A stretch of 64,000 nucleotides of DNA from Desulfobacteraceae bacterium (GTDB lineage: Bacteria > Desulfobacterota > Desulfobacteria > Desulfobacterales > Desulfosalsimonadaceae). This document shows positions 1 through 64,000 of the stretch, one piece after another. A program made the translations under genes and the position numbers. Where the stretch lies: positions 1-64,000 of the forward strand of contig JABZFM010000022.1 of the NCBI GenBank assembly GCA_014237465.1, in the 5' to 3' direction. The notes beneath the pieces were generated by a model. That model was not told the origin of the DNA and made no database searches. It was given only the letters and a program-made list of their open reading frames with translations. The first letter of the stretch is position 1; each line of letters opens with the position of its first letter.

Positions 1-290
1 AGGCTTTTGCCGCTGGTCTCAGCTGCGGTGGCAATTGCGGCATGAATACTGGGCGAAATGCGCAGGGTCAACTTACCGGAGTATGGCTTGTTCGGTTTTT
101 CTCCCAGTTCGGCGCAAGTGTCAAGATAATGGTCAACAGCTTCTGTGAAAGCTGTTTCCAGCTCATTCACTGTCTCGCCGTGAAAGCTGATAATGTCGCG
201 AATGCCTGCAAGGCGGCCAAAGAAAATATGGTCTTCCGGGTCAAACTCAACACGGGCGACATAGCCTTTGTAAGTCATGGCGTTTTTCAT
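1..290 (-). CDS. hicB: HicB-family antitoxin (3' end beyond window)
   Basis: Antitoxin of a type II HicAB module, expected to neutralise HicA and repress the operon through a ribbon-helix-helix DNA-binding tail. Reading in from the left edge, 96 codons are visible. The N-terminal half is the HicB RNase-H-like fold (YKGYVARVEFDPED, then GETVNELETAFTEAVDHYL), and a C-terminal RHH segment begins at LRISPSIHAAI. The start at 290 is chosen because ATGA (287-290) overlaps the stop of hicA, the usual hicA-hicB coupling. The last residues, which should complete the RHH helix, lie outside the window. Family assignment is confident; completeness cannot be judged. Confidence 0.85.
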   Translation of the reverse strand, partial: MKNAMTYKGYVARVEFDPEDHIFFGRLAGIRDIISFHGETVNELETAFTEAVDHYLDTCAELGEKPNKPYSGKLTLRISPSIHAAIATAAETSGKS

Positions 291-541
291 GGCGTTACTC
301 CTATCATTTTGAGAAAATCACGAGCAGCAATTACCCGGTACCGCAAGGCCTCTTTACCTGGATGCGGCCTGTGGAAGGTGGCTTTGCTGCCTTTATGCAA
401 AATAGTGATACGGGAACCACTGCTTTCAATGATTTTGCAGCCCACGGCCTTGAACAAGGCTTCGATTTTCCGCCATTCAATATTGCCGGAAACCGGGTCC
501 GCGAAGATGGTATTCAGAGTTTTTCGATGGTTCCTGTTCAT
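287..541 (-). CDS. hicA: HicA-family mRNA interferase toxin
   Basis: An 84-residue protein matching the HicA toxin family, small double-stranded-RNA-binding-fold ribonucleases that cut translated mRNA. The central GSRITILHKGSKATFHRPHP segment carries the conserved histidine region, followed by a helix ending in FLKMIGV. It precedes hicB and overlaps it by four bases. No strong ribosome-binding site is visible before the ATG, so the start rests on family length. At about 84 residues it is typical for the longer HicA subgroup. It is expected to be autoregulated through HicB. Confidence 0.85.
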   Translation of the reverse strand: MNRNHRKTLNTIFADPVSGNIEWRKIEALFKAVGCKIIESSGSRITILHKGSKATFHRPHPGKEALRYRVIAARDFLKMIGVTP

Positions 542-862
542 ACCGATTTTATGATATCACTTTTTGCCACCAAATCAAGAAAAGAAGAATCGTTTGATGT
601 TCGATGTTCATCATAGTGTACTATTGGCAGAAAAGACGATTGAAATAGCCGCCCCCCGGTTAAATAAAACCACAAAGGCATTCAACAGGGCAAGAAAAGG
701 CGTAAAATTCGAAAAATATTGATCGCTCTGATTGTAATAGCTATAATATATTGAATTCCAGGCAAATCAACATTCCAATTGGGGTGAAGCCCCTATGTTG
801 CCGTTCAGTCACTAATTAATGCATAATTGTGAGCCGTTCACATTAATTAAAAAGGGAAAAAA
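542..862. other. Intergenic region with no recognised gene
   Basis: AT-rich spacer between the hicA start and the next rightward gene. It holds the divergent promoter region for hicAB and for the 863 gene. No convincing coding frame, RNA gene or long repeat was seen. A ribosome-binding-like AAGGGA sits just before 863. Confidence 0.5.
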
Positions 863-1345
863 ATGAGTAAAGGAAAAAAAGTAATGAAAGTAAATAAAGG
901 GGATCGAATACCTCGGAAAATATGGATTTTTCTTGTTGTTGGTCTGCTCGCCACAGGGCTTGCCGGCGCATTTGTGTATGGTTTAATCAATGAGCCTTCT
1001 GCAGAACCAGCACCCATAACTTTACAAAAAAAAGAAGCGCCTGATTTTCAAAAGCTGATTGGAAGATGGGTTCGAACGGATGGCGGATATGTGATTGAAC
1101 TCAGTAAGATCCATCCGGACGGCCGGGCGGAAGCTACTTATTTAAATCCCCGGCCGATTAATGTCTCACGCTCAACCGTTTCCGAAGTAGACGGAGTAAT
1201 CATACTGTTTATTGAACTCCGGGATCAGGGATACCCCGGATCCACTTATGAGCTGAAATATCATCCGGATCATGATATGATGGTGGGCGTCTATTTTCAG
1301 GCGGCTATTCAGCAGTCGTATGATGTGGTTTTTCAGAGAAAGTAA
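863..1345 (+). CDS. Small membrane-anchored protein, unknown function
   Basis: A 160-residue protein with a basic N-terminus and one hydrophobic segment (about residues 24-43, IWIFLVVGLLATGLAGAFVY), so probably anchored with its C-terminal domain outside the membrane. The remaining ~110 residues contain a lipocalin- or META-like pattern of short beta strands beginning FQKLIGRWVRTDGG and ending DVVFQRK. A similar 'GRWVR' opening is common in small secreted beta proteins. I do not recognise the family. The start at 863 follows AAGGGA with a five-base spacer; an alternative ATG lies seven codons in. The DUF389 gene follows 51 bases downstream and may be co-transcribed. Confidence 0.6.
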   Translation: MSKGKKVMKVNKGDRIPRKIWIFLVVGLLATGLAGAFVYGLINEPSAEPAPITLQKKEAPDFQKLIGRWVRTDGGYVIELSKIHPDGRAEATYLNPRPINVSRSTVSEVDGVIILFIELRDQGYPGSTYELKYHPDHDMMVGVYFQAAIQQSYDVVFQRK

Positions 1346-1396
1346 AACAGGAAAAAGTGATCAGTTTTCAGAATACAGACGATTCATGAGGTTAGA

Positions 1397-3100
1397 ATGG
1401 GAAAGAAAAAAGGAATTCAGATATCTCCAGCAAGATTTCGTGTTATCTACCAGGAAATTAAGGACGGGTCCGAACCGGGGCTCCGGTTTTATATTCTGGT
1501 TGCCGTGTCAACCCTGATTGCCGGTTTTGGATTGATGGCCAACAGTACGGCGGTGGTTATTGGTGCAATGCTCGTAGCCCCTTTGATGACGCCAATTTTT
1601 GGAATGTCTCTTGCGCTTATCCGGGGAAATTCGGATTTGCTGGGCAAATCAATTCGCGCGGAAATTGCCGGGGTGGTCGCTTCCATTATCATGGGGTATT
1701 TACTGGGAATTCTTGCGCCGGTTGTGGAAGTGACCCCGGAAATGCTGGCACGGACCGCGCCGAATCTTTTTGATCTGCTGGTGGCCGTTCTTGCCGGATT
1801 TGCAGGATCCTATGCCATGGTGGATGAAAAAATCAGCCCTGCCCTGCCGGGTGTCGCAATTGCCACGGCCATTGTGCCTCCGCTGGCCAATTGTGGTCTG
1901 TGTTTTGCTTTAGGATCATACATTGGCGGTATCGGATCATTTCTTTTGTTTTTCGCCAATTTTCTTTCTGTTCTGCTGGTTGCTTCAATAACGTTTACAG
2001 TCTTCGGTTTGGCACGAAGATTTGAAACAATTTCAAAAAAAGACATCATCAAACGGTTTGGCCTGGCATTTGTCAGTTTTTGTATAGTAGCGATTTTTCT
2101 GACGGATGCACTTTATAAAATGGCCAGTGATAAACGCCTTGAATTAAATATTCGTTCCGTACTGACCAGCGAAGTGTCCGCCATGCCGTCAACCAGCATG
2201 GATAAAATGAGTTATGAGGTTGATGATGATGACAAGTTGTATGTTCTGGCCAAATTTCATTCAAGCAAACCCCTTTCACCCATAAAGGTGAAAGCCATAG
2301 AAAATCGGTTGGCTGAAAAAACCGGTGTGCCCACGGAATTGATAATCAGATGCGTTCTTGCCCGGGATATCTCCGCAGTAGGGTCTACCAGCCAGGTAAT
2401 TCCGCAAACCCTGGATGGAATGTTTATCAGCGATCAACTGCAGCATCCAATTGTTCGGATGACAAATATGTCTGAAAAAGTGATTCGGGATTATTTGGCG
2501 CCACGTTTTGGTGTGAACCTGGTGGATGTGGAAATTTTGGACTTTGAACAATCTTTTGGGATTTTTGCGACAATTATCGGTATTCGGGATCTTTCAAAGA
2601 CTGAAGTTAATGAGATTGAACAGGCTCTTCGGGGTGTGCTTGAAAAAAAGAATCTGAAATTATTGATTCGTCAGGTTAAGTTCGATCTGCACACGAAAGA
2701 TGGGACTGTGCATTACGAGTGGTTTCCAATGGATCATCTACTGTCAGATGAGCATAAAGCAGTAAATACAAAAGCAAAACAGTTTCTGGAAAATCAATTT
2801 GATGAATATGAAGATTTATTTCTGGTCAACATAAATACGTCCGTGATCGAAGGCATGCATTACTTTCTTTTAGAGTTGGCAGGTAACCGTTATTTCTCAG
2901 CAGAAGAGGTCGTTGATATTGAGCAGAAAGTATCCGCTCTGATTGGCAAACCGGTTCAAATTTATGCCTGGTCAAGGCCGGAAGTTGTTGCCACTGCTGA
3001 CGGGTATGCATCTTATGAATCAACAGTCCGTGATTTTTTTTCTAAACGCCGGGAAACATATAAACAAGAAATTAAAAAGATAATCGATATGATGCAATAG
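1397..3100 (+). CDS. DUF389 family multi-pass membrane protein
   Basis: A 567-residue protein of the DUF389 (TIGR00341-type) family, whose function is not established. The N-terminal ~215 residues hold about six membrane segments. They include the family signature around GLMANSTAVVIGAMLVAPLM and the glycine/proline-rich GVAIATAIVPPLANCGLC. The C-terminal ~340 residues are soluble, with two similar alpha/beta stretches containing 'ENRLAEKTGVPTELIIR' and 'EQALRGVLEKKNLKLLIRQV', suggesting a repeated regulatory domain. That tail is longer than in minimal family members. The start is supported by GAGG six bases before the ATG. Confidence 0.85.
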   Translation: MGKKKGIQISPARFRVIYQEIKDGSEPGLRFYILVAVSTLIAGFGLMANSTAVVIGAMLVAPLMTPIFGMSLALIRGNSDLLGKSIRAEIAGVVASIIMGYLLGILAPVVEVTPEMLARTAPNLFDLLVAVLAGFAGSYAMVDEKISPALPGVAIATAIVPPLANCGLCFALGSYIGGIGSFLLFFANFLSVLLVASITFTVFGLARRFETISKKDIIKRFGLAFVSFCIVAIFLTDALYKMASDKRLELNIRSVLTSEVSAMPSTSMDKMSYEVDDDDKLYVLAKFHSSKPLSPIKVKAIENRLAEKTGVPTELIIRCVLARDISAVGSTSQVIPQTLDGMFISDQLQHPIVRMTNMSEKVIRDYLAPRFGVNLVDVEILDFEQSFGIFATIIGIRDLSKTEVNEIEQALRGVLEKKNLKLLIRQVKFDLHTKDGTVHYEWFPMDHLLSDEHKAVNTKAKQFLENQFDEYEDLFLVNINTSVIEGMHYFLLELAGNRYFSAEEVVDIEQKVSALIGKPVQIYAWSRPEVVATADGYASYESTVRDFFSKRRETYKQEIKKIIDMMQ

Positions 3101-3152
3101 AAATTTAACTATTATCTGAATGGAAAGTCCATTTCGTTATCCGGTCTCCAAT

Positions 3153-3848
3153 TTATTTGGCAGCCCTTTGTTGGTATGATTGATTCAGGCTGTCAATGAC
3201 GACTTCGATATGGGCGGTGCAAAAATCTTTAAACGCTTTTGCGGCTTCTTCCGGGTTTTGCCGGATGATACTTTCGTAGCCCTTTCGAAGATGCGTAACG
3301 ACTTTTTTCAGCTGGTCCGGCAAAGAGGTGATAGATGCCCACTGAACCCTTTCGGCTGTCGGCATGAGTTCGCTGGCAATTCTTTCGATCATGGGGTTTC
3401 CGGCAATCTTTAATATTTTGTGAGCCATTTTGGTCACGTTGGTGATATAGAGTTCAAAATCATTGCCATCAATACTTGCTTCCATTCTGTTCATCAGTTT
3501 TTCAAGTTCCGCAAAGTCATCCGGTGAAACTTTTTCCGCAGCTTTTGAAAACACAAACTGGTAGATGACAATAGCGGTTTCGTAGAGATGTTGTATTCTG
3601 TCCAGCGACAACGCTGTTACCTGGTAGCTTCCTTTCGGGGTCCGCTCCACCAGCCAGATTTGTTCCAGCATGCGCAGAGCGTCCCTCACCGGGCTTCGGC
3701 TGACCCCCAGTTCTTTTGAAATTTTAGTCTCAAATATCAGTTCTCCCGGCTTTAAGTCATTATGCACAATTTTATTGCCAATCAGATGAAAAATCTGATC
3801 AGATAAATTGTTTCGGGCCAGTAAATTGGTTTGTGCCAGTTGTTCCAT
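3153..3848 (-). CDS. GntR/FadR-type transcriptional regulator
   Basis: A 231-residue GntR-family repressor of the FCD (FadR C-terminal) subgroup. The N-terminal winged helix spans about residues 10-75 (LSDQIFHLIGNKIV, then ETKISKELGVSRSPVRDALR with the recognition helix). The rest is an all-helical effector domain, which in this family often binds organic acids or acyl-CoA-like ligands. It is the last gene of the long minus-strand cluster, 70 bases after the ferredoxin gene, and has AGGA six bases before its ATG. It is a plausible local sensor of the cluster's substrate or product, but the ligand is unknown. Confidence 0.85.
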   Translation of the reverse strand: MEQLAQTNLLARNNLSDQIFHLIGNKIVHNDLKPGELIFETKISKELGVSRSPVRDALRMLEQIWLVERTPKGSYQVTALSLDRIQHLYETAIVIYQFVFSKAAEKVSPDDFAELEKLMNRMEASIDGNDFELYITNVTKMAHKILKIAGNPMIERIASELMPTAERVQWASITSLPDQLKKVVTHLRKGYESIIRQNPEEAAKAFKDFCTAHIEVVIDSLNQSYQQRAAK

Positions 3849-3918
3849 CAGAATTCCTGTTTTAATGGGTGCGGGCTAATTCATATAAAGCACCATCATA
3901 CCACCATATATGAACAAA

Positions 3919-4149
3919 TTATGTTGCGGGGACCATCAGAATCGCACCTGACGGGCAATCCTGCTCACAGGCATTACATCCGATACATTTTTTTGCGTCC
4001 GTCAGAACCGGGTATCGGCGGAATCCATGAGTACTGTTTCTGATTTCAAGGTCCAGGGCGCCGGTCGGACAGATATTGACACACATGGTGCATGCGATGC
4101 ATACTTCCCTGTCAAATTTCGGTTTTTCTTTTCGGGCATTTTTGTTCAT
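3919..4149 (-). CDS. Small 2[4Fe-4S] ferredoxin
   Basis: A 76-residue protein with two complete 4Fe-4S binding motifs: CIACTMCVNICPTGAL near residues 18-33 and CIGCNACEQDCPSGAI near residues 56-71. It is a bacterial-type dicluster ferredoxin with a ~25-residue insert between the motifs. It probably carries low-potential electrons between the AOR-type enzyme upstream and the ATP-driven CoA enzyme of the same cluster; that pairing is inferred from position. The start has GAGG about eight bases upstream. Confidence 0.88.
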   Translation of the reverse strand: MNKNARKEKPKFDREVCIACTMCVNICPTGALDLEIRNSTHGFRRYPVLTDAKKCIGCNACEQDCPSGAILMVPAT

Positions 4150-4285
4150 CTGTTATTTCCTCTAAAATTATCAAAGTTCCGCTAAGTTTTTATTTAAAAT
4201 AGCCCGTGCCTTTTTTAACCAGTTCGGCCGCAATCAGAACCCGGTGAATCGGATGTGCCGGCCCCGCTTTCAAAGAGCTTGGCAT

Positions 4286-5032
4286 CTAAAAACGTTTCCA
4301 TACGGTTTTTAAGCGGGTGATTTCCTTTTTTGTATTTTCACTGGTCAGCTTGTGAAGAAACTCCGTCCTGGGATTTGTTTTCACATGCTGAATTTCTGAT
4401 TTAATTCGGTCACCGTATAAGGATTCGCCCGTGTACTGGATGGAAATTTCTTCCGGCCGGTACTGGGTGATGATGTCTTCCGGCACTGTCTCAAGAGCCC
4501 ATATAGTATAGACGGAATTATTTACATGGGTGTTGAAGTCCAGATCATGCATCCGGGTGGTGAAAATCCGTTCCGAGTCAATGGTATTTAATTCAGGAAT
4601 TGAATTTATATCATCCGTTATAGGATGCTGAAGTCCTGAAATCATATTTTCCGGGAGGCTCTTGCTGAGTCTGGCCGGCCTTTTTGATTTCAGATTGATG
4701 ACAATCCAACAGCTTTTTGCAGAAATCAGCAGGGACTCATTTTCATCATAAATTTCAAATTGCCGCAGTTCATAAAGGTTTTTAAAAGGATATCGCCAGG
4801 TCCGGATGGTAATCAGATCATCCCATTTCGGGTAGCGGATAATGTTTATATGGTATTTTATCACTACCCATGCGAAACCGATTTCAAGCAGGTCATAGGA
4901 CGATACTTTCATCTGGGCGCAGTGATGGGTCATGATGTCCTGGAAATAATTAACCGCGCTGACCGGTTTGATCATTCCCTTGACGCCGGTTTCCGCGTAG
5001 CGGACCCTGATTCTCTCTTCATAGAGGTTCAT
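4286..5032 (-). CDS. Acyl-ACP/acyl-CoA thioesterase (double hot-dog fold)
   Basis: A 248-residue protein of the acyl-ACP thioesterase (FatA-like) family, which hydrolyses acyl thioesters. The N-terminal hot-dog begins YEERIRVRYAETGVKG. The second domain carries the active-site stretch DLDFNTHVNNSVYTIWALE, matching the family's N-x-H-x3-N arrangement, with the following Glu as third candidate. Its ATG overlaps the AOR stop codon (ATGA at 5029-5032), so the two are translationally coupled. In this cluster the substrate may be a CoA thioester rather than fatty acyl-ACP; that is inference. Confidence 0.8.
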   Translation of the reverse strand: MNLYEERIRVRYAETGVKGMIKPVSAVNYFQDIMTHHCAQMKVSSYDLLEIGFAWVVIKYHINIIRYPKWDDLITIRTWRYPFKNLYELRQFEIYDENESLLISAKSCWIVINLKSKRPARLSKSLPENMISGLQHPITDDINSIPELNTIDSERIFTTRMHDLDFNTHVNNSVYTIWALETVPEDIITQYRPEEISIQYTGESLYGDRIKSEIQHVKTNPRTEFLHKLTSENTKKEITRLKTVWKRF

Positions 5033-6984
5033 GGGTTGATATTGCTTTCAACTATATCCTGCGACGGGGTGCCGGTTTCCGGGTTCCAGTTAAATTGTCG
5101 CCAGTAGTCTGAAATCATTTGATCAATATCGACGGTGCGATATTTATTGGCGCCTTCAGTCAACGGCGGCTGTCCCAGGGCCCGTGGGTTGGGCCTGGTT
5201 GATTTCGGGTCAATGCCGTGCTTGATATTAAATGCCTGTTTTATGGTTTGGAGGCGTTTGCCGATCTCCATATATTCTTCAGGGGATTTGTTCCATCCGG
5301 TGGCCGCATTGAGCCACTCAAAAAACGGAACCCGGTCCACCCCGATTTGCGCACCGAACACGCAGCCGCCGGCTCCGTTTAACACATTGACAAACTTGCT
5401 GCAGGCGGCCGCATGAATTGCTTTTTTTTCAGTGACTTTATATTTACTCTTTTTACGGTACATGAGCCAGATGCCCGGCAAGGACTTGTCTTTTTTCCAG
5501 AGCCGGAACATTTCATAATACATCTGTGATCCGACGGTATGCCTTCCCGGTGTGGCTTCCACTGCATAGTGAACGGCAAATCCCGGGTCAAACCGGCTGT
5601 CGTGCATGGGCAGTTCCTGGCCGCCCGCGTGTATGGCATATTTATCTGAACCTTTACCAATCAATTCAGATGCTCTTTTGACGCCATCAGCCAGAATGTC
5701 TCCGATGCCTTCACGTGAAATCATTTTATCCATCAGTGACAACATAGCTGGGGTATTCCCCCATGTCAGCTCAAGCCCGTCTGTGTCATCTTTTGTTAAA
5801 ATGCCCCGTTCATAACACTCGATGGCAAATGCAATGGTCCCGCCCGCGGAAATGGTATCCATCCCGGCCCGGTTTAAGACATCATTCATGGTAAAAACAC
5901 TGTCCATATTTTCATTGAGGCACAGGCCGCTTAAGGCGAGAATTGATTCATACTCGGGTTTGTGCGTTTCGCCATTGGGGAAGTTGCCTTTGCAGATCCC
6001 CCCGCATCCCAAAGGACAGGAGTAGCAGTGGTATTTTGATTTTTCGGTTTTAAGAATGGCATCCGGATTGATCTCGTTTGATTTGTCTTTTGCAAAATCA
6101 CGGTTGGAACCGGCCCAGTTTTTAATGGGTGAATCCCCGAGTTCGACAGAATACTGGTTTAAGGCAATGGTCCCCCATTTGCGGAGCATGAATTTCCAGA
6201 GCATGCCGTCCATGGCGGTCTGGATCGGTAGAAAGCGCAAAATTGCCGCAAGAATTCGTACCCCGTTTCCGGATAAAAACCAGGGCTGGAACTGCACCCA
6301 CTTGTTGCATTTTTCGTTCAGCCCCCTGATTTCAGAACGGTTGTGGGTCTCAATTTTTTTGGCGCTGTCCAGCACCACGGCTTTTAACCTTTTGGACCCC
6401 ATGACCGCACCGAGTCCTGACCGGGCGGCCATCCGCCCCAGATCATTGCTGATTCCGGATATGCAGGACAGTTTTTCGCCGGCCGGTCCGATGCAGGCCA
6501 CTTTGGGCTTTCGTTTATCTTTCAGTTCTTCAATTAAAAATTCCTCGGTTTCAATGGCATCTTTTCCCCACAGAGACGTTGCATCCCGAAGTTCAGCGTT
6601 GCCTTTACTGATATATAAATAGACCGGTTTTTCACTGATACCTTTAAAAAAAATACCGTCATATCCGCACCGTTTGATGGCCGGAGAAAAATTACCCCCG
6701 CAGTTGGCTTCTCCATATCCACCGGTCAAAGGCGATTTGCCCACCACCATCCAGCGGCCCGTGAACAGGCTGCCGGTTCCGGTCAAAAGCCCGGAAACAA
6801 AACCTAAAATATTATCCGGCCCCAAAGGGTCAGCGTCCGCAGGGATGTTGTTATAGAGAATAAAGCCGCCCAGCCCGGAACCGGATAAAAATTTTTCATA
6901 AACGGAATCCGGGATCTGCTGTTCCTCAAAGGTTCCGTCTGATAAATTGACCATTAAGATTTTGCCCATATAACCAGTTGGCAT
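5029..6984 (-). CDS. Aldehyde:ferredoxin oxidoreductase family tungstoenzyme
   Basis: A 651-residue member of the AOR family, W(Mo)-bispyranopterin enzymes that couple carboxylate/aldehyde chemistry to ferredoxin. The full length fits the family. The N-terminal pterin-binding domain has GYGEANCGGNFSPAIKRCGY. The [4Fe-4S] ligands are Cys320, Cys323 and Cys327 (CYSCPLGC) and Cys541 (GAGGCVFG). The HDSRFDPGFAVHYAVEATPG region is the expected second pterin-binding site. BamB, the active-site subunit of class II benzoyl-CoA reductase, belongs to the same superfamily and has similar length, so reductase activity is as possible as aldehyde oxidation. AAGGGG precedes the start; the thioesterase overlaps its stop. 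Confidence 0.87.
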   Translation of the reverse strand: MPTGYMGKILMVNLSDGTFEEQQIPDSVYEKFLSGSGLGGFILYNNIPADADPLGPDNILGFVSGLLTGTGSLFTGRWMVVGKSPLTGGYGEANCGGNFSPAIKRCGYDGIFFKGISEKPVYLYISKGNAELRDATSLWGKDAIETEEFLIEELKDKRKPKVACIGPAGEKLSCISGISNDLGRMAARSGLGAVMGSKRLKAVVLDSAKKIETHNRSEIRGLNEKCNKWVQFQPWFLSGNGVRILAAILRFLPIQTAMDGMLWKFMLRKWGTIALNQYSVELGDSPIKNWAGSNRDFAKDKSNEINPDAILKTEKSKYHCYSCPLGCGGICKGNFPNGETHKPEYESILALSGLCLNENMDSVFTMNDVLNRAGMDTISAGGTIAFAIECYERGILTKDDTDGLELTWGNTPAMLSLMDKMISREGIGDILADGVKRASELIGKGSDKYAIHAGGQELPMHDSRFDPGFAVHYAVEATPGRHTVGSQMYYEMFRLWKKDKSLPGIWLMYRKKSKYKVTEKKAIHAAACSKFVNVLNGAGGCVFGAQIGVDRVPFFEWLNAATGWNKSPEEYMEIGKRLQTIKQAFNIKHGIDPKSTRPNPRALGQPPLTEGANKYRTVDIDQMISDYWRQFNWNPETGTPSQDIVESNINP

Positions 6985-7028
6985 AATTTTTTCCCCTTTT
7001 GTTAAATCATATTTGTTTCAAAAAGTCT

Positions 7029-7198
7029 GAAGTGACTGAATATGAACAAGTTTTAAGTGACTAAAGTGAGCTAAAGTGACTAAAGTTGAGGATTGCGCTA
7101 AACGCGCGATCATTTTTAATATAAAAATTGACAATGCCGGAGGCATTAGCCATAATTTTTGCTCACTAAAAACTTTAGTTCGCTTGTAACTTTTCAGG
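7029..7198. repeat. Intergenic palindromic repeat, family A copy 1
   Basis: A ~170 bp element filling the gap between the CooC-like gene and the AOR gene. One end carries runs of AAGTGACTAAAG and GAGCTAAAGTGAC; the other carries the complementary CTCACTAAAAACTTTAG, so it has imperfect inverted termini. The middle has the small palindromes GCGCTAAACGCGC and TGCCGGAGGCA. A closely related copy lies at 26076-26232. It resembles a non-autonomous mobile or REP-like element. Confidence 0.65.
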
Positions 7199-7199
7199 C

Positions 7200-8048
7200 T
7201 TATCCCGTCAAAGCGACAGCCGATTTTCTGTTTCTGTTGTCTGTTTTTTCCTCTGTCTTTTCCCTTTTCAATGATACCCGTATTCCGATTTCAGACAAAC
7301 AATTTTTGACCGACTTTATTGCCGGGCTGTCTTTAATTTCAAGGATACTTTTCCCTTCAATGTCAAAAGACCGTATGGTGTCATCTTCCGGAACCCATCC
7401 CAGACAGTCAAGTTCTGCGGGGATGACCAGTTTTTCATATTCATCTTTACTGCGAAGCCGATTTAATATCAGCCCTGTTTTTTCATATTCAATAGCCGTA
7501 TCTGAGACTTTTTTAATTGTTTTTGCCACATTTAAGCCTTTGGCCGAAGCGTCGGACACCAGAATCAGGTGGGTGACCTTTTCCATCACCCGCCGGTTGA
7601 CCTGTTCAATGCCGGCCTCGCCGTCAATCACCACAAAATCAAAATTGTCCGCCATGGACACGATAAGGTCTTTTAAAATGTGATTCACCTGGCAGTAACA
7701 TCCTTCCTTTTCCGGTCGGCCGATGGCAAGAAACGCAATATTGTTATTTTCTTTCATGGCGGACAACATTTCATAATCCAGCATGGAAAGCATTTCCATT
7801 TTATCTGTCGTTTTGCCGGATTCCACCCGCCGGATCAGTTCGTTCCTGATGTCATCCACAGTTTTTGTAACGTCGATACCCAGCGCGGTGGACAGCCCCA
7901 CGGCCGGGTCCGCGTCAATGGCCAGCACTTTATTGTCGGAATCTGAAGACAGGATTTTTACGATGGTGGCGCTAAGGGATGTTTTGCCCACCCCGCCTTT
8001 GCCGCATAGGGCGAGGACGGAGGCTTTTTTGTTCTGCGGTTTAAGCAT
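7200..8048 (-). CDS. CooC/AcsF-type nickel-enzyme maturation ATPase
   Basis: A 282-residue MinD/CooC-family P-loop ATPase. The deviant Walker A motif CGKGGVGKTS is at about residues 15-24, and the switch aspartates are in VLAIDADPAVG. A CooC-type GCYC motif (EKEGCYCQVNHILKDL) and a DGEAGIEQVNRRVM segment follow. In CO dehydrogenase and acetyl-CoA synthase systems, CooC and AcsF load nickel into the Ni-Fe-S cluster. Here it overlaps by eight bases the gene for an acetyl-CoA-synthase-like protein, which strongly suggests a shared role. The basic C-terminal ~25 residues look like a disordered tail. No CODH catalytic subunit gene is seen in the window. Confidence 0.85.
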   Translation of the reverse strand: MLKPQNKKASVLALCGKGGVGKTSLSATIVKILSSDSDNKVLAIDADPAVGLSTALGIDVTKTVDDIRNELIRRVESGKTTDKMEMLSMLDYEMLSAMKENNNIAFLAIGRPEKEGCYCQVNHILKDLIVSMADNFDFVVIDGEAGIEQVNRRVMEKVTHLILVSDASAKGLNVAKTIKKVSDTAIEYEKTGLILNRLRSKDEYEKLVIPAELDCLGWVPEDDTIRSFDIEGKSILEIKDSPAIKSVKNCLSEIGIRVSLKREKTEEKTDNRNRKSAVALTG

Positions 8049-8784
8049 GGGCTGCTGTCTCCCTCTTCGCCAGAGACTTTCTCATGGCCCTGAGCTCCGC
8101 CACGTCACCGCAAACATCGTTATAATCGCAGGTATCGCAATCAAACGACAATTCCTCCGTCATTTTATTCATGGCGCTGATCAGTGTTGTAACATGGTCC
8201 GATATGGCTTTTACTTCCAGAACATCTTCCCTGCTCGACGTGATGAAAACAGTTTCCACTGAACGGACATAGGGCCTTTTCGAAAACTTATCAATTAAAG
8301 CCCCGCCAAGATGTTTAAAGGAAAATCCGTTTTGAATCGCTTCCTTGCTCACCCGGCTCCATTCCCGCTGGTGTTGGGATACCCCGCGCATCATATAGCC
8401 TTTTAGATGAATGTCGTAGCGCAAAAGTTCCATTTCCCGATAACGATCATAGCTGTTGTCCGCATCAAAATCAGATGCGTCAACAATCACGACTTTGCCG
8501 AAAGAAACCTGCTGACCGTTTAAATGCGGCAGGTCCGGCCCCACAATGGTAATCCGGCCGTTTTTTATTTTATCCGGATCATTCACCCACATCAGAAAAG
8601 ACGTGGACGCGTCTTTCGGGTTGCCAAGTTCAACCGCCGTATCCGGGCCCAAAACCAGATTCCGGTTTTTTTCAGACGGCCATTTTGTCTGTCCGTTATG
8701 GATAAACTCGGATATTTTACCCTCGTTTCGCCTGCGATTCAGGTATGCCGTTATTTCATTATAGTGTTTGTCAAAAAGTCCCAT
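8041..8784 (-). CDS. Stand-alone acetyl-CoA synthase (CdhC/AcsB)-like domain protein
   Basis: A 247-residue protein resembling the region of acetyl-CoA synthase beta subunits (AcsB/CdhC) that precedes the A-cluster domain. Shared patterns are the PDTAVEL stretch, DPDKIKNGRITIVGPDL and the WSRVSKEAIQNGFSFKHLG block. The Ni-binding A-cluster domain is absent. Near the C-terminus is a cysteine cluster, CDTCDYNDVC, then ELRAMRKSL, which could bind a metal or Fe-S centre. The similarity is from memory of family sequences, not a search. I chose ATG 8784 (MGLFDKHYNE) because the longer open frame to 8910 runs into a palindromic repeat; no clear ribosome-binding site is seen. The CooC-like gene overlaps its end. 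Confidence 0.7.
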   Translation of the reverse strand: MGLFDKHYNEITAYLNRRRNEGKISEFIHNGQTKWPSEKNRNLVLGPDTAVELGNPKDASTSFLMWVNDPDKIKNGRITIVGPDLPHLNGQQVSFGKVVIVDASDFDADNSYDRYREMELLRYDIHLKGYMMRGVSQHQREWSRVSKEAIQNGFSFKHLGGALIDKFSKRPYVRSVETVFITSSREDVLEVKAISDHVTTLISAMNKMTEELSFDCDTCDYNDVCGDVAELRAMRKSLAKRETAAHA

Positions 8785-8858
8785 AAGAATAATTCTATTT
8801 TTAAAAATTTTAATTAAATGCTTAACTTTCGGATTTCGAATGCGATCGTCGTGAAACC

Positions 8859-8940
8859 TCCTGTGGGAGCGGCATCTTGCCGCGATACAAATCGTCCAAC
8901 GCTCGTTCAAATATCGCGGCTGGAAGCCGCTCCCACAGGA
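8859..8940. repeat. REP-like palindrome, family B
   Basis: A large imperfect hairpin between the Fe-S protein gene and the ACS-like gene. TCCTGTGGGAGCGGC (8859-8873) is perfectly complementary to GCCGCTCCCACAGGA (8926-8940), and inner arms TTGCCGCGATA and TATCGCGGC also pair. The GTGGGAGCGGC core resembles repetitive extragenic palindromes of other proteobacteria. Confidence 0.75.
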
Positions 8941-9035
8941 AACCCGAAAGATGGGTTAAAAGTAATTAAAATCTGAGCCTGACCCAATATTTCTCCCGGA
9001 AATTGGGCAAAATAGCCATTTATGGATGGGCGCGG

Positions 9036-10223
9036 CTAAAATCCAATGACTTTCCGTCCCATATGAAGCGTTCTTTTAGCAGTGCCCTTTTTTTGTTTCA
9101 TGATTTCTTCATACAGGGTATCCATATCCTTTGGTGGTGCGGTTTGTTTATCTTTTTTCGCTAATGTCAACGCGCCTGACTTGCATGCCGCCACACACAC
9201 GCCGCATCCGATGCATCTTTTAAGATCAATGGCAATGGCTTTTACTTTTTTGCCATCTTCCATTTGTTGCATTTTTATGGCTTCCATTTTGCATTTTTTG
9301 CCGCATTTTCCACACTCGATACATTTTTCCGCATCCAGGACCGCGTAATAGTTGTTTTTGACAAACTCGGCTGGTTTGGCCAGCATGCTGACCCCTTCAA
9401 GGCACGCACAGCAGCATTTGCAGCAGCTGCAGACAAACTGGGCTTCCTGGGAATTTGAAGGCATTAATACCAGGCCGTCCTTTTCGTTTTGTGCCAGAAT
9501 CTCAAAGGCTTCTTCTTTGGTGATGGGCCAGCCGAAACCATTGCGTGTATACATATCGGCAAAATCACCGAAACCAATGCAGACTTCTCTTCTGTCCGTT
9601 TCCATGCACGGCCGTCCGATGGAGTCTTTGCCTTTTCGGCAAACACATTCGGCTAAGGCGATATGTCCGTCATTTTGCAGGACCAGTTCCCGCACTTCAT
9701 CATAGGTGGCGATGTTCAAATCCGGGGTGACGCTTTTTTCGACCGGAATGACCCGCATCTGGGGAAGGGGGGTGGAAAGAAATGCCATGGCAAATGACTG
9801 GTACACGTATTTTCGGAAGTCCATATAGTAACTGGCGTTCATGGTGGGCACTTTCATTTCAAATATACCCACGGCAAATGGATGAAGCGCGTACTGTTTT
9901 TTTCCGTCCACTATTTTTACAAAAATCGCCCCGTGACTTTCCATATTATCCAGCATTGCCTGAAGATCTGCTTCGTATATTCCCCTGTCTTTTACTTTTT
10001 CAAAAACATCTTCAAAGGACTGAAATTTATAATCCAGTTCAAGGGCAAGTTCCGCCTCTTTTACGGTAAAAGCGTCACGCAAAAGGCGGAGTTCAACCCC
10101 GGAGACCGTGGCTGGAAAGCCTACGGGCTGCTTGTCGAGATGCTTTTGCAGCTTTTTGTATACTTTGTGGGATTGCCAAAAAATACTCATACCGTCTTTT
10201 AGGCGCATCTTTAGTTGATTCAT
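9036..10223 (-). CDS. Multi-cysteine 4Fe-4S electron-transfer protein
   Basis: A 395-residue protein with a C-terminal dicluster ferredoxin domain (CIECGKCGKKCKMEA, then CIGCGVCVAACKSGA). Before it comes an unusual cysteine-dense stretch, CSCCKCCCACLEG, and around residue 190 an AECVCRKGKDSIGRPC motif with a further Cys. This order (helical N-terminus, CxC motif, Cys cluster, dicluster ferredoxin) recurs in Fe-S proteins of strict anaerobes. It could pass electrons to the activators of the CoA-enzyme or to the AOR; that is inference from position. GGAG lies upstream of the ATG. A 168 bp gap separates it from dehydratase B copy 2. Confidence 0.78.
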   Translation of the reverse strand: MNQLKMRLKDGMSIFWQSHKVYKKLQKHLDKQPVGFPATVSGVELRLLRDAFTVKEAELALELDYKFQSFEDVFEKVKDRGIYEADLQAMLDNMESHGAIFVKIVDGKKQYALHPFAVGIFEMKVPTMNASYYMDFRKYVYQSFAMAFLSTPLPQMRVIPVEKSVTPDLNIATYDEVRELVLQNDGHIALAECVCRKGKDSIGRPCMETDRREVCIGFGDFADMYTRNGFGWPITKEEAFEILAQNEKDGLVLMPSNSQEAQFVCSCCKCCCACLEGVSMLAKPAEFVKNNYYAVLDAEKCIECGKCGKKCKMEAIKMQQMEDGKKVKAIAIDLKRCIGCGVCVAACKSGALTLAKKDKQTAPPKDMDTLYEEIMKQKKGTAKRTLHMGRKVIGF

Positions 10224-10391
10224 TTATGGAACTCCTTTACATAGGATTAAGGTGTTTTCCGTAGGGGCGGGGTTTATCCCCGCCCGATAAATGTTTGATT
10301 GAATACGTCATCGAATTTACTTCAATTTATGTGTGTTCTCGCATGATTTGTTCCTAAAAGTCTTCTACCTTCAGTCTTTCACCTGAATTTA

Positions 10392-11792
10392 TTACAGCAA
10401 TTCCCTGACATGGAAAAATTCATCCAGCCGTTCTTTTGTGGCTTCCCAGGATTCCACGCGGTCATCAAATCCGTCATCATTCATAATGTGAACCGGAAAG
10501 CCTTGTTTCTCAATATCCCGGGCAAAGGGTTTGAGCATACCCCAGGTGTTCCGGCAGCCCGGTGTCCCGTTATAGATAACGCAGTCTGCCTGGTATAATT
10601 TTGCGCACGCCAGGGATTCTTCCAGCCACATGCCGTGCTGATCATAGGGCCCGCGGATGGACCGTACCATGGGCATCCGGGCATTCATCTGGGCAATGGT
10701 ATCCAGTATGGCATCCGGACTGGAGCTGTCGACACTGTAAGCATTATCCGGAAGGTCACAAACGTATTTATTGCCGTCCCTGAAGTTCCGGGTCAGGATG
10801 GATCCGGTGTGGGCGATGCCCCGTTCTTCCAGATAATTGTAAAAATTCATGTCCACCGTGTAGTGATCAATATAGCACATGAATAGCCGCAGTTTTTCAG
10901 TTCCGGATCTCAAGCCAGGGACACCGTCTTTAATGCGCTGGTGCGCTGAATCAAGCATGACCTCCAGCAGTTGTGTATATTCCGGATGACCGGCAAAGCA
11001 GAACCGGCCGGCATATATCATCAGGTTGAATATCGGCGGAATGGGGGTGGGGACCATCAGGAGCATGTCCTCGAGATCCGCGGTGATGGCGTCCTGTTTG
11101 TCGACTTCTTTCAGGACTTCGGACAAGCGGTCGTAGTCGAGTTTTTTTCCGGACTGCTGTTCGATAAAACGGACCATTTCCTTGTAGTCATCAATATGAT
11201 ATTTCTGGCTTCGGTCATCACCAATGGCACTGGGATAATTCAACTGAAAAAAGGGTTTATCCAGGTATGTGGAAGCAAACGCAAACGCATTGGCATTGGT
11301 GTCGCATACCCCGGGGGTATCACAGACTATAAAGTCAATATTTTCAAAAAGTCCGGCAAGAAATGCACCCAGAAATCCGCGCTGGGCCGAACAGGATGTT
11401 TCCGGCATGCCGACTTCAACGCAATGATCCATGTAATCAAACATCCCGCGTTTCCATACCAAACATCCAATGGCGGTCAGAATTTCAAATGTTGCCGGAA
11501 CCATGTCCATGGCATAAAGGATGGTCGGCGTATTGCAGAATGTGGTGCCCACGACTTTTTTACTTTGGTCTCGGGCGGCCAGGATGTTTTCATAATAGCG
11601 GGCCAGCAGTTTTAAAAATCTTATCCCGGTGGGACCAGCATCAATGAAGGACTTCAGGACCCCCTTATAGCTGGGAATGTACCGGAGGGTTAAATCGGTT
11701 TCCTTTTGTGAACCCAGGGGAACTTTTGCAGCAGTTTTTAATGTGTTGCCCATCAACCAGTCATAATTGTACTCTTGAATTTCAGGCCGCAT
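10392..11792 (-). CDS. 2-hydroxyacyl-CoA dehydratase / BcrB-type subunit, copy 2
   Basis: A 466-residue protein of the HgdB/BcrB superfamily, subunits that hold an [4Fe-4S] cluster and accept single electrons from an ATP-dependent activator for dehydration or ring reduction. Candidate cluster cysteines lie in TTFCNTPTILYAMD, PETSCSAQRGF, CDTPGVCDTNAN and NGTPGCRNTWGM. It is a close paralogue of the 13775-15175 product; nearly all these motifs are identical and most differences are conservative. The start has GGAG eight bases upstream. The pair of B-type genes flanks a pair of activator genes, giving B1-act1-act2-B2. The substrate cannot be deduced. Confidence 0.82.
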   Translation of the reverse strand: MRPEIQEYNYDWLMGNTLKTAAKVPLGSQKETDLTLRYIPSYKGVLKSFIDAGPTGIRFLKLLARYYENILAARDQSKKVVGTTFCNTPTILYAMDMVPATFEILTAIGCLVWKRGMFDYMDHCVEVGMPETSCSAQRGFLGAFLAGLFENIDFIVCDTPGVCDTNANAFAFASTYLDKPFFQLNYPSAIGDDRSQKYHIDDYKEMVRFIEQQSGKKLDYDRLSEVLKEVDKQDAITADLEDMLLMVPTPIPPIFNLMIYAGRFCFAGHPEYTQLLEVMLDSAHQRIKDGVPGLRSGTEKLRLFMCYIDHYTVDMNFYNYLEERGIAHTGSILTRNFRDGNKYVCDLPDNAYSVDSSSPDAILDTIAQMNARMPMVRSIRGPYDQHGMWLEESLACAKLYQADCVIYNGTPGCRNTWGMLKPFARDIEKQGFPVHIMNDDGFDDRVESWEATKERLDEFFHVRELL

Positions 11793-11880
11793 GCTTTGTC
11801 TCCAGTACTTTAGCTCACCATAGGCACTTTAAACTTTTTTTCGTATGTTCTCAAAAAACCCGGTTATAACCAAGACGCAA

Positions 11881-11956
11881 TGTAGCGGAAACTTTCAGGT
11901 TTCCATTCCCACGGCCTTTTGGCCGTGGGAATGGAGGTCTAAAGACCTCCGCTACA
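11881..11956. repeat. REP-like palindrome, family C
   Basis: Hairpin in the 338 bp gap between activator 2 and dehydratase B copy 2. Outer arms TGTAGCGGA and TCCGCTACA enclose a 14-base perfect stem, CCATTCCCACGGCC, with a TTTT loop and its complement. The rest of the gap upstream holds another repeat at 12007-12094 and no gene. Confidence 0.75.
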
Positions 11957-12006
11957 TGGTTTTACAATAAATCCTGACCAACATTTGCCCTGGCTTATTG
12001 AGATGT

Positions 12007-12094
12007 TACCGAACGACGAAGTAATCCCCTGCTTTTAATGAGATTGCTTCGGTCGTACCGTCCCTGCCCCGCCGAGGCGGGGCTCGCAATGACA
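12007..12094. repeat. REP-like palindrome, family D
   Basis: Imperfect inverted repeat with GACGAAGTAATCCCCTGC-like sequence on one side, GAGATTGCTTCGGTCGTA in the middle, and a CCCCGCCGAGGCGGGG hairpin before CTCGCAATGACA. Such sequences are dispersed in many bacterial genomes. It sits between activator 2 and dehydratase B copy 2. Confidence 0.55.
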
Positions 12095-12129
12095 GAAAAA
12101 ATGTAATTGATGGATTGTCTGTTCAACCA

Positions 12130-12927
12130 CTAACTCGCTTTTTTCATTTCCTGCGTCTTTTCCTCCGCATACAGGGCTGCGCCCATGGCCCCTATGATTT
12201 GTGGATCAACGCCGTTTAAGGCTTTTAACTCGATGTCCAGTGCCTCGGAAAGGGCATTGAAAACACCGGAATTCTTTGCCACACCGCCGGTCATCACCAC
12301 ATCTGTTTTGACCTCAATGCTTCTGGCCAGAGATGCCACGCGTTTGGCCAGGGAGTGATGAAGCGCATTGAGAATATCAGAGGTTTCCTTGCCTTCATTG
12401 ACAAGAGAGATCACTTCGGTTTCAGCAAAAATGACACATTGATTGGAAATGCTCAGCTTTTCGGTAGATTTAGCGGCAAGCGAACCCAGTTTTTCAAGAG
12501 GCACCTCCAGGGCTTCCGCCATTATTTCTAAAAATCGACCGGTTCCGGAAGCACACTTGTCGTTGTAGATATAGCGGGCCACGTTTCCATTATCATCCAT
12601 GCGGGTGGCTTTGGCATCCTGGCCGCCGATGTCGATCACCATACGTACAGACGGCATGATTCGCCACGCCGCTTTGGCATGACAGGAAATTTCAGACTCC
12701 ACCTGGTCAACAAAGGGGATCTGTTCTCTTCCGTATCCTGTTCCGACAACGTAGCCGATGTCATTCATGGTCAATCCCGCTTTGTCCAATGCCATTTGCA
12801 TCACTTCGTTCGCAGAGTCTGCCGGTCGGGTTTTGGCCCGCATAATCGCATCTGATAATATATTTCCGTTCTCCATGATGACTGCCTTGGCTGTCAGGGA
12901 ACCGATGTCACATCCTGCTACTATCAT
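12130..12927 (-). CDS. HgdC/BcrD-type ATP-dependent activator, copy 2
   Basis: A 265-residue ASKHA-fold ATPase of the BadF/BadG/BcrA/BcrD family. In this family a homodimer bridged by one [4Fe-4S] cluster uses ATP to inject low-potential electrons into the dehydratase or reductase. Visible motifs are the phosphate-1 loop GCDIGSLTAKAV, IDIGGQDAKATRMDD, and the two bridging cysteines in KCASGTGRFLE and NQCVIFAETEVIS. The adenosine-site motif is VVMTGGVAKNSG. Its length matches HgdC rather than the longer BcrA. It is one of two adjacent activators; AGGAG precedes the ATG. Confidence 0.87.
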   Translation of the reverse strand: MIVAGCDIGSLTAKAVIMENGNILSDAIMRAKTRPADSANEVMQMALDKAGLTMNDIGYVVGTGYGREQIPFVDQVESEISCHAKAAWRIMPSVRMVIDIGGQDAKATRMDDNGNVARYIYNDKCASGTGRFLEIMAEALEVPLEKLGSLAAKSTEKLSISNQCVIFAETEVISLVNEGKETSDILNALHHSLAKRVASLARSIEVKTDVVMTGGVAKNSGVFNALSEALDIELKALNGVDPQIIGAMGAALYAEEKTQEMKKAS

Positions 12928-12980
12928 GTTAATGTCTCCTAACCCGGTTAAACCGGAAAAGTTATTTCCATTTGTTTTTT

Positions 12981-13778
12981 TTACGCCGCCATTTTGCCGT
13001 TGACTTTTTCCATGGACAAAAGCGCCGCCCCGATAGCGCCGGCAATCTGGGGATCGGCTTTTCGTGCCCGTTTGATTCGTTTGCCGATCAGTTTTTCCAG
13101 AGTTGACACAACCCCTACGTTTTTTGCTACCCCGCCGGTCATGAAAATATCCCCCTCGGGTTTTACGGCATTCACCAGAATTGCCACCCGTGCAGCCATG
13201 GCGGAGTTAATTCCTGCGCCGATATCTTCAATGGGGACTCCGGAATTGATATACTTGATCACATCCGCCTGGGCCCATACCGTACAGGTGGAAGCCAGCG
13301 TAATGGGATCTTTTGCCTTTTGTGACAGGCGTCCCAGTTCATCAATGCCGACATTTAAAACCTTTGCCATGACTTCCAGGAAGCGTCCGGTTCCGGATGC
13401 ACATTTGTCATTGGCGGAAAAACGGCCGACATTGCCGTCTTTGTCAATCTTCATGGTTTTGCAGTCCTGACCGCCGATATCGATCACTGTTTCGGCAGTG
13501 GGCAGCATCCAGCGTGCCCCTTTTCCGTGACATGTGATTTCTGATACCACTTCATCGACAAATTCGATTTTTTCCCGGCCGTAACCGGTTCCGATGCAGT
13601 ATTTGATTTCATCTTCAGATACACCGGCGTCCGAAAGCGCTTCATGAAAAGCCGCATCAGCGGAATCCTTGGGCCTTGGTTTCGACTTGATGATACTGCT
13701 GCCGATAATCCGGTTATTTTTCATGATGACGGCCTTCGCGGTTAAAGATCCGACATCACACCCAGCAAAGATATTCAT
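12981..13778 (-). CDS. HgdC/BcrD-type ATP-dependent activator, copy 1
   Basis: A second 265-residue BadF-family ATPase, clearly paralogous to the downstream copy but more diverged than the two B subunits are. It has GCDVGSLTAKAVIMKNN, IDIGGQDCKTMKIDKDG with an extra cysteine, and the cluster cysteines in KCASGTGRFLE and STCTVWAQADVIKYI. FMTGGVAKNVGVVSTLE closes the nucleotide site. Its ATG overlaps the stop of dehydratase B copy 1 (ATGA), so the two are translationally coupled. Two short activators could form a heterodimer, as BcrA and BcrD do, or serve one B subunit each. The sequence does not decide. Confidence 0.87.
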   Translation of the reverse strand: MNIFAGCDVGSLTAKAVIMKNNRIIGSSIIKSKPRPKDSADAAFHEALSDAGVSEDEIKYCIGTGYGREKIEFVDEVVSEITCHGKGARWMLPTAETVIDIGGQDCKTMKIDKDGNVGRFSANDKCASGTGRFLEVMAKVLNVGIDELGRLSQKAKDPITLASTCTVWAQADVIKYINSGVPIEDIGAGINSAMAARVAILVNAVKPEGDIFMTGGVAKNVGVVSTLEKLIGKRIKRARKADPQIAGAIGAALLSMEKVNGKMAA

Positions 13779-15175
13779 AACAACCCCCTTACGTGAAAAA
13801 ATTCATCCAGCCGTTCTTTGGTGGCATCCCAGGATTCCACCCGATCGTCGAACGCGTCATCATTCATAATGTGAGTGGGATAACCGTACTTTTCCATGTC
13901 CCGGGCAAAGGGTTTTATCATCCCCCAGGTGTTGCGACAGCCCGGCGTACCATTATAAAGTATGCAGTCCGCATTATACATTTTAGCAAGTGCCAGAGAC
14001 TCTTCCAGCCACATGCCGTGTTTGTCATACGGCCCTCGAATCGATCGGACCATCGGGTATCTTGCATTCATTTGTGCAATGGAATCCAGCATGGCATCCG
14101 GTGTTGAGGTGTCGATGCCGTAGCTCGATCCTTCCAGATCCTGGACATATTTATTGTCGTCCCTGAAGTTCCGCGTCAGGATGGAACCCGTATGGGCGAC
14201 CCCCCGTTCTTCCAGGTAATCATAAAAATTCATATCCACGGTGTAGTGATCGATATAACACATAAACGCGCGCAGTTTTTCTTCCCCGGAGGCCGAACCC
14301 GGGACACCGGCTGCCACACGTTGCTTTGATGTTTCGACCATTGTCTCTAAAATTTCGGTATATATCTTGTGGCCCGCAAAACAGAAACGACTGGCATATA
14401 TGATCACATTAAATATCGGTGGAATCGGTGTCGGCACCAGCATCAACATATCTTCCATATCCGCGGTCAACGCGTCCTGCTTGTCGATTTCTTTAAGAAT
14501 TTCAGCCAGTCTGTCATAGTCAAGTTTTTTGCCGCATTGTTTTTCAATAAAACGGATCATCGCTTTGTAGTCGTCAATGTGATAGGTCTGGCTCCTGTCG
14601 TCGCCGATGGAGCTGGGATAATTCAACTGAAAGAAGGGCTTGTCCAGGTAGGCGGAAGCAAAGGCAAAGGCATTGGCATTGGTGTCGCAGACACCGGGTG
14701 TGTCGCAGATCACGAAATCGATCTTTTCACAAAGCCCGGCAAGATATGCCCCCAGGAATCCGCGCTGGGATGAGCAGGACGTTTCCGGCATGCCGACCTC
14801 GCAGCAGTAGTCCATGTAATCAAACATTCCCCGTTTCCAGATCAGGCAACCGATGGCTGTTAATACTTCAAACGTTGCCGGTACAATATCCATGGCATAT
14901 AGAATTGCCGGGGTATTGCAAAACGTCGTGCCCACAATCATTTTACCCTGATCACGGGCGGCGAGGATGTTTTCATAATATTTTGCCAGCAATCCCATAA
15001 ACTGAATGCCGGGCGGCCCCGCATTGATAAACGATTCAGCCACACCTCTAAAATTGGGGATATACCGGAGGGTGAGTTCCGTTTCCTTTTGCATGCCGGC
15101 AGGGACTTTTGCCGCGGCCGCAACCGCATGCCCCATGAGCCAGTCATAATTGTATTCTTTTATCTCAGGTCTCAT
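13775..15175 (-). CDS. 2-hydroxyacyl-CoA dehydratase / BcrB-type subunit, copy 1
   Basis: A 466-residue HgdB/BcrB-superfamily subunit, paralogous along its full length to the product of 10392-11792. Conserved cysteine motifs are TTFCNTPAILYAMD, PETSCSSQRGF, CDTPGVCDTNAN and NGTPGCRNTWGM. Equal length and near-identical motif spacing imply a fairly recent duplication or parallel constraint. The shorter BcrC-like gene lies upstream across a repeat-filled gap and activator 1 overlaps its stop. The complex is probably built from one B-type and one C-type subunit plus activator. A weak AGGAA lies before the start. Confidence 0.82.
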   Translation of the reverse strand: MRPEIKEYNYDWLMGHAVAAAAKVPAGMQKETELTLRYIPNFRGVAESFINAGPPGIQFMGLLAKYYENILAARDQGKMIVGTTFCNTPAILYAMDIVPATFEVLTAIGCLIWKRGMFDYMDYCCEVGMPETSCSSQRGFLGAYLAGLCEKIDFVICDTPGVCDTNANAFAFASAYLDKPFFQLNYPSSIGDDRSQTYHIDDYKAMIRFIEKQCGKKLDYDRLAEILKEIDKQDALTADMEDMLMLVPTPIPPIFNVIIYASRFCFAGHKIYTEILETMVETSKQRVAAGVPGSASGEEKLRAFMCYIDHYTVDMNFYDYLEERGVAHTGSILTRNFRDDNKYVQDLEGSSYGIDTSTPDAMLDSIAQMNARYPMVRSIRGPYDKHGMWLEESLALAKMYNADCILYNGTPGCRNTWGMIKPFARDMEKYGYPTHIMNDDAFDDRVESWDATKERLDEFFHVRGLL

Positions 15176-15218
15176 GCTCTTAATTCCTTGAAGATTTTTT
15201 TAAATTTTTGCATTTTGT

Positions 15219-15381
15219 CCGCTCCCTCACGGTCGCGGCTCTGAATGGGTTTACGGTCACGGCTTTGAGGGGTCGTATTCGATGTAGTCGTATTTGATAT
15301 TGTTGTTTTATTCATTTTATTTTTCTGAGCTGCTTATATTTCTGAGCCGCGACCATCAGAGCCGCGACCGTAAGGGAGCGG
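15219..15381. repeat. REP-like palindrome, family E
   Basis: Inverted repeat filling the gap between the BcrC-like gene and dehydratase B copy 1. CCGCTCCCTCACGGTCGCGG (15219-15238) pairs with CCGCGACCGTAAGGGAGCGG (15362-15381), allowing one mismatch. Further GTTTACGGTCACGGCT and TCTGAGCCGCGACCAT half-copies lie inside, so this may be a doublet. Confidence 0.72.
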
Positions 15382-15385
15382 TATA

Positions 15386-16567
15386 TTATGCACTCACTGA
15401 CAATGGTTCGGTTGATTTCTGATCACTTTTAGCATCAATTCGTTCGAGAAATGCGTTGATCCGGAGTTTCATTCGCCCGGCATCAATATGGGGGCCGTAT
15501 TCCCGCTCTACCCTCAGACAGGGGATGCCGATTGCTTCCAGGTCCCTTTCAAAAAGGGCATTTTCCGCGCCATGCAGGTCGCAAAATCGGATATTCTGCA
15601 TAATCACACCTTCGGCCTTTGTGTGATCAATCCGGTCCTTGAGTATTTTTAATCGCTCTTTATATTTGCCGAACATCCGTGGGCAAACCGATGCCCCGAG
15701 ATAATGTGCAGCCAGGGATTCAAGGGGATCGCCGTCTTCGCTGATTTCATTTCCTTGATACCGGATGCCGAAACAGAGATTCTCTCCGACAATTATTGCC
15801 TTGTCCGTGTTTTCGATGAGTTGGAACAGGTCGATCTCATCGCTGACACTGCCCACCAGCATGACGCGCTTTTTTTCTTTACTCAGAGAGGTCTTACGTT
15901 TTTTGAGCGCGGTCGCCCATTTTTTCAGTTCTTTTGTGTATTCATCGCGCGGTATGACGGTTCCCGCAACCGTGGCGGCGAAAACATCTGTTCCCGACAC
16001 CACAACATCGTCTTTGCCCCGCAGGTCTTCTATTTCTTTAAGTATCCGCCGGCCTTTGTTGAATACCTTGATGGCGGTCTTAAGTTTTTCATTGGTAATG
16101 CTGACATTGAAGTGATTTTCCAGGCTCTTTATCAGTTCTTTAACCTCTTCAATATACCATGCCATACCGTGGTTTTCCGACTTATGGGGTACATCAAAAT
16201 AATAAAAATAATCAGGCACAATACCGTCAAAATCTTCACCGGCCTTGCGCCAGCATTCATCAAGCCTGCGCATACCGTCACATCCAGGTGTGATAATGGC
16301 GCCATCTAAGAAAGAAAATTTTCCTTTGCCGGCCAGCTGAAGAATGCACTTGGGGAAGCTGCAGATAAACGGCCCGAAATAAGTGTCAGCAACCTCCATG
16401 CCTTCGGTCTCAATTCCCCTTAAGCGGACCGGCAGGATGTCGGCGGCATAGAAAATCTCAGCCGGTGCATATGAGCAGGTATAACCAACCACAGGCTTGC
16501 CTTCTTTTTTCCATTGTGTAATTGATTCGCATTGTACCTGGGTTGCGGCATCATTAAAAATTTTCAT
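15386..16567 (-). CDS. 2-hydroxyacyl-CoA dehydratase / BcrC-type subunit
   Basis: A 393-residue subunit of the HgdA/BcrC/BzdN type, the partner that pairs with the B-type subunit in 2-hydroxyacyl-CoA dehydratases and class I benzoyl-CoA reductases. The N-terminal VGYTCSYAPAEIFYAADILP motif is characteristic and its Cys is a likely cluster ligand. FICSFPKCILQLA, ITPGCDGMRRL and NIRFCDLHGAENALFERDL follow in family order. Only one C-type gene is present for two B-type genes. GGAGG sits eight bases before the ATG. The upstream 495-residue protein gene ends three bases before it, so the two are almost certainly in one transcript. Confidence 0.83.
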   Translation of the reverse strand: MKIFNDAATQVQCESITQWKKEGKPVVGYTCSYAPAEIFYAADILPVRLRGIETEGMEVADTYFGPFICSFPKCILQLAGKGKFSFLDGAIITPGCDGMRRLDECWRKAGEDFDGIVPDYFYYFDVPHKSENHGMAWYIEEVKELIKSLENHFNVSITNEKLKTAIKVFNKGRRILKEIEDLRGKDDVVVSGTDVFAATVAGTVIPRDEYTKELKKWATALKKRKTSLSKEKKRVMLVGSVSDEIDLFQLIENTDKAIIVGENLCFGIRYQGNEISEDGDPLESLAAHYLGASVCPRMFGKYKERLKILKDRIDHTKAEGVIMQNIRFCDLHGAENALFERDLEAIGIPCLRVEREYGPHIDAGRMKLRINAFLERIDAKSDQKSTEPLSVSA

Positions 16568-16570
16568 ATT

Positions 16571-18058
16571 TTATACCTCCTCTGTTGCGAATAATGAACG
16601 GAGCGCGTCACGAGCTTGAGCCGCGTCATCTTCATACTCATCATCTTTCGGCTGAATCACGTCGCAAATCCAGGTTACCAGACCCGGAACAACTGCCCTT
16701 GCCATTGGCTGGAATTCTTTGCTTATACTATTAAACAACCGTTTGGCCGCTTCTGCCATTTCATAATCGTCAACGGCATTGACAAATTGCCCGGCGATTT
16801 GTAAATAGATTTTCGGATTCTGATCTCCCAGCCGATTGAATATCCGGAGCATATTATTAAATACTTCGGCAAGCTCCTGTACATCATAGGCAGTCAGATG
16901 CTGTGCCAGGGATTTTGACATCTCCGCATCATCTACGGATTCCCAGTCGGACAGCTTCTGATTTAATGATTTGAGTCGAATATTGGTAATTTCAGGCCTT
17001 TTGATCATGCTGAGCTGCTTGAAGGCGGGCTTGTTGTTCACTGCTTCGGTCATTGCCTGACCGATTGAAGCCTGGATTTCCGCAAGGGCGATTTTCGCTT
17101 TCCATAATGTGATGGGATCTGTCTGGTTGACGATCTCTTCAATCATATTTGACAGTACTTTGGGCAGTTGGGGAGCGCCGGGTTCGCCCAGCAGTGCGCT
17201 GCCGGTGTGGATTTTTCTGACGATTTCCGTGAGTTGGTTCAACACATTGGCAACAGAACTGCTGTTAATCTCTTTTGCAAAAGATAGAATAGCGTCGGTC
17301 AACAAGTCCGGCGGGAGTTCGTTTAACTTGCCCACGGAAATATCCAGCGTATCTGCAATTAAATTTACCGCTGAGGGCAGCAGGGAGAGAAGCAGAAGCA
17401 TCTTTGCCGGATACTGCCACAGCACATCGTTTGCCATCTTCACAAATGCCCGGCCGTCTTCGGCGGAAGTGTCGAACATTTCCCTGATCTCACCAAAATC
17501 AACAGATTCAACCCACTTTTTAAAACCGGGTTCCATGTTATTGGCGAAAAATTCCGGATCAGCTTTATGGAGATCATTGATGATTCTGCATCCCTGGGTG
17601 ATGAGCTCACCGGTTTGTCCGTTAGAGATTTTGGAAATCATTTTACCAAAGATTTCTGTTTTCTCATCCGTCGGCAGTTCCTCAAGGGTTTTCATCATGG
17701 TGATGATTACATCAAAAAGCCCGTTAATAATGTCCGGTAACGGCCTGCCAAGGTTCCGGACGAATTTTTCATCTTTAAAAAGAAGCTGCAGGTCATTCTC
17801 TTCAAAAATATCACCCGGTCGCGAGAGGATTTTATTGAGATATTTGCCCACTACTTTCATGATGAATTTTCTTATTCTGCTGTCCCCCGCAAAAGCGCTG
17901 AGAACGTCCGGTAGAACGCCGCCAAGGGTTTGCCGAACTTCACGGGTCTGGAGAATTTTGGCAATGGCCGTATTTTTTCCGGCGTCATCTAAAATATCAA
18001 TGTCTGTTAATTTCTGAATGCCGACAGGAAGTCCGGATTTAGTGGTGAGTCTTTTCAT
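16571..18058 (-). CDS. Large helical protein of unknown function in the acyl-CoA cluster
   Basis: A 495-residue protein I do not recognise. It has no signal peptide, no metal-binding cysteine pattern and no nucleotide-binding loop. The sequence is predicted helical throughout, with repeated short leucine-rich helices (for example LPDVLSAFAGDSRIRKFIMK, and a hydrophobic stretch near WQYPAKMLLLLSLLPSAVNL). It has an acidic C-terminus. Motifs such as 'LPDILNGL' and 'LPKVLSNMIEEI' recur and could reflect a helical repeat scaffold. It lies second in the cluster, 93 bases after the flavoprotein gene and three bases before the BcrC-like gene. AAGGAA lies upstream of its ATG. It may be an assembly or membrane-association factor; that is only a guess. 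Confidence 0.6.
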   Translation of the reverse strand: MKRLTTKSGLPVGIQKLTDIDILDDAGKNTAIAKILQTREVRQTLGGVLPDVLSAFAGDSRIRKFIMKVVGKYLNKILSRPGDIFEENDLQLLFKDEKFVRNLGRPLPDIINGLFDVIITMMKTLEELPTDEKTEIFGKMISKISNGQTGELITQGCRIINDLHKADPEFFANNMEPGFKKWVESVDFGEIREMFDTSAEDGRAFVKMANDVLWQYPAKMLLLLSLLPSAVNLIADTLDISVGKLNELPPDLLTDAILSFAKEINSSSVANVLNQLTEIVRKIHTGSALLGEPGAPQLPKVLSNMIEEIVNQTDPITLWKAKIALAEIQASIGQAMTEAVNNKPAFKQLSMIKRPEITNIRLKSLNQKLSDWESVDDAEMSKSLAQHLTAYDVQELAEVFNNMLRIFNRLGDQNPKIYLQIAGQFVNAVDDYEMAEAAKRLFNSISKEFQPMARAVVPGLVTWICDVIQPKDDEYEDDAAQARDALRSLFATEEV

Positions 18059-18151
18059 GACACGTTCCTTTTGTTGATGTTTATGATCTCCTCCCCTTAT
18101 AAGGTAAAGTAAGGAGAGGAGATGTCTGGAGGAAAGTAATGTTTTAAATTT

Positions 18152-19525
18152 TCAGCTTGCGGCTGCTGCCACGGGGGCTTGCTCTGTTTCCTGATTTGAA
18201 ACCGCCAGAACGAGATCTTCTTTTTTTGTGGCCTGGTCGGCAGCCGCCAGATGTTTGGCCAATCTTTTTCCTAATGATAGAATCGCCCATGTGGGCGGCA
18301 GTCCCCATTCCTGGGGCATTACCGAGCAGTCACATACATAGAGGTTGTCGAATTTGGTTTTAAGATTGGCGTCCACATGTTCGCCGATTTTGACCGTTCC
18401 TCCGGGATGGGCGGCAAACATCCAGCCTCTGTATATATTTGTCGCACCGGCATTTGTAAGTATCCGTTTGGCGTGTTCAGCGCCTTTGTCGAGCCTCTTT
18501 CGGTCATCTTTGGAAAGTTTTTTATTGACCCACCCTCTTTTTGTGATTTGCCCGCCAAGGTCATCACGGATTTTAATCATAATGGGGAGGACATCTTTGT
18601 AAGCAAAGGCCTGTTTGACTTTAAAAACCTCTAGGTCAAACATGATTTTCATGAGATGGGGCATGTTAAAATCGGTCATGACAATACCTTCATCATCAAA
18701 ATGAATACCGGAACTCATGGGGATTGATCTGCCGCTCCCAAGTCCCTTGATTTTACCGTAAACGAACACCAGCGGGTCAAAGAAGAAATCATATCCGGTG
18801 CCCCGCATGCCGCTTTCGCGGAGGATCAAAGGCGATCCGATGCCGCCGGCGGCAATGATGATTTTTGAGGCAAATGCCCGGTATATTTCCTTATTATGTT
18901 TATATTCAACGCCAACGGCTTTTTTATTTTCAATGATCACCTTTGTTACTTTGGCGTAGTTGATCATTTTGGCGCCGTTTTCAAGGGCTTCATCCACAAA
19001 ATTCCGTGCGTTCCACTTGGCGCCATAGGGGCACCCATAGCTGGACAACTGGCATTTTGTTCGGCACTTGTTCTGATAGATGAACTTGTTTAATTTATGG
19101 GCGTCATAGCCCAGTTCCTGAGCGCTTTCCAAAAATTTTTGGGGACCTGGTCCCATGAGTTCGTCTGACAGGAGTGCGATGGGAACGTCGCCCCTTATTT
19201 CTTCGGCCTCTTTTGTAATATCCACGCCATGGGTTTTAAGCATCTCAACAGGCGGTTCAAAGGCTGTGGCGCAGTATAAAAGAGAGCTTCCGCCGGTGGT
19301 GATGCCCCGGATCATTCCGAGTAATTGCGGGGTAATCAACATGCCTTTTCCGGGTATAAAGGCCCGGGGGATGGTCTGTTGAATGGTTCCTTTTACCGGG
19401 TTGTTGTCCCCCCATTCCAGGATGAGCACTTTTTTCCCCTGCATGGATAATTCCCTGGCAATCGTTGCGCCGCCGGGTCCGCTGCCCACCACAATGGCAT
19501 CAAAATCTGATTTTTGTGTTTTCAT
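18152..19525 (-). CDS. GMC-type FAD-dependent oxidoreductase
   Basis: A 457-residue flavoprotein of the glucose-methanol-choline oxidoreductase superfamily. The N-terminal dinucleotide motif is VVGSGPGGATIARELSMQGK with the acidic residue in LILEWGD. A second conserved block is ITTGGSSLLYCATAFEP, and the C-terminal FAD motif is CDCSVMPQEWGLPPTWAILS. A cysteine group, NKCRTKCQLSSYGCPYGAK, may bind an Fe-S cluster as in some anaerobic members. The C-terminus ends in an Ala-rich tail. The start at 19525 is preferred over the ATG six bases upstream because GGAGG then has an eight-base spacer. It is the first gene of the cluster, downstream of two sigma-54-type promoter matches. Confidence 0.78.
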   Translation of the reverse strand: MKTQKSDFDAIVVGSGPGGATIARELSMQGKKVLILEWGDNNPVKGTIQQTIPRAFIPGKGMLITPQLLGMIRGITTGGSSLLYCATAFEPPVEMLKTHGVDITKEAEEIRGDVPIALLSDELMGPGPQKFLESAQELGYDAHKLNKFIYQNKCRTKCQLSSYGCPYGAKWNARNFVDEALENGAKMINYAKVTKVIIENKKAVGVEYKHNKEIYRAFASKIIIAAGGIGSPLILRESGMRGTGYDFFFDPLVFVYGKIKGLGSGRSIPMSSGIHFDDEGIVMTDFNMPHLMKIMFDLEVFKVKQAFAYKDVLPIMIKIRDDLGGQITKRGWVNKKLSKDDRKRLDKGAEHAKRILTNAGATNIYRGWMFAAHPGGTVKIGEHVDANLKTKFDNLYVCDCSVMPQEWGLPPTWAILSLGKRLAKHLAAADQATKKEDLVLAVSNQETEQAPVAAAAS

Positions 19526-19720
19526 GGTCATTTCCTCCTTTAAGTTGTTGCTTTGGATGTATCAACTTTTACTGGTATGAATATTTTCAGTGAACTTTGA
19601 AACGTTTTTACCATTATATAAGCATCGGTATGAAATGCCGGAAAAGTGAAAACAATTTGCAAATGGTTAGCTCAGGAAGAGGAGAGAATTTTAAAAACAA
19701 TGTGAGAAAACGCTAACACT

Positions 19721-19758
19721 GTTTATTAAGTCGACCGTCGACCGTCGACTTAATAAAC
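19721..19758. repeat. Perfect inverted repeat in the cluster leader
   Basis: Arms GTTTATTAAGTCGAC (19721-19735) and GTCGACTTAATAAAC (19744-19758) are perfectly complementary; the centre makes three tandem GTCGAC units. It lies between the proximal sigma-54-type promoter and the flavoprotein start, so it would be in the 5' untranslated region. It has no T-run on the minus strand and so does not look like a standard terminator. It could be a regulator-binding site or an mRNA-stabilising hairpin. Confidence 0.6.
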
Positions 19759-19843
19759 TATAATTAAATTGTTTTTTTCTCAGCGTCAAGAAAATTTTGT
19801 GAAACATGGTCAATTTTTCTAAACGCTGTTTGCATATTATACA

Positions 19844-19858
19844 GCAAGAGTCGTGCCA
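19844..19858 (-). promoter_or_regulatory. Sigma-54 (-24/-12) promoter, proximal
   Basis: On the minus strand this reads TGGCACGACTCTTGC, an exact match to the sigma-54 consensus TGGCAC-N5-TTGC with GG and GC at the required spacing. Transcription would start near 19832 and enter the flavoprotein gene about 300 bases later. The neighbouring upstream gene encodes a sigma-54-dependent activator with an intact GAFTGA motif. Confidence 0.8.
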
Positions 19859-20008
19859 GAAATTCCAAATTGTTTTATGTGCTTGGTTTTAAAGTGAATT
19901 TGGATGGCAGCGGCAGTTGGCAGGAAAATCCGGTCGACCGGGTGAGAGCCGATTTGGCAGCAATTTGCTGGCGCGGCTGAAAATTATTATAAAAATCACT
20001 AAATTAAG

Positions 20009-20039
20009 AAAGAATGCCATGTTGGCATTCTTTGTGCCA
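20009..20039 (-). promoter_or_regulatory. Distal sigma-54-like element overlapping an 11-base palindrome
   Basis: AAAGAATGCCA (20009-20019) and TGGCATTCTTT (20023-20033) form a perfect palindrome with a TGT centre. Overlapping it, the minus strand at 20039-20025 reads TGGCACAAAGAATGC, which again fits TGGCAC-N5-WTGC. It lies about 170-180 bases upstream of the proximal promoter. It may be a second promoter, or the palindrome may be the enhancer site of the activator encoded upstream. Confidence 0.5.
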
Positions 20040-20109
20040 GGCTGGCGTTTGGATGGTTTTTTCAGCCGTGTGCCTGAAAGGAATAAAAAAAAAGATCCGG
20101 GTTCGGATG

Positions 20110-20165
20110 GGTGCAATACAAAAGAGTTATTCTTTTAATATTTTGTAATTTTTTTGTATTGCACC
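20110..20165 (-). terminator. Long inverted repeat after the sigma-54 activator gene
   Basis: GGTGCAATACAAAA (20110-20123) and TTTTGTATTGCACC (20152-20165) are perfectly complementary with a 28-base AT-rich loop. It lies 17 bases past the stop of the 1955-residue activator gene. It may terminate that gene or insulate it from the cluster, but there is no clear T-run after the stem on the minus strand. Confidence 0.45.
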
Positions 20166-20182
20166 TGGCCAGAGAATCCGAC

Positions 20183-23100
20183 CTAACCACCTTGAATAAT
20201 ATTATATTGCTTCAGTTTCCGGTAAAACGAGCGCAAAGGGATCCCGGTGTGGGCGGCTGCGTTTTTACGGTTCCACTGGTGCAGCTCCAGGGCTTTGATG
20301 ATAATATTCTTTTCCGTGTTCTCCATAATGGACTGGTGGTCCTGACCCGGATCAGTGTTTTCTGGATCAGGCAAATGGTCTTTCGGCATTACGGATGTTT
20401 TGGGTGACGGGGTCAATAAATCGATTTTACCCAGGGTATAATACCGGTGAAGGACATTTTGAAGTTCCCGCACATTTCCGGGCCAGTCGTGGGACAGCAG
20501 CGCTTCGAGCATATTGCCGGGAATGGACGGTGCCTGCGCGTGCTGGCTGTGGGTTTTTAAAAAATGTTCGATCAGCAAAGGGATGTCTTCTGCACGATCC
20601 CGCAATGGCGGCAGATGAATGGGGATGATATGGACCCGGTAGAAGAAATCTTCCCGCATCAGTCCTTTGCGAATAGCCTCTTGGAGGTCCCGGTTGGTGG
20701 CCGCGACCACCCGGGCATCTGAGGTTTGGGTTTTCTGAGACCCCAATGGGGTGTAGCTGCCGTCTTCTAAAGCCCGGAGCAGTTTAACCTGAAAATTTAA
20801 GCTGATTTCGCCGAGTTCATCCAGAAAAAGGGTGCCTGCGTGGGCCAGATCCAGGAACCCTTTCTTGTCCGCGTTGGCCCCGGTGAACGCGCCTTTTTTA
20901 TATCCAAAAAACTCGCTTTCCAGCAGGTTTTCAGGCAATGCCCCGCAATTGACCGGCACGAAATTGCCGTTTTTGCGATCACCCATTTCATGGATTTCTC
21001 TTGCCACCAGTTCCTTGCCGGTGCCGGATTCACCGTAAATAATAACCGACGCATCAGTGGTGGCCGCTTTTAGTATGAGTTCATAAACTTCCTGCATGGC
21101 CGGGCTTTTACCGATAATACGGCCGAACCGAAACCGGTCCTTGATGTCGGATCGCAGGCGGATGTTTTCCTTGCGCAGGTTTTCTTCCCGTTCACGCAGG
21201 GCATCGGTGGCGGATTTCCGTTCGGAAATATCAATAATAAATCCTTCAATCAGAAACAGTTTCCCGTTTTCATCGTAAATCGACCGGGCGCTTAAAGAGA
21301 CCCAGATGTGATTTCCGTCTTTGCGGCGAAAGGACACTTCAAAGTCCGCCACGGTTTCATTTTTGCGCAGCATGCGCAATGTTTTATCCCGTTGTTCGGG
21401 GAACGTATATAATTGGTGTTCAATATCCGTGATTTGCCGACATAATTCCTCGGGAGAATCATACCCCAGGATCTGGGCCATGGACGGATTGGCGCTGACA
21501 AACTGTCCTTCAGTGGTTACCAGAAAGATCCCTTCCACTGCGTTTTCGAAAATACTCCGGTATTTTTCTTCAGCGGTTCTGTGCTTTTCAAAAAGCATGG
21601 TGTTTTCAATGGATATGGCAATCTGGGAAGTAAGCAGCTTGAGTACTTCAATCCGGTCAGGCGAAAATACATCCGGAGTCAGGCGGTTTTCAAGGTAGAT
21701 AACGCCGGTCAGCGTTGACTGGTAAATGATGGGGATGCACAAAACAGACTTGGGGCGTTGTTTCCTGATATAGGGATCATTGCTGAACCGTCCTTCGGTG
21801 ACCGCGTTTTTAAGCACCACGCATTCCCGGGTCCGGGCCGCATAGTTGACCACTGACAGGGATAATTTTTCGTCTTTTTCAGTTGCGGAATCAAAAGACT
21901 GCACAAAAACCTCTTTGGCATCCGCTACGCCTGATGCTGCGACGCGCAGCCGGTCTTTTGAATTGAGCAGCAGGAATCCTTTTTCCGCACCCGCATTCTC
22001 GATGACGATTTTCATCATTGTGCGCAGCAGGTTATCTAATAAAATTTCAGAAGATATTGCCTGGGACGCTTTCATGAGTGTTGCAAGATCAAGTCCCTGC
22101 TGGTTCCAGTCGATCTGCCGGGGCTTGTTGAGAGAAGCGTTATTTGCGACAATTGTGCTGTCGGTCCAGGCTTTTGAAAGTAAGGGGTGGTATTTTTCAA
22201 GCAGATGTTCGATTTTGCGGGAAGCACCCCAAAGGGAATAACACGCATAGGCCTTTTGCATGAAGATTCCGGCAAATTCATGTCGATCCCGTTTAAGCCA
22301 GAATTTTGCCGCCAGTTCATTGGCCAGGGCTTCCTCATTAACGTATCCGTTTTCCCGTGCCAGGCAAATGGCACGGTCATAATGTTTAACCGCATCATCA
22401 TTTTGTTTTAAGACCCTTGCTTTTTCAGCTTCCACCAGAAAGAATTTATGGGCATAGTTTGCGGGGGCATGTTCCATCCATTTTTTCATTTTAAACTGGC
22501 TGGTTTCAACCCGGGCCATGGTTTGATTTTGTTCTTCATCCGTGAGCGTTTCATACACCGCCAGTCGGGAAAGAGAATCATAGAAACTGCAGACCGGAAC
22601 AACCACATTTCCGGGTACGCGTCCGGCAAGCTTTTCTGCCAGGCCTGCATGTTTAATCGCTTCCGGGTATGTTTCAAACAGATAACAGAGCAAAGTCTTG
22701 CAAAAATGCATATAAAAAAGCGCCAGGGTATCATTGGCGTTATAAAGCATCGGTTCCATGGTGGTTTCGTCAAAGACCCCGCCCGCAAGGCTGCAGGGCT
22801 TTTCATTTTTTTCCAAAAGGTTTAAAACAGCCTGATGGAAAATCGAAAAATATATATCCGAATGCATTTGTTTGTGGTGCCTGGCATCATCGGTGAACCT
22901 TGCCATTTGGCGCTCTATGTCCTCTAACGGGTTGCCGCAGAGAAAGGAATGATAGCTGAAAAAAAAGGTGCAGTAAGTCGCAAATTCATAATCCCCGGTC
23001 TCCAGTCCGGTGTGATGAGCTGAGAATAAAGGTTCTAAAGACTCCCGCAAATGAAATTTCCAGTGATTAATCCCAGCGTAGAAAATGGTATAGACTTCCG

Positions 23101-26050
23101 CTTCCAGTTCTCTGGCGTCAAAACGGTTGAGTAATTCCAGTCCCAGTCGGCCGAATCGATGACCTGTTTCAATGTCGCCGACATGTCCGCAGAGTATGAT
23201 GCCAAAACCGCTGTAAGCGATGGCTGAATTCGAAAAATTGCCGTATTGAATGGACAATTTCACCTGCTGACACACAAGAATGACGAACCAGTCCCTCGAC
23301 AGCTGGTAGGAAGCCCCGAATATCGATCCCATAATTTTCATGGCCGCCAGTTTGGAGGGGTCGGTCATCTCCGGCAGGTCAGCGAGATCCTCGACATTTG
23401 TTCCGGATAAATCAGCAATGGTTTCTTCAAGGATCTGGTGAATATCGTCTATGGTCGGCTGCGTCGGAAGGTCCACCCCGATTTTTTTGAGAATTTCCCG
23501 GGTCATGCCTATGGCTTCTATACGACGGTCTTCTGATATTAAAGACAGAATTCTGGTTTGATATATTTCCACGCGGTCTAAAACCGTCCGGGCATTTTGC
23601 ATTACAACGTCAAAGAGCCTTTGTGTCTCCGTAAATTTTCCGCAAAGCCTTGCTGCTTCGGCACATTCCACGTGCAGTTTCAATGTCAGGTTATATCGCC
23701 GCTGCCAGCTGTTCTCGTCTAAGAGCTGTAATCCGATAGTATAATGGCTGAGAGCCGGTTCAAAAGCGGCAAGCGTTTTGGCTTTGTTGCCGGCAACAAG
23801 GTTCAGTTCTGCGGTTTCATCGCGCTCCTGCAGGTCGCAAATCAGGTCTGCCGCCATATTCAAATGATGGATCATGTCAAAGATGTTTTCTTCATAAAGA
23901 TGGGGGGCGATATTTTCAAACAGGAGTCCTCCGATTTTCAGGTGGACCGGTTTTTTGTTTTCATCCGCGATCAATGCGTAGGATGCCTGGCGTACGCGAT
24001 CGTGACGAAATTTAAAATTTTCAGCCATGGCCGGCAGGATTTCTTCGTTTGTGCTCATCACATTGTTTTTGGTGATTGTCACCACCAGGTCTTCACGGAT
24101 GGCCGGGAGCAGATGCCTGATAATTTCCGAATCGGAAAAACCGGTGATGGTTCGTAAGCTTTTTAAGTCAAAATTACTGCCGATACAGGCCGCCATCATC
24201 ATGACGGTTTGTGTGTCTGCCGGCATGATTTCCAGGCGGCGTAAAAGCAGTTCCACCACGTTATCCGTAATGTCTAAGGCCCGGATGTTCGGGAGATTCC
24301 ACTCCCAGCAACCTTGCTCGGCATTAAAATTAAGCAGCTGCTCCTGGTACAGCATGATCAAAAACTGGTTAACAAAAAACGGATTGCCGCCGGTTTTGCC
24401 AACCACCAGTTCCGCCAGGGGGCTGACCGGCCGCTTTCCGCTTTGCAGTGTGTCGGCGATTAGTCGAATAATATCAGTCAGGTTTAACGGGTTTAAGTGG
24501 ATCCGGGAAAAATCGCAATTTTCCTGTTCCAGGTTTTTTAAGGTCGCAAATAGTGGATGGGCGCTGGAGACTTCGTTGTCTCGATAAGAACCAATTAAAA
24601 ACAGGTGCTGAATCCTTGCTTCTGTCATCACGCCTTCAATCAGTTTGAGCGTGGCGGCATCCACCCATTGCAGGTCATCTAAGAAAATGACCAGCGGGTG
24701 TTCCGGGGCACAGAATACGCGGACAAAATCCATCATCACGCGATTAAACCGGTTCCGGGTTTCAACAGCATCCATTTTTTTAACCGGCGGCTGGGGGCCG
24801 ATCACCAGTTCCATGTCCGGAATCACATCAATAATGATTTGACCGTATACGCCCAGCGCAGACAACAGTCTTACCTTCCAGTGGCGAAGGTTTTCCTCGC
24901 TTTCGGCCAGCAGTTGTTTGACCAGTTCCTGAAACGCAAGCACCAGGGCGCTGTAAGGAACATTTTGATGAAACGGGTCGAATTTGCCGACAATGAAATA
25001 GCCCTTTTCCCGGGTGAGGGGTTTATGGATTTCCTGAACCAGGGAGGTTTTGCCAACCCCGGGGTTCCCCGAAATAACGGCCATATGAATACTTCCCTGG
25101 CTCGTGTTTTTAAATATCTCCATCAGTTTTTCGATTTCCTGGTTCCGGCCGTAAATTTTCTGGGAAATCCGGAGTTTTTCAGGATAGTCTTCCTCTGCCA
25201 GAGGAAATGGTTCAATTTGACCGGTGGATTCATATTGCTGATAACAGAGTTTAAGGTCTTTGATTAATCCCTGCCCGCTCAGGTAGCGATCCTCTGCGTT
25301 TTTGGAAAGCAGTTTCATGATAATTTCTGCGACAACCACCGGTATTGCAGGATCGGTTTTATCGGGAGCCTCGGGCTGCTTTGCCAGGTGTTGGTGAACC
25401 AGTTCCAGAGGGTCCGTGCTTTCAAAGGGTAAATGGCCGGTCAGTATCTGATAAAACAACACACCCAGAGAATAAAAATCCGTCCGATAATCTATGTCCC
25501 GGTTCATTCGGCCGGTCTGTTCCGGGGACATATACGCCAGAGAGCCTTCCATGGCGGGAAGGTTGATACTTTTCGGCTTTTCCCTGGGCAGCACAGTGGC
25601 AAAACGAAAATCAACCATCCATATCTGATGGGTGAGCTTGTTGATAAACATATTTTCCGGGCAGATATCCTTGTGAATAATATTTTGCCGGTGCAGGTTG
25701 CTCAAAACCTTGGCCGCTGAAATGGCGATTTTCAGAAAATCGGAAACCTCTGTTTTTTGAGTGCTCATATAATCTGAAAGCAGCAGGCCGTCGATGGGGT
25801 CGGTAATAATGGCCAGGCCGTTGGGGTAGGATTCGATGGCATGGGTGTCTGGAATGCCGGTGCCTTTTAAGTTCTTGAGCAGTTCATATTCGTGCTGTAA
25901 CCGGATTCGGTCGGTTGATGCCTCAGGACCTGAAAAATGGGTTTTAATCATCACAGGCAGGGAATTTTCCTCTCTCTGGGCATCAAAATAAAATCTTCGG
26001 TTTCCCCTGCAAATTTCCTTTGTAATTTTATACCCGGGTAAAGCGATCAT
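20183..26050 (-). CDS. Kinase-AAA-GAF-PAS sigma-54-dependent activator
   Basis: A 1955-residue fusion regulator. Residues ~1-270 form a Ser/Thr-kinase-like domain with the catalytic loop HKDICPENM and a kinase APE-like motif, YMSPEQTG. The glycine-rich loop is poor and DFG reads DFR, so activity may be low or absent. Residues ~290-600 hold an AAA ATPase (SGNPGVGKTSL; VIFLDDLQWVD), followed by a long helical TPR-like region as in PknK/MalT-type sensors. A GAF domain (~1320-1475) and a PAS domain (~1490-1610) precede the AAA+ sigma-54 contact domain (~1640-1880; GESGTGKE, GAFTGA, LFLDELGE). A FIS-type helix-turn-helix ends the protein (NRKNAAAHTGIPLRSFYRKL). It probably activates the adjacent cluster from the two -24/-12 elements. 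The signal sensed is unknown. Confidence 0.9.
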   Translation of the reverse strand: MIALPGYKITKEICRGNRRFYFDAQREENSLPVMIKTHFSGPEASTDRIRLQHEYELLKNLKGTGIPDTHAIESYPNGLAIITDPIDGLLLSDYMSTQKTEVSDFLKIAISAAKVLSNLHRQNIIHKDICPENMFINKLTHQIWMVDFRFATVLPREKPKSINLPAMEGSLAYMSPEQTGRMNRDIDYRTDFYSLGVLFYQILTGHLPFESTDPLELVHQHLAKQPEAPDKTDPAIPVVVAEIIMKLLSKNAEDRYLSGQGLIKDLKLCYQQYESTGQIEPFPLAEEDYPEKLRISQKIYGRNQEIEKLMEIFKNTSQGSIHMAVISGNPGVGKTSLVQEIHKPLTREKGYFIVGKFDPFHQNVPYSALVLAFQELVKQLLAESEENLRHWKVRLLSALGVYGQIIIDVIPDMELVIGPQPPVKKMDAVETRNRFNRVMMDFVRVFCAPEHPLVIFLDDLQWVDAATLKLIEGVMTEARIQHLFLIGSYRDNEVSSAHPLFATLKNLEQENCDFSRIHLNPLNLTDIIRLIADTLQSGKRPVSPLAELVVGKTGGNPFFVNQFLIMLYQEQLLNFNAEQGCWEWNLPNIRALDITDNVVELLLRRLEIMPADTQTVMMMAACIGSNFDLKSLRTITGFSDSEIIRHLLPAIREDLVVTITKNNVMSTNEEILPAMAENFKFRHDRVRQASYALIADENKKPVHLKIGGLLFENIAPHLYEENIFDMIHHLNMAADLICDLQERDETAELNLVAGNKAKTLAAFEPALSHYTIGLQLLDENSWQRRYNLTLKLHVECAEAARLCGKFTETQRLFDVVMQNARTVLDRVEIYQTRILSLISEDRRIEAIGMTREILKKIGVDLPTQPTIDDIHQILEETIADLSGTNVEDLADLPEMTDPSKLAAMKIMGSIFGASYQLSRDWFVILVCQQVKLSIQYGNFSNSAIAYSGFGIILCGHVGDIETGHRFGRLGLELLNRFDARELEAEVYTIFYAGINHWKFHLRESLEPLFSAHHTGLETGDYEFATYCTFFFSYHSFLCGNPLEDIERQMARFTDDARHHKQMHSDIYFSIFHQAVLNLLEKNEKPCSLAGGVFDETTMEPMLYNANDTLALFYMHFCKTLLCYLFETYPEAIKHAGLAEKLAGRVPGNVVVPVCSFYDSLSRLAVYETLTDEEQNQTMARVETSQFKMKKWMEHAPANYAHKFFLVEAEKARVLKQNDDAVKHYDRAICLARENGYVNEEALANELAAKFWLKRDRHEFAGIFMQKAYACYSLWGASRKIEHLLEKYHPLLSKAWTDSTIVANNASLNKPRQIDWNQQGLDLATLMKASQAISSEILLDNLLRTMMKIVIENAGAEKGFLLLNSKDRLRVAASGVADAKEVFVQSFDSATEKDEKLSLSVVNYAARTRECVVLKNAVTEGRFSNDPYIRKQRPKSVLCIPIIYQSTLTGVIYLENRLTPDVFSPDRIEVLKLLTSQIAISIENTMLFEKHRTAEEKYRSIFENAVEGIFLVTTEGQFVSANPSMAQILGYDSPEELCRQITDIEHQLYTFPEQRDKTLRMLRKNETVADFEVSFRRKDGNHIWVSLSARSIYDENGKLFLIEGFIIDISERKSATDALREREENLRKENIRLRSDIKDRFRFGRIIGKSPAMQEVYELILKAATTDASVIIYGESGTGKELVAREIHEMGDRKNGNFVPVNCGALPENLLESEFFGYKKGAFTGANADKKGFLDLAHAGTLFLDELGEISLNFQVKLLRALEDGSYTPLGSQKTQTSDARVVAATNRDLQEAIRKGLMREDFFYRVHIIPIHLPPLRDRAEDIPLLIEHFLKTHSQHAQAPSIPGNMLEALLSHDWPGNVRELQNVLHRYYTLGKIDLLTPSPKTSVMPKDHLPDPENTDPGQDHQSIMENTEKNIIIKALELHQWNRKNAAAHTGIPLRSFYRKLKQYNIIQGG

Positions 26051-26075
26051 GGTTGGTTCCTTAAAAAAAGAATTT

Positions 26076-26232
26076 GAAGTGACTAAAGTGAGCTAAGGTG
26101 ACTAAAGTTCCGGACTGCGCGAAAAGCGCGATTTTTTTTATTATAAAAATTTGATCACGCGTTCCGCGTGACCAAAGGCATTAGCCATAACTTTAGATCA
26201 CTTCAAACTTTAGATCACTTTTAACTTTTCCG
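26076..26232. repeat. Intergenic palindromic repeat, family A copy 2
   Basis: A ~157 bp element directly upstream of the activator gene start, related to the 7029-7198 element. It has GAAGTGACTAAAGTGAGC at one end and CAAACTTTAGATCACTT at the other. Its internal palindromes GCGCGAAAAGCGC and TCACGCGTTCCGCGTGA differ from copy 1 while the ends are conserved. This suggests structure rather than sequence is kept in the middle. Confidence 0.65.
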
Positions 26233-26461
26233 GTTTGGGGCTGTAGTAGCCGGAGTTCAATGCCGTTTTGGCAGTTATTATTGTATTGTAGTGGATTAAT
26301 AATATGTAATCAATATGAATTTATATAGATATCTGTTTGGCATTTTTTCTGCCAAAAAACTGTTTTCCAAGCGTGAAATTGTTTTGGCGTATCAAATTCT
26401 TCCTTCCTGAGCAGGTTTTGATCATTGATATTATGGAACATGGACCTTATATTGGCTAAAT
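26233..26461. other. Spacer without a recognised gene
   Basis: AT-rich stretch between the family A repeat and the MOSC remnant. No coding frame, RNA gene or strong palindrome was seen. It may contain the promoter of the activator gene on its left side. Confidence 0.4.
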
Positions 26462-26578
26462 ATAAGTAATTTGTATCAGCAGACCGGTGATTTCATCATG
26501 CCGAAGGAAGGGGTGTTTGCAAAGGTTTTGACCGGGGGAGTTATCTGGGCAGAGGATCCGGTTGCAATTTTAAAATAG
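26462..26578 (+). pseudogene. C-terminal remnant of a MOSC-domain protein, copy 1
   Basis: An in-frame stretch ending with TAG at 26576-26578 reads LYQQTGDFIMPKEGVFAKVL and then TGGVIWAEDPVAILK. That is the ending expected of MOSC-domain proteins (MOSC: sulfur-carrier domain related to the molybdenum-cofactor sulfurase C-terminus). No start codon or upstream domain remains. A second, non-identical remnant of the same protein end lies at 32103-32243, on the other side of the LexA/methylase/nuclease block. Confidence 0.55.
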
Positions 26579-26707
26579 AACTTTTTAAACTATCGGGTTC
26601 GCATATAGCCTGCCTGTTATAATGCCATTCCAAAAATATACCTCAGTTCCGTCATGCCGGATTTGATCCGTCATCGAGTTTCCAGTTATTTATGTCTTGC
26701 TTTTTTA

Positions 26708-26727
26708 TACTGCTTATTATATCAGTA
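26708..26727. promoter_or_regulatory. SOS-type LexA box upstream of the lexA-like gene
   Basis: TACTG-N10-CAGTA with an AT-only decamer apart from its first base, matching the SOS box pattern known from gammaproteobacteria (CTG-N10-CAG). A further CAGTATA half-site starts at 26738. The box lies 40 bases before the GTG start of the LexA-like gene, so autoregulation is likely. If the LexA recognition rule of this organism differs, this would be coincidental. Confidence 0.65.
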
Positions 26728-26766
26728 TTAATAATAACAGTATAAAACCGAGTTAGCGAGGCTATA

Positions 26767-27408
26767 GTGAAGGGCCTGACAGACAAACAATCCAAAATTT
26801 ATGATTTTATTAGCGAATGTCAGAGGGAGAATGGTTATCCCCCGACGCAGGCGGAAATACGTGACCACTTCAGATTCGCTAGTCTTAATGCTGTCCGGAG
26901 TCATCTTGTGTTAATTGAAAAAAAAGGCTATATTCGTCTTAATTTTGGGAAAGCTCGCGGTATCAAGTTGTCATCGTCACCTAAACTGCTTATTCGAAAG
27001 ACTAAGGAATCTATCCCCTTGCTCGGCAGGATTTCAGCGGGTGTTCCAATATGGGCTGAACAGCATTTCGAGGACTTTTTGCCGATACCTCCATCTATGT
27101 TTGGTGGCAGGGAGCTTTTCGCCCTCCATGTATGCGGTGACAGTATGATAGGCGCAGGAATCAGAAACGGTGATATTGCTGTCATAAAAAAGCAGGATTG
27201 GGTTGAGAGGGGAGAAATAGCAGCTGTTCTTATAGACCAAGAGGTTACATTGAAAAGGGTTTTTTTGTCAGCTGATTCACTTTTACTTAAATCTGAAAAT
27301 CCTGACTTTGAAGACCTTAAGTATTTAAAAAAAAATAGTGATTTTATCCGAATCCTTGGACGCTACCAGGGCATTGTTCGAACCAGGAATAATCGGTATC
27401 GCACATGA
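26767..27408 (+). CDS. lexA: LexA-family repressor
   Basis: A 213-residue LexA-type repressor. The winged-helix N-terminus (LTDKQSKIYDFISECQRENG, YPPTQAEIRDHF, AVRSHL, KKGYI) matches LexA closely. The Ala-Gly self-cleavage site is in GRISAGVPIWA. The peptidase dyad is Ser in CGDSMIGAGI and Lys in VTLKRVF. It should cleave itself when stimulated by RecA-ssDNA. The start is GTG. The gene overlaps the following methylase gene (ATGA at 27405-27408), so the repressor and the restriction-modification genes form one coupled operon behind an SOS-type box. It may be a dedicated regulator rather than the genome's main LexA. Confidence 0.85.
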   Translation: MKGLTDKQSKIYDFISECQRENGYPPTQAEIRDHFRFASLNAVRSHLVLIEKKGYIRLNFGKARGIKLSSSPKLLIRKTKESIPLLGRISAGVPIWAEQHFEDFLPIPPSMFGGRELFALHVCGDSMIGAGIRNGDIAVIKKQDWVERGEIAAVLIDQEVTLKRVFLSADSLLLKSENPDFEDLKYLKKNSDFIRILGRYQGIVRTRNNRYRT

Positions 27409-30400
27409 ATATAGATAAGACAGTAAAAGATTTTGGATGTCACGATGTCGTGTTGCTTGATGATAAGCCGACCCCCAGGCATCTGGATTACTTAGACTTG
27501 TTGAAGAGTTCCGGTCGAGGAAATCTGAAAGTTGATGCTGTTGCTGAATTCCAGTCCAGGCCTCTGCTTTACATTATATCGGGTGATCAGATACAAAATC
27601 CTGACAGCAATAAGATCTTGGATCTGCAATGCCTTTTGGCTAATCGGGGAGAGAGGGCATATCTTGGAATCTTGAACCCTGGTGAGTTAAAAGTATATCC
27701 CGTTAATTTCGATCGATCCGCTCTTGCTGCGGGGAGTCCAGCCAAGATTAAAAAGGAATTTCCGGAAGCCCCCTTGTTTTTTCAAAGTATTGTTAATGGC
27801 GTTTTCACCCTGGAGGGACAGCCTGACGAACCTGACTATGTATTTAAGACCATTCATGATCTGATGACCGAATCATCGCAAACTCTCATTAATACATATG
27901 GCATCAATCCTTTAGATGTACTTTCGTTTCTTGGCCGGGCATTGTTTTTTCGTTTCCTGTGTGATCGTAAAATAATCCGAACCAGTGAGCTTCATTCCGT
28001 ATGTCCACAAGCAAAATCCCCTGGTGACTGCTTCTTTAATGTTAAAAACTCAGTGGCGACATGCCGGTGGCTTGATGAAACTTTCAACGGCGATTTGCTT
28101 CCACTTTCCAGCGACTATTCAACAGTATTCAGGCAGGCGAATGAAAAGACAAATGGTAAATTATTTAATCATTTGAGAGCAATTTTAGAAGGGTGGGAAC
28201 ATGCGGGAAGAGAAGGTTTTCAACTTCAGCTTAAGATAGATTGGGGAGATCTCGATTTTGCCCACATCCCAATCGGTGTGCTCAGCCAAGTATATGAAAA
28301 TTTTAGCAGAATATGGGACTCTGAGCAATCACAAAAAACAAGTGTTTATTATACTCCTAAAAATATTGCTCGTTATCTTGTGGATGATGCCTTTGAAGGT
28401 GTTATTGATAAGAAAAACGCCCGAATTCTGGATCCAAGTTGCGGGGCTGGAATTTTTCTTGTTCTGGCCTTCAGAAAGCTTGTGGCAGCCCGATGGGAAA
28501 TCGACGGGAAGCGGCCGAATACCACGACGATTCAGTCAATTCTCTATAATCAGCTCTGTGGTTTCGATGTCAGTGAGTCCGCCTTACGCCTTGCGGCATT
28601 ATCTCTTTACATTACCGCCATTGAACTGAATGATTCGCCTCGACCCCCAAAAAGTCTGAGGTTTCCAAAACCACTTCAGGGTATTGTATTGCACAATCAA
28701 AGAAAACCTGAAGATCAGGAATCCGAAAGCTTTGTTCTGGGCAGTTTACGCCCGGATCTTCCCAACGATTTTAATGGCCGTTTTGATATGATCGTCGGCA
28801 ACCCTCCCTGGAGTCGTCTGAAAGGGGATAAGAAAAAGAATAAAGCTTTTAATTTAGAATTTACCAAGTTGATACGACAGGTCCTGGCAGATCGAGGTCT
28901 TAACGATATTGCTCGAACATACCAAAACCCCGGTAATAATCCGGATCTGCCGTTTTTGTGGAAAACTGTTCAATGGGCCAAGCCGGGAGGCATTATCGCT
29001 CTAACACTACCCGGACGGATTTTTCTTAAACAATCCGGTCCCGGCACTCGTGCGTTTAATACGATATTGCGAGGAATCGAAATTACAGGGATCTTGAATG
29101 GTTCAAACCTGTCGGATACTGTAGTATGGCCGGGGATGAGTCAGCCTTTCATGCTATTTTTTGCACGGAATCAAGTGCCTAAGGACAATCATCATTTTTA
29201 TTTTGTTACACCTCATTTTGAACGGCGTTTGAATGAAAAAGGACGCATCCGCATTGATTATCAATCTGCTCAGCCGGTAGCGGCCTGCGATGTTGTTGAG
29301 GATCCATGGCTTCTAAAAACGCTTTCAATGGGAACGGTTCTTGATGTGGAGGTGCTTCGAAAGATTGAAAATTTGGAGTGGCCTACTGTTCAGTCATATT
29401 GGAAAAGCAAAGGACTGTACTCGGGAAGAGGATATGACTTGTCTCCCAAACAATTAGTTCAAAGTGATGCATCATTTATGCATGGATTGCCCGATTTTAG
29501 TCCGCCGGAAAATGGTGAGTTCTCGGTTGATGTGTCCTTATTGCCTGAATTCAAGCCTGAAACCGAACAATATATGGCTCATATGCCAAGATGTATGGAA
29601 TTGTATACTCCTCCTTTGCTTATTGTGCCAGAATCGCCGGGTGGTTCTTTGTTTTCTCCCAAATCATGGATTGTACGGGAACCAAGCGTATTCCGTAAAA
29701 GTTATTATGGTTTTTCCGCTCATGGCACTAAAGAAGCCGATTTGATCATAGCACTGCTTCATCTACTCACTCATACTGATCTTTTCAGGTATCATGTGCT
29801 AATGACGAGTTCGAGGATAGGTGCGGAACGAAGAACTTTTCTTAAGGAGAACATTGAGAATTTCACGTTCCCTGTAATTGACTTGTTGTCTAAGCAACAA
29901 CGAAAACATACAGTGCAACTTTCCAGACAGCTTGAAACCGCGTCCAGAAAGCCTTGGAGTGAAATCAACGAATTCATTTTCGATCTCTACGGCATGGATC
30001 TGTATGACCGACAAGTTATAAAAGATACGCTTGAAGTAGCAACGCCTTTTAAAGAATCACGTGACCGTGCCAATGGAAATCTTAAAAAGGGTGAACGTAA
30101 TCTATTCTATGAGGAACTTAAATATTTTGTTAATCCATCATTTGTTGTTACGGATGAAACAGTAGAGATTGATGAGATCGAAATTGTTAAAAAAGATATT
30201 CATTCGCCATGGCATTTTTTTGCTGTTTTTTCTTCCTCCGTTTCTGGAAGCATGCCCTATGCCACACAGAAAAGACTAATTCCTCAAATTATCGAACAAG
30301 CGAACAAAACAGGATGTAGTCGGGTTGTTGTTCATGATAAGGGACGCCTGGTCATTGGAATCATTGGTCAGTACCGTTATTGGACATTAAGCCGAGCCCG

Positions 30401-30461
30401 GCTGTGCGCACTGGATATTTTACGCCATCATCTTGATGATTTTCCCATGGGGAGTAGCTGA
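27405..30461 (+). CDS. N6-adenine DNA methylase (type II/IIG-like)
   Basis: A 1018-residue class I DNA methyltransferase of the large N6-adenine group. Motif I is LDPSCGAGIFLVLAF at about residue 345, and the catalytic motif IV NPPW is in MIVGNPPWSRLKGDKKKNK at about residue 465. The ~300-residue N-terminus is helical and similar in layout to type IIG/Eco57I-like enzymes, ending in SVYYTPKNIARYLVDDAFEG. The C-terminal half (ENFTFPVIDLLSKQQ) is probably the target-recognition region. No nuclease motif was noticed within it; the cutting activity may lie in the next gene. It is coupled to lexA upstream and to the nuclease gene downstream (TGATG). Confidence 0.82.
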   Translation: MNIDKTVKDFGCHDVVLLDDKPTPRHLDYLDLLKSSGRGNLKVDAVAEFQSRPLLYIISGDQIQNPDSNKILDLQCLLANRGERAYLGILNPGELKVYPVNFDRSALAAGSPAKIKKEFPEAPLFFQSIVNGVFTLEGQPDEPDYVFKTIHDLMTESSQTLINTYGINPLDVLSFLGRALFFRFLCDRKIIRTSELHSVCPQAKSPGDCFFNVKNSVATCRWLDETFNGDLLPLSSDYSTVFRQANEKTNGKLFNHLRAILEGWEHAGREGFQLQLKIDWGDLDFAHIPIGVLSQVYENFSRIWDSEQSQKTSVYYTPKNIARYLVDDAFEGVIDKKNARILDPSCGAGIFLVLAFRKLVAARWEIDGKRPNTTTIQSILYNQLCGFDVSESALRLAALSLYITAIELNDSPRPPKSLRFPKPLQGIVLHNQRKPEDQESESFVLGSLRPDLPNDFNGRFDMIVGNPPWSRLKGDKKKNKAFNLEFTKLIRQVLADRGLNDIARTYQNPGNNPDLPFLWKTVQWAKPGGIIALTLPGRIFLKQSGPGTRAFNTILRGIEITGILNGSNLSDTVVWPGMSQPFMLFFARNQVPKDNHHFYFVTPHFERRLNEKGRIRIDYQSAQPVAACDVVEDPWLLKTLSMGTVLDVEVLRKIENLEWPTVQSYWKSKGLYSGRGYDLSPKQLVQSDASFMHGLPDFSPPENGEFSVDVSLLPEFKPETEQYMAHMPRCMELYTPPLLIVPESPGGSLFSPKSWIVREPSVFRKSYYGFSAHGTKEADLIIALLHLLTHTDLFRYHVLMTSSRIGAERRTFLKENIENFTFPVIDLLSKQQRKHTVQLSRQLETASRKPWSEINEFIFDLYGMDLYDRQVIKDTLEVATPFKESRDRANGNLKKGERNLFYEELKYFVNPSFVVTDETVEIDEIEIVKKDIHSPWHFFAVFSSSVSGSMPYATQKRLIPQIIEQANKTGCSRVVVHDKGRLVIGIIGQYRYWTLSRARLCALDILRHHLDDFPMGSS

Positions 30462-31162
30462 TGGGGGTCGGCTTTTTTACCCAGGGTATAAAATTCACAT
30501 TACCTCATCCGCAAATCTCACAGCGGACCATTCTTCTTATTTGCAAAGTAATCAAAAGGGCCTGGCAATTACTCGAAGAAAAACCACCTTTCGGCTTTTT
30601 TTTGCAATCCGAATATGAAGATACCATTACCCAATTGTTGGTTGAGATTATTGAAAATCGTTTACGAAAAAGTGGTGAAGTAGATGGTTTCAACTGTGCT
30701 CTGTTTGGCAAGGTAATCCGGGAACCAAAGATTACAAACTTCGACAAGAAACACCCAGACAAGATGCCTGATATTTTTTTTGATCTAAAAAGGGAACAAC
30801 CGCCTGTTCTTAGTGAGCAGGATGGCCTGTTTGTGGAGTGCAAACCTGTTGACCGTAACCATCCGATTTTATCCTGTTACTGCAAAAAAGGATTGATACG
30901 ATTTGTTAACGGTGACTATGCCTGGGCCATGCAGGATGCTTTGATGGTCGGGTATGTAAAAACTCCATATTCATTTAAAAAATTAGCCTCTGTGCTTGAT
31001 GATAACAAGGAAAACGATAATTTGAAAATAATTGAGCACTACGAAGTCGTTGAATATTCGATTTACCGCTCAAGTCATAAAAGGGAATTCGAATGGCCGG
31101 AAAAACGTGGCCAAGCTTGTCCGGTAACGATATCTCATCTTTGGCTATCAAGACCAGAATAG
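30461..31162 (+). CDS. Putative PD-(D/E)XK restriction endonuclease
   Basis: A 233-residue protein whose ATG overlaps the methylase stop by one base. It contains a candidate PD-(D/E)XK active site: MPDIFFDLKRE at about residue 105, then DGLFVECKPVDRN about 25 residues later (D, then E-x-K). The N-terminus is helical with EYEDTITQLLVEIIENRLR, a common position for the first catalytic Glu. I assign it as the cutting partner of the methylase from motif and coupling. The family is not one I know by name, so the exact specificity and type are open. Confidence 0.6.
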   Translation: MGVGFFTQGIKFTLPHPQISQRTILLICKVIKRAWQLLEEKPPFGFFLQSEYEDTITQLLVEIIENRLRKSGEVDGFNCALFGKVIREPKITNFDKKHPDKMPDIFFDLKREQPPVLSEQDGLFVECKPVDRNHPILSCYCKKGLIRFVNGDYAWAMQDALMVGYVKTPYSFKKLASVLDDNKENDNLKIIEHYEVVEYSIYRSSHKREFEWPEKRGQACPVTISHLWLSRPE

Positions 31163-31256
31163 CAAGAAAATGGCTCTCTTGTTCTGACAAATTCGGTTTG
31201 TAACCTCAATCCTTAATTTGTTGTTTTTGTTAATCCTCAGAGTGAATTTGGGGGTC

Positions 31257-31297
31257 TGCTCTTGACCCATTAAATTTTTTTGCAAGAGTCAAGAGCA
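31257..31297. repeat. TGCTCTTGAC palindromic repeat, copy 1
   Basis: TGCTCTTGAC (31257-31266) pairs perfectly with GTCAAGAGCA (31288-31297) across an AT-rich loop. It is one of four related elements in the window (others at 32262, 38784 and 43441), all in intergenic positions. Confidence 0.75.
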
Positions 31298-31378
31298 AAC
31301 TCGCAACATAACGACCCTTAAAGTTTTACAAACCTCTCATTCTGATTTTTCTTAAAATCAGTAAGTTAAAGCGCCGAA

Positions 31379-32068
31379 ATGCCTGAAAATTTGAAAATCA
31401 CCATTGTCGCAGACGACCGGGAAAGACAAAGCCGGGTGATCAAGTATCTGTCGGAAATGCCGGATGTTGCCGTAGAGATCGCAAGGCTGTCGACAGGGGA
31501 TTATCTGGCTGACAACCGGATTGTTTTTGAAAGAAAAACACTCAATGATTTTGCAATGTCGATTATTGACGGCCGGCTTTTCAAGCAGGCCGCAAGGCTG
31601 GCAAACAACAGATACAAGCCGGTCGTGATACTGGAGGGCACGGGACGGGACCTTTCGGTAAACGGCATCCGCCGGGAAGCAATGCAGGGGGCGCTGATTT
31701 CCATCAGTTTAATATACGGGATCCCGGTGCTCCGCGCTATGGATTCATATGAAACCGCGAGCCTGATAAGATACGCAGCTTTTCAGATTCGCTCTATTAC
31801 CGGCGGCGGTTTCTCAAACCGTGCCGGGTATCAGCCCAAAACAAAATCCAAAAGGCAGCTCTTTATTCTGCAGGGACTGCCGGGGATCGGTCCGAAGAAA
31901 GCCAAAAAACTGCTGGATATGTTTGGAAGCGTTGAAAGGATCATTGCCGCAAGCGTTGAAGAGATTCAAATCGTTGACGGGATAAGCAACCGTTTAGCCG
32001 AAAAAATAAAATGGGCGGTACACGAAGAAACAGCAGCGTATGGTTTTCATGATGACTTTGACATCTGA
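31379..32068 (+). CDS. ERCC4/XPF-type nuclease with helix-hairpin-helix tail
   Basis: A 229-residue protein with an ERCC4 nuclease domain (residues ~5-140) followed by a tandem helix-hairpin-helix (LPGIGPKKAKKLLDMFGS; VDGISNRLAEKIKW). Catalytic motifs are VADDRER, LSTGDYL and the canonical FERKTLNDF (ERK-x3-D). This is the archaeal and eukaryotic XPF/Hef C-terminal arrangement, which cuts branched or flapped DNA and is uncommon in bacteria. It follows the restriction-modification operon but is separated from it by a palindromic repeat. No good ribosome-binding site precedes the ATG. Its role may be repair, or processing of damaged or foreign DNA. Confidence 0.85.
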   Translation: MPENLKITIVADDRERQSRVIKYLSEMPDVAVEIARLSTGDYLADNRIVFERKTLNDFAMSIIDGRLFKQAARLANNRYKPVVILEGTGRDLSVNGIRREAMQGALISISLIYGIPVLRAMDSYETASLIRYAAFQIRSITGGGFSNRAGYQPKTKSKRQLFILQGLPGIGPKKAKKLLDMFGSVERIIAASVEEIQIVDGISNRLAEKIKWAVHEETAAYGFHDDFDI

Positions 32069-32102
32069 TTCTGTCTGTTGATTTTTTTGTTAAAGTAATT
32101 AA

Positions 32103-32243
32103 CAGATCGGCAAGGAATGCATCCGGAAATGTGCCATTTTCTACCCGGCCACTGATTGCATCATGCCGAAGGAAGGGGTTTTTGCCAGGGTTCTGTCCGG
32201 TGGAATTATCCGGGTAGATGATCCTGTCATGATTATGGAATAG
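32103..32243 (+). pseudogene. C-terminal remnant of a MOSC-domain protein, copy 2
   Basis: After a TAA at 32100-32102, the frame reads IGKECIRKCAIFYPATDCIM, then PKEGVFARVLSGGIIRVDDP, ending at TAG 32241-32243. That is the end of a MOSC-domain protein. The start and the first two thirds are missing. CATCATGCCGAAGGAAGGGG is identical to the remnant at 26462-26578, while the flanking bases differ. The two are therefore homologous but not an exact target-site duplication. Confidence 0.6.
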
Positions 32244-32261
32244 AAACGGAGGGGCCAGATT

Positions 32262-32302
32262 TGCTCGTGGCTCATTGCAAATTTTTACAAGAGCCAAGAG
32301 CA
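32262..32302. repeat. TGCTCTTGAC-type palindromic repeat, copy 2
   Basis: TGCTCGTGGCTC pairs with GAGCCAAGAGCA with one mismatch, around ATTGCAAATTTTTACAA. The changed bases on the two arms largely compensate relative to copy 1, supporting selection for the hairpin. Confidence 0.7.
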
Positions 32303-32327
32303 GACTTGATCCCAAATTTTTCTGTTT

Positions 32328-32918
32328 TTAATTTTCAGAAGGTCTTACAGTGATTGCCATGGCTTCAATATACTTCACAACAACCTCATCGCCTTTTTTG
32401 ACGTTTTTAAAGTTTTCCACATCATCATCGACTTCGATCGTTGTGATATTTCCTTGCGGACCTCTTAAGTCAACAAGTCTGGTTTCATAATCGATATTGT
32501 CTACAGTTGCTCTAAGTTCAACGACTGAGTATGTGGCAGCCTCCGGTTTTTGCCCTTCAGGGGCTCTGACAGCGCCACCGCCGGCTGTTGCAGAGGGCCC
32601 TTCTCCGGCCTTTTCAACGCTGATTGCCATGGATTGGGTATACAGAACTTCGACAATGTCTCCGACGTCTACATTTTTAAAATTATAGGCGTCTTCAGGA
32701 ACGTAAAGCGAGACCATATTTCCTTTCGGGCCTTTTAATGTCACGTGGCGATCTTTATAATCAATAGCTTCTACTGAGGCTGTAAATGACACTTCTTCTC
32801 CCAGTTCAATGCCTGGCGGCAATTCAAGGTCTTTCTTCTGGCTGCAGCTCCAGAGAGCCATCGATAATAAAACAGCGAATAATATGAATAATACATTTTT
32901 AAAATTTTTCGCCCACAT
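32328..32918 (-). CDS. Lipoprotein with a duplicated ~55-residue domain
   Basis: A 196-residue lipoprotein: a signal peptide ends in the lipobox ALWSC. The mature part has two tandem copies of a small beta domain. The first holds IDYKDRHVTLKGPKGN and NFKNVDVGDIVEVLY; the second holds IDYETRLVDLRGPQGN and NFKNVKKGDEVVVKY. Both end in a 'xxMAISV/MAITV' strand. The copies are joined by a Gly/Ala/Pro-rich linker. The function is not known. I chose ATG 32918 because GGAGG lies eight bases before it. It is divergent from the island genes and neighbours another envelope protein gene. Confidence 0.75.
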   Translation of the reverse strand: MWAKNFKNVLFILFAVLLSMALWSCSQKKDLELPPGIELGEEVSFTASVEAIDYKDRHVTLKGPKGNMVSLYVPEDAYNFKNVDVGDIVEVLYTQSMAISVEKAGEGPSATAGGGAVRAPEGQKPEAATYSVVELRATVDNIDYETRLVDLRGPQGNITTIEVDDDVENFKNVKKGDEVVVKYIEAMAITVRPSEN

Positions 32919-33020
32919 GTACTTTCCTCCTTCAATTACAGATTTAAATGACATATTTATCCTTTACGATTAATAAACTTGTATAAAGTCAGATTTGGAC
33001 TTTTTACGAATCCATCATGA

Positions 33021-33653
33021 TTACGGTACATAGGTCAGGTCTGCCTGCAAAGTAAATTCCAGCACGGTCCCGGTCGGAATGTGAACAGTATTTCCTGATG
33101 TCAGCAGTGATCCGGCTAGCCCGACTGCTGCGCCTCTTTTAGCACCCTTTGATCCGCCCCATAAGCCACCGACAACTGCGCCACCGGCTGCGGAACCGGC
33201 TGTTGACCCGGCTGTGTTTTCAGTAACCGCCTTGAGTCCGCTGCTTACGATGGGATGAGGTATATCATTTATCATGATGTCGGATAATTGAAGAAGAAGT
33301 TCTGATTTACCCGCCAGCCTTCCGCTCTGTTTTGCCTGGGTCAGCCTGCCATACAGCTTGCTTCCTTTTGGGGCGAGTACTTTTCCGTTAACCGCAAGGT
33401 TCATATCGAGCGTGACCGTGAACATATGCCCCACACCATGCTGTCTGGAGTCTATGGTGTTATCCATGCGAACAAGCATACGTGTTCCGGCGGGCACGAT
33501 GATCGGCGCAGGCGCAGTAGATGTTTCCTGAATTTTCTCTGTCGTGCCGGTTTGATCTTCAGATGACGCAATACCGGCAAAAGAGAATACGATAAGAAGG
33601 CAAAAAGAGATGAGGCTTATTGAGCCGAGTTTGCATAATCTTTGTGTGTTCAT
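33021..33653 (-). CDS. Exported protein with glycine-zipper segment
   Basis: A 210-residue exported protein: a signal peptide (hydrophobic segment ~residues 12-28, ending near AGIASSE). A beta-rich domain follows, containing GTRMLVRMDNTIDSRQHGVG and KGSKLYGRLTQAKQSGRL, resembling the TrbI/VirB10-like fold often seen in envelope proteins. A glycine-zipper-like GSTAGSAAGGAVVGGLWGGS stretch comes next, and a terminal strand (GTVLEFTLQADL). It probably sits in the periplasm or outer membrane. It is not co-oriented with any enzyme operon, and I cannot assign a function. Confidence 0.65.
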   Translation of the reverse strand: MNTQRLCKLGSISLISFCLLIVFSFAGIASSEDQTGTTEKIQETSTAPAPIIVPAGTRMLVRMDNTIDSRQHGVGHMFTVTLDMNLAVNGKVLAPKGSKLYGRLTQAKQSGRLAGKSELLLQLSDIMINDIPHPIVSSGLKAVTENTAGSTAGSAAGGAVVGGLWGGSKGAKRGAAVGLAGSLLTSGNTVHIPTGTVLEFTLQADLTYVP

Positions 33654-34188
33654 GATTAAACTCCTTTTAGTTTTATCGGTTCTTTTTCTTTAGATTCATC
33701 AATTGGGTGCAATTGAGGTGAATGGCATTCAGAATTATTCTGTTCTGTATTTGTTCGCTCATCTGTTACTGCAAGAAATATCGTTGAGAGAGTGAATTTT
33801 ATATGGACTAACGTAAACATCAATCAAAAATTTGTCAAACTTTCCGCATACAGGGGAGATAAATATATGTCAGCAAACAAACCAACATCAAATCTTCGGC
33901 AATCTCCTTCCTCAATTCCCGCAAGTCAACATGACCAACTTCCAGTAAATATGATTGAAAATATGCATGGTCTATAATTGTTGATTTATATTTTTTTGTC
34001 AATATTAACCCGGACTTTAAACAGTAACCCGGTTTTTGAAAATTTATTTAAGTTGATTGCTCATCCTTAATTAAGGATATATAATATCCAATATATTTAA
34101 TTCATGATATTATTATGAAAAATTACAAAAAATCCACAGAAAAAAATATCGTTTGTCTAAAGTTCTACTTAAAAAAAGGCATAATGAC
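33654..34188. other. AT-rich intergenic region
   Basis: Divergent promoter space between the glycine-zipper protein gene and the small lipoprotein genes. It contains very AT-rich runs around 33980-34150 with TTAATTAAGGATATATAA-like tracts. The only open frame (33792-33977) has no ribosome-binding site or recognisable product and is not called. Confidence 0.4.
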
Positions 34189-34308
34189 ATGAATAATAGA
34201 AAACAATCTGCAAAAGAGGTCCTTTCTATTGTTTTAATAGGTTTGTTTACAACGTCAGGATGCACGGGCCGGTTCTCGGTATTAACTTTGTCTGGTAGAA
34301 AGGAGTGA
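34189..34308 (+). CDS. Very small lipoprotein candidate
   Basis: A 39-residue open frame: basic start (MNNRKQSAKEV), hydrophobic core LSIVLIGLFTTSGC with a plausible lipobox, then a 14-residue mature part. It ends at TGA inside the ribosome-binding region of the next gene. The start is preceded only by a weak AAAGG. It might be an entericidin-like small lipoprotein or a leader frame for the next gene. Confidence 0.35.
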   Translation: MNNRKQSAKEVLSIVLIGLFTTSGCTGRFSVLTLSGRKE

Positions 34309-34311
34309 CCT

Positions 34312-34917
34312 ATTAAACGGGTAGTTAAAAATCGTCTGCTGCATCAATTGCTGAATCAATCGAATCAATCAGTCTTTTTCATCTTTCTTGCGGCATTCTT
34401 TTTTATCGGCGGTTGTGCCACCCTTTCAAGCCTTTCATTGGAAAAGAAGCATGCGATCGATATGATGGCTGCAAAAGCAGTGGCAGAGTTGATCAACCGG
34501 AATCCGGATCTCCAACCGGTATTTGACAACGCTGCCGGTTACATGGTTATTGATGCCAAGGTCACAAAAATCCCGGTGTTTGGATTCGGCCGCGGAAAGG
34601 GTGTGGTACTTAATAAAAATACCGGCAAGCGAACATACCTGAAAGTAACTCGGGCAGATATTGGCGGTGGTTTTGGAATCCGTGCGTTTAAAGTGATTGC
34701 CGTGACTGCGGATGAGAATATCGTGGCCGAGGCAGAAAAGGGCAAATTCCTTTTTAAAGCAGGCGCTGAAGCAGCGGCCGGCGATGCAAGCGCAGAAGGG
34801 GCAGCAGGTAACACGAGAGAGGGGGTTCAAATCTTTACACTGGCAGAGGGTGGCGCCTCAGTCACTTTTACTGTACATGTTATTTATCTGCAACCGTACC
34901 GTAACGTAGGCGATTAA
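34312..34917 (+). CDS. YSC84/SYLF-domain lipoprotein, probable ATT start
   Basis: A lipoprotein of the YSC84/SYLF lipid-binding family; the domain runs from about AIDMMAAKAVAELINRNPDL to the end, with GYMVIDAKVTKIPVFGFGRG and TRADIGGGFGIRAFKVI. The lipobox is FFIGGC. The ATT at 34312 is chosen because AAGGAG lies six bases upstream and this start supplies a basic n-region (KRVVKNR). No ATG or GTG exists in frame before the signal peptide, and the TTG at 34348 lacks a ribosome-binding site and the charged residues. The mature protein is probably attached to the outer or inner membrane. Confidence 0.75.
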   Translation: MKRVVKNRLLHQLLNQSNQSVFFIFLAAFFFIGGCATLSSLSLEKKHAIDMMAAKAVAELINRNPDLQPVFDNAAGYMVIDAKVTKIPVFGFGRGKGVVLNKNTGKRTYLKVTRADIGGGFGIRAFKVIAVTADENIVAEAEKGKFLFKAGAEAAAGDASAEGAAGNTREGVQIFTLAEGGASVTFTVHVIYLQPYRNVGD

Positions 34918-34981
34918 AAAATTTCAAACGTTCATTTGAAAAATTAAAAGCATCCATTTAAAAAAATATAAACATGGATCA

Positions 34982-36352
34982 ATGATACATAAACAAATAA
35001 GTCATACTGCAAATTGCCAAATGATAAAGCCTCAGCAGCTCTTTCGATTTCTGGTCATACAGACCATCATAATGATGATCGGTTTAACGGTTACCTCCCT
35101 TGCCAATAGCGGTCAAAACACGAAAGCCCCGAGTATTACAAAAGATGTAATGGATGATGAAGATAAAAAACTTACACCGCTTATCCTGCCATATGCGTTT
35201 TACACGGAATCCTTTGAGTTTATTGTCGGTGTCGGCGGGGGAGCTACCGGTTTTCAGGATGGACAGGCAGGTGTTTATGGAACGGTGTTCACGACAACAA
35301 ATTCCACAACGGGTGCCTTTCTGCTCGGTACTGATACCCGGGTTCCTTTAGGTCGGCGATTGTTTGTTGACTCTATTATTACCTACGGATGGTATGCCGA
35401 GGTAAGGGATTATATCTCAGGCAACCCTGATTTTCCAGATGAAGAGGCGGGATCAAATGATTCAAGCCCGGAAAATTATGTTACGTCATCGGGATATGAC
35501 AGTTGGGCAGAGTTTAACTTTAAGTACATCCTGCCTTGGGGAAATGCCGGCAGTTCAGGCATCAGTACTTATAAACTGGACCATGGACTTCTGGTATCCG
35601 GTGCAACGGGTGGCGAGTTCTGGAATCCGCTAAAAAGCGGAATATCGTTTATCGAATTTCAGCCCTTTTATCGATACCGTACGTTTGAGTTTCCTACAGA
35701 TGTGTCATCAGGCAGCACCAATGGTTTTGAGTTCGGTTTTGTGCATGATAATCGGGACTATCCCCAGAATCCATCAACCGGGAGTATCCAAAGATTAAAC
35801 GTAACAAGTGATTTTGGCTGGTTTGGCAGTGAATCGTGGACAGTGATAAAGGGAGGGGCGAGCAAGTATATCTCTTTGGGAGAGACTGAAAAATTTCGCC
35901 AACGTGTTATTGCCTTAAATCTGTGGGTCTCTGATAACATAAGTGAAGAAGTACAATATACAGATGAAGGGGAACGTCATTTGCATCGGGCACCGGCCTA
36001 TCTGGGGTCCTCGCTGGGAGGTTTTTATCAGTTAAGAGGTTATCCCCAGTATCGCTTTAGTGACAAAGTCGCAATCTACTATGGGGCTGAATTCAGACTC
36101 ATTCCGGACTGGAATCCCCTTGGTCGAATTAGTGTCCTTAAATTTTTTGATATCGACTGGATACAGCTTGTCGGGATTTTAGAAGCCGGTCGGGTTGACA
36201 GTCACTTATCAGCAGATTCCTTTTATAAGGATCTGCACTGGGATATTGGTTTGGGAATCAGAATTATGGCACGAAAAGTGGTTCTCCGAATTGACGGGGC
36301 GGCCTCAGATGAGGGCTTCTCCATGTGGGCCATGGCAGGGCAGGCTTTTTGA
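34982..36352 (+). CDS. Outer-membrane D15/BamA-type beta-barrel protein
   Basis: A 456-residue outer-membrane protein. The hydrophobic signal region spans about residues 20-42. There are no POTRA repeats; the chain is nearly all barrel, with alternating aromatic beta strands and a D15-type surface-antigen motif, GGFYQLRGYPQYRFSDKVAI. The C-terminus ends in ...WAMAGQAF, with the terminal Phe typical of barrel insertion signals. It follows the SYLF lipoprotein and precedes the repeat-rich secreted protein. This suggests an envelope cluster of unknown transport or structural role. Confidence 0.75.
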   Translation: MIHKQISHTANCQMIKPQQLFRFLVIQTIIMMIGLTVTSLANSGQNTKAPSITKDVMDDEDKKLTPLILPYAFYTESFEFIVGVGGGATGFQDGQAGVYGTVFTTTNSTTGAFLLGTDTRVPLGRRLFVDSIITYGWYAEVRDYISGNPDFPDEEAGSNDSSPENYVTSSGYDSWAEFNFKYILPWGNAGSSGISTYKLDHGLLVSGATGGEFWNPLKSGISFIEFQPFYRYRTFEFPTDVSSGSTNGFEFGFVHDNRDYPQNPSTGSIQRLNVTSDFGWFGSESWTVIKGGASKYISLGETEKFRQRVIALNLWVSDNISEEVQYTDEGERHLHRAPAYLGSSLGGFYQLRGYPQYRFSDKVAIYYGAEFRLIPDWNPLGRISVLKFFDIDWIQLVGILEAGRVDSHLSADSFYKDLHWDIGLGIRIMARKVVLRIDGAASDEGFSMWAMAGQAF

Positions 36353-36480
36353 TACCTATGCAATAAGCTGGAGACAGTTTTGTGATGACATTTTAAAAAT
36401 TAACCAACATAATAAAATAGTTTAATAATCTTTTATCATTAATAGGTGTAATTTTCAGATTAAATATTGGAGAAAGCCTC

Positions 36481-38721
36481 ATGATAGAACGAATCAAATG
36501 GACATCAATATTTCTGTTTTTATTTGTGCTTTTTTTCGCAAATGCCTGGGCTCAGGAAGAAGGTACTATCGACTGGCCAAGAGAGATAAAAATTAAACAG
36601 GGTGTTGTCATTATTTATCAGCCTCAGCCGGAAAAGTTTGAGGATAATCATCTTGAAGGTCGATTCGCAGTGTCCATTGAACTTAAAGACGCTGGTGAAC
36701 CCATATTCGGTGCCGCCTGGTTTAAAGCCCGGCTGGAAACTGATCGGGATGAACGCATGGCCACGATTGCAGATTTATCAATCACCCGAGTCCGTCTCCC
36801 GGATGTGGATGAGGCGAGACATCAGGAGTTTGTCGATTTACTGGAAAAAGAGATCCCTAAATGGGATCTTCCCCTATCCATGGATCGTCTGATTGCCTCA
36901 CTGGAACTTGCCGAGCAACGTGTGAAAGCAGCTGATACAATCAATACTGCGCCGCCGATTGTTCTGTTTATGGACGAGCCTGCTATATTGATTTCCATTG
37001 ACGGAGAACCACGCCTCAAACAGGAGGAGGGGTCTGAGATTATGCGTGTTGTCAACACCCCGTATACCATTCTTTTAAACCCTTCAGAAAATAAATATTA
37101 TCTTTATGCAGATGCGGATACCTGGTACGAGGCAGGTGATATCAAAGGAGAGTGGGCGATTGCAAAAAAAGTGCCTTCCGAAATTTCAAAAAAAGCCCCT
37201 AAAGAAGATCCTGATGCTGAACCCCAAGCTGATCCAGAAGAAGAAGTAAAGCCGGGTCCGCCACCTAAAATTATTGTGGCGACTGAGCCGACTGAGTTAA
37301 TCTCCAGTACAGGCCCGGCGGAATATACACCCATCTCCGGCACAGACCTTCTGTATATGGGCAACTCTGACAGCGACATGCTGCTTCATATCAAAACCCA
37401 GACATATTATGTTCTGCTGGCAGGGAGATGGTATAAAAGTTTACAACTTCAAGGTCCCTGGGAATATGTCCCCGGGGATATGCTTCCACCGGATTTTGCC
37501 AAAATCCCGGAAGACTCGGAGATGAGTACGGTTTTATATTCAGTTCCGGGAACGAATGCGGCTAAAGATGCAATACTGGATGCACAGATACCACAAACAG
37601 CAAGTGTTGAAATAAAAAAAGCCAGCTTAACGGTTACATACGATGGCAAGCCCAAGTTTGAAGGTGTTAAAGGGACAACAATGGCCTATGCAGTAAACAC
37701 GGAGACGCCTGTGATCCGGCTTAAGAAACGTTATTATGCCTGTGATCAGGCTGTCTGGTTTGATGCAGATAATGCAGAAGGGCCCTGGACGATTGCGACG
37801 TCAATCCCGGATGAGATCTATACCATACCGCCTGAATGTCCTGTTTATAATGTGATATTTGTGCGGATCTACGATTCCACACCCGAAGTGGTTTATGTGG
37901 GCTATACATCCGGATATACACATACCTATGTGTATCATGGTACTGTCGTTTACGGCACCGGGTATTATTATCCATACTGGTATGGAAGCTGGTATTATCC
38001 CCGTCCGGTAACCTATGGGTTTCACGTACGTTATAATCCGTGGATGGGCTGGGGGTTCGGCTGGAGTTACTGCAGCGGACCTTTCCGGTTCACCATCGGA
38101 GTGGGGGGATGGTATCGCGGCGGCTGGTGGGGGCCGGGGCGTTACCATGGCTATCGACACGGCTACAGACATGGCTACCGGCACGGATATCGACATGGCG
38201 CCCGCGCCGGGTACAGAGCAGGGAGTCTCGCATCCCATCGCCAGAACATGTATCGCAGTCAACGTAACCAGGCACGGGTGAAACCGGGATCTATGCCGGC
38301 TGATGATCGGGCAAGGGCCGGCGGTGTAAGCAATCGTGCAAATAATGTTTACACGGACAAGAATGGCAATGTCCATCGCAGGACAGACCAGGGATGGGAA
38401 AAACGTACCAAAGACGGATGGCAGTCTGATAAGGGGCAAACAAAGCCGGCTCAAAATATCCAGAGTAAGCCTGCTCAGAATGTTCAGAATAAGCCGGCTC
38501 AAACCCGGCAGCCGCAAACCCAGCAGAGGCAGACCGGTCAATCCGTTCAAAGGCCTTCTTCCGGCCAGTCTTCGAATACAAAGCAGTTAGAGCGAAGCCA
38601 CCAGGCACGCCAGCGCGGCACACAAAATACGAACAGTTACAACTGGCAGACGGGCGGCAGCCGACATGGCGGTGGGGCTGTACGTAGCGGTGGTGGTGCA
38701 CGTGGCGGTGGCCGCAGGTAG
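36481..38721 (+). CDS. Large secreted protein with WY repeats and a basic Gly/His tail
   Basis: A 746-residue exported protein with a clear signal peptide (cleaved near ANAWAQEE). Three spaced repeats share a pattern of Tyr-rich strand, aromatic pair and G-x-W. They are YYLYADADTWYEAGDIKGEW, YYVLLAGRWYKSLQLQGPWE and YYACDQAVWFDADNAEGPWT. The C-terminal third is low-complexity: Tyr/Trp/Gly-rich, then four GYRHG units, a Gln/Pro-rich section and an RGGG-type end. The tail suggests surface or extracellular binding. I do not recognise a catalytic domain. The gene lies in an envelope cluster with the SYLF and barrel genes. Confidence 0.7.
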   Translation: MIERIKWTSIFLFLFVLFFANAWAQEEGTIDWPREIKIKQGVVIIYQPQPEKFEDNHLEGRFAVSIELKDAGEPIFGAAWFKARLETDRDERMATIADLSITRVRLPDVDEARHQEFVDLLEKEIPKWDLPLSMDRLIASLELAEQRVKAADTINTAPPIVLFMDEPAILISIDGEPRLKQEEGSEIMRVVNTPYTILLNPSENKYYLYADADTWYEAGDIKGEWAIAKKVPSEISKKAPKEDPDAEPQADPEEEVKPGPPPKIIVATEPTELISSTGPAEYTPISGTDLLYMGNSDSDMLLHIKTQTYYVLLAGRWYKSLQLQGPWEYVPGDMLPPDFAKIPEDSEMSTVLYSVPGTNAAKDAILDAQIPQTASVEIKKASLTVTYDGKPKFEGVKGTTMAYAVNTETPVIRLKKRYYACDQAVWFDADNAEGPWTIATSIPDEIYTIPPECPVYNVIFVRIYDSTPEVVYVGYTSGYTHTYVYHGTVVYGTGYYYPYWYGSWYYPRPVTYGFHVRYNPWMGWGFGWSYCSGPFRFTIGVGGWYRGGWWGPGRYHGYRHGYRHGYRHGYRHGARAGYRAGSLASHRQNMYRSQRNQARVKPGSMPADDRARAGGVSNRANNVYTDKNGNVHRRTDQGWEKRTKDGWQSDKGQTKPAQNIQSKPAQNVQNKPAQTRQPQTQQRQTGQSVQRPSSGQSSNTKQLERSHQARQRGTQNTNSYNWQTGGSRHGGGAVRSGGGARGGGRR

Positions 38722-38783
38722 TGTTAATTTCTTCTGTGCCTGATTCGCCCATTGATTGAAAAAATGAACGAATAAAGACGGGG

Positions 38784-38829
38784 TCTGCTCTTGACTCATT
38801 GCAAGTTTTTTACAAGAGTCAGGAGCAGA
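38784..38829. repeat. TGCTCTTGAC-type palindromic repeat, copy 3
   Basis: TCTGCTCTTGACTC pairs with GAGTCAGGAGCAGA (one mismatch) around ATTGCAAGTTTTTTACAA. It lies between the convergent ends of the secreted-protein gene and the giant activase gene, where it could also act as a transcription barrier. Confidence 0.72.
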
Positions 38830-38925
38830 TATGCCCCGGTTTTTTAAATTTAAATAGTGCCCGATCGAAAACCGCCAATTTTCCCAATTTCTGCGTTGGG
38901 ATCAAATTTTAATCCTCAAAAGACT

Positions 38926-41900
38926 CTATGTATTCCTGCGGTTAAAATTTTCGCCCGCCTTGAACTTGAAAAAATTTTCAGGTTTTCGTTCAGACACTAA
39001 ATGGGTGCCCCCTAAGGTCGTAGTGAAGAACTTTGCTGCTTTTTCTTTTCTTGATCTTTTTGCCTGCATGGCAATAGTTTCAAGAAGTTCTTTCTGGTTT
39101 GCGGAAATCCAGGGGCCTTCACAATCAATGGCAATGTATGGTATTGTCCCTTCATTTGCCAGCGGCCGGATGATTGCCTGGGAGTTCATGGCCGGCTGGC
39201 AGTTAAAACATCCAAGGTTTATCAGGCCGTCATAAATATCTTCTTCAATGGAACATAAAAATCTTCCGGTTGTTACCGATGTCTCATTAAATCCGTTATG
39301 AGAAACATATTTTCGGCTTGATTCTATTATTTTACCAAAAGGAATTGGTTTGTCAAAAAGCAGGCCCGATTGTTTCATGATGTCATACAGTTTATTCTGT
39401 GTATCATTAACCATATTCATCCCGAGCCTGGCCATCCTGATTTTTAACTGGTCCTTCCGGTCTTTCAATCTTGGCGAACCAAAAAATTGTTTTTCAGGAT
39501 CAACCACTCCGTGCTTAAACATGGTCCTTATGACATCTTCGGCAAGAATCCATGAAGTACCTTCGGCTGTGTCCACAACTTTTGGTATAATGCCCTGGTC
39601 TATGAAATATCGGGTTATGGGATAGTGAACATACGCCACGTTAAGTCCGCCAAAGATCAGAACTTTAGGCGTCTTTTCCACGGACGTTTCCACTTTAATT
39701 TCAGCCACATCTTTTGCCCAGATATCTAAAGCCGCCTCAATAGTGAATTGATTATTTTTTAAGGATTTGGCAAAGCAATCGAATGCTTCATAAAACAACT
39801 CCAAGGCACCGTTTCGATTCCCGGCAATACACTTTAATGTGTTTTCAGCCTCTTCAAACAGGTCCCCCAGCAGCATGCATTTTAATTCCTCAACTATCTC
39901 ATCAAAAGAAAATCCCAGGTAATTGTTTTTCTGCGTTCTTTCAATACAGCAGATCACATTTTTTGCTTCAAGCCGCTTGGTAAATAATTCCGTTATCATC
40001 GGCCAGGCGCCGTTCTGACAGGGGCCTTCCTGATCAAGAAATAAATAAACAGCTATTTCGTCATCCGTCTTGTGGTTTTCAACGTCATGAATCACAGCGC
40101 CGGCATAGGAAATCATCGGGATGCATTCCCTTCCCGAACAAACCTTTTTGGACAATTGGAGGGTGTTGATATCCGGTCGGCCGAATGTTCTGAACTTGCG
40201 CCCCCTTTTTTCATAAATGGCCTTTAACATTTGTGATTCAAACCGGTTCTTTGGCCTGGCATTAATGAAAATCACCCTGGGATCATTGAAATCAACCCTG
40301 TTCCCATCGCTGTCAATGATATAACTCTCGTCCTCTGATATTCTCGCAGGTGAAAAATGATTTTTCCGATCCGGCTGATTATTCTGATCCGGCTGATTAT
40401 TTTGATTCGGCATGCCTCCGGCCGGTTCAGGGCTGACGGATTTTTTGGCCTCGATGCTGCGATGCCGTTCTTCGATAATATCTAAAAACGCACCGACCCG
40501 CGTATCAAATCCCGCATGGGCCGTGTGAGAATCGATTTCCAGGTAACAGAAGGGAAGACCTTTCAGTTCCTGCCGGAATAGATGATAGGCAACGCTGTCA
40601 GGTCCACATGAAAAGCAGGAGACAAGACACATATACATGTTTGCGTTCTTTTTTGAATATTCAATCGCGCTGCTGATCTGCTGGGTAAAGTGCCAGACAT
40701 CTCTTTTGTGAGAAGAAAAATTCAGTGCTGATATCATATCCGCCGGTATGACGTGATATCCACGGGTGATAATTTTTTGCGGAAGAGAGAGGTTTATTTC
40801 CAAAGGATAGAGGGTATACGACCGTCCCGCAACCACCACCGCCGGTTCACCGGAAATACGTTCCAGTTCTTTTTTTGAAAGTTCTCTATATTCGCGTTTA
40901 AATTGTTCATACCAGGCCAGGGCGTCTTCCGCGGCGGCTCTGACAAGTTTTTCTTCAAGCCCAAGCATTGGGGCCAGTTTTTCAATTTCAAGCAATGTCG
41001 CATGAATCAGGTCAGATGACAGCCCGATATGGGGTGAAAGGATTTTAGATTCAACGCCGTTAAACGCGGCATTTATAATTTCCGGGATGACTGTTGTTGA
41101 AGGACAGGTGTAACTGTGAAGGGTGTTATCAGCAATTTCCAGTTCCATGAGCCGCGGCAGAAAGATAAAATCTACCCCTTTATCCAGTAAGTCGGAAACA
41201 GCCGTGTGGACAATCTGACATGGATAGCATATTGAAGCACCTGTCCTGATATTCATATCCTTTCTGGGTTTTGATAAAACAGTTTCATACCCGAGTCCGG
41301 CAATCAGTTTCGCGTAAAAGGGATACAGCTCATAGGTTGACAACGCCATGGGAAGACCGATTGTGCCGCGTGGATTTAAAACAGGCTTCGGCTTAAAGTC
41401 ATCAAACATCAGTTTGTTTCTTGCCTTGAGTAAATCACGTCCTTTTTCAGGCGCTTCATTTCGACGGGCCATTTCATATTTTGAGCACAAGCCGCCAAAC
41501 GGCAATGTTTTTTCCCGAATGGATATTTTTTTGATTTCACAAAAATTTTCACATGCCTTACAATTAAATGTTCCTTTTACTGCCATATCTCCCACAGCAA
41601 GCGCGGTGAGATGATAGATTTTTTCAGCTGACCTGCCGTCTTCAAGGCGGTCTTTTGTCATCAGACCGGCGCCGACACACCCCATCAATTCCGGATACGG
41701 CGGAACAACTATTTTTCTTTGAATTCTTGCGGCCAGAGCTAAAGCAACCGACCGATTAAGCGCCACGCCTCCTTGAAAAAGTAGGGAATCGCGAAGATGC
41801 CTGGAACCGACAATCCGCGATATATAATTATCCGCAATTGAATAGACCAGACCACCGACAACATCTTCCTGATCTATGCCCTGCTGAAGCGCGTTTCTTA

Positions 41901-43362
41901 AATCCGTATTGATAAACGCGGCACATCTTTCCCCAAATGCGACCGGTCCCCGGCTTGTTTCGGCGATTTGGGTGATTTCTTTCATTAGGATACCCATGTC
42001 GACGGAGGCGGACTCTTCCAGAAAACTGCCGGTTCCTGCCGAACATCCTTCATTCATGGCATAGTCAATGGGAATACCGCCTAAAAAAGAAATAAATTTT
42101 GAGTCCTGGCCCCCGATTTCAAAAACAGTTCCGACTTCCGGCACTTCTGCGGCAGCCGCCCGGCCATGTGTTAAAATTTCATTAAAACTCATACAATTAT
42201 CCAAATATACGGATACCACGTCCCTGCCGGACCCGGTGACCGCCGCCTGAATGATATGGATGGATTTATCTTCCACCTGTTTGATCAATTCATTGAGACA
42301 ATTCTGAGTCGCCTGTACTGGATTGCCGAGGGTCCTCAAGTAACAGTCCGCATCCACTGAATCGTTTTCAATATTGATCAGCACGGCTTTGGTCGTGGTT
42401 GAACCGGCGTCAACACCCAGGATATACCTGCCGCCCTCGCGGACGGACCTGTCCTCTCGATTATTCCGGACCCGGTAATCCAAAAGGGATTCAGCGTTTG
42501 TTAAAGGCGTCAGGCGCTCAAATTCGGGTTTTGATTTTTTAAAATGTTTTTGCGATAAAACAAGGGGCTTTTCTTCGACAAGCTCTTCGGCAAACAAAGA
42601 GGCGCCATACGCCTCAAGATAAGCGCTTTCAGGCAATACCCGGATTTCCGAGTCAGGGAAAAAACCGGCCAGCATATCAATAAAATGTTTGTTTAAGGCA
42701 ACACCGCCGGCAACAATGATTTTTTTTAAGGGCCATTGCGCGGATTCCACCATCTCGCTCACCCGGCGCGCGAGATCATGAATTAATGATCTCGCGATAT
42801 CGTATCGCGTACACTCGCCCTTGTTCAGCTTATGGGTGCTGTCTGACTTACAATGAACCGAGCATCGCGTGGCCAGCCGGACTAAGTTTCCTTTGGTGCA
42901 TTGTTCCAGTCCTTCTTCAAGGGTCATCCCCATCCGCTGGAACTGTTGAACAATGAATTCTCCGGTTCCGGCAGCGCATTTTGAGCTTGAGATTACATTT
43001 TTAATGATGCCGTTTTTCATCGTAAAAACGCGAAACGTTTCGCCCCCCAGGGAAAGCAGAATGTCCGGAGACAAATTAAGTGAAGTTAATGCTTTTTCCA
43101 GACATTCGGAAACTGACCGATACGGCAGATCCAGCAGCACATTTGCCGCCTGGCCGCAGGCAACAATCTTTGAATGACAATCGGAAAATTGAGCATCAAT
43201 AATCTTGGCTATTGTTTTTTCCGGATTGCCGCCATGGTTAATATATTCAGCTGTTGTATCGCCATTATGATTCCTTCGAACCCATTTTACGGATACAGCG
43301 CCGATTTCAATTCCTTCATATGACACAGGTGAATAATCTATTTTCTTTGAAACATTATTCAT
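38926..43362 (-). CDS. Giant fused CoA-enzyme activase (two BadF domains plus DUF2229 and HgdB-like parts)
   Basis: A 1478-residue protein combining two BadF/BcrA-type ATPase domains with a DUF2229-type activase region and a C-terminal dehydratase-like domain. Domain 1 (~residues 1-290) has an altered phosphate loop, GIEIGAVSVKW, but keeps KCAAGTGEFI. Domain 2 (~310-570) is canonical: GVDAGSTTTKAVLI, EIGGQDSKFI, GCSAGTGSFLEE. The rest includes a Cys cluster CKACENFCEIKK, CYPCQIVHTAVSDLL and CFSCGPDSVAYHLFRQELKG. Proteins of this length and order occur in clostridia and sulfate reducers, with function mostly unknown. The start at 43362 has GAGGGG five bases upstream; a longer frame runs into a repeat. 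It is not linked to the main acyl-CoA cluster. Confidence 0.82.
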   Translation of the reverse strand: MNNVSKKIDYSPVSYEGIEIGAVSVKWVRRNHNGDTTAEYINHGGNPEKTIAKIIDAQFSDCHSKIVACGQAANVLLDLPYRSVSECLEKALTSLNLSPDILLSLGGETFRVFTMKNGIIKNVISSSKCAAGTGEFIVQQFQRMGMTLEEGLEQCTKGNLVRLATRCSVHCKSDSTHKLNKGECTRYDIARSLIHDLARRVSEMVESAQWPLKKIIVAGGVALNKHFIDMLAGFFPDSEIRVLPESAYLEAYGASLFAEELVEEKPLVLSQKHFKKSKPEFERLTPLTNAESLLDYRVRNNREDRSVREGGRYILGVDAGSTTTKAVLINIENDSVDADCYLRTLGNPVQATQNCLNELIKQVEDKSIHIIQAAVTGSGRDVVSVYLDNCMSFNEILTHGRAAAAEVPEVGTVFEIGGQDSKFISFLGGIPIDYAMNEGCSAGTGSFLEESASVDMGILMKEITQIAETSRGPVAFGERCAAFINTDLRNALQQGIDQEDVVGGLVYSIADNYISRIVGSRHLRDSLLFQGGVALNRSVALALAARIQRKIVVPPYPELMGCVGAGLMTKDRLEDGRSAEKIYHLTALAVGDMAVKGTFNCKACENFCEIKKISIREKTLPFGGLCSKYEMARRNEAPEKGRDLLKARNKLMFDDFKPKPVLNPRGTIGLPMALSTYELYPFYAKLIAGLGYETVLSKPRKDMNIRTGASICYPCQIVHTAVSDLLDKGVDFIFLPRLMELEIADNTLHSYTCPSTTVIPEIINAAFNGVESKILSPHIGLSSDLIHATLLEIEKLAPMLGLEEKLVRAAAEDALAWYEQFKREYRELSKKELERISGEPAVVVAGRSYTLYPLEINLSLPQKIITRGYHVIPADMISALNFSSHKRDVWHFTQQISSAIEYSKKNANMYMCLVSCFSCGPDSVAYHLFRQELKGLPFCYLEIDSHTAHAGFDTRVGAFLDIIEERHRSIEAKKSVSPEPAGGMPNQNNQPDQNNQPDRKNHFSPARISEDESYIIDSDGNRVDFNDPRVIFINARPKNRFESQMLKAIYEKRGRKFRTFGRPDINTLQLSKKVCSGRECIPMISYAGAVIHDVENHKTDDEIAVYLFLDQEGPCQNGAWPMITELFTKRLEAKNVICCIERTQKNNYLGFSFDEIVEELKCMLLGDLFEEAENTLKCIAGNRNGALELFYEAFDCFAKSLKNNQFTIEAALDIWAKDVAEIKVETSVEKTPKVLIFGGLNVAYVHYPITRYFIDQGIIPKVVDTAEGTSWILAEDVIRTMFKHGVVDPEKQFFGSPRLKDRKDQLKIRMARLGMNMVNDTQNKLYDIMKQSGLLFDKPIPFGKIIESSRKYVSHNGFNETSVTTGRFLCSIEEDIYDGLINLGCFNCQPAMNSQAIIRPLANEGTIPYIAIDCEGPWISANQKELLETIAMQAKRSRKEKAAKFFTTTLGGTHLVSERKPENFFKFKAGENFNRRNT

Positions 43363-43440
43363 TTGCCCCTCATTTGCCCTCATTTTGATTTGATATCTAT
43401 GTTTTGCATAAACAGCCTTGAATCCTCTTGGGGTCGGAAC

Positions 43441-43482
43441 TGCTCTTGACTTATTGCAAACTTTTACAAGTGTCAAGTGCAG
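43441..43482. repeat. TGCTCTTGAC-type palindromic repeat, copy 4
   Basis: TGCTCTTGAC pairs with GTCAAGTGCA (one mismatch) around TTATTGCAAACTTTTACAA. It is just upstream of the giant activase gene. Confidence 0.7.
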
Positions 43483-43889
43483 ATCCCTAAAGTCAGTTTT
43501 ACTCCTCTTTACATTTTAATTTTCTTCCCATTTTTTTAAACTGATATAAATTTGAAAGTTAGCGGTTGACATATTTTTGCTATTAATGAATTTGCATAGA
43601 ATCCATTTTTCAGTTTTGTTCGATTTTATAATCCAAGAAGCATGCCAATCCGGGGATATTCGTTACATGTTGATTTCTATGCATAAAAATAATTTTTAAT
43701 TTTATTTTATGAAATGTAATCCAAAGAGATAACCATAATATGTACAGGCACTGTACAAATTATGCTTATCCCATAGGAGCATTCCTCGTGAGAAAACCGG
43801 ACTATTGCTTTAACGATTTGTCACACTGAAGAGAAAAATGGGGTCAGTATGCTTTGACAACGGGAGTTGATATTTGATAAAAAAGGTTT
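43483..43889. other. AT-rich intergenic region
   Basis: Divergent space between the giant activase gene and the transposase fragment. It contains a TTGACA at 43567 without a well-placed -10, and ATGTACAGGCACTGTACA near 43740 (small inverted repeat TGTAC/GTACA). No gene is recognised. Confidence 0.4.
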
Positions 43890-44081
43890 ATGGCACGACC
43901 GTGGCGAATAGAATATGACGGCGCACTTTATCATGTCCTGTCCCGGGGAAATAACCGGCAGGATATTGTTGTTTTCGATAAAGACCGGCATGTATTTATC
44001 GACACGTTAGGTCAGATGGCGGAACGATTTGATATAGATGTTTTTGCCTACGTTCTGATGAACAACCATACACATCCATAG
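43890..44081 (+). pseudogene. Truncated REP-associated / IS200-like transposase
   Basis: Sixty-three residues match the start of Y1 (IS200-like, REP-associated) transposases: MARPWRIEYDGALYHVLSRG with NNRQDIVVFDKD, ending in AYVLMNNHTHP just where the family's H-x-H catalytic motif lies. A stop then cuts the protein. The full enzyme is ~200-300 residues with a catalytic Tyr after this point, so this is an inactive fragment. The window contains many REP-like palindromes that this enzyme type can move. Confidence 0.75.
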
Positions 44082-44135
44082 AAATCCATTGCGGGCAGGT
44101 ATTGTAAAATTGAGGAAAATAATATGGAGGTAACC

Positions 44136-45188
44136 GTGAAACAGATTCTTAAAATTGTGGTGGTGCTGACAACTTTGGTTTTAGTCGCTTGCGCGCATAT
44201 AGGTCCCAAAACCATACCGGATGACCGCTTCAGTTATGGAACAGCGGTGGCAGAATCATGGAAGCAGCAAATGCTTCTTAATATTGTCAAGCTGCGTTAT
44301 ATGGATCTTGCGATTTTTATGGAGGTTGCTCAAATCGTCAGCGGATACACGCTCGAAACCGGTGTGAATATCGGTGGTAATTTTTCTGTCTCTGGAGGCG
44401 AAGATAATTTATCACTTGGCGGCCAGGGTCGGTTCACAGACCGCCCCACTATTACGTATATGCCCCTGACCGGCGACAAGTTTCTCCGGGGCCTGTTGAC
44501 ACCGATTCCGCCCCGGTCGGTTTTTTTCCTGCTGCAGTCGGGGTATGCGGCTGACTTTATCCTCGGGCTCACCCTGGAATCCTTTAACGGGCTGAGCAAT
44601 CGGTCTACAGCTGCCGGACATTTGCGGGAAGCTGATCCCGACTTCTTCAGGGTTTTGGAACTTATTCGCGATATTCAGGCGTCAGGCGCCGTCGGGGTGA
44701 GGGTAGAACATGAAAAGGACGAACCGGAAACCACGGTGCTGTTCTTCCGGCGTGAAAATATTCCGGTCGAAGTGCAGCGGAAAATTGCCGAGGCAAAGCA
44801 ATTATTGGGGTTGTCGCCGGGCCAGCAGCGCTACAAGCTGGTTTCTTCACCGATTCGCGGCAGTGAAGGAGAATTGAGCGTCAACTCCCGTTCAATCATT
44901 CAAATTCTGGCTGCTTTCGCGTCTTATGTTGACGTGCCGGAGGAGCATGTGCAGGAAGGACGCGCGGTCCCAAGCCTGGAAACGGGAGACAGCCCGGTGA
45001 AGGTATATAGCGGCAAAAACAAACCCGTTGATGCATTTGGCGCCGTGCAGTATCGCGGCTACTGGTTCTGGATCGATGACTGTGACTGGCGTTCAAAGCG
45101 GGCGATTTCCGTAATTATGTTTTTCTTTACGCTGGCGGAGACCGGCAGCGATAATCGTTTGCCGGTGTTAACGATTCCTGCCGGATGA
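44136..45188 (+). CDS. Lipoprotein of unknown function
   Basis: A 350-residue lipoprotein. From GTG 44136 (GGAGG five bases upstream) the signal reads MKQILKIVVVLTTLVLVAC with a good lipobox. The ATG twelve bases earlier would add residues before the n-region. The mature part is mixed alpha/beta with WKQQMLLNIVKLRYMDLAIF near the start and YRGYWFWIDDCDWRSKRAIS near the end. The middle has a Gly-rich beta stretch. I do not recognise a characterised family. A DUF502 gene follows 45 bases downstream. Confidence 0.65.
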   Translation: MKQILKIVVVLTTLVLVACAHIGPKTIPDDRFSYGTAVAESWKQQMLLNIVKLRYMDLAIFMEVAQIVSGYTLETGVNIGGNFSVSGGEDNLSLGGQGRFTDRPTITYMPLTGDKFLRGLLTPIPPRSVFFLLQSGYAADFILGLTLESFNGLSNRSTAAGHLREADPDFFRVLELIRDIQASGAVGVRVEHEKDEPETTVLFFRRENIPVEVQRKIAEAKQLLGLSPGQQRYKLVSSPIRGSEGELSVNSRSIIQILAAFASYVDVPEEHVQEGRAVPSLETGDSPVKVYSGKNKPVDAFGAVQYRGYWFWIDDCDWRSKRAISVIMFFFTLAETGSDNRLPVLTIPAG

Positions 45189-45233
45189 TAAGGAAAAAAA
45201 TCAAGGCTGATAATCATATAAAGGAAATATCTT

Positions 45234-45806
45234 ATGCAATTCATCAAAACCACAATCATCGGCGGCCTCTTCTTTATGCTCCCTGTCGTTGTCGTTGTGG
45301 TCGTTGTCGGCAAGGCTTTAAAAATCATGTTGTTGGTGGGTAAACCTCTGGGCACATTGATTCCGACAGAATCCATCGGGGGAATTGCCACGGCCAATGT
45401 GGTGGCTTTGCTGGCGGTTGCTCTCTGTTGTTTTATCGCCGGTGTCATTGCAAAAAGTGCATTGGCAAAGAAAGCGTACCTTTCTCTTGATACAGCGTTG
45501 CTTGCCATACCGGGATATGCCATTATCAAGGGATTCACTGAGAGCATGAACAACAGCGAAGAAGTTGCCCAGGGATTTCTGCCTGTTCTTGTCCGGTTCG
45601 ACGACAGCGCACAAATCGGTTTTGAAGTTGAGCGCTCAGAAGCGGGGAACGTGGCTGTATATCTGCCTGGAGCCCCGAGCCCCTGGTCGGGGTCGGTTGC
45701 TTATTTTAAAGAGGACCGTGTGAAACGGCTTGATATAAGCGTTGCACAGGCAATCGGAATTTTCAGGAAGCTCGGACGTGGCTCTGTCCAAAGTATCGCG
45801 AGTTAA
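45234..45806 (+). CDS. DUF502 family membrane protein
   Basis: A 190-residue inner-membrane protein of the DUF502 family, of unknown function. Two membrane segments (GLFFMLPVVVVVVVVGKAL and NVVALLAVALCCFIAGVIA) are followed by the conserved LPGAPSPWSGSVAYFKEDRV signature. It lies between a lipoprotein gene and an LpxL-like acyltransferase gene on the same strand with short gaps, consistent with an envelope operon. Confidence 0.82.
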   Translation: MQFIKTTIIGGLFFMLPVVVVVVVVGKALKIMLLVGKPLGTLIPTESIGGIATANVVALLAVALCCFIAGVIAKSALAKKAYLSLDTALLAIPGYAIIKGFTESMNNSEEVAQGFLPVLVRFDDSAQIGFEVERSEAGNVAVYLPGAPSPWSGSVAYFKEDRVKRLDISVAQAIGIFRKLGRGSVQSIAS

Positions 45807-45845
45807 TTTGAATGAAAGACTTAAAAAAAGGTGAAACATAAAAAA

Positions 45846-46742
45846 ATGAAAGAGACTGTTATTGGAACCATAGCCTACAGGTCAATCAAAACGCTATTCG
45901 ATATTTTGGCATTGATACCACCTGAAGTAGGTGAAAAGATCTCTTTAGTCCTCTCGAAAATTTGGTTTGCCCTGGATAAGAGGCGCAGAAATATTGCAAT
46001 TGATAATATCGCACATGCGTTTGGCGACCAAATGACCTCTTATGAGATTAAACGCATGGCAAGAAAAACCTTTTTTTACACGGTAAACATGATTTTTGAA
46101 ACACCCAGGGCGTATACCTGGAAACCCGGTGATCTTTCAAAACATTACACTGTAAGAGGGCTTTATCATTTATTGGCTGCGCAGATGAGAGGTAAGGGCG
46201 TTTTGTTGTTTTCCGGGCATATAGGCAACTGGGAGATATCTGTTCAGCTCAACAATATTTCCGGCCTGAAAGTCAACGGCATTTACAGAAAGCTTGATTT
46301 TCTACCTTTTGAGAGGTATTTTCATGAAAAAAGGGAGTCAACGGGAAGCCGGCTCTACCCCCTGAAAGGGGCGGCGAAGGCGATTTTTCGTGAGCTCCGT
46401 TTGGGGAACTGTATGGCGCTGCTCATAGACCAGAATGCCAAAAGGCACCAGGGCGTTTTTGTTGATTTTTTTGGAAGAAAGGCTTGTGCCAACAAGGGTC
46501 CTGCCCAGTTGGCCCTTGCAACGGGTGTGCCTGTGATTCCATACTTTTTTGTCCGTGAAAACGGCAAATATCACTTCGAGGTGTTGCCTGAGATTCCCAT
46601 TGTTAAAACAGGTGATATGGAAAAGGATATTCTTGTAAACACCCAGAATTTTAACAGGGTTATTGAAGATATTATACGGCGATATCCAGATCAGTGGCTC
46701 TGGATTTATAACCGATGGAAAACCCAACCCCTGGTGGATTAA
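45846..46742 (+). CDS. Lauroyl/myristoyl-type acyltransferase (LpxL/HtrB family)
   Basis: A 298-residue lysophospholipid acyltransferase of the LpxL/HtrB family, which adds secondary acyl chains to lipid A at the inner membrane. The catalytic H-x4-E motif is in LLFSGHIGNWEIS. Family blocks GIYRKLDFLPFERYF, ALLIDQNAK and GVFVDFFGRKACANKGPAQL follow in order. A hydrophobic N-terminal helix provides membrane association. I prefer ATG 45846, but a GTG at 45831 is also possible. The gene follows DUF502 closely and probably shares its transcript. Confidence 0.83.
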   Translation: MKETVIGTIAYRSIKTLFDILALIPPEVGEKISLVLSKIWFALDKRRRNIAIDNIAHAFGDQMTSYEIKRMARKTFFYTVNMIFETPRAYTWKPGDLSKHYTVRGLYHLLAAQMRGKGVLLFSGHIGNWEISVQLNNISGLKVNGIYRKLDFLPFERYFHEKRESTGSRLYPLKGAAKAIFRELRLGNCMALLIDQNAKRHQGVFVDFFGRKACANKGPAQLALATGVPVIPYFFVRENGKYHFEVLPEIPIVKTGDMEKDILVNTQNFNRVIEDIIRRYPDQWLWIYNRWKTQPLVD

Positions 46743-47088
46743 GAACAACACCCTCCAGAAAAAATGAACCGCCCCAGATTAAAGCTGGTGCAAACAGTGA
46801 GTTTAAGTTTAAAGCTTCCCGCCCAAAGCCTGTACCTTTTCTATCAAGTCCGCATCATTTTTTGCGGTTTTCCGGTCGATTTCAGCGCCGTATTGATGAA
46901 GGAGTTCGATGCTTCCGGCGCTGCCGTCGCTTTTGACGGAGACCTTTTTAACCGAAGTCTGTTTTAAGGACAGCAGGTTGAAATCCGTAAAATAAAATGA
47001 TTTTTGTTAGCATCTTCTAACAGGGAATCTTTTTGATTAATCATAATCTAAGGCTAGGATTACGATTATGATTGAGATCTTCCAGGCC
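46743..47088 (-). other. Intergenic region with possible gene remnant
   Basis: The minus strand has an uninterrupted frame without a start codon, over about 46800-46995. It reads DFNLLSLKQTSVKKVSVKSD and then IELLHQYGAEIDRKTAKNDA before a stop. It looks like the end of a lost small gene but matches no family I recognise. The rest is AT-rich, with ATCATAATCTAAGGCTAGGATTACGATTATGAT forming a small inverted repeat around 47038-47070. Confidence 0.25.
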
Positions 47089-48336
47089 TTAAGTTTGATA
47101 TAGAAATCCCCGGTCCATGGGGTAGGTCGTTGTATTCCCCTTTGAAAAAGTGATTTGATAGAGCCGCAATATAGCATTATCGGTTCTGAAACATTCCGCG
47201 CAGAAATTTAGATATGCTTTCCAGGTTCTGCAGAACCGTTCATTGAACTGATCGCAGTTGCAGCGATGGAGGGCTTCCCAGTTTTGTTCAAAATTTTTCG
47301 CCCAGGCATCCAGAGTCAGTGAATAATGGCGGCGGAGATTTTCAATGTCTAAAATTTCAAGGCCGTATTCCGCCATGATGTCGATGGTTTCACTGAGTCC
47401 CGGTAAATACCCCCCGGGAAATATATGTTTACGGATAAAAAATTCCGTGTCCATGGGCCGGTCATGGGCAATAAAGTGCAGCAGGCCAATCCCGCCCTCT
47501 TTCAGGCACCCGGCCATGGATCGGATCCAGTCTCGGAGCTGTCCTTTCCCGGCATGTTCAAAGACTCCGAGGGACGCATATTTGTCAAAGGTCCCCGTCA
47601 CCTGACGAAAATCCTTTTCCTGGATGGAAATTTTATCTTCAAGTCCTTTTTCACGGGCTTTTTTCGCCAGCCATTGGTTCTGGTCAATGGTGGGGCTCAC
47701 GTTTGTTCCAATCACACCGTATTTTTCGCAGGCATGAAATAAAAGGGCCCCCCAGCCGCCGCCCACGTCTATGAGTTTTTCACCAGGCTGTAACATCAGT
47801 TTCCGGCACACATGGTCCAGCTTGTTTTTTTGCGCGTCTGCAAGTGACCGGGTGCCTTTTTTCCAGTATGCACAGGTATAGGTCATGGAAGGATCCAGGT
47901 ATTGCCAGAATATTTCATTTCCCCGATTATAATGATGGAGCGCGTTTTTGACCGCCCGGGATATTTTTCTGTTTCCGAAGCGCAGTTCATGCCAGAAATT
48001 CCGAAACCGGATGATCAGGTGCGGAATATGGGGCTGCCGTATTTTTTCAGACAGGGACGGTCCAGCTTCGGCATTTGCCTTAATCAAAAGTTTCAGGTCG
48101 CCTTCAATATCCACTGCCTGGCTGATATAGGATTCAAGCAGCCCCCATCCGTGATTGATGATGGAATTGAGCTGGGACCATCTGGATTTATAATGAATTT
48201 TCAGTTCCGGCGGATCGGATGAGTTGCGGTAAGTTGAGCCGTCAAAAAAAATAACCTCGATTGGAATCGAAGACCTGCCGATGGATGCGGCATAGATCCT
48301 TCGGAGTAACCAGGACATGGTTAGTTCCATTCTCAT
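47089..48336 (-). CDS. cfa: Cyclopropane-fatty-acyl-phospholipid synthase
   Basis: A 415-residue SAM-dependent methyltransferase of the CFA synthase family, which adds a methylene bridge to unsaturated acyl chains of membrane lipids. The SAM-binding block is LIDVGGGWGALLFHACEKYG. Family signatures SLGVFEHAGKGQL, FIRKHIFPGGYLPGLSE and LRRHYSLTLDAWAKNFE follow. The N-terminal ~130-residue lipid-binding domain is present. The longer open frame adds 30 residues that do not fit the family, so 48336 is preferred, though the ribosome-binding site is weak. It may also be one of the broader CFA-like methylases. Confidence 0.85.
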   Translation of the reverse strand: MRMELTMSWLLRRIYAASIGRSSIPIEVIFFDGSTYRNSSDPPELKIHYKSRWSQLNSIINHGWGLLESYISQAVDIEGDLKLLIKANAEAGPSLSEKIRQPHIPHLIIRFRNFWHELRFGNRKISRAVKNALHHYNRGNEIFWQYLDPSMTYTCAYWKKGTRSLADAQKNKLDHVCRKLMLQPGEKLIDVGGGWGALLFHACEKYGVIGTNVSPTIDQNQWLAKKAREKGLEDKISIQEKDFRQVTGTFDKYASLGVFEHAGKGQLRDWIRSMAGCLKEGGIGLLHFIAHDRPMDTEFFIRKHIFPGGYLPGLSETIDIMAEYGLEILDIENLRRHYSLTLDAWAKNFEQNWEALHRCNCDQFNERFCRTWKAYLNFCAECFRTDNAILRLYQITFSKGNTTTYPMDRGFLYQT

Positions 48337-48586
48337 AAAGTTTTTATGAGTTAAGGTTGATAAAGAATCAATATTTAAATAAATATCGCAATATTTGAGA
48401 ACTGTCAAGGCGTATGGCCTTCTCAAATCCGGTATTAAGAGCCCGGGCAGATCACCGGAATGAAAAGATAGATCGCCTTTTGAAGGTTTGTTCTATTATA
48501 TAACATACCACCATCCTTGACATATGATCTGATTGGTGGCATAAATAGACGTCAAAAATGCGAATCCTTATCTGTAGAATTTACTT

Positions 48587-49495
48587 ATGGGCCCTCTAAA
48601 ACTGTTTTATCCGATAAAAACGCTTGACGGTAAGCTGCTCTTACCTGCCGGGAGTGAGCTGAGTGATGAATCTCTCAAGGATTTACTGGCGTCACACCAC
48701 CCGGTCAGCCTGAAAACGTATCCCCTGATGGATCATGCTTCGGTCATGAAAGACCTTTTTGATATTCTTAACAGCGTGCCCTATAATATTATTTTTGCAG
48801 ATTCCGATTGCCTTTCTGAAATTATTGATGTGATGAAAAGTATCCGGTTTGGTGCCCCTGTTCTGGATGTCCTTGATTTTTTCAAGCACCATGATTCTTC
48901 TACCTACCGGCATATGCTGACGATTTTTGCCTTGACGATATTGATTGCCAGGGACCTGGTGCCGAACTATCGAAAACGGGTGTCAGAGATCGCATACGGA
49001 CCGACCCATGACTTTGGCAAGATATGTGTGCCGCTGGATATTTTAAAAAAGGAACATCCCCTCACACGGGATGAACTCAATTACCTGAAGCATCATGCAG
49101 TGGCCGGTTATGTTTTGCTGAGCTACTATTTCAGGGATCGCCGGAGTATTGCGGCAAAAGTAGCCAGGGATCATCACGAGAGAATGAACGGCCAGGGCTA
49201 TCCCCGGGGGATAAATCAGCAGGATCTGATGATAGAGATCGTTGCGGTGTGTGACGTGTATGATGCGCTTATCTCAGCAAGACCTTACCGGCCGGTCTCT
49301 TATAATAACCGCACAGCTCTGGATGTTTTGACTTCAATGGCGGAGAAAGGGGAAGTCGGATGGCGGGTTGTTAAATCTCTGATTGCTCATAACCGAAGTT
49401 CAAAACCGCAACCCCCTGATACGGTTACGTCACGGGAAAAAAGAGGGACGCCGCCCCCGGATAACTTATACGGGAAGTTGTCTGACACTGATTAG
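48587..49495 (+). CDS. HD-GYP domain phosphodiesterase-like protein
   Basis: A 302-residue protein with an HD-GYP domain at about residues 100-265, the family that degrades cyclic di-GMP. Metal-binding motifs are present: YGPTHDFGKICVP (HD), HHERMNGQGYP (HHE..GYP) and CDVYDALISARPYRP. The first ~90 residues are a small N-terminal region with PIKTLDGKLLLPAGSELSDE, a pattern common before HD-GYP domains. No membrane segment or receiver domain is visible. The C-terminal ~30 residues are polar and probably disordered. Confidence 0.82.
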   Translation: MGPLKLFYPIKTLDGKLLLPAGSELSDESLKDLLASHHPVSLKTYPLMDHASVMKDLFDILNSVPYNIIFADSDCLSEIIDVMKSIRFGAPVLDVLDFFKHHDSSTYRHMLTIFALTILIARDLVPNYRKRVSEIAYGPTHDFGKICVPLDILKKEHPLTRDELNYLKHHAVAGYVLLSYYFRDRRSIAAKVARDHHERMNGQGYPRGINQQDLMIEIVAVCDVYDALISARPYRPVSYNNRTALDVLTSMAEKGEVGWRVVKSLIAHNRSSKPQPPDTVTSREKRGTPPPDNLYGKLSDTD

Positions 49496-49532
49496 CCGGA
49501 TAATCACATCTTCATTCAACGGAGGAAAGATC

Positions 49533-49804
49533 ATGACGGGAAAAAGGATTTTCTTGAAAATCAGAAAGCCCTGTTTAAGGATTGGAGCCGGCAGATAGAC
49601 GAGTTAAAGCTCAAGGCCAAAAAAGCCCAGGTGGATGCCAGTGTGAAGTTTGGGATACAGCGATATAGTATGTTATGGAAGCGAGATATCGACTCCGAAC
49701 ATAGACTCGCCGGCTGGCCAGGGAATCCGTCAAATTTTTATGTAAGTGCACCTGTCCCCCCACCCGGACTTGCGGCGTTTGCCGGTGGAATATTTTGGCA
49801 TTAG
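49533..49804 (+). pseudogene. Frameshifted small coiled-coil protein
   Basis: A good GGAGG and ATG at 49533 begin MTGK, but the frame then closes early. One base out of frame, the downstream sequence reads DFLENQKALFKDWSRQIDEL and KLKAKKAQVDASVKFG. That is the opening of a family of short coiled-coil proteins common in anaerobes. A lost A in the AAAAAG run at 49541-49546 would explain the shift. After SVKFG the sequence no longer follows that pattern, so the gene is also truncated at its end. Confidence 0.5.
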
Positions 49805-49816
49805 CGCCGGCGTCTT

Positions 49817-50029
49817 TTATTGCTGTTTTTTTATGAGGGCTGAAAGCTCTCCGGCAGTGACGTTATAAAATTTTTCAAGCCGTTCGATCTGGCCCTCTGT
49901 GGGAATTCGAATCCCTTTTTCAAGCTCGCTGTATCGTGAATGGGGAATTGCAACAGCATGACCGACTTCTTTGGTGCTCAGGTTCTTTTCGGTTCTCAGA
50001 CTCAAAATCTTTTCACCAAATTTATTCAT
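49817..50029 (-). CDS. Small XRE-type helix-turn-helix regulator
   Basis: A 70-residue Cro/CI-type HTH protein: KNLSTKEVGHAVAIPHSRYS holds the HTH, and ELEKGIRIPTEGQIERLEKF completes the domain. The start at 50029 has AGGAG eight bases upstream and is preferred over an ATG seven codons earlier. It overlaps the end of a 5'-truncated partner frame, an arrangement seen in toxin-antitoxin-like pairs. Confidence 0.75.
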   Translation of the reverse strand: MNKFGEKILSLRTEKNLSTKEVGHAVAIPHSRYSELEKGIRIPTEGQIERLEKFYNVTAGELSALIKKQQ

Positions 50030-50240
50030 CACAGCTTCTCCTCGCATCATCTAAACAGTCATTGGATTTGATGGCGGCATCGATATAAGGCCAAATGATT
50101 TTTTCGACGCCTGTTATTTTAAACGGTAATTCTGATATGGCAAGCTCTTTTTGTATTGCCGGAGCCCAGTCATAATTTATTTTTGGATGATTGAAATCAG
50201 GTGATATGGGTTTGTTTATTGCCGTTGACGCCGGGTTTTG
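50022..50240 (-). pseudogene. 5'-truncated partner frame of the XRE gene
   Basis: Open frame with no start codon after an in-frame TAG at 50241-50243. It reads FNHPKINYDWAPAIQKELAI and ELPFKITGVEKIIWPYIDAA, ending CDDARRSCDE-like at TAA 50022-50024. It overlaps the XRE start by eight bases, so it was once translationally coupled. It looks like the C-terminus of a lost protein, possibly the toxin half of a pair; the family is not recognised. Confidence 0.4.
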
Positions 50241-50346
50241 CTAATGTCTGTTATTATTGTGAGGCTGCGGCAAATGAAATGTCCATCAAGTTATTAATAA
50301 CCAGCCTGCAAATCAAAAATATCAAAACGAGAAATAGCTTATAAAA

Positions 50347-51246
50347 ATGAGAATTAAAGAATTTTTTAAGATCGATTTTATCGGAATTGGTGCTGCCAAA
50401 GCCGGTACTACGTGGCTGGCGGACAATCTGCGGAATCATCCGCAGATATTCATTCCGGAAAAAAAAGAATTAATTTATTTTAATAAAACAATGCAATTTG
50501 GTCGTGATATTCATAATTACCGATATGAAAAACCTGTCAGCTGGTATCATGCTTTTTTTGAAAATGCCCAACCCGATCAAATCAAAGGTGAAATTTCTCC
50601 TCATTATTTTACATCATCGGAAGCGGTAAAAAAAATATATCAGTATAATCCGGATATAAAGCTGCTTGTCACGTTGCGAAATCCTGTAGAAGTCGCTTTT
50701 TCAAGCTATTTTTTTGGTATCCAAATCGGAGAAATAAAACCGGTTCCATTTGAGATCGCGATAAAAAAATATGATAGAATTTTAAACTCAGGATTTTATT
50801 TTAAATTTTTAAAAAGATATTTTGAGCGGTTTCCGTCAAAGAACATTAAAATACTGTTGTTTGACGTTGTGAAGGAAAAACCGGAGGTGCTGTATAAAGA
50901 TGTTCTGGATTTTTTAGGTCTCAACGAATATTACCCTGATTCGCTCAGGACATCGTCGAACAAAACAAAACAAAATAAGAATCAATTTCTCAATTACTTT
51001 ATTACCTTTTCCAGAAACTTTATTCACAAACACAACCTGCATTTTCTGATACCAATGTTAAGATACAGCGGCATCTCGCCTGTGGCTGAATATATCCGGG
51101 ATCATTTAAATGTTGTTTCAAAAGGTAAAGGTGCCCGCCAGTCCCTTGATGATGATTCAGTCAGAATGCTGCAGGATTATTATTTACAGGATATTAATCA
51201 GCTGGAAAAACTCATTGATATGGACTTATCTCATTGGAAAGCATGA
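50347..51246 (+). CDS. PAPS-dependent sulfotransferase
   Basis: A 299-residue sulfotransferase-family protein, transferring sulfate from PAPS to a carbohydrate or other hydroxyl. The 5'-phosphosulfate loop is IGAAKAGTTWLADNLRNHPQ and the 3'-phosphate motif is LVTLRNPVEVAFSSYFFGIQ. The C-terminal part is helical and basic. The region is AT-rich compared with neighbouring enzyme genes, with many AAA/ATT codons. The downstream gene is convergent and encodes a sulfatase-superfamily protein. The substrate is unknown. Confidence 0.82.
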   Translation: MRIKEFFKIDFIGIGAAKAGTTWLADNLRNHPQIFIPEKKELIYFNKTMQFGRDIHNYRYEKPVSWYHAFFENAQPDQIKGEISPHYFTSSEAVKKIYQYNPDIKLLVTLRNPVEVAFSSYFFGIQIGEIKPVPFEIAIKKYDRILNSGFYFKFLKRYFERFPSKNIKILLFDVVKEKPEVLYKDVLDFLGLNEYYPDSLRTSSNKTKQNKNQFLNYFITFSRNFIHKHNLHFLIPMLRYSGISPVAEYIRDHLNVVSKGKGARQSLDDDSVRMLQDYYLQDINQLEKLIDMDLSHWKA

Positions 51247-51259
51247 TGATGGTTTATTG

Positions 51260-52519
51260 TCAGTCCCATGAAATCGGTAAATCCGGATAATGTTTCCAGC
51301 CATTTTCCGGGTTAATGGAAACATGTGCAAGTCTCCCTTTTAGGAAATGTGTGCCGAAATCGCATTTTAGCCCCAATCTATTATACCTGTGCAGTCCGGC
51401 AAACATGTGCAAGTCCCTGTTAAAATCCCATTGACCGGAAAAAATCGGTACACCATGGGGTGTCTTTATATTCCAGCTCAACAGGTGGGATATTGTTGCA
51501 GGAACATCCGCAAGCTGGGTCAGTTTGTCTGAGACCTCAAACGCCTTGTCTTCACCCGAACCAGGCGGTTTAATTAATAATAGCGCATGGGAACGGTGTA
51601 AAAACCGAAATGGCGTATAATTGATTTTATTTTTTAGGATTTCAAATATTGATTTGGGGATATCCGCCGTGTACGGGTAATCAAACTCTACGTCGCTCCA
51701 TCCGTGGTCGGCGTGAAAAACAATCAGAGAATTTTTAAACCTGTCTATCCGTTTTAACTCATTAATCAATAATATCATCAGGTTCATTGAACAATACACC
51801 TGTTCCATATAACTGCTGTCTGAAGCGGTGAAGGATCGTGTCCAGTTGAACGGTGAATGGGGCAGCATAATATGCGCAAAGTTGTATTGGCCTGATGCAG
51901 GCACATCTTGTTCATTGTTAATAAACTCCAGCATTAATGGAAGAGAAAGAACAAAGTCAGATAAGAAAAATCTGTCCATCGGAAAAGACGGATAGCCATT
52001 ATTATTTTTTAACCAGATATTAAAGGGTTTGATGAACTTTGAAAGAGCCAGTCGTGTTCCCTTTCCAATGCGTTCTGTGAGTTGATATTTTACAATATGG
52101 TCGTACCGCTTGAGGGCTTTAGATGTGTGGGATGTTGCCGGTTTATAATGGTTCAGCTGGTCAATATTAAGTTTCAGTAAAGAGGTATTGTTAAATATGA
52201 AATTTCTGTTGTCCGTATATTGATTCAGTTCATACCCGTGTTTTTTCAGTTGTGAAAATATTCCCGGGTTATCCTGAATATCTATCCAGTGTTTAAAAGG
52301 GCCTTTTTCATAAAAACTGCCGGATCGTGAACTCGGAAAAGAAGCAAACGTGTCATCATAGTTTGCCCTGTTTTTTTCAAAAAACGTAAACCCGTTAAAG
52401 GCATTTATCGCATTTAAGGTTTTTAAGGCATTCAAAAATACGAGGCTGTGGAATCCGTCAAAAAGTATATGATAAATATTTGGTTTAATCTGATTTTCTT
52501 CTGTTGAATTATTTTGCAT
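51260..52519 (-). CDS. Sulfatase / alkaline-phosphatase superfamily protein
   Basis: A 419-residue protein of the sulfatase-like hydrolase superfamily. The N-terminal metal site is NIYHILFDGFHSL and the second metal site is IVFHADHGWSDVEF. The nucleophile region should lie around DDTFASFPSSRSGSF, but no classic C/S-x-P-x-R sulfatase signature is obvious. The enzyme may therefore act as a phosphotransferase rather than a sulfatase. It has no signal peptide or membrane anchor. It is convergent with the sulfotransferase gene with a 13-base gap. Confidence 0.7.
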   Translation of the reverse strand: MQNNSTEENQIKPNIYHILFDGFHSLVFLNALKTLNAINAFNGFTFFEKNRANYDDTFASFPSSRSGSFYEKGPFKHWIDIQDNPGIFSQLKKHGYELNQYTDNRNFIFNNTSLLKLNIDQLNHYKPATSHTSKALKRYDHIVKYQLTERIGKGTRLALSKFIKPFNIWLKNNNGYPSFPMDRFFLSDFVLSLPLMLEFINNEQDVPASGQYNFAHIMLPHSPFNWTRSFTASDSSYMEQVYCSMNLMILLINELKRIDRFKNSLIVFHADHGWSDVEFDYPYTADIPKSIFEILKNKINYTPFRFLHRSHALLLIKPPGSGEDKAFEVSDKLTQLADVPATISHLLSWNIKTPHGVPIFSGQWDFNRDLHMFAGLHRYNRLGLKCDFGTHFLKGRLAHVSINPENGWKHYPDLPISWD

Positions 52520-52771
52520 TCTATGAAATTAGTTGTTGCTGCTCGTTCAAGGTATTTTGAAGGTAGATCAGTGTAACATACGTTAAAATATAACAATTTG
52601 TTTTTTTGATAAATATATGGCAAAAAATGAACTGTAAGTCAAGCCGGTCAAGTTGATGGAGTTTTATTGTCCGTGGTTTAATGATAGTTTGAATATTGTT
52701 CATCGAGAATTGGATGTATGCCTGGCTCAATTTTGCTCTGATATTTTTTCGAGAAGGCAAGGAACAGGATA

Positions 52772-53854
52772 ATGGAAAAAATTAAAACAAACGTGCAGCT
52801 TATATTCTCAATCAGCATCATCTGTCTGGCGCTGGCAATCGGATATTTTGCTTTTGAAGTCCATCAGTTTCTCAAGGAGTTTCCCCAAATATTGGTGCAG
52901 TTGGAAAAGACATCTGTAGAAATATCCCCGGTGATCGAAGGGATTGCGGAAACCAGCAGAAACATCCGGCCGATCGCTGAAGAGCTCGGCCATGTGGCGG
53001 AAGTCATGCCGGGTGTTCTGGAGGAAGTCAAGGCCACCCGTGAAGCCCTGCCGGATATATTAAGTCAGACGGCTATCATCACAGAACAGATAAACAAAAC
53101 AACTCAGTTACTGCCGGATGTTCTGGAAGAAGTTCGACAAACCAGGGCGGTTATTCCGGAGGTTATAGAAGAGATCCGGATGACCCGGGAAGTGATTTCC
53201 GAAGTGACTGAAAAGGTTCATCGCGTTCAGGAACAGATTCCACTGATTATCGCAGAATCGGAAAATATCAGAAAAGATCTTCCCATGGCCATGGAAAGCA
53301 TAGATAAGGCTTCTGAATCAGTTCAGTCGTTTACCGCTGAGATGGGTGAAATTCGGCCCATGATTCCGGAGATTCTTAAAGAGGTCAAACAAACAAGAGA
53401 ATCGATTCCTGAAATACTGGATCAGGCGGAACGGATCACCACTCATGGGCAAGAGTTCGGGGCTGATGCGGGCAAGGGAGTTGTCACAGGGCTTATCAGC
53501 ATGTTTAACCCGATAATTATTTCCAAACAACTGAAAGAGTTGGTTCTTCCGGGCAAGGACATACAGGGGTTGACTGCGGGAGATATTGAACTGATCCGGG
53601 AAACAACACTTAAAATCGTTGAAACCGGAGGTGTTGGCACAAGTTTAAAATGGAAAAATCCCGAATCCCGGAATGCTGGTAAACTTTCAATATTAAGAGA
53701 GTTCACCGAGGATTCTTTTGATTGTAAAGAGGTTAAAACGGAACTCTGGATTGATAATGACAAGAGCCATGACTTTAATGTGGTTTTTTGCCGTCAGGAA
53801 GACGGTTCGTGGATTAAAAAGGGAAAACCGGTTTCCAGTCAATCACGGCAATAA
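52772..53854 (+). CDS. Membrane-anchored helical-repeat protein
   Basis: A 360-residue protein with one N-terminal membrane helix (FSISIICLALAIGYFAFEV). It is followed by ~200 residues of helical repeats of the form VLEEVKATREALPDIL, VLEEVRQTRAVIPEVIEEIR and ILKEVKQTRESIPEILDQA. The repeat spacing is about 22 residues and resembles coiled-coil or apolipoprotein-like helices. A C-terminal domain (MFNPIIISKQLKELVLPGKD onward, with WIDNDKSHDFNVVFC) is compact. It probably acts at the cytoplasmic membrane with the repeats in the periplasm. No function is assigned. Confidence 0.65.
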   Translation: MEKIKTNVQLIFSISIICLALAIGYFAFEVHQFLKEFPQILVQLEKTSVEISPVIEGIAETSRNIRPIAEELGHVAEVMPGVLEEVKATREALPDILSQTAIITEQINKTTQLLPDVLEEVRQTRAVIPEVIEEIRMTREVISEVTEKVHRVQEQIPLIIAESENIRKDLPMAMESIDKASESVQSFTAEMGEIRPMIPEILKEVKQTRESIPEILDQAERITTHGQEFGADAGKGVVTGLISMFNPIIISKQLKELVLPGKDIQGLTAGDIELIRETTLKIVETGGVGTSLKWKNPESRNAGKLSILREFTEDSFDCKEVKTELWIDNDKSHDFNVVFCRQEDGSWIKKGKPVSSQSRQ

Positions 53855-54027
53855 GAAAAGCCAGCAGATGCAATCGTTTTCCGGATGCCGTGTAAAACAA
53901 CAACTCTTTGCAATACCGGGTATATGAGAATAGATGAAAAATAAAGTTTTATTGTTGCATCACAGATTGACTTTGATAAACTAATATTGCTTTAATATTT
54001 AATCTCCAGAAATTCAGGAGGGCTTTC

Positions 54028-54237
54028 ATGCTTGGTCAGTTTAATAAAAGATCCGGGGCAGACAGGCGATCCGGCAATGACCGCCGGATAGATTACTCCC
54101 GCTCATTTTTTTGCAAACCATTTGAGCAGCGGGCGGGGTTTGACCGCCGGGAAAATGAAGAACTGCGTTTCGGTTGGGTGCGTGTCTCCAAACACAGCAG
54201 TGCTTATCTGGGCTTTCCAGTAAAAGACCTGCACTGA
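54028..54237 (+). CDS. Small basic protein with RR-x-DRR repeats
   Basis: A 69-residue protein with RRSGNDRRIDYSRS and later RAGFDRREN. The repeated GxDRR motif is typical of short unknown proteins in Desulfobacterota. AGGAGGG lies about seven bases before the ATG, which supports translation. It has no membrane segment and is strongly basic, so nucleic-acid or membrane-surface binding is possible. Confidence 0.55.
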   Translation: MLGQFNKRSGADRRSGNDRRIDYSRSFFCKPFEQRAGFDRRENEELRFGWVRVSKHSSAYLGFPVKDLH

Positions 54238-54421
54238 ACTTTATCAATAAATACGTGGTCCGCCCGGCCGAAAAAAAGCGTATGAAAAATGTGTTTTGTC
54301 CTGAAGGTAAACCTACCGAAATATCACTGTAATGATATCTCAAGTTTTTCAGGATAGAGATTTGTTCAGTGCAACAAATTCTAAAACAGACGCCTGAAAA
54401 ATAGTTTTGTCAAAATTGCTA

Positions 54422-54450
54422 TTGACTTCGGGTTTTTGGGCTGCTACTTT
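54422..54450 (+). promoter_or_regulatory. Candidate sigma-70 promoter of the homocysteine operon
   Basis: TTGACT (54422-54427) and TACTTT (54445-54450) with a 17-base spacer lie about 30 bases upstream of the leader peptide's ribosome-binding site (GGAG at 54469-54472). The -35 match is good and the -10 is weak. Confidence 0.4.
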
Positions 54451-54484
54451 GTGGTATAAATTAATTTTGGAGCATATTACTAAA

Positions 54485-54559
54485 ATGAACGATCAATTCA
54501 ACACACACACCGGTTTCATGATGTCCATGATGCACACCCGAGGTGCACCCATGGATTGA
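54485..54559 (+). CDS. Methionine-rich leader peptide
   Basis: A 24-codon frame with GGAG 12 bases upstream encodes MNDQFNTHTGFMMSMMHTRG and then APMD. Six of the 24 residues are Met; the codon run ATG ATG TCC ATG ATG (54518-54532) is the control region. Its 3' half overlaps a hairpin (54524-54535 with 54543-54555). The hairpin's 3' strand (54547-54554, ACCCATGG) can instead pair with CCGTGGGT (54588-54595) in the terminator stem. Stalling at Met codons would mask the first strand and favour the antiterminator; reading to the stop would mask the second and allow termination. The next genes make homocysteine, the methionine precursor. Confidence 0.78.
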   Translation: MNDQFNTHTGFMMSMMHTRGAPMD

Positions 54560-54583
54560 TCGTTATCATATTCAATCAACAGC

Positions 54584-54622
54584 AAAGCCGTGGGTCTTTA
54601 ATGAAGATTCACGGCTTTTTTT
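54584..54622 (+). terminator. Intrinsic terminator (attenuator) of the homocysteine leader
   Basis: AAAGCCGTGGGTCTT pairs with AAGATTCACGGCTTT (two G-U pairs) around a TAATG-type loop and is followed by seven T residues. It lies 25 bases after the leader peptide stop and about 190 bases before the DUF39 gene, the expected location for an attenuator. Confidence 0.8.
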
Positions 54623-54728
54623 ATTTAAATAACAAATTTTACGTAAATGAAACTGCCGGATATGATGAAGACAATAAAACGAACAGAAATCAAAACCATC
54701 GACTGGATTAAGTTATGGATAATGCCGG

Positions 54729-54745
54729 GGCTCCGAAATGGAGCC
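54729..54745 (+). promoter_or_regulatory. Small hairpin between attenuator and DUF39 gene
   Basis: GGCTCC and GGAGCC form a perfect six-base stem with a GAAAT loop, extended by flanking C/G pairs. No T-run follows it. It lies 67 bases before the DUF39 start and its role, if any, is unclear. Confidence 0.35.
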
Positions 54746-54811
54746 GGGTTTAGTAAAGCAAAGCTTAATATTATAACAATTGATTAATGATTTTAAAAAA
54801 GAGGAATATCC

Positions 54812-56005
54812 ATGACTAAAACCATTGAAGAAATTAACGCAAAAATTCGGTCCGGAAAGGCGGTGGTGCTGACCGCCGAGGAAATCATCGATGTAGTCCG
54901 GGAAAAAGGGGTCAAGCAGACTGCCGAAGAAGTTGATGTAGTGACCACCGGCACATTCAGCCCCATGTGTTCATCCGGGGCTTTTTTTAATATCAAACAG
55001 CTTAAGGAAAAAATTAAAATCGGCGGCGGATTTGCCACCTTAAACGGCGTGGCGGCGTATGCCGGTCTGGCCGCGGCAGATATCTATTTGGGGGTCACTG
55101 CGTTGCCGGACGGTGATCCGCGCAACAGTAACGGCCGTCCCGGAAAATTTCGGTACGGGGGTGCCCATGTAATTGAAGATCTGGTATCTGGAAAAAAAGT
55201 GACGCTCAAGGCCGGCGGGCACGGTACGGACTGCTATCCGCTCAAGGAGCGCGAGCAGTTGATCGGCTTTGACGACATGAATGACGCCTTTTTGTTCAAT
55301 CCGAGAAACTGTTATCAGAACTATAATGTTGCGGTGAACCTTTCGGATAAACCGATTTATACGTATATGGGAAAACTCAAACCCAAACTCGGGAACGCCA
55401 ATTACTGCAGCGCCGGCCAGTTGTCGCCCCTTTTTAATGATCCGTATTACCGGACCATCGGCATCGGCACCCGGGTGTTTTTCTGCGGTGCCCAGGGGTA
55501 TGTCGCCTGGCACGGCACCCAGCACAATCCGGCTGTAAAACGCCTGGAAAACGGGACCCCGGAAACCCCGGCCGGAACCGTGGCCCTGATCGGGGATTTA
55601 AAGCAGATGAACCCTAAGTGGCTCAAGGCGGTATCTTTTACCGGTTATGGCGTGACGCTGAGTGTCGCAGTCGGGGTTCCGATCCCGATTATTGACGAGG
55701 AAATGGTCCGCTATGTATCTGTTCCAGATGATGCGCTCACAGCGCCGGTGGTGGATTACAGCACATTTTATCCTACCGGCGAGGGAGAGGGGCGCCTTTG
55801 CGATGTCACATACGCGGAACTAAAATCCGGAAGCATTACCGTCAAGGGAAAAAAGGTTCCGACCGGATCATTTTCCAGTTATGCCAGGGCCCGGGAGGTT
55901 GCCGGCCACCTGAAGGATCTGATTCAAAAAGGGAATTTTTTATTAACTCAGGCCCAGGCCCCGCTTCCGGGCGCAAGCCCGCATTCTCACGAAAAATTTA
56001 TTTAG
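54812..56005 (+). CDS. Homocysteine biosynthesis protein (DUF39)
   Basis: A 397-residue DUF39-family protein, the bacterial counterpart of the methanogen MA1821 protein needed for homocysteine formation from aspartate semialdehyde and a sulfide source. It begins with the family opening AVVLTAEEIIDVVREKG and contains TGTFSPMCSSGAFFN and GGHGTDCYPLKER, each with a conserved Cys. CBS domains of the archaeal form are absent. GAGGA lies seven bases before the ATG. A Met-codon-rich leader and terminator precede it, and its usual partner (NIL-ferredoxin) follows after a 249 bp gap containing a palindrome. It is expected to act in the cytoplasm and to be repressed when methionine is plentiful. Confidence 0.87.
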   Translation: MTKTIEEINAKIRSGKAVVLTAEEIIDVVREKGVKQTAEEVDVVTTGTFSPMCSSGAFFNIKQLKEKIKIGGGFATLNGVAAYAGLAAADIYLGVTALPDGDPRNSNGRPGKFRYGGAHVIEDLVSGKKVTLKAGGHGTDCYPLKEREQLIGFDDMNDAFLFNPRNCYQNYNVAVNLSDKPIYTYMGKLKPKLGNANYCSAGQLSPLFNDPYYRTIGIGTRVFFCGAQGYVAWHGTQHNPAVKRLENGTPETPAGTVALIGDLKQMNPKWLKAVSFTGYGVTLSVAVGVPIPIIDEEMVRYVSVPDDALTAPVVDYSTFYPTGEGEGRLCDVTYAELKSGSITVKGKKVPTGSFSSYARAREVAGHLKDLIQKGNFLLTQAQAPLPGASPHSHEKFI

Positions 56006-56121
56006 AGCGGCTTATAAAGGATGTGTTTTAATACAAGTAGTTATGATCGTATAAAGCTGCATTGAAAAATTCACTGTTTGTATTGATACGAAATATTAAA
56101 TAAATTTTTCGCCCTTCGGGC

Positions 56122-56214
56122 AAGCCTGATTCGTCCATCTGCTGCGTTATAAGCGGTTCGCGGTAAACTACACAGCGTCACCCCTTATGCCTTACATATG
56201 AACGAATCAGGCTT
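56122..56214. repeat. Inverted repeat between the homocysteine genes
   Basis: AAGCCTGATTCGT (56122-56134) pairs perfectly with ACGAATCAGGCTT (56202-56214) around a 67-base interior. A shorter TCGCCCTTCGGGC hairpin lies just to its left. The element separates the DUF39 and NIL-ferredoxin genes, which otherwise look like one operon. Confidence 0.65.
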
Positions 56215-56253
56215 GTGAGAAAAACGGGCTATCCAATACAAGGGGGTAATCAA

Positions 56254-56664
56254 ATGAAACAAATGAAAAAAGTTTTGAATTTTTCTGAAAATATTGCGGA
56301 AGAACCGATTATTTATCATCTGATTGCGGATTACGGGGTCCGGGTGAATATTTTGCGCGCCAGTATCGACCCCGGAAAACATGGCCGGATGTTTGTGGAG
56401 CTTGCCGGTGAAGACAGCCAGTTGTCACGCGGACTCAATTATCTTGAACGGACCGGTGTGCAGGTGGAGCCGCTGGCGCAGGAAATTCAGCATTTAACCG
56501 ACCGTTGCACCAGCTGCACATCATGTGTGCCGCATTGCCCGACACAGGCTTTGGATGTGGACAGGCAGTCCTGGGAAGTCTCCTTTAACCCGGAAAAGTG
56601 TATTGTCTGTCTCTCTTGTCTGGATGTGTGTATCTACAAGGCAATGACTTTAACAGGATCTTGA
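56254..56664 (+). CDS. NIL-domain dicluster ferredoxin of homocysteine synthesis
   Basis: A 136-residue protein with an N-terminal NIL domain (~residues 5-75, IAEEPIIYHLIADYGVRVNI and PGKHGRMFVELAGED) and a C-terminal dicluster ferredoxin (CTSCTSCVPHCPTQAL; CIVCLSCLDVCIYKAM). The same domain order as methanogen MA1822, the partner of MA1821, indicates it supplies electrons or sulfur for homocysteine synthesis. The start at 56254 is chosen from the GGGGG seven bases upstream. A longer frame to 56215 extends into the repeat. Confidence 0.85.
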   Translation: MKQMKKVLNFSENIAEEPIIYHLIADYGVRVNILRASIDPGKHGRMFVELAGEDSQLSRGLNYLERTGVQVEPLAQEIQHLTDRCTSCTSCVPHCPTQALDVDRQSWEVSFNPEKCIVCLSCLDVCIYKAMTLTGS

Positions 56665-56671
56665 AAAACTA

Positions 56672-56805
56672 TTGCGCTTGGCCATGCGGCGTTAAAATTC
56701 GGCTCAAAATGCTCATTTATAATACATAAACTCCACTTTTTCGCCGAATTTTGCCTTGCCTTTCCTGCGCTCATGACGTTTTTCAACACCCTGTAAAAAA
56801 GATTT
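56672..56805. repeat. Long imperfect inverted repeat after the ferredoxin gene
   Basis: TTGAAAAAC-type sequence at the left end and GTTTTTCAA at the right end enclose AAATTCGGC and GCCGAATTT arms. The whole is a ~130 bp dyad of the kind often found between genes in sulfate reducers. It may also terminate the homocysteine operon. Confidence 0.55.
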
Positions 56806-56988
56806 TTCTGTCTGATCTGCTAAATGCTGCAGCCGGAATCAAGGGCTGCGGCATTTCTTTTTTCATTGCCATCTGAATCTGATTTTTTACGGGTTTATCA
56901 AGTTTGGCTGTACTGAAACAGTGCGCATTGTGTTGATGGTAATTATTTGATATAAAGAATAAAATCTAAATAAATTGGGGGGATTTAT

Positions 56989-57117
56989 ATGCCATTTATC
57001 AAAACTATTCCTCCGGGAAAAACCACCGGAGAGACGGCAGAAGTTTACCGGCACATGGGCAAAATGAGTGGTATCAGCCGGATCTCCAGGATCGTTCAGG
57101 TGTTCAGCGTCGCTTAA
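56989..57117 (+). pseudogene. N-terminal fragment of an AhpD/CMD-like protein
   Basis: A 42-residue frame beginning MPFIKTIPPGKTTGETAEVY and ending in VQVFSVA resembles the start of carboxymuconolactone-decarboxylase/AhpD-like proteins, which typically begin MPxIKTIPPxxATGxxAEIY. Those proteins run ~180 residues with a Cys-x2-Cys motif. Here a stop cuts it before that site, so it is a remnant. GGGGGG lies nearby upstream, suggesting the gene was once translated. Confidence 0.55.
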
Positions 57118-57160
57118 AGTTCATCATAGAAGAAAAAATTTGATTGGAATTCAACTGAAC

Positions 57161-57715
57161 TTACTGCCCGGTGTTCTCGAATTCTGATCGTTTGTTTTGT
57201 ATATTTTTCTGCAAATCCTTTAACGCATCAACAAACGCCTCATTGGCCAGTTCCTGTTCATAAATGGTTTTCCCGCCGTACATATCTTCGGAAAGCCCGG
57301 TGCCTTTTACCTCTATGGGTGTGGGTTGATTGGCAGATGTAAATGAAGTAGAGATAGTGACTCTCAGTTCGTGGCCAAAGGAGCGGTCCGAATCAAAAGT
57401 GACTTTTTCAAATTTTGGAACCGCCAGAAAATCATATTTGTCATTCAAATCTGCTGGTGTGTAACTGAAATCTGCGCTGCCAAAAGTATCATTAAATAAT
57501 GCCGGTAAGAATTGTGTAACCGGCTCATTAAACTTAAAGGAAAGTGATTTTATAACCGCCGCATGGTCGCTTTGATAATGCAGAAAATTTTCAGGAATGT
57601 ACACCAGGACACGGGCGCTGATTTTTTCAATATCCTGTTGGCTGTCAGATTTAACATGGTGACTGCATCCGGTGATTAACAGTATCAGATTTATCAGAAT
57701 AACGATTTTTTTCAT
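57161..57715 (-). CDS. Lipoprotein of unknown function
   Basis: A 184-residue lipoprotein: MKKIVILINLILLITGC provides a clear signal and lipobox. The mature region begins SHHVKSDSQQDIEKIS and is mixed alpha/beta, containing YDFLAVPKFEKVTFDSDRSF and a C-terminal helix (NEAFVDALKDLQKNI). The pattern resembles small outer-membrane assembly lipoproteins in size, but no family match is certain. It is divergent from the small exported protein gene to its right. Confidence 0.6.
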   Translation of the reverse strand: MKKIVILINLILLITGCSHHVKSDSQQDIEKISARVLVYIPENFLHYQSDHAAVIKSLSFKFNEPVTQFLPALFNDTFGSADFSYTPADLNDKYDFLAVPKFEKVTFDSDRSFGHELRVTISTSFTSANQPTPIEVKGTGLSEDMYGGKTIYEQELANEAFVDALKDLQKNIQNKRSEFENTGQ

Positions 57716-57956
57716 AACCCTTATCTCCTTGTGCTTTCCGTTGGGGGATTCAGCGGCAAAAATTAATGAATCTGATCGGAGCGCCCGGGGGTATCAGTTA
57801 ATCAACAGTGAATTGTTGCTCGCTTTAGAGGGTTCTCGCCGTGAGCGGGCACGGTCAAATGATTTTGGCGTTGACACCTTTTCTTCTTCCTGTCATAATT
57901 TTTCAATAAAAACAACATATAATCGGGCCTTCTTTAAATACGCAGAGAACTTTGAG

Positions 57957-58112
57957 ATGTTAAAAAAGGTTATCGCGATCACTGTTTGTGTCTTTCTGTT
58001 GACCTTTTTTCCTACATTTTCTTATTCAGAAACAGAAACGAAAACAGAAGATTTCCTGGGCATTTTGATAAATTCATTAAAAGAGTTGGATGAAAAAACG
58101 TCCGACAGTTAA
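57957..58112 (+). CDS. Very small exported protein
   Basis: A 51-residue protein with a good signal peptide, KKVIAITVCVFLLTFFPTFS, and a mature part of about 28 acidic residues (ETETKTEDFLGILINSLKEL and onward). The longer frame from 57672 overlaps the divergent lipoprotein gene start and is not supported, so 57957 is chosen. The ribosome-binding site is weak. Confidence 0.45.
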   Translation: MLKKVIAITVCVFLLTFFPTFSYSETETKTEDFLGILINSLKELDEKTSDS

Positions 58113-58166
58113 TCTTGAGTTTGATATGCAAACCAGGCCTCGCTTTAACCGGGTCAGGAGAAAAAC

Positions 58167-58916
58167 ATGAAGCATCGGGCAGTCATTTTTTTACTGGTAA
58201 TATTTTTGATAATTAGCGCTAATCACGTGTTGGCTGAGTCCGGCGGACAGCAGGGGCATCCGGTTAAATCCGATCAGAGTTTACTTTATTCATTGTCTGA
58301 TTCGGATGAAGTCATCGGCAGCTGGTCTTTTGTTTATTTTAAAGAATACCGGTCGCTGGCAGAAAAAAATCCACCGCCGCCAAAGTATGATATTCTCGAG
58401 TTCGGCAAACCGGATTCCATAAGATTGATTTCAAATATTTATGATACGGATACGGCAGGCAGATATTCAGTTTCCGGTGACACGATTTCCCTTCACCTTG
58501 ATTCGCTGAATAGCGAAAATCCCATGATACACAATCTCAGGTGTTCATTGGCCAATAAAGGAAAGGCGATGATCCTTGAAGCAGATGGTATTGAGATGGT
58601 GTATTTCCGTTCTTATCGGATGCTGAAAAATGATATTTCCGGAAAATGGGTTACAGAAAACAAAGATGAAAAAAAAGGCATGGTTTTGAAAATAGACGGA
58701 TCCTGCACGATTGAGCCCGGTGTAGTATCCGGATACTACCGGCTTTGGCCCTCACGTCATGGCAGCACGATAACCGCTTCACTTCGCGACCCAGGATTCG
58801 GATATATCATATTCATGTGGAAGTATGAAATAAAGGGAAAAAATTTGATCCTGACAGAGATTGACAAAAATGGACAATTAATTGAACCGGCCGTCGCATG
58901 GAAGAAAGAACAGTGA
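58167..58916 (+). CDS. Exported protein of unknown function
   Basis: A 249-residue exported protein with signal peptide VIFLLVIFLIISANHVLA. The mature domain contains two similar beta-rich halves. One has IGSWSFVYFKEYRSLAEKNP and the other SGKWVTENKDEKKGMVLKID; each opens with a GxW pattern typical of small lipocalin- or META-like secreted proteins. The 863-1345 protein has a related GRWVR opening. No catalytic residues are evident. AGGAG lies about seven bases before the ATG. Confidence 0.6.
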   Translation: MKHRAVIFLLVIFLIISANHVLAESGGQQGHPVKSDQSLLYSLSDSDEVIGSWSFVYFKEYRSLAEKNPPPPKYDILEFGKPDSIRLISNIYDTDTAGRYSVSGDTISLHLDSLNSENPMIHNLRCSLANKGKAMILEADGIEMVYFRSYRMLKNDISGKWVTENKDEKKGMVLKIDGSCTIEPGVVSGYYRLWPSRHGSTITASLRDPGFGYIIFMWKYEIKGKNLILTEIDKNGQLIEPAVAWKKEQ

Positions 58917-59115
58917 TAATTTCTGGCTTCGCAAAAAGCCTAACGTCTATTTCATCTATTGGGTTGTACGGCATTCTTCGTCTACATTTTCCCACTGGGG
59001 GAGTAGGCTAACTACGCCTTATTCCAAAGAATTTGTGCGCGCTTGACCCTTTTGAATTAAATTTTTGTTCATTGTTTGCCGTATTTCAGTGTGAGAAATA
59101 TCCATGGAGGAGTTA

Positions 59116-59985
59116 ATGAAAAATGTACGATCGATAAAAACCAGCACCCGGGTTTGCGCGATTATCGGCAATCCGGTTAAACACAGTCTTTCTCCGGCAA
59201 TTCACAATGCCGCGTTTGCGGAACTGGACCTGGATTTTGTTTATGTGGCGTTCCGGGTTGAGGATGTAAAACATGCGCTGGCCGGAATGCGGGCATTGGA
59301 AAATTTTCGCGGCATGAGTGTTACGATTCCCCACAAGATGGAGGCCATGAAGCATGTGGATGCCATCGAAGATGTCGACCGCCGCATCGGCTCCATTAAT
59401 ACCATTATTAATGATAACGGAAAACTCCTGGGGCTGGGTACGGACGGACCGGGTGCATTAAAGGCACTGAAGGATGCGGGAGTGGAAATTAGCGGTAAAA
59501 ATGTATTAATGCTGGGGGCCGGGGGGGCGGCCCGGGCCGTCGCATTTACCCTGGCAAGCAATGGGGGACCGGCGGTAATTGAAATTTTAGATATCAATGA
59601 AACAATACTTCAGGAATTGACAGCCGATTTAACGCCCAGCACCCAAGCGGTTATTAAATCAAATAAAATGACGGATAACGCCCTTGCCAAAGCCATGGCA
59701 GCAGCAGATATAGTGATTCACTGCACCCCCATCGGCATGCATCCCAAAGAAGGGATCTCTCTGGTTCCGGTTGAGTTGTTCCGTCCGGGTCAGGTTATTT
59801 TTGATATCGTGTATACGCCCCTGGAAACAAAACTGCTGGCAGATGCCAGGTCCAAAGGACTTCAGGTGATTTCCGGGGTTGAAATGTTTATTAATCAGGC
59901 GGTTCTGCAGTTTGAACGGTTCACCGGCGTTGACGCGCCGGTTGAGGTGATGAGAAAGGTCGTAATGGAGCAATTAAAACCATGA
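59116..59985 (+). CDS. aroE: Shikimate dehydrogenase
   Basis: A 289-residue shikimate 5-dehydrogenase, the NADPH-dependent step from 3-dehydroshikimate to shikimate. Substrate-binding residues are seen in GNPVKHSLSPAIHNAAF (S-L-S), TIPHKMEAM (catalytic Lys) and GTDGPGALKAL (Asp). The NADP loop is MLGAGGAARAVAF and the C-terminal signature GVEMFINQAVLQFERFTG includes the conserved Gln. The start at 59116 is preferred to the ATG four codons earlier because GGAGG then sits at normal spacing. aroK follows with a four-base overlap. Confidence 0.93.
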   Translation: MKNVRSIKTSTRVCAIIGNPVKHSLSPAIHNAAFAELDLDFVYVAFRVEDVKHALAGMRALENFRGMSVTIPHKMEAMKHVDAIEDVDRRIGSINTIINDNGKLLGLGTDGPGALKALKDAGVEISGKNVLMLGAGGAARAVAFTLASNGGPAVIEILDINETILQELTADLTPSTQAVIKSNKMTDNALAKAMAAADIVIHCTPIGMHPKEGISLVPVELFRPGQVIFDIVYTPLETKLLADARSKGLQVISGVEMFINQAVLQFERFTGVDAPVEVMRKVVMEQLKP

Positions 59986-60494
59986 ATATTGTTTTAATTG
60001 GATACCGGGGAACGGGAAAAAGCGAGGTGGGGGCGATTCTTGCCGATCGGCTGAAAATGGCCTGTGTCGGCATGGATGCGGAGATTGTTCGACGGGCCGG
60101 TATGTCAATTCCTGAAATTGTTGAAAAATTCGGCTGGACGCGGTTCCGCGATATGGAATCCGCGGTGGTTCGGGATTTGTCAGTGCAGGATAACCTTATT
60201 ATCGATACCGGCGGCGGCGTGATTGAACGCCCTGAAAATATCCTTGCGCTTCAAAAAAGTGCCGTCATCTTCTGGTTAAAGGCTTCCGTAGAAGTCATTG
60301 TGTCGCGTATTGAAGACGGCACCCAGCGGCCGGCCCTGACCGACGGCAAAACATTCACCGAAGAAGTGGCGGAAGTCCTTGAACAGCGGATTTCAAAATA
60401 CGAAAATGCCGCGCTATATGAAATTGATACGGACCGGTTAACGCCGGTGCAGGTTGCTGACCGAGTCATTGGGCTCTGGAAGAACGATTGTTAA
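59982..60494 (+). CDS. aroK: Shikimate kinase
   Basis: A 170-residue shikimate kinase, phosphorylating shikimate at the 3-hydroxyl. Walker A is LIGYRGTGKSEVGAIL, and the shikimate-binding Asp and Arg are in GMDAEIVRRAG and FRDMESAVV. The glycine triplet in DTGGGVIERPEN and the RPAL lid segment follow. Length is normal. The gene overlaps aroE by four bases (ATGA at 59982-59985), so the two steps of the aromatic pathway are translationally coupled. Confidence 0.93.
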   Translation: MNIVLIGYRGTGKSEVGAILADRLKMACVGMDAEIVRRAGMSIPEIVEKFGWTRFRDMESAVVRDLSVQDNLIIDTGGGVIERPENILALQKSAVIFWLKASVEVIVSRIEDGTQRPALTDGKTFTEEVAEVLEQRISKYENAALYEIDTDRLTPVQVADRVIGLWKNDC

Positions 60495-60544
60495 AATAAT
60501 CTTTAAGTTTTCAGTTAAGTATTTAAAAGACGAAGGAAAACATC

Positions 60545-61489
60545 ATGTCTCAATTTTGGAGAATGCCCGGATTGATCCGGTTGCTGATTATTTCTGCTAC
60601 GGTCCTTCTGGCCGGATGTTCAGGGATCAAATACAACCTGTATGAAAAGGCAATGAATCATGAACTAAAGAAAGCCGGGCTTTGCTTAAAAACCATTGAG
60701 GTTGCCGGGAAGACGATCAGTTTGTTGGAAAGTGAACGGAGTGAAAATAAGCCGAGCATCATATTGATTCATGGGTTTGCCGCAAACAAGGAAAATTGGG
60801 TCCGGTTTAGCGCTTATTTAACGGATGCCTATCATGTGGTGGCCATGGATTTGCCCGGGCACGGGGAAAGCGTGAAGGATTTTAACCTGCAATACACCTA
60901 TAGTGACCAGGTGGTTTATGTGAATGAAATTTTGACCCGGTTGAATATCAAAAAATTTCATATGGCCGGCAACTCCATGGGTGGGGCTATTTCCGCACTG
61001 TATGCCGTTGCATATCCGGAACAGGTACAGTCACTCTTTTTAATCGATCCGGCTGGGATATTTGTTTACGATTGTGAGCTCACCCGGCTTCTTGAGAAAG
61101 GGGAAAATCCTTTAATCGTTAGTTGCGATGATGATTTTTATAAATTAATTGATTTTGCGTTGGAAAAAAAACCATTTATTCCCTGGCCGATAGCCGGTGT
61201 AATGGCAGAAAAAGCGGTCGCAAATGAAGCCATTAATAAAAAGATTTTTAAAGATTTTCACAAAATACCCACTGATGCGTTTATTGATGCGATTGAAAAG
61301 ATCAAAGTGCCGACATTAATCCTGTGGGGGGAGGAAGACCGTATTATTCACGTGAACAATGCGTCAGTTTTTGCAGAGCAGATACCGAATTCTCAAACGG
61401 TGATCCTGGCGGGGGTGGGACACGCCCCTATGATTGAAGTGCCTGAAGAATCAGCAATAATTTACATGGATTTTATCGATTCCCTGTAG
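60545..61489 (+). CDS. Alpha/beta-hydrolase lipoprotein
   Basis: A 314-residue lipoprotein: signal LLIISATVLLAGC with a lipobox, then an alpha/beta-hydrolase domain. The oxyanion motif is ILIHGFAANKENW, the nucleophile elbow is AGNSMGGAISAL, the acid is in LWGEEDRI and the histidine in GVGHAPMIE. It resembles membrane-anchored lipases/esterases such as the Moraxella lipase 3 group. It is probably tethered in the inner or outer membrane facing the periplasm. It lies 50 bases after aroK but is functionally unrelated. Confidence 0.82.
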   Translation: MSQFWRMPGLIRLLIISATVLLAGCSGIKYNLYEKAMNHELKKAGLCLKTIEVAGKTISLLESERSENKPSIILIHGFAANKENWVRFSAYLTDAYHVVAMDLPGHGESVKDFNLQYTYSDQVVYVNEILTRLNIKKFHMAGNSMGGAISALYAVAYPEQVQSLFLIDPAGIFVYDCELTRLLEKGENPLIVSCDDDFYKLIDFALEKKPFIPWPIAGVMAEKAVANEAINKKIFKDFHKIPTDAFIDAIEKIKVPTLILWGEEDRIIHVNNASVFAEQIPNSQTVILAGVGHAPMIEVPEESAIIYMDFIDSL

Positions 61490-61548
61490 CTCCCGGTAAA
61501 ACAGGATCGTTTTCAGAAAGGCCGTAATGTGAACTGAGAAAAGGGCAT

Positions 61549-62238
61549 TTGATGATGAAAAAGGAAATTTACAGGCTAAATGAGTCAGAAAAATCATCGC
61601 GCATAGGGTATCTGAACCTGCTGGGAATCGTTGTGGCTGCAACAGTTATCGCATCTGTAGTTTCCGTCTGGGTGATGCAAAAGTATATGTTTCCGGACGA
61701 ATTTGAGCCGGTAATGCTGACCGTAAAGGAAGAGAAAACCCTTGATACAAAAATTGAACGGCTGGAAAGCATAACGGATAAACGTCAGTCGTCGGGGTCC
61801 GGAGAAGTTCCGCTGGAACCCGAACGTTATCATGAAGACCTGGTCGTGAGAAGGATTGTCTTTAGCGAAAAAGAACTCAATGCGCTGCTGGCAAAAAATA
61901 CGGATCTTGCAGAAAAACTTGCTATTGATCTTTCCAACGGCATGGCCAGCGCCAAACTGCTGCTGCCTCTGGATGAGGAATTTCCTGTTTTGGGCGGCAG
62001 GACACTTAAAGTAACAGCCGGTCTTGGAATTGATTATTTAAACGGAAAACCGGTGATTATGATAAAAGGCATCAGTATCTGGGGTGTTCCCATTCCGAAT
62101 GCCTGGATGGGGAATATGAAAAATGTGGATCTGGTAAAAGAATTTGGCGCAGAAAAAGGCTTTTGGAAATCATTTGCCGACGGCATCGACAAGATCGAAA
62201 TCAAAGAAAAAAGCCTGTTGATCAGTCTTCGGGAATGA
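61549..62238 (+). CDS. Membrane-anchored protein of unknown function
   Basis: A 229-residue protein with an N-terminal membrane helix (YLNLLGIVVAATVIASVVSV), a short coiled or linker part (TLDTKIERLESITD), and a C-terminal domain. That domain opens with IVFSEKELNALLAKNTDLAE and includes LKVTAGLGIDYLNGKPVIMI. The layout recalls small DUF2140/YpmS-like anchored lipid-binding-type domains, but the match is weak. The gene follows the hydrolase gene by 59 bases on the same strand. Confidence 0.6.
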   Translation: MMMKKEIYRLNESEKSSRIGYLNLLGIVVAATVIASVVSVWVMQKYMFPDEFEPVMLTVKEEKTLDTKIERLESITDKRQSSGSGEVPLEPERYHEDLVVRRIVFSEKELNALLAKNTDLAEKLAIDLSNGMASAKLLLPLDEEFPVLGGRTLKVTAGLGIDYLNGKPVIMIKGISIWGVPIPNAWMGNMKNVDLVKEFGAEKGFWKSFADGIDKIEIKEKSLLISLRE

Positions 62239-62924
62239 GCGGTAAAAATGGTGGTTTTTTCAGATTTTAACGGGATATGTTTTTAAAAATTACAGCCGCC
62301 GGACCGACAGCTGGGCATGGGGACGGTTTTTCTGAATTGCTCTTGATGTTCAAATGAAAACAAGCTGTTTTGTGTGTCGGTGCAATCTAGTGCACGGGAA
62401 CAGGTATTCATATTTTTAAGATCGTCTATGAAGGGCGTAATATTCACAGGCTTCCTTAAAAGTGGATCAGGGCCGAAGCGTTCGTAAAAAACGTATGCTG
62501 TTGACAAAACCGGGTGGGCCGTTAAGCGGGGATTGATGCCTATAAAAAATATACTTGTTTAATTCAAGCACTTAAATTTTTCGTAGATGGGAGAAAAAAA
62601 ATTTAGCGGGCCAAAAATTTAGCGGTACATATTTTACTCTGAATTTTTTCTATATATTCAGGGTAATTATAGCTGGCCCTGCAAGCCGAAGTATTTAAAT
62701 CTATATTTCTTAAGTATTGACATAGTTAGGCTTTTCCAGGTCCCCATGACCTGTGCTACAGGCGGGAATAGTAAGGGCGGTCTTCTCTTGTGTTGGTGTT
62801 TGTTTAGGTTATTATTCAATTATATTAAAAAGTTAAATAAAAGATACTTGACTTGGCAAACGAGTAATGTTCTATTTTGTAGGAATTCTTATTTTTTGAA
62901 ATCAGCAACCGGGAACCCCTCCTG
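62239..62924. other. Intergenic region without a supported gene
   Basis: About 690 bases. A minus-strand frame at 62283-62507 has no ribosome-binding site, no known motif and an odd composition, and is not called. Around 62595-62625 the string AAATTTAGCGG occurs twice within 25 bases. A TTGACA near 62720 may belong to a promoter. Nothing else is supported. Confidence 0.4.
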
Positions 62925-63728
62925 ATGCAGGAATTTGAAAATTATCCAGATATATTGAAGGATGTATTTGAAGCGAATCAGTATGAGAATATTGTTGATT
63001 CTAATTTTTTAAACGCCTATATCCCTCAGAATTTTCCAATCCCCAGGATAGATGATCCCCGCAAAGCCCTGGCCGCAAATGATGGTATACGAAGGCATCC
63101 CGCGTATGTAAAATCTTCTGAAATAAACCAGATTTTCAATTATATCGGTTTTATCAAAAGATTTAACAACAGGGAATATGCAAAGTATCTCCCCCTGCTG
63201 TTTCAGGAGTTAAAGCGTTTTATCCAGGTAATTGAAGAGATCATTTATGCCCCGTCGATTTCTATCTCTGAAGATATTTATGTTGAACTGGACACCGGTC
63301 TGCAGAATTTTTTTGATGCCTATCACTCACGGTCATGCGACAAGGACAGCTGGGTGGAAGAAATATGGAAGAATCAGAAGCTTTTTCTTGAACAAATCGA
63401 TATGTTTTTGAAAACGCTGAGAATCAATGGCCAGGTATTTGATCTAAAATCAGATCCCTTACATGAAGCCATCGTCGAATTTTGTAAAAACTACTTCCAT
63501 GATATCAGAAAAGATCCGCCGGGGGAAACGGATATTAATTTTGTGGCAAATTGCTGTTCTAAGGCAGCCATTGATAATAAGCCCAAAACCATCTGGTCCG
63601 GCGACAAGCATATTACGCGAATTTTAAAAGCACTGTATCGTCATTCAAATCTCACCAAAGAGTTCCCCCAGATTTACCTTCGCTCCAACTATCTCCCCCT
63701 TTATTTTACCCAGATATTTCCCAATTAA
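62925..63728 (+). CDS. Unknown protein with PIN-like features
   Basis: A 267-residue protein of no family I can name. It opens near NIVDSNFLNAYIPQN, and its C-terminal part has TDINFVANCCSKAAIDNKPK followed by TIWSGDKHITRILKAL. Both resemble acidic motifs of PIN-domain ribonucleases (D near the start, then D...A..., then T/S-x-D). The middle ~120 residues are helical and longer than in a typical PIN protein. No clear ribosome-binding site precedes the ATG. The assignment is an inference from motif spacing. Confidence 0.5.
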   Translation: MQEFENYPDILKDVFEANQYENIVDSNFLNAYIPQNFPIPRIDDPRKALAANDGIRRHPAYVKSSEINQIFNYIGFIKRFNNREYAKYLPLLFQELKRFIQVIEEIIYAPSISISEDIYVELDTGLQNFFDAYHSRSCDKDSWVEEIWKNQKLFLEQIDMFLKTLRINGQVFDLKSDPLHEAIVEFCKNYFHDIRKDPPGETDINFVANCCSKAAIDNKPKTIWSGDKHITRILKALYRHSNLTKEFPQIYLRSNYLPLYFTQIFPN

Positions 63729-63973
63729 AATTTTTAAAGCGCATTGACTCTCACTTGTTTCGGAAAGACTGTTATAGTTTTGTCGTGGTATAAAAATTGA
63801 TATTCTAAGGACAAGGTGGTAAGAAGGTTATTGAGCGAATGATGATAAATTTTTATCATCATTCGCAAAACCGGAAATTCCGTTTAGATACTAAACAGGT
63901 ATTTGTTGGCGCTGGTCATCGGGAGTTATAAAAAATCAACAAAAGTAAAACCACTAACGATAAAGGGTTACCC

Positions 63974-64000
63974 ATGGAAAAGGAGCTTCTGTTTATTACG
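63974..64000 (+). CDS. Start of a further gene (partial)
   Basis: ATG at 63974 followed by MEKELLFIT to the window edge. GTTACCC lies before it and no strong ribosome-binding site is visible. Too short to assign. Confidence 0.3.

Follow-up and report, generated by a model that had tools for sequence, protein, structure and literature searches.

A Probable Methionine-Codon Attenuator Ahead of a DUF39/NIL-Ferredoxin Homocysteine Operon and Its Tyr/Phe and Trp Siblings in Desulfobacterota

Introduction

Ribosome-mediated (classical) transcription attenuators are known for the trp, his, thr, leu, ilv and phe operons. They combine a short leader containing repeated codons for the end product with a protector hairpin, an antiterminator and an intrinsic terminator, and they are followed by a biosynthetic operon. 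T-boxes and SAM riboswitches bind tRNA or SAM directly and have no translated leader.

Methionine genes are controlled by repressors, riboswitches and T-boxes; for Proteobacteria, repressors and riboswitches are described, and the terms 'attenuat' and 'leader peptide' are absent from the main text of the paper concerned (PMC4239095). SAM riboswitches occur in Geobacter and Desulfuromonas, according to the accessible part of PMC545781. Cys leaders have been reported for Actinobacteria, with no methionine element in the sections available (PMC1262725), and no Met leader was found in the accessible part of PMC2965389. No ribosome-stalling methionine attenuator was seen in the papers searched, among them few subscription papers; in search listings, some of which comprised the best 10–20 matches, neither such an element nor attenuators in Desulfo-species, the Tyr/Phe and Trp leaders below included, were recognised. 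The role of the DUF39 protein and its NIL-domain ferredoxin partner in homocysteine synthesis, as well as the rescue by methionine of Desulfovibrio vulgaris Miyazaki mutants in the corresponding genes, is documented in the accessible part of PMC5764234.

Here we consider a leader situated ahead of this gene pair in a 64,000-nucleotide stretch of DNA from a member of Desulfobacteraceae, hereafter the window. It has all the parts of the classical plan and differs from the known examples in that the repeated codon is Met, the operon is DUF39/NIL-ferredoxin and the leader is closed by a long-range stem. Like the Cys-codon leaders of mycobacterial cys operons, it places codons for a sulfur amino acid ahead of genes that make one; the mycobacterial leaders showed no conserved terminator hairpin in the available part of the report (PMC1262725), whereas both terminator and antiterminator are conserved here. 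The methionine T-boxes and SAM riboswitches described in the accessible parts of PMC4239095 and PMC545781 are likewise RNA control of methionine genes, and the present leader is distinguished from them by its probably translated frame and by the fact that no Rfam family reached threshold in the window.

The Leader and Its Structures in the Window

A preliminary description of this region had presented it as a methionine attenuator and listed its parts: a 24-codon leader with the cluster ATG ATG TCC ATG ATG, a GGAG upstream of it, a hairpin, an alternative pairing of the hairpin's 3' side with the terminator stem, a closing pairing and a terminator ending in seven T's. All of them were recovered (Table 1), the hairpin as two consecutive helices and the GGAG at a rather long distance from the start. 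Both downstream genes named there were also confirmed by their protein families.

Table 1. Positions of the features of the leader region and operon in the window
Feature	Position	Strand	Remarks
Promoter-like site	54422–54450	+	TTGACT 54422–54427, 17 nt spacer, TACTTT 54445–54450; read from sequence
GGAG, candidate ribosome binding site	54469–54472	+	12 nt ahead of start, rather far
Leader peptide ORF	54485–54559	+	MNDQFNTHTGFMMSMMHTRGAPMD; 24 codons; read from sequence
Long-range closing stem	5' arm 54488–54497, partner 54555–54564	+	10/10 pairs
Control codons	54518–54532	+	ATG ATG TCC ATG ATG; read from sequence
Protector (1:2) hairpin	54524–54555	+	54524–54529/54550–54555 and 54531–54535/54543–54547
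Antiterminator strand	54547–54554	+	ACCCATGG; partner CCGTGGGT, 54588–54595, 8/8 pairs
Intrinsic terminator	54584–54622	+	16-pair stem 54584–54618 and seven T 54616–54622
Second element	54713–54745	+	TTATGGATAATG...GGCTCC-loop-GGAGCC; inside short frame 54647–54787 (...LWIMPGL...)
DUF39/HcyBio, homocysteine biosynthesis	54812–56005	+	PF01837, E 4.9e-145
NIL-domain ferredoxin, DUF39 partner	56254–56664	+	PF09383 and 4Fe-4S families

The leader frame, whose stop codon occupies 54557–54559, contains five internal Met codons, the highest number among the 496 ATG frames of 15–35 codons on both strands of the 64-kb window. When the intergenic region was shuffled with dinucleotides preserved, some ATG frame of this length with at least five internal Met codons appeared in 22 of 20,000 shuffles. 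For the leader RNA, a folding energy of -49.9 kcal/mol (z -5.1) was computed, which 0 of 200 shuffles equalled; the terminator hairpin gives z -7.5 and the protector hairpin -13.3 kcal/mol (z -3.1). Segment 54588–54595 is common to the antiterminator and the terminator, so that these structures are mutually exclusive. The terminator precedes the structural genes, DUF39 and NIL-ferredoxin, and both of these help to make the very amino acid that is coded in the Met cluster.

Judging from the promoter-like site, transcription would start near 54457. A consensus promoter scan of the window did not list this site, because TACTTT matches TATAAT at 3 of 6 positions and the scanner required at least 4. 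Thirteen of the 14 Met leaders described below are preceded by TTGAC and L117 by TTGAT, which fits a start before the terminator. By eye, a second hexamer of the TAC/TGC type was seen in 12 of the 14, with a spacing of 15 nt in L236, and was absent in L129 and L131.

Proposed Mechanism

In our opinion, the DUF39/NIL-ferredoxin homocysteine operon is controlled here by a ribosome-mediated transcription attenuator with charged tRNA-Met as the sensed species; we would give this reading a probability of roughly 0.83. It agrees with the preliminary description and is supported by the anatomy, the conservation of the Met leader, covarying stems and sibling attenuators, and it is from the anatomy, the conservation and the Tyr/Phe and Trp siblings that control of the operon is inferred.

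In the untranslated leader, the closing stem would probably shut the antiterminator strand away. With ample methionine, the ribosome would reach the stop codon and cover the antiterminator strand, and the terminator would form. With methionine in short supply, the ribosome would pause at the control codons, where it would mask the protector hairpin on its 5' side and leave the antiterminator strand to pair with the 5' arm of the terminator; RNA polymerase would then read on into the operon, the step from stalling to read-through being presumed. Methionine has a peculiarity in this respect: when it is scarce, initiation on the leader is slowed as well, and a Met-codon sensor could be blunted in this way.

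Occurrence of Met Leaders in Related Genomes

A total of 14 Met leaders were read in 14 genomes belonging to four families. Blast of 36 genomes of the family gave matches in eight, and the leader was present in the window's genome and in four others (L114, L115, L116 and L117). Three matches were rejected, namely L118, a terminator remnant, and L119 and L120, which lie inside apparent coding sequence. The contig of L114 stops after the leader at an apparent mobile element; locus L033, with a 94% identical DUF39 and a like end sequence, may be the other side of this break.

The first covariance model was built on four leaders, with L117 left out, and recovered L117 at 68.7 bits. Over 291 genomes of the order, this model gave matches at E ≤ 0.1 in 56. 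Inspection of the matches showed Met leaders in G186, G224, G272, G120 and G260 (family f22), G071 (f71) and G002 (f3), in addition to G000 and G221. When a 12-leader model was applied to the 24 genomes of f22, eight matched and seven of them carried a Met leader, G687 and G690 being newly added. G186 also contains a second, decayed copy of the leader (L239, about 1483–1620), which has lost its terminator, is situated away from the DUF39 operon and was not counted among the 14.

Phylum-wide, the 12-leader model matched at E ≤ 0.01 in 134 of 395 genomes; the matches inspected were L182–L210, the window's own, and L231, L232 and L233 in the same genome, and no Met leader was present among the 29 loci L182–L210. 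Absences in scans of more than 40 genomes are soft, because stricter filters were applied there and few candidates were scored per genome. Bit score alone was rejected as proof of a leader, the leaderless terminator L187 having reached 46.2 bits.

The DUF39 Subtype Associated with the Leader

The DUF39 gene lies 3' of the leader in 12 of the 14 cases. The exceptions are L114, at the contig end, and L127, where DUF39 is gone and by eye the 3' part of the NIL-ferredoxin gene is left, so that the operon is broken. Among the matches listed for the order, DUF39 genes fall into a subtype with at least 71% identity to the window protein and others with at most 60%. The leader was found at 8 of 10 subtype loci among the matches listed for the 291 order genomes; these ten comprise nine listed with identity and that of G272, known from L125, and short subtype fragments may be missing from them. 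At one of the other two, G037 (L157), there is no leader, and in G033 the contig begins about 90 bases ahead of the subtype gene, too short a distance to tell. Locus L036 (75% identity) is also leaderless and has another gene, by eye of the MOSC-domain type, directly upstream.

The idea that DUF39 genes generally have a Met leader found no support. In a scan of 112 DUF39 loci (up to 700 nt upstream, less at contig ends; frames of 10–45 codons with at least three internal Met codons), a GAPMD/GTPMD-type leader was shown only by L002, L034, L035 and L056, the other matches being scattered frames without such a leader, and the leader was not found at the ordinary DUF39 loci examined. The attenuator reading would have suffered had relatives with the gene pair shown neither Met clustering nor covarying stems; it came through this check, as both recur with this DUF39 subtype, and its limits are the ordinary DUF39 loci examined, G037 and L036.

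Two side observations concern the same genes. Contig C41 of the window's genome carries another DUF39 gene, of the ordinary kind (24610–25755, minus strand), at which no Met leader was seen, and also, by eye, a second NIL-ferredoxin-like gene (L231, from about 1058). Between DUF39 and the NIL-ferredoxin gene of the window, a 13-base inverted repeat, AAGCCTGATTCGT / ACGAATCAGGCTT, was noticed by eye at 56122–56134 and 56202–56214.

Conservation of the Frame and the Stems

All 14 leaders have 3–5 Met codons placed 8–14 codons ahead of the stop, a length of 24–30 codons and the same kind of ending; in 12 leaders pooled, Met accounts for 63 of the 296 residues after the start. Within the genus, the peptides retain a Met core and end in GAPMD/G or GTPMD, and much of the remainder is variable. 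Over the 14 leaders, the RGAPMD/G ending and the Met pair core are strongly conserved, while the N-terminal half and the distances between the Met residues vary. The retention of frame, start and ending favours translation of the leader. GGAG was found in 5 of 5 genus leaders, and only 7 of the 14 have a Shine–Dalgarno-like four-mer in the 20 nt ahead of the start.

Pairing in the four genus leaders alone was no better than in shuffles (211 of 500). With 12 leaders, 88.7% of the cells are paired versus 84.1% in shuffles, none of 500 reaching this value, and sliding the structures along the alignment gave 22–43%. Changes on both sides of a pair were observed in 10 of 34 pairs (5.5 in shuffles, as high in 1 of 500) and in 19 cells (7.5 in shuffles, reached in 0 of 500); this count leans toward the structure because the 12-leader alignment was fitted to the same structure. 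By helix, such changes affect 3 of 10 pairs in the closing stem, one in the protector hairpin and 6 of 15 pairs in the terminator. Antiterminator pairing is 8/8 in eight of the 12 leaders, 7/8 in L123, L125 and L131, and 6/8 in L127.

The behaviour of the switch was modelled at equilibrium on the still incomplete transcript, with the ribosome footprint assumed to be 29 bases; a measure of arm sequestration was discarded, as it also counted other pairings. With a ribosome at the best Met codon of the cluster, the antiterminator probability is at least 0.64 in 12 of the 14 leaders, and stalling clearly raises it over the ribosome-free value in 9 of 14; for the four cluster codons of the window, it amounts to 0.64, 0.17, 0.00 and 0.00. 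A stalled ribosome leaves it close to zero in L123 and L127. In L128, L129 and L237, it equals 1.00 with or without a ribosome, and therefore the protector and closing stems do little there. A ribosome at the stop codon gives 0.00 in all 14, as the assumed footprint dictates. According to this model, most of the leaders would be able to switch. The results for L123 and L127, for L128, L129 and L237 and for the four cluster codons of the window, together with the Shine–Dalgarno-like sequence in 7 of 14 leaders and the leaderless G037 and L036, count against the attenuator reading.

Sibling Attenuators with Other Codons

Leaders of the same general build with other codons were encountered in the searches. 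Among 13 loci read from the 291-genome search, some of them by eye, there were eight Met leaders (one being the L117 locus again), two aromatic and three Trp leaders. The 29 loci from the 395-genome search comprised 19 aromatic, three Trp (L201 by eye) and seven leaderless ones. Sixteen further loci gave five aromatic leaders (L137, L138, L142, L143 and L146, the last being the place of L189 again), two Trp leaders (L140 and L147) and nine without a clear leader. The genome of the window itself has a Tyr/Phe-rich leader, MNHNTGRNFEFYFWYFSYFYFYAKGLPVR, with a terminator (L232; G000 contig C35, about 47645–47763, minus strand), followed by genes for ADH synthase, 3-dehydroquinate synthase II and prephenate dehydratase.

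Tyr/Phe leaders precede genes for shikimate kinase, ADH synthase and DAHP synthase, and Trp leaders precede trpE. By best family, 20 sibling downstream genes included shikimate kinase (8, below curated cut-offs), ADH synthase (3, over cut-off), DAHP synthase (2, over cut-off), anthranilate synthase (4, of which 3 over cut-off) and a distant metallo-beta-lactamase-fold family (3, far below cut-off); downstream genes outside these 20 were named by eye. The metallo-beta-lactamase-fold protein follows Tyr/Phe leaders at L184, L195 and L198 (family search) and at L199 and L203 (by eye), and in view of the leader upstream it may belong to aromatic amino acid metabolism. A Phe-rich frame ahead of a phenylacetate-CoA ligase-like gene was also seen by eye at L238 and L240 (around 1400–1640).

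By eye, many of the Tyr/Phe and Trp leaders of Desulfobacterota have an RGLPMD-like ending and, as in the Met leader, GCCGTGGG as the terminator arm, with an antiterminator strand resembling GCCCATGG and a closing stem of the ATCAATCC/GGATTGAT type. They differ from the Met leader in the sensor codons and the downstream pathway. Across the siblings, codon and pathway change jointly; this speaks for the codon as the indicator of the amino acid that is sensed and is the best evidence for methionine in this role. The likeness by eye of ending, antiterminator strand, terminator and closing stem suggests that the siblings share descent; bit score fails to separate them from plain terminators.

These comparisons bear on a different way in which the leader peptide could act. 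The strong conservation of its RGAPMD/G ending and Met pair core would suit a TnaC-like arrest of the nascent chain on methionine, SAM or homocysteine in place of sensing uncharged tRNA-Met. We consider this unlikely, since the antiterminator strand GCCCATGG accounts for the peptide ending, other amino acids stand in siblings whose ending is similar, and the peptide is variable in its first half and in the spacing of its Met residues.

The Second Conserved Element

Between the terminator and DUF39 there is another conserved sequence composed of YTATGGATAATG, three variable bases and a GGCTCC/GGAGCC hairpin, of which a compensated version exists in L117. It occurs at 12 of the 14 leader loci, being absent in L114 (contig end) and L127, and also in L036. 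All 12 sequences keep the LWIM frame open across the element; the sameness of the motif in the 12 aligned elements is partly built in, because they were chosen by it. A model of the element matched at E ≤ 0.05 in 50 of the 291 order genomes, where nine matches score 50–61 bits, all of them before this DUF39 subtype, and the next best reaches 29.1 bits. In G037, the element is kept and the leader is missing. Its presence suggests that there is other control besides the attenuator.

If the terminator were constitutive and the Met-rich frame incidental, another promoter would drive the operon and the second element would control it. The persistence of the element in leaderless G037, the restriction of its strong matches to this DUF39 subtype and the half of the leaders that have no Shine–Dalgarno-like sequence all point in that direction. 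The frame, Met cluster, antiterminator strand and TTGAC are, however, kept over four families with covarying stems, which makes such an arrangement quite improbable.

A metabolite riboswitch for SAM or a related compound using the same terminator is very improbable: SAM riboswitches do stand ahead of methionine genes in Geobacter and Desulfuromonas (accessible part of PMC545781), but no Rfam family reached threshold in the window and the conserved letters fall in the reading frame and the stems.

The Rfam search covered SAM riboswitches, T-boxes and other families, and in 54380–54830 it yielded five unrelated chance matches at E ≤ 5. None of the 36 genomes of the family gave a SAM-I riboswitch (RF00162) match at E ≤ 0.001, and there was none in the window. 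None of seven sibling loci matched an Rfam family at the leader, and a search of ten relatives and siblings gave a single match, away from the leader, at L204; this is a cobalamin riboswitch (RF00174, 85.7 bits) at 1687–1852, and the aromatic leader of that locus lies on the other strand.

Returning to the attenuator reading, its widest form is that Desulfobacterota possess one homologous attenuator chassis in which the sensor codons (Tyr/Phe, Trp or Met) were swapped and the closing stem, antiterminator strand and terminator were kept. Met specificity would then have arisen by recoding, and the second element, TATGGATAATG with its hairpin, would add control on the Met version. We put this forward tentatively, at nearly even odds.

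Conclusions

Summarizing the data on this locus and its relatives, it may be suggested that the Met leader represents a conserved attenuator in which a known mechanism has a new amino acid specificity, namely methionine. A natural Met attenuator makes the conflict between sensing and initiation testable. The sibling Tyr/Phe and Trp attenuators suggest a route to retargeting such a switch by codon change, and the DUF39 pathway of sulfate reducers gains a candidate regulator.
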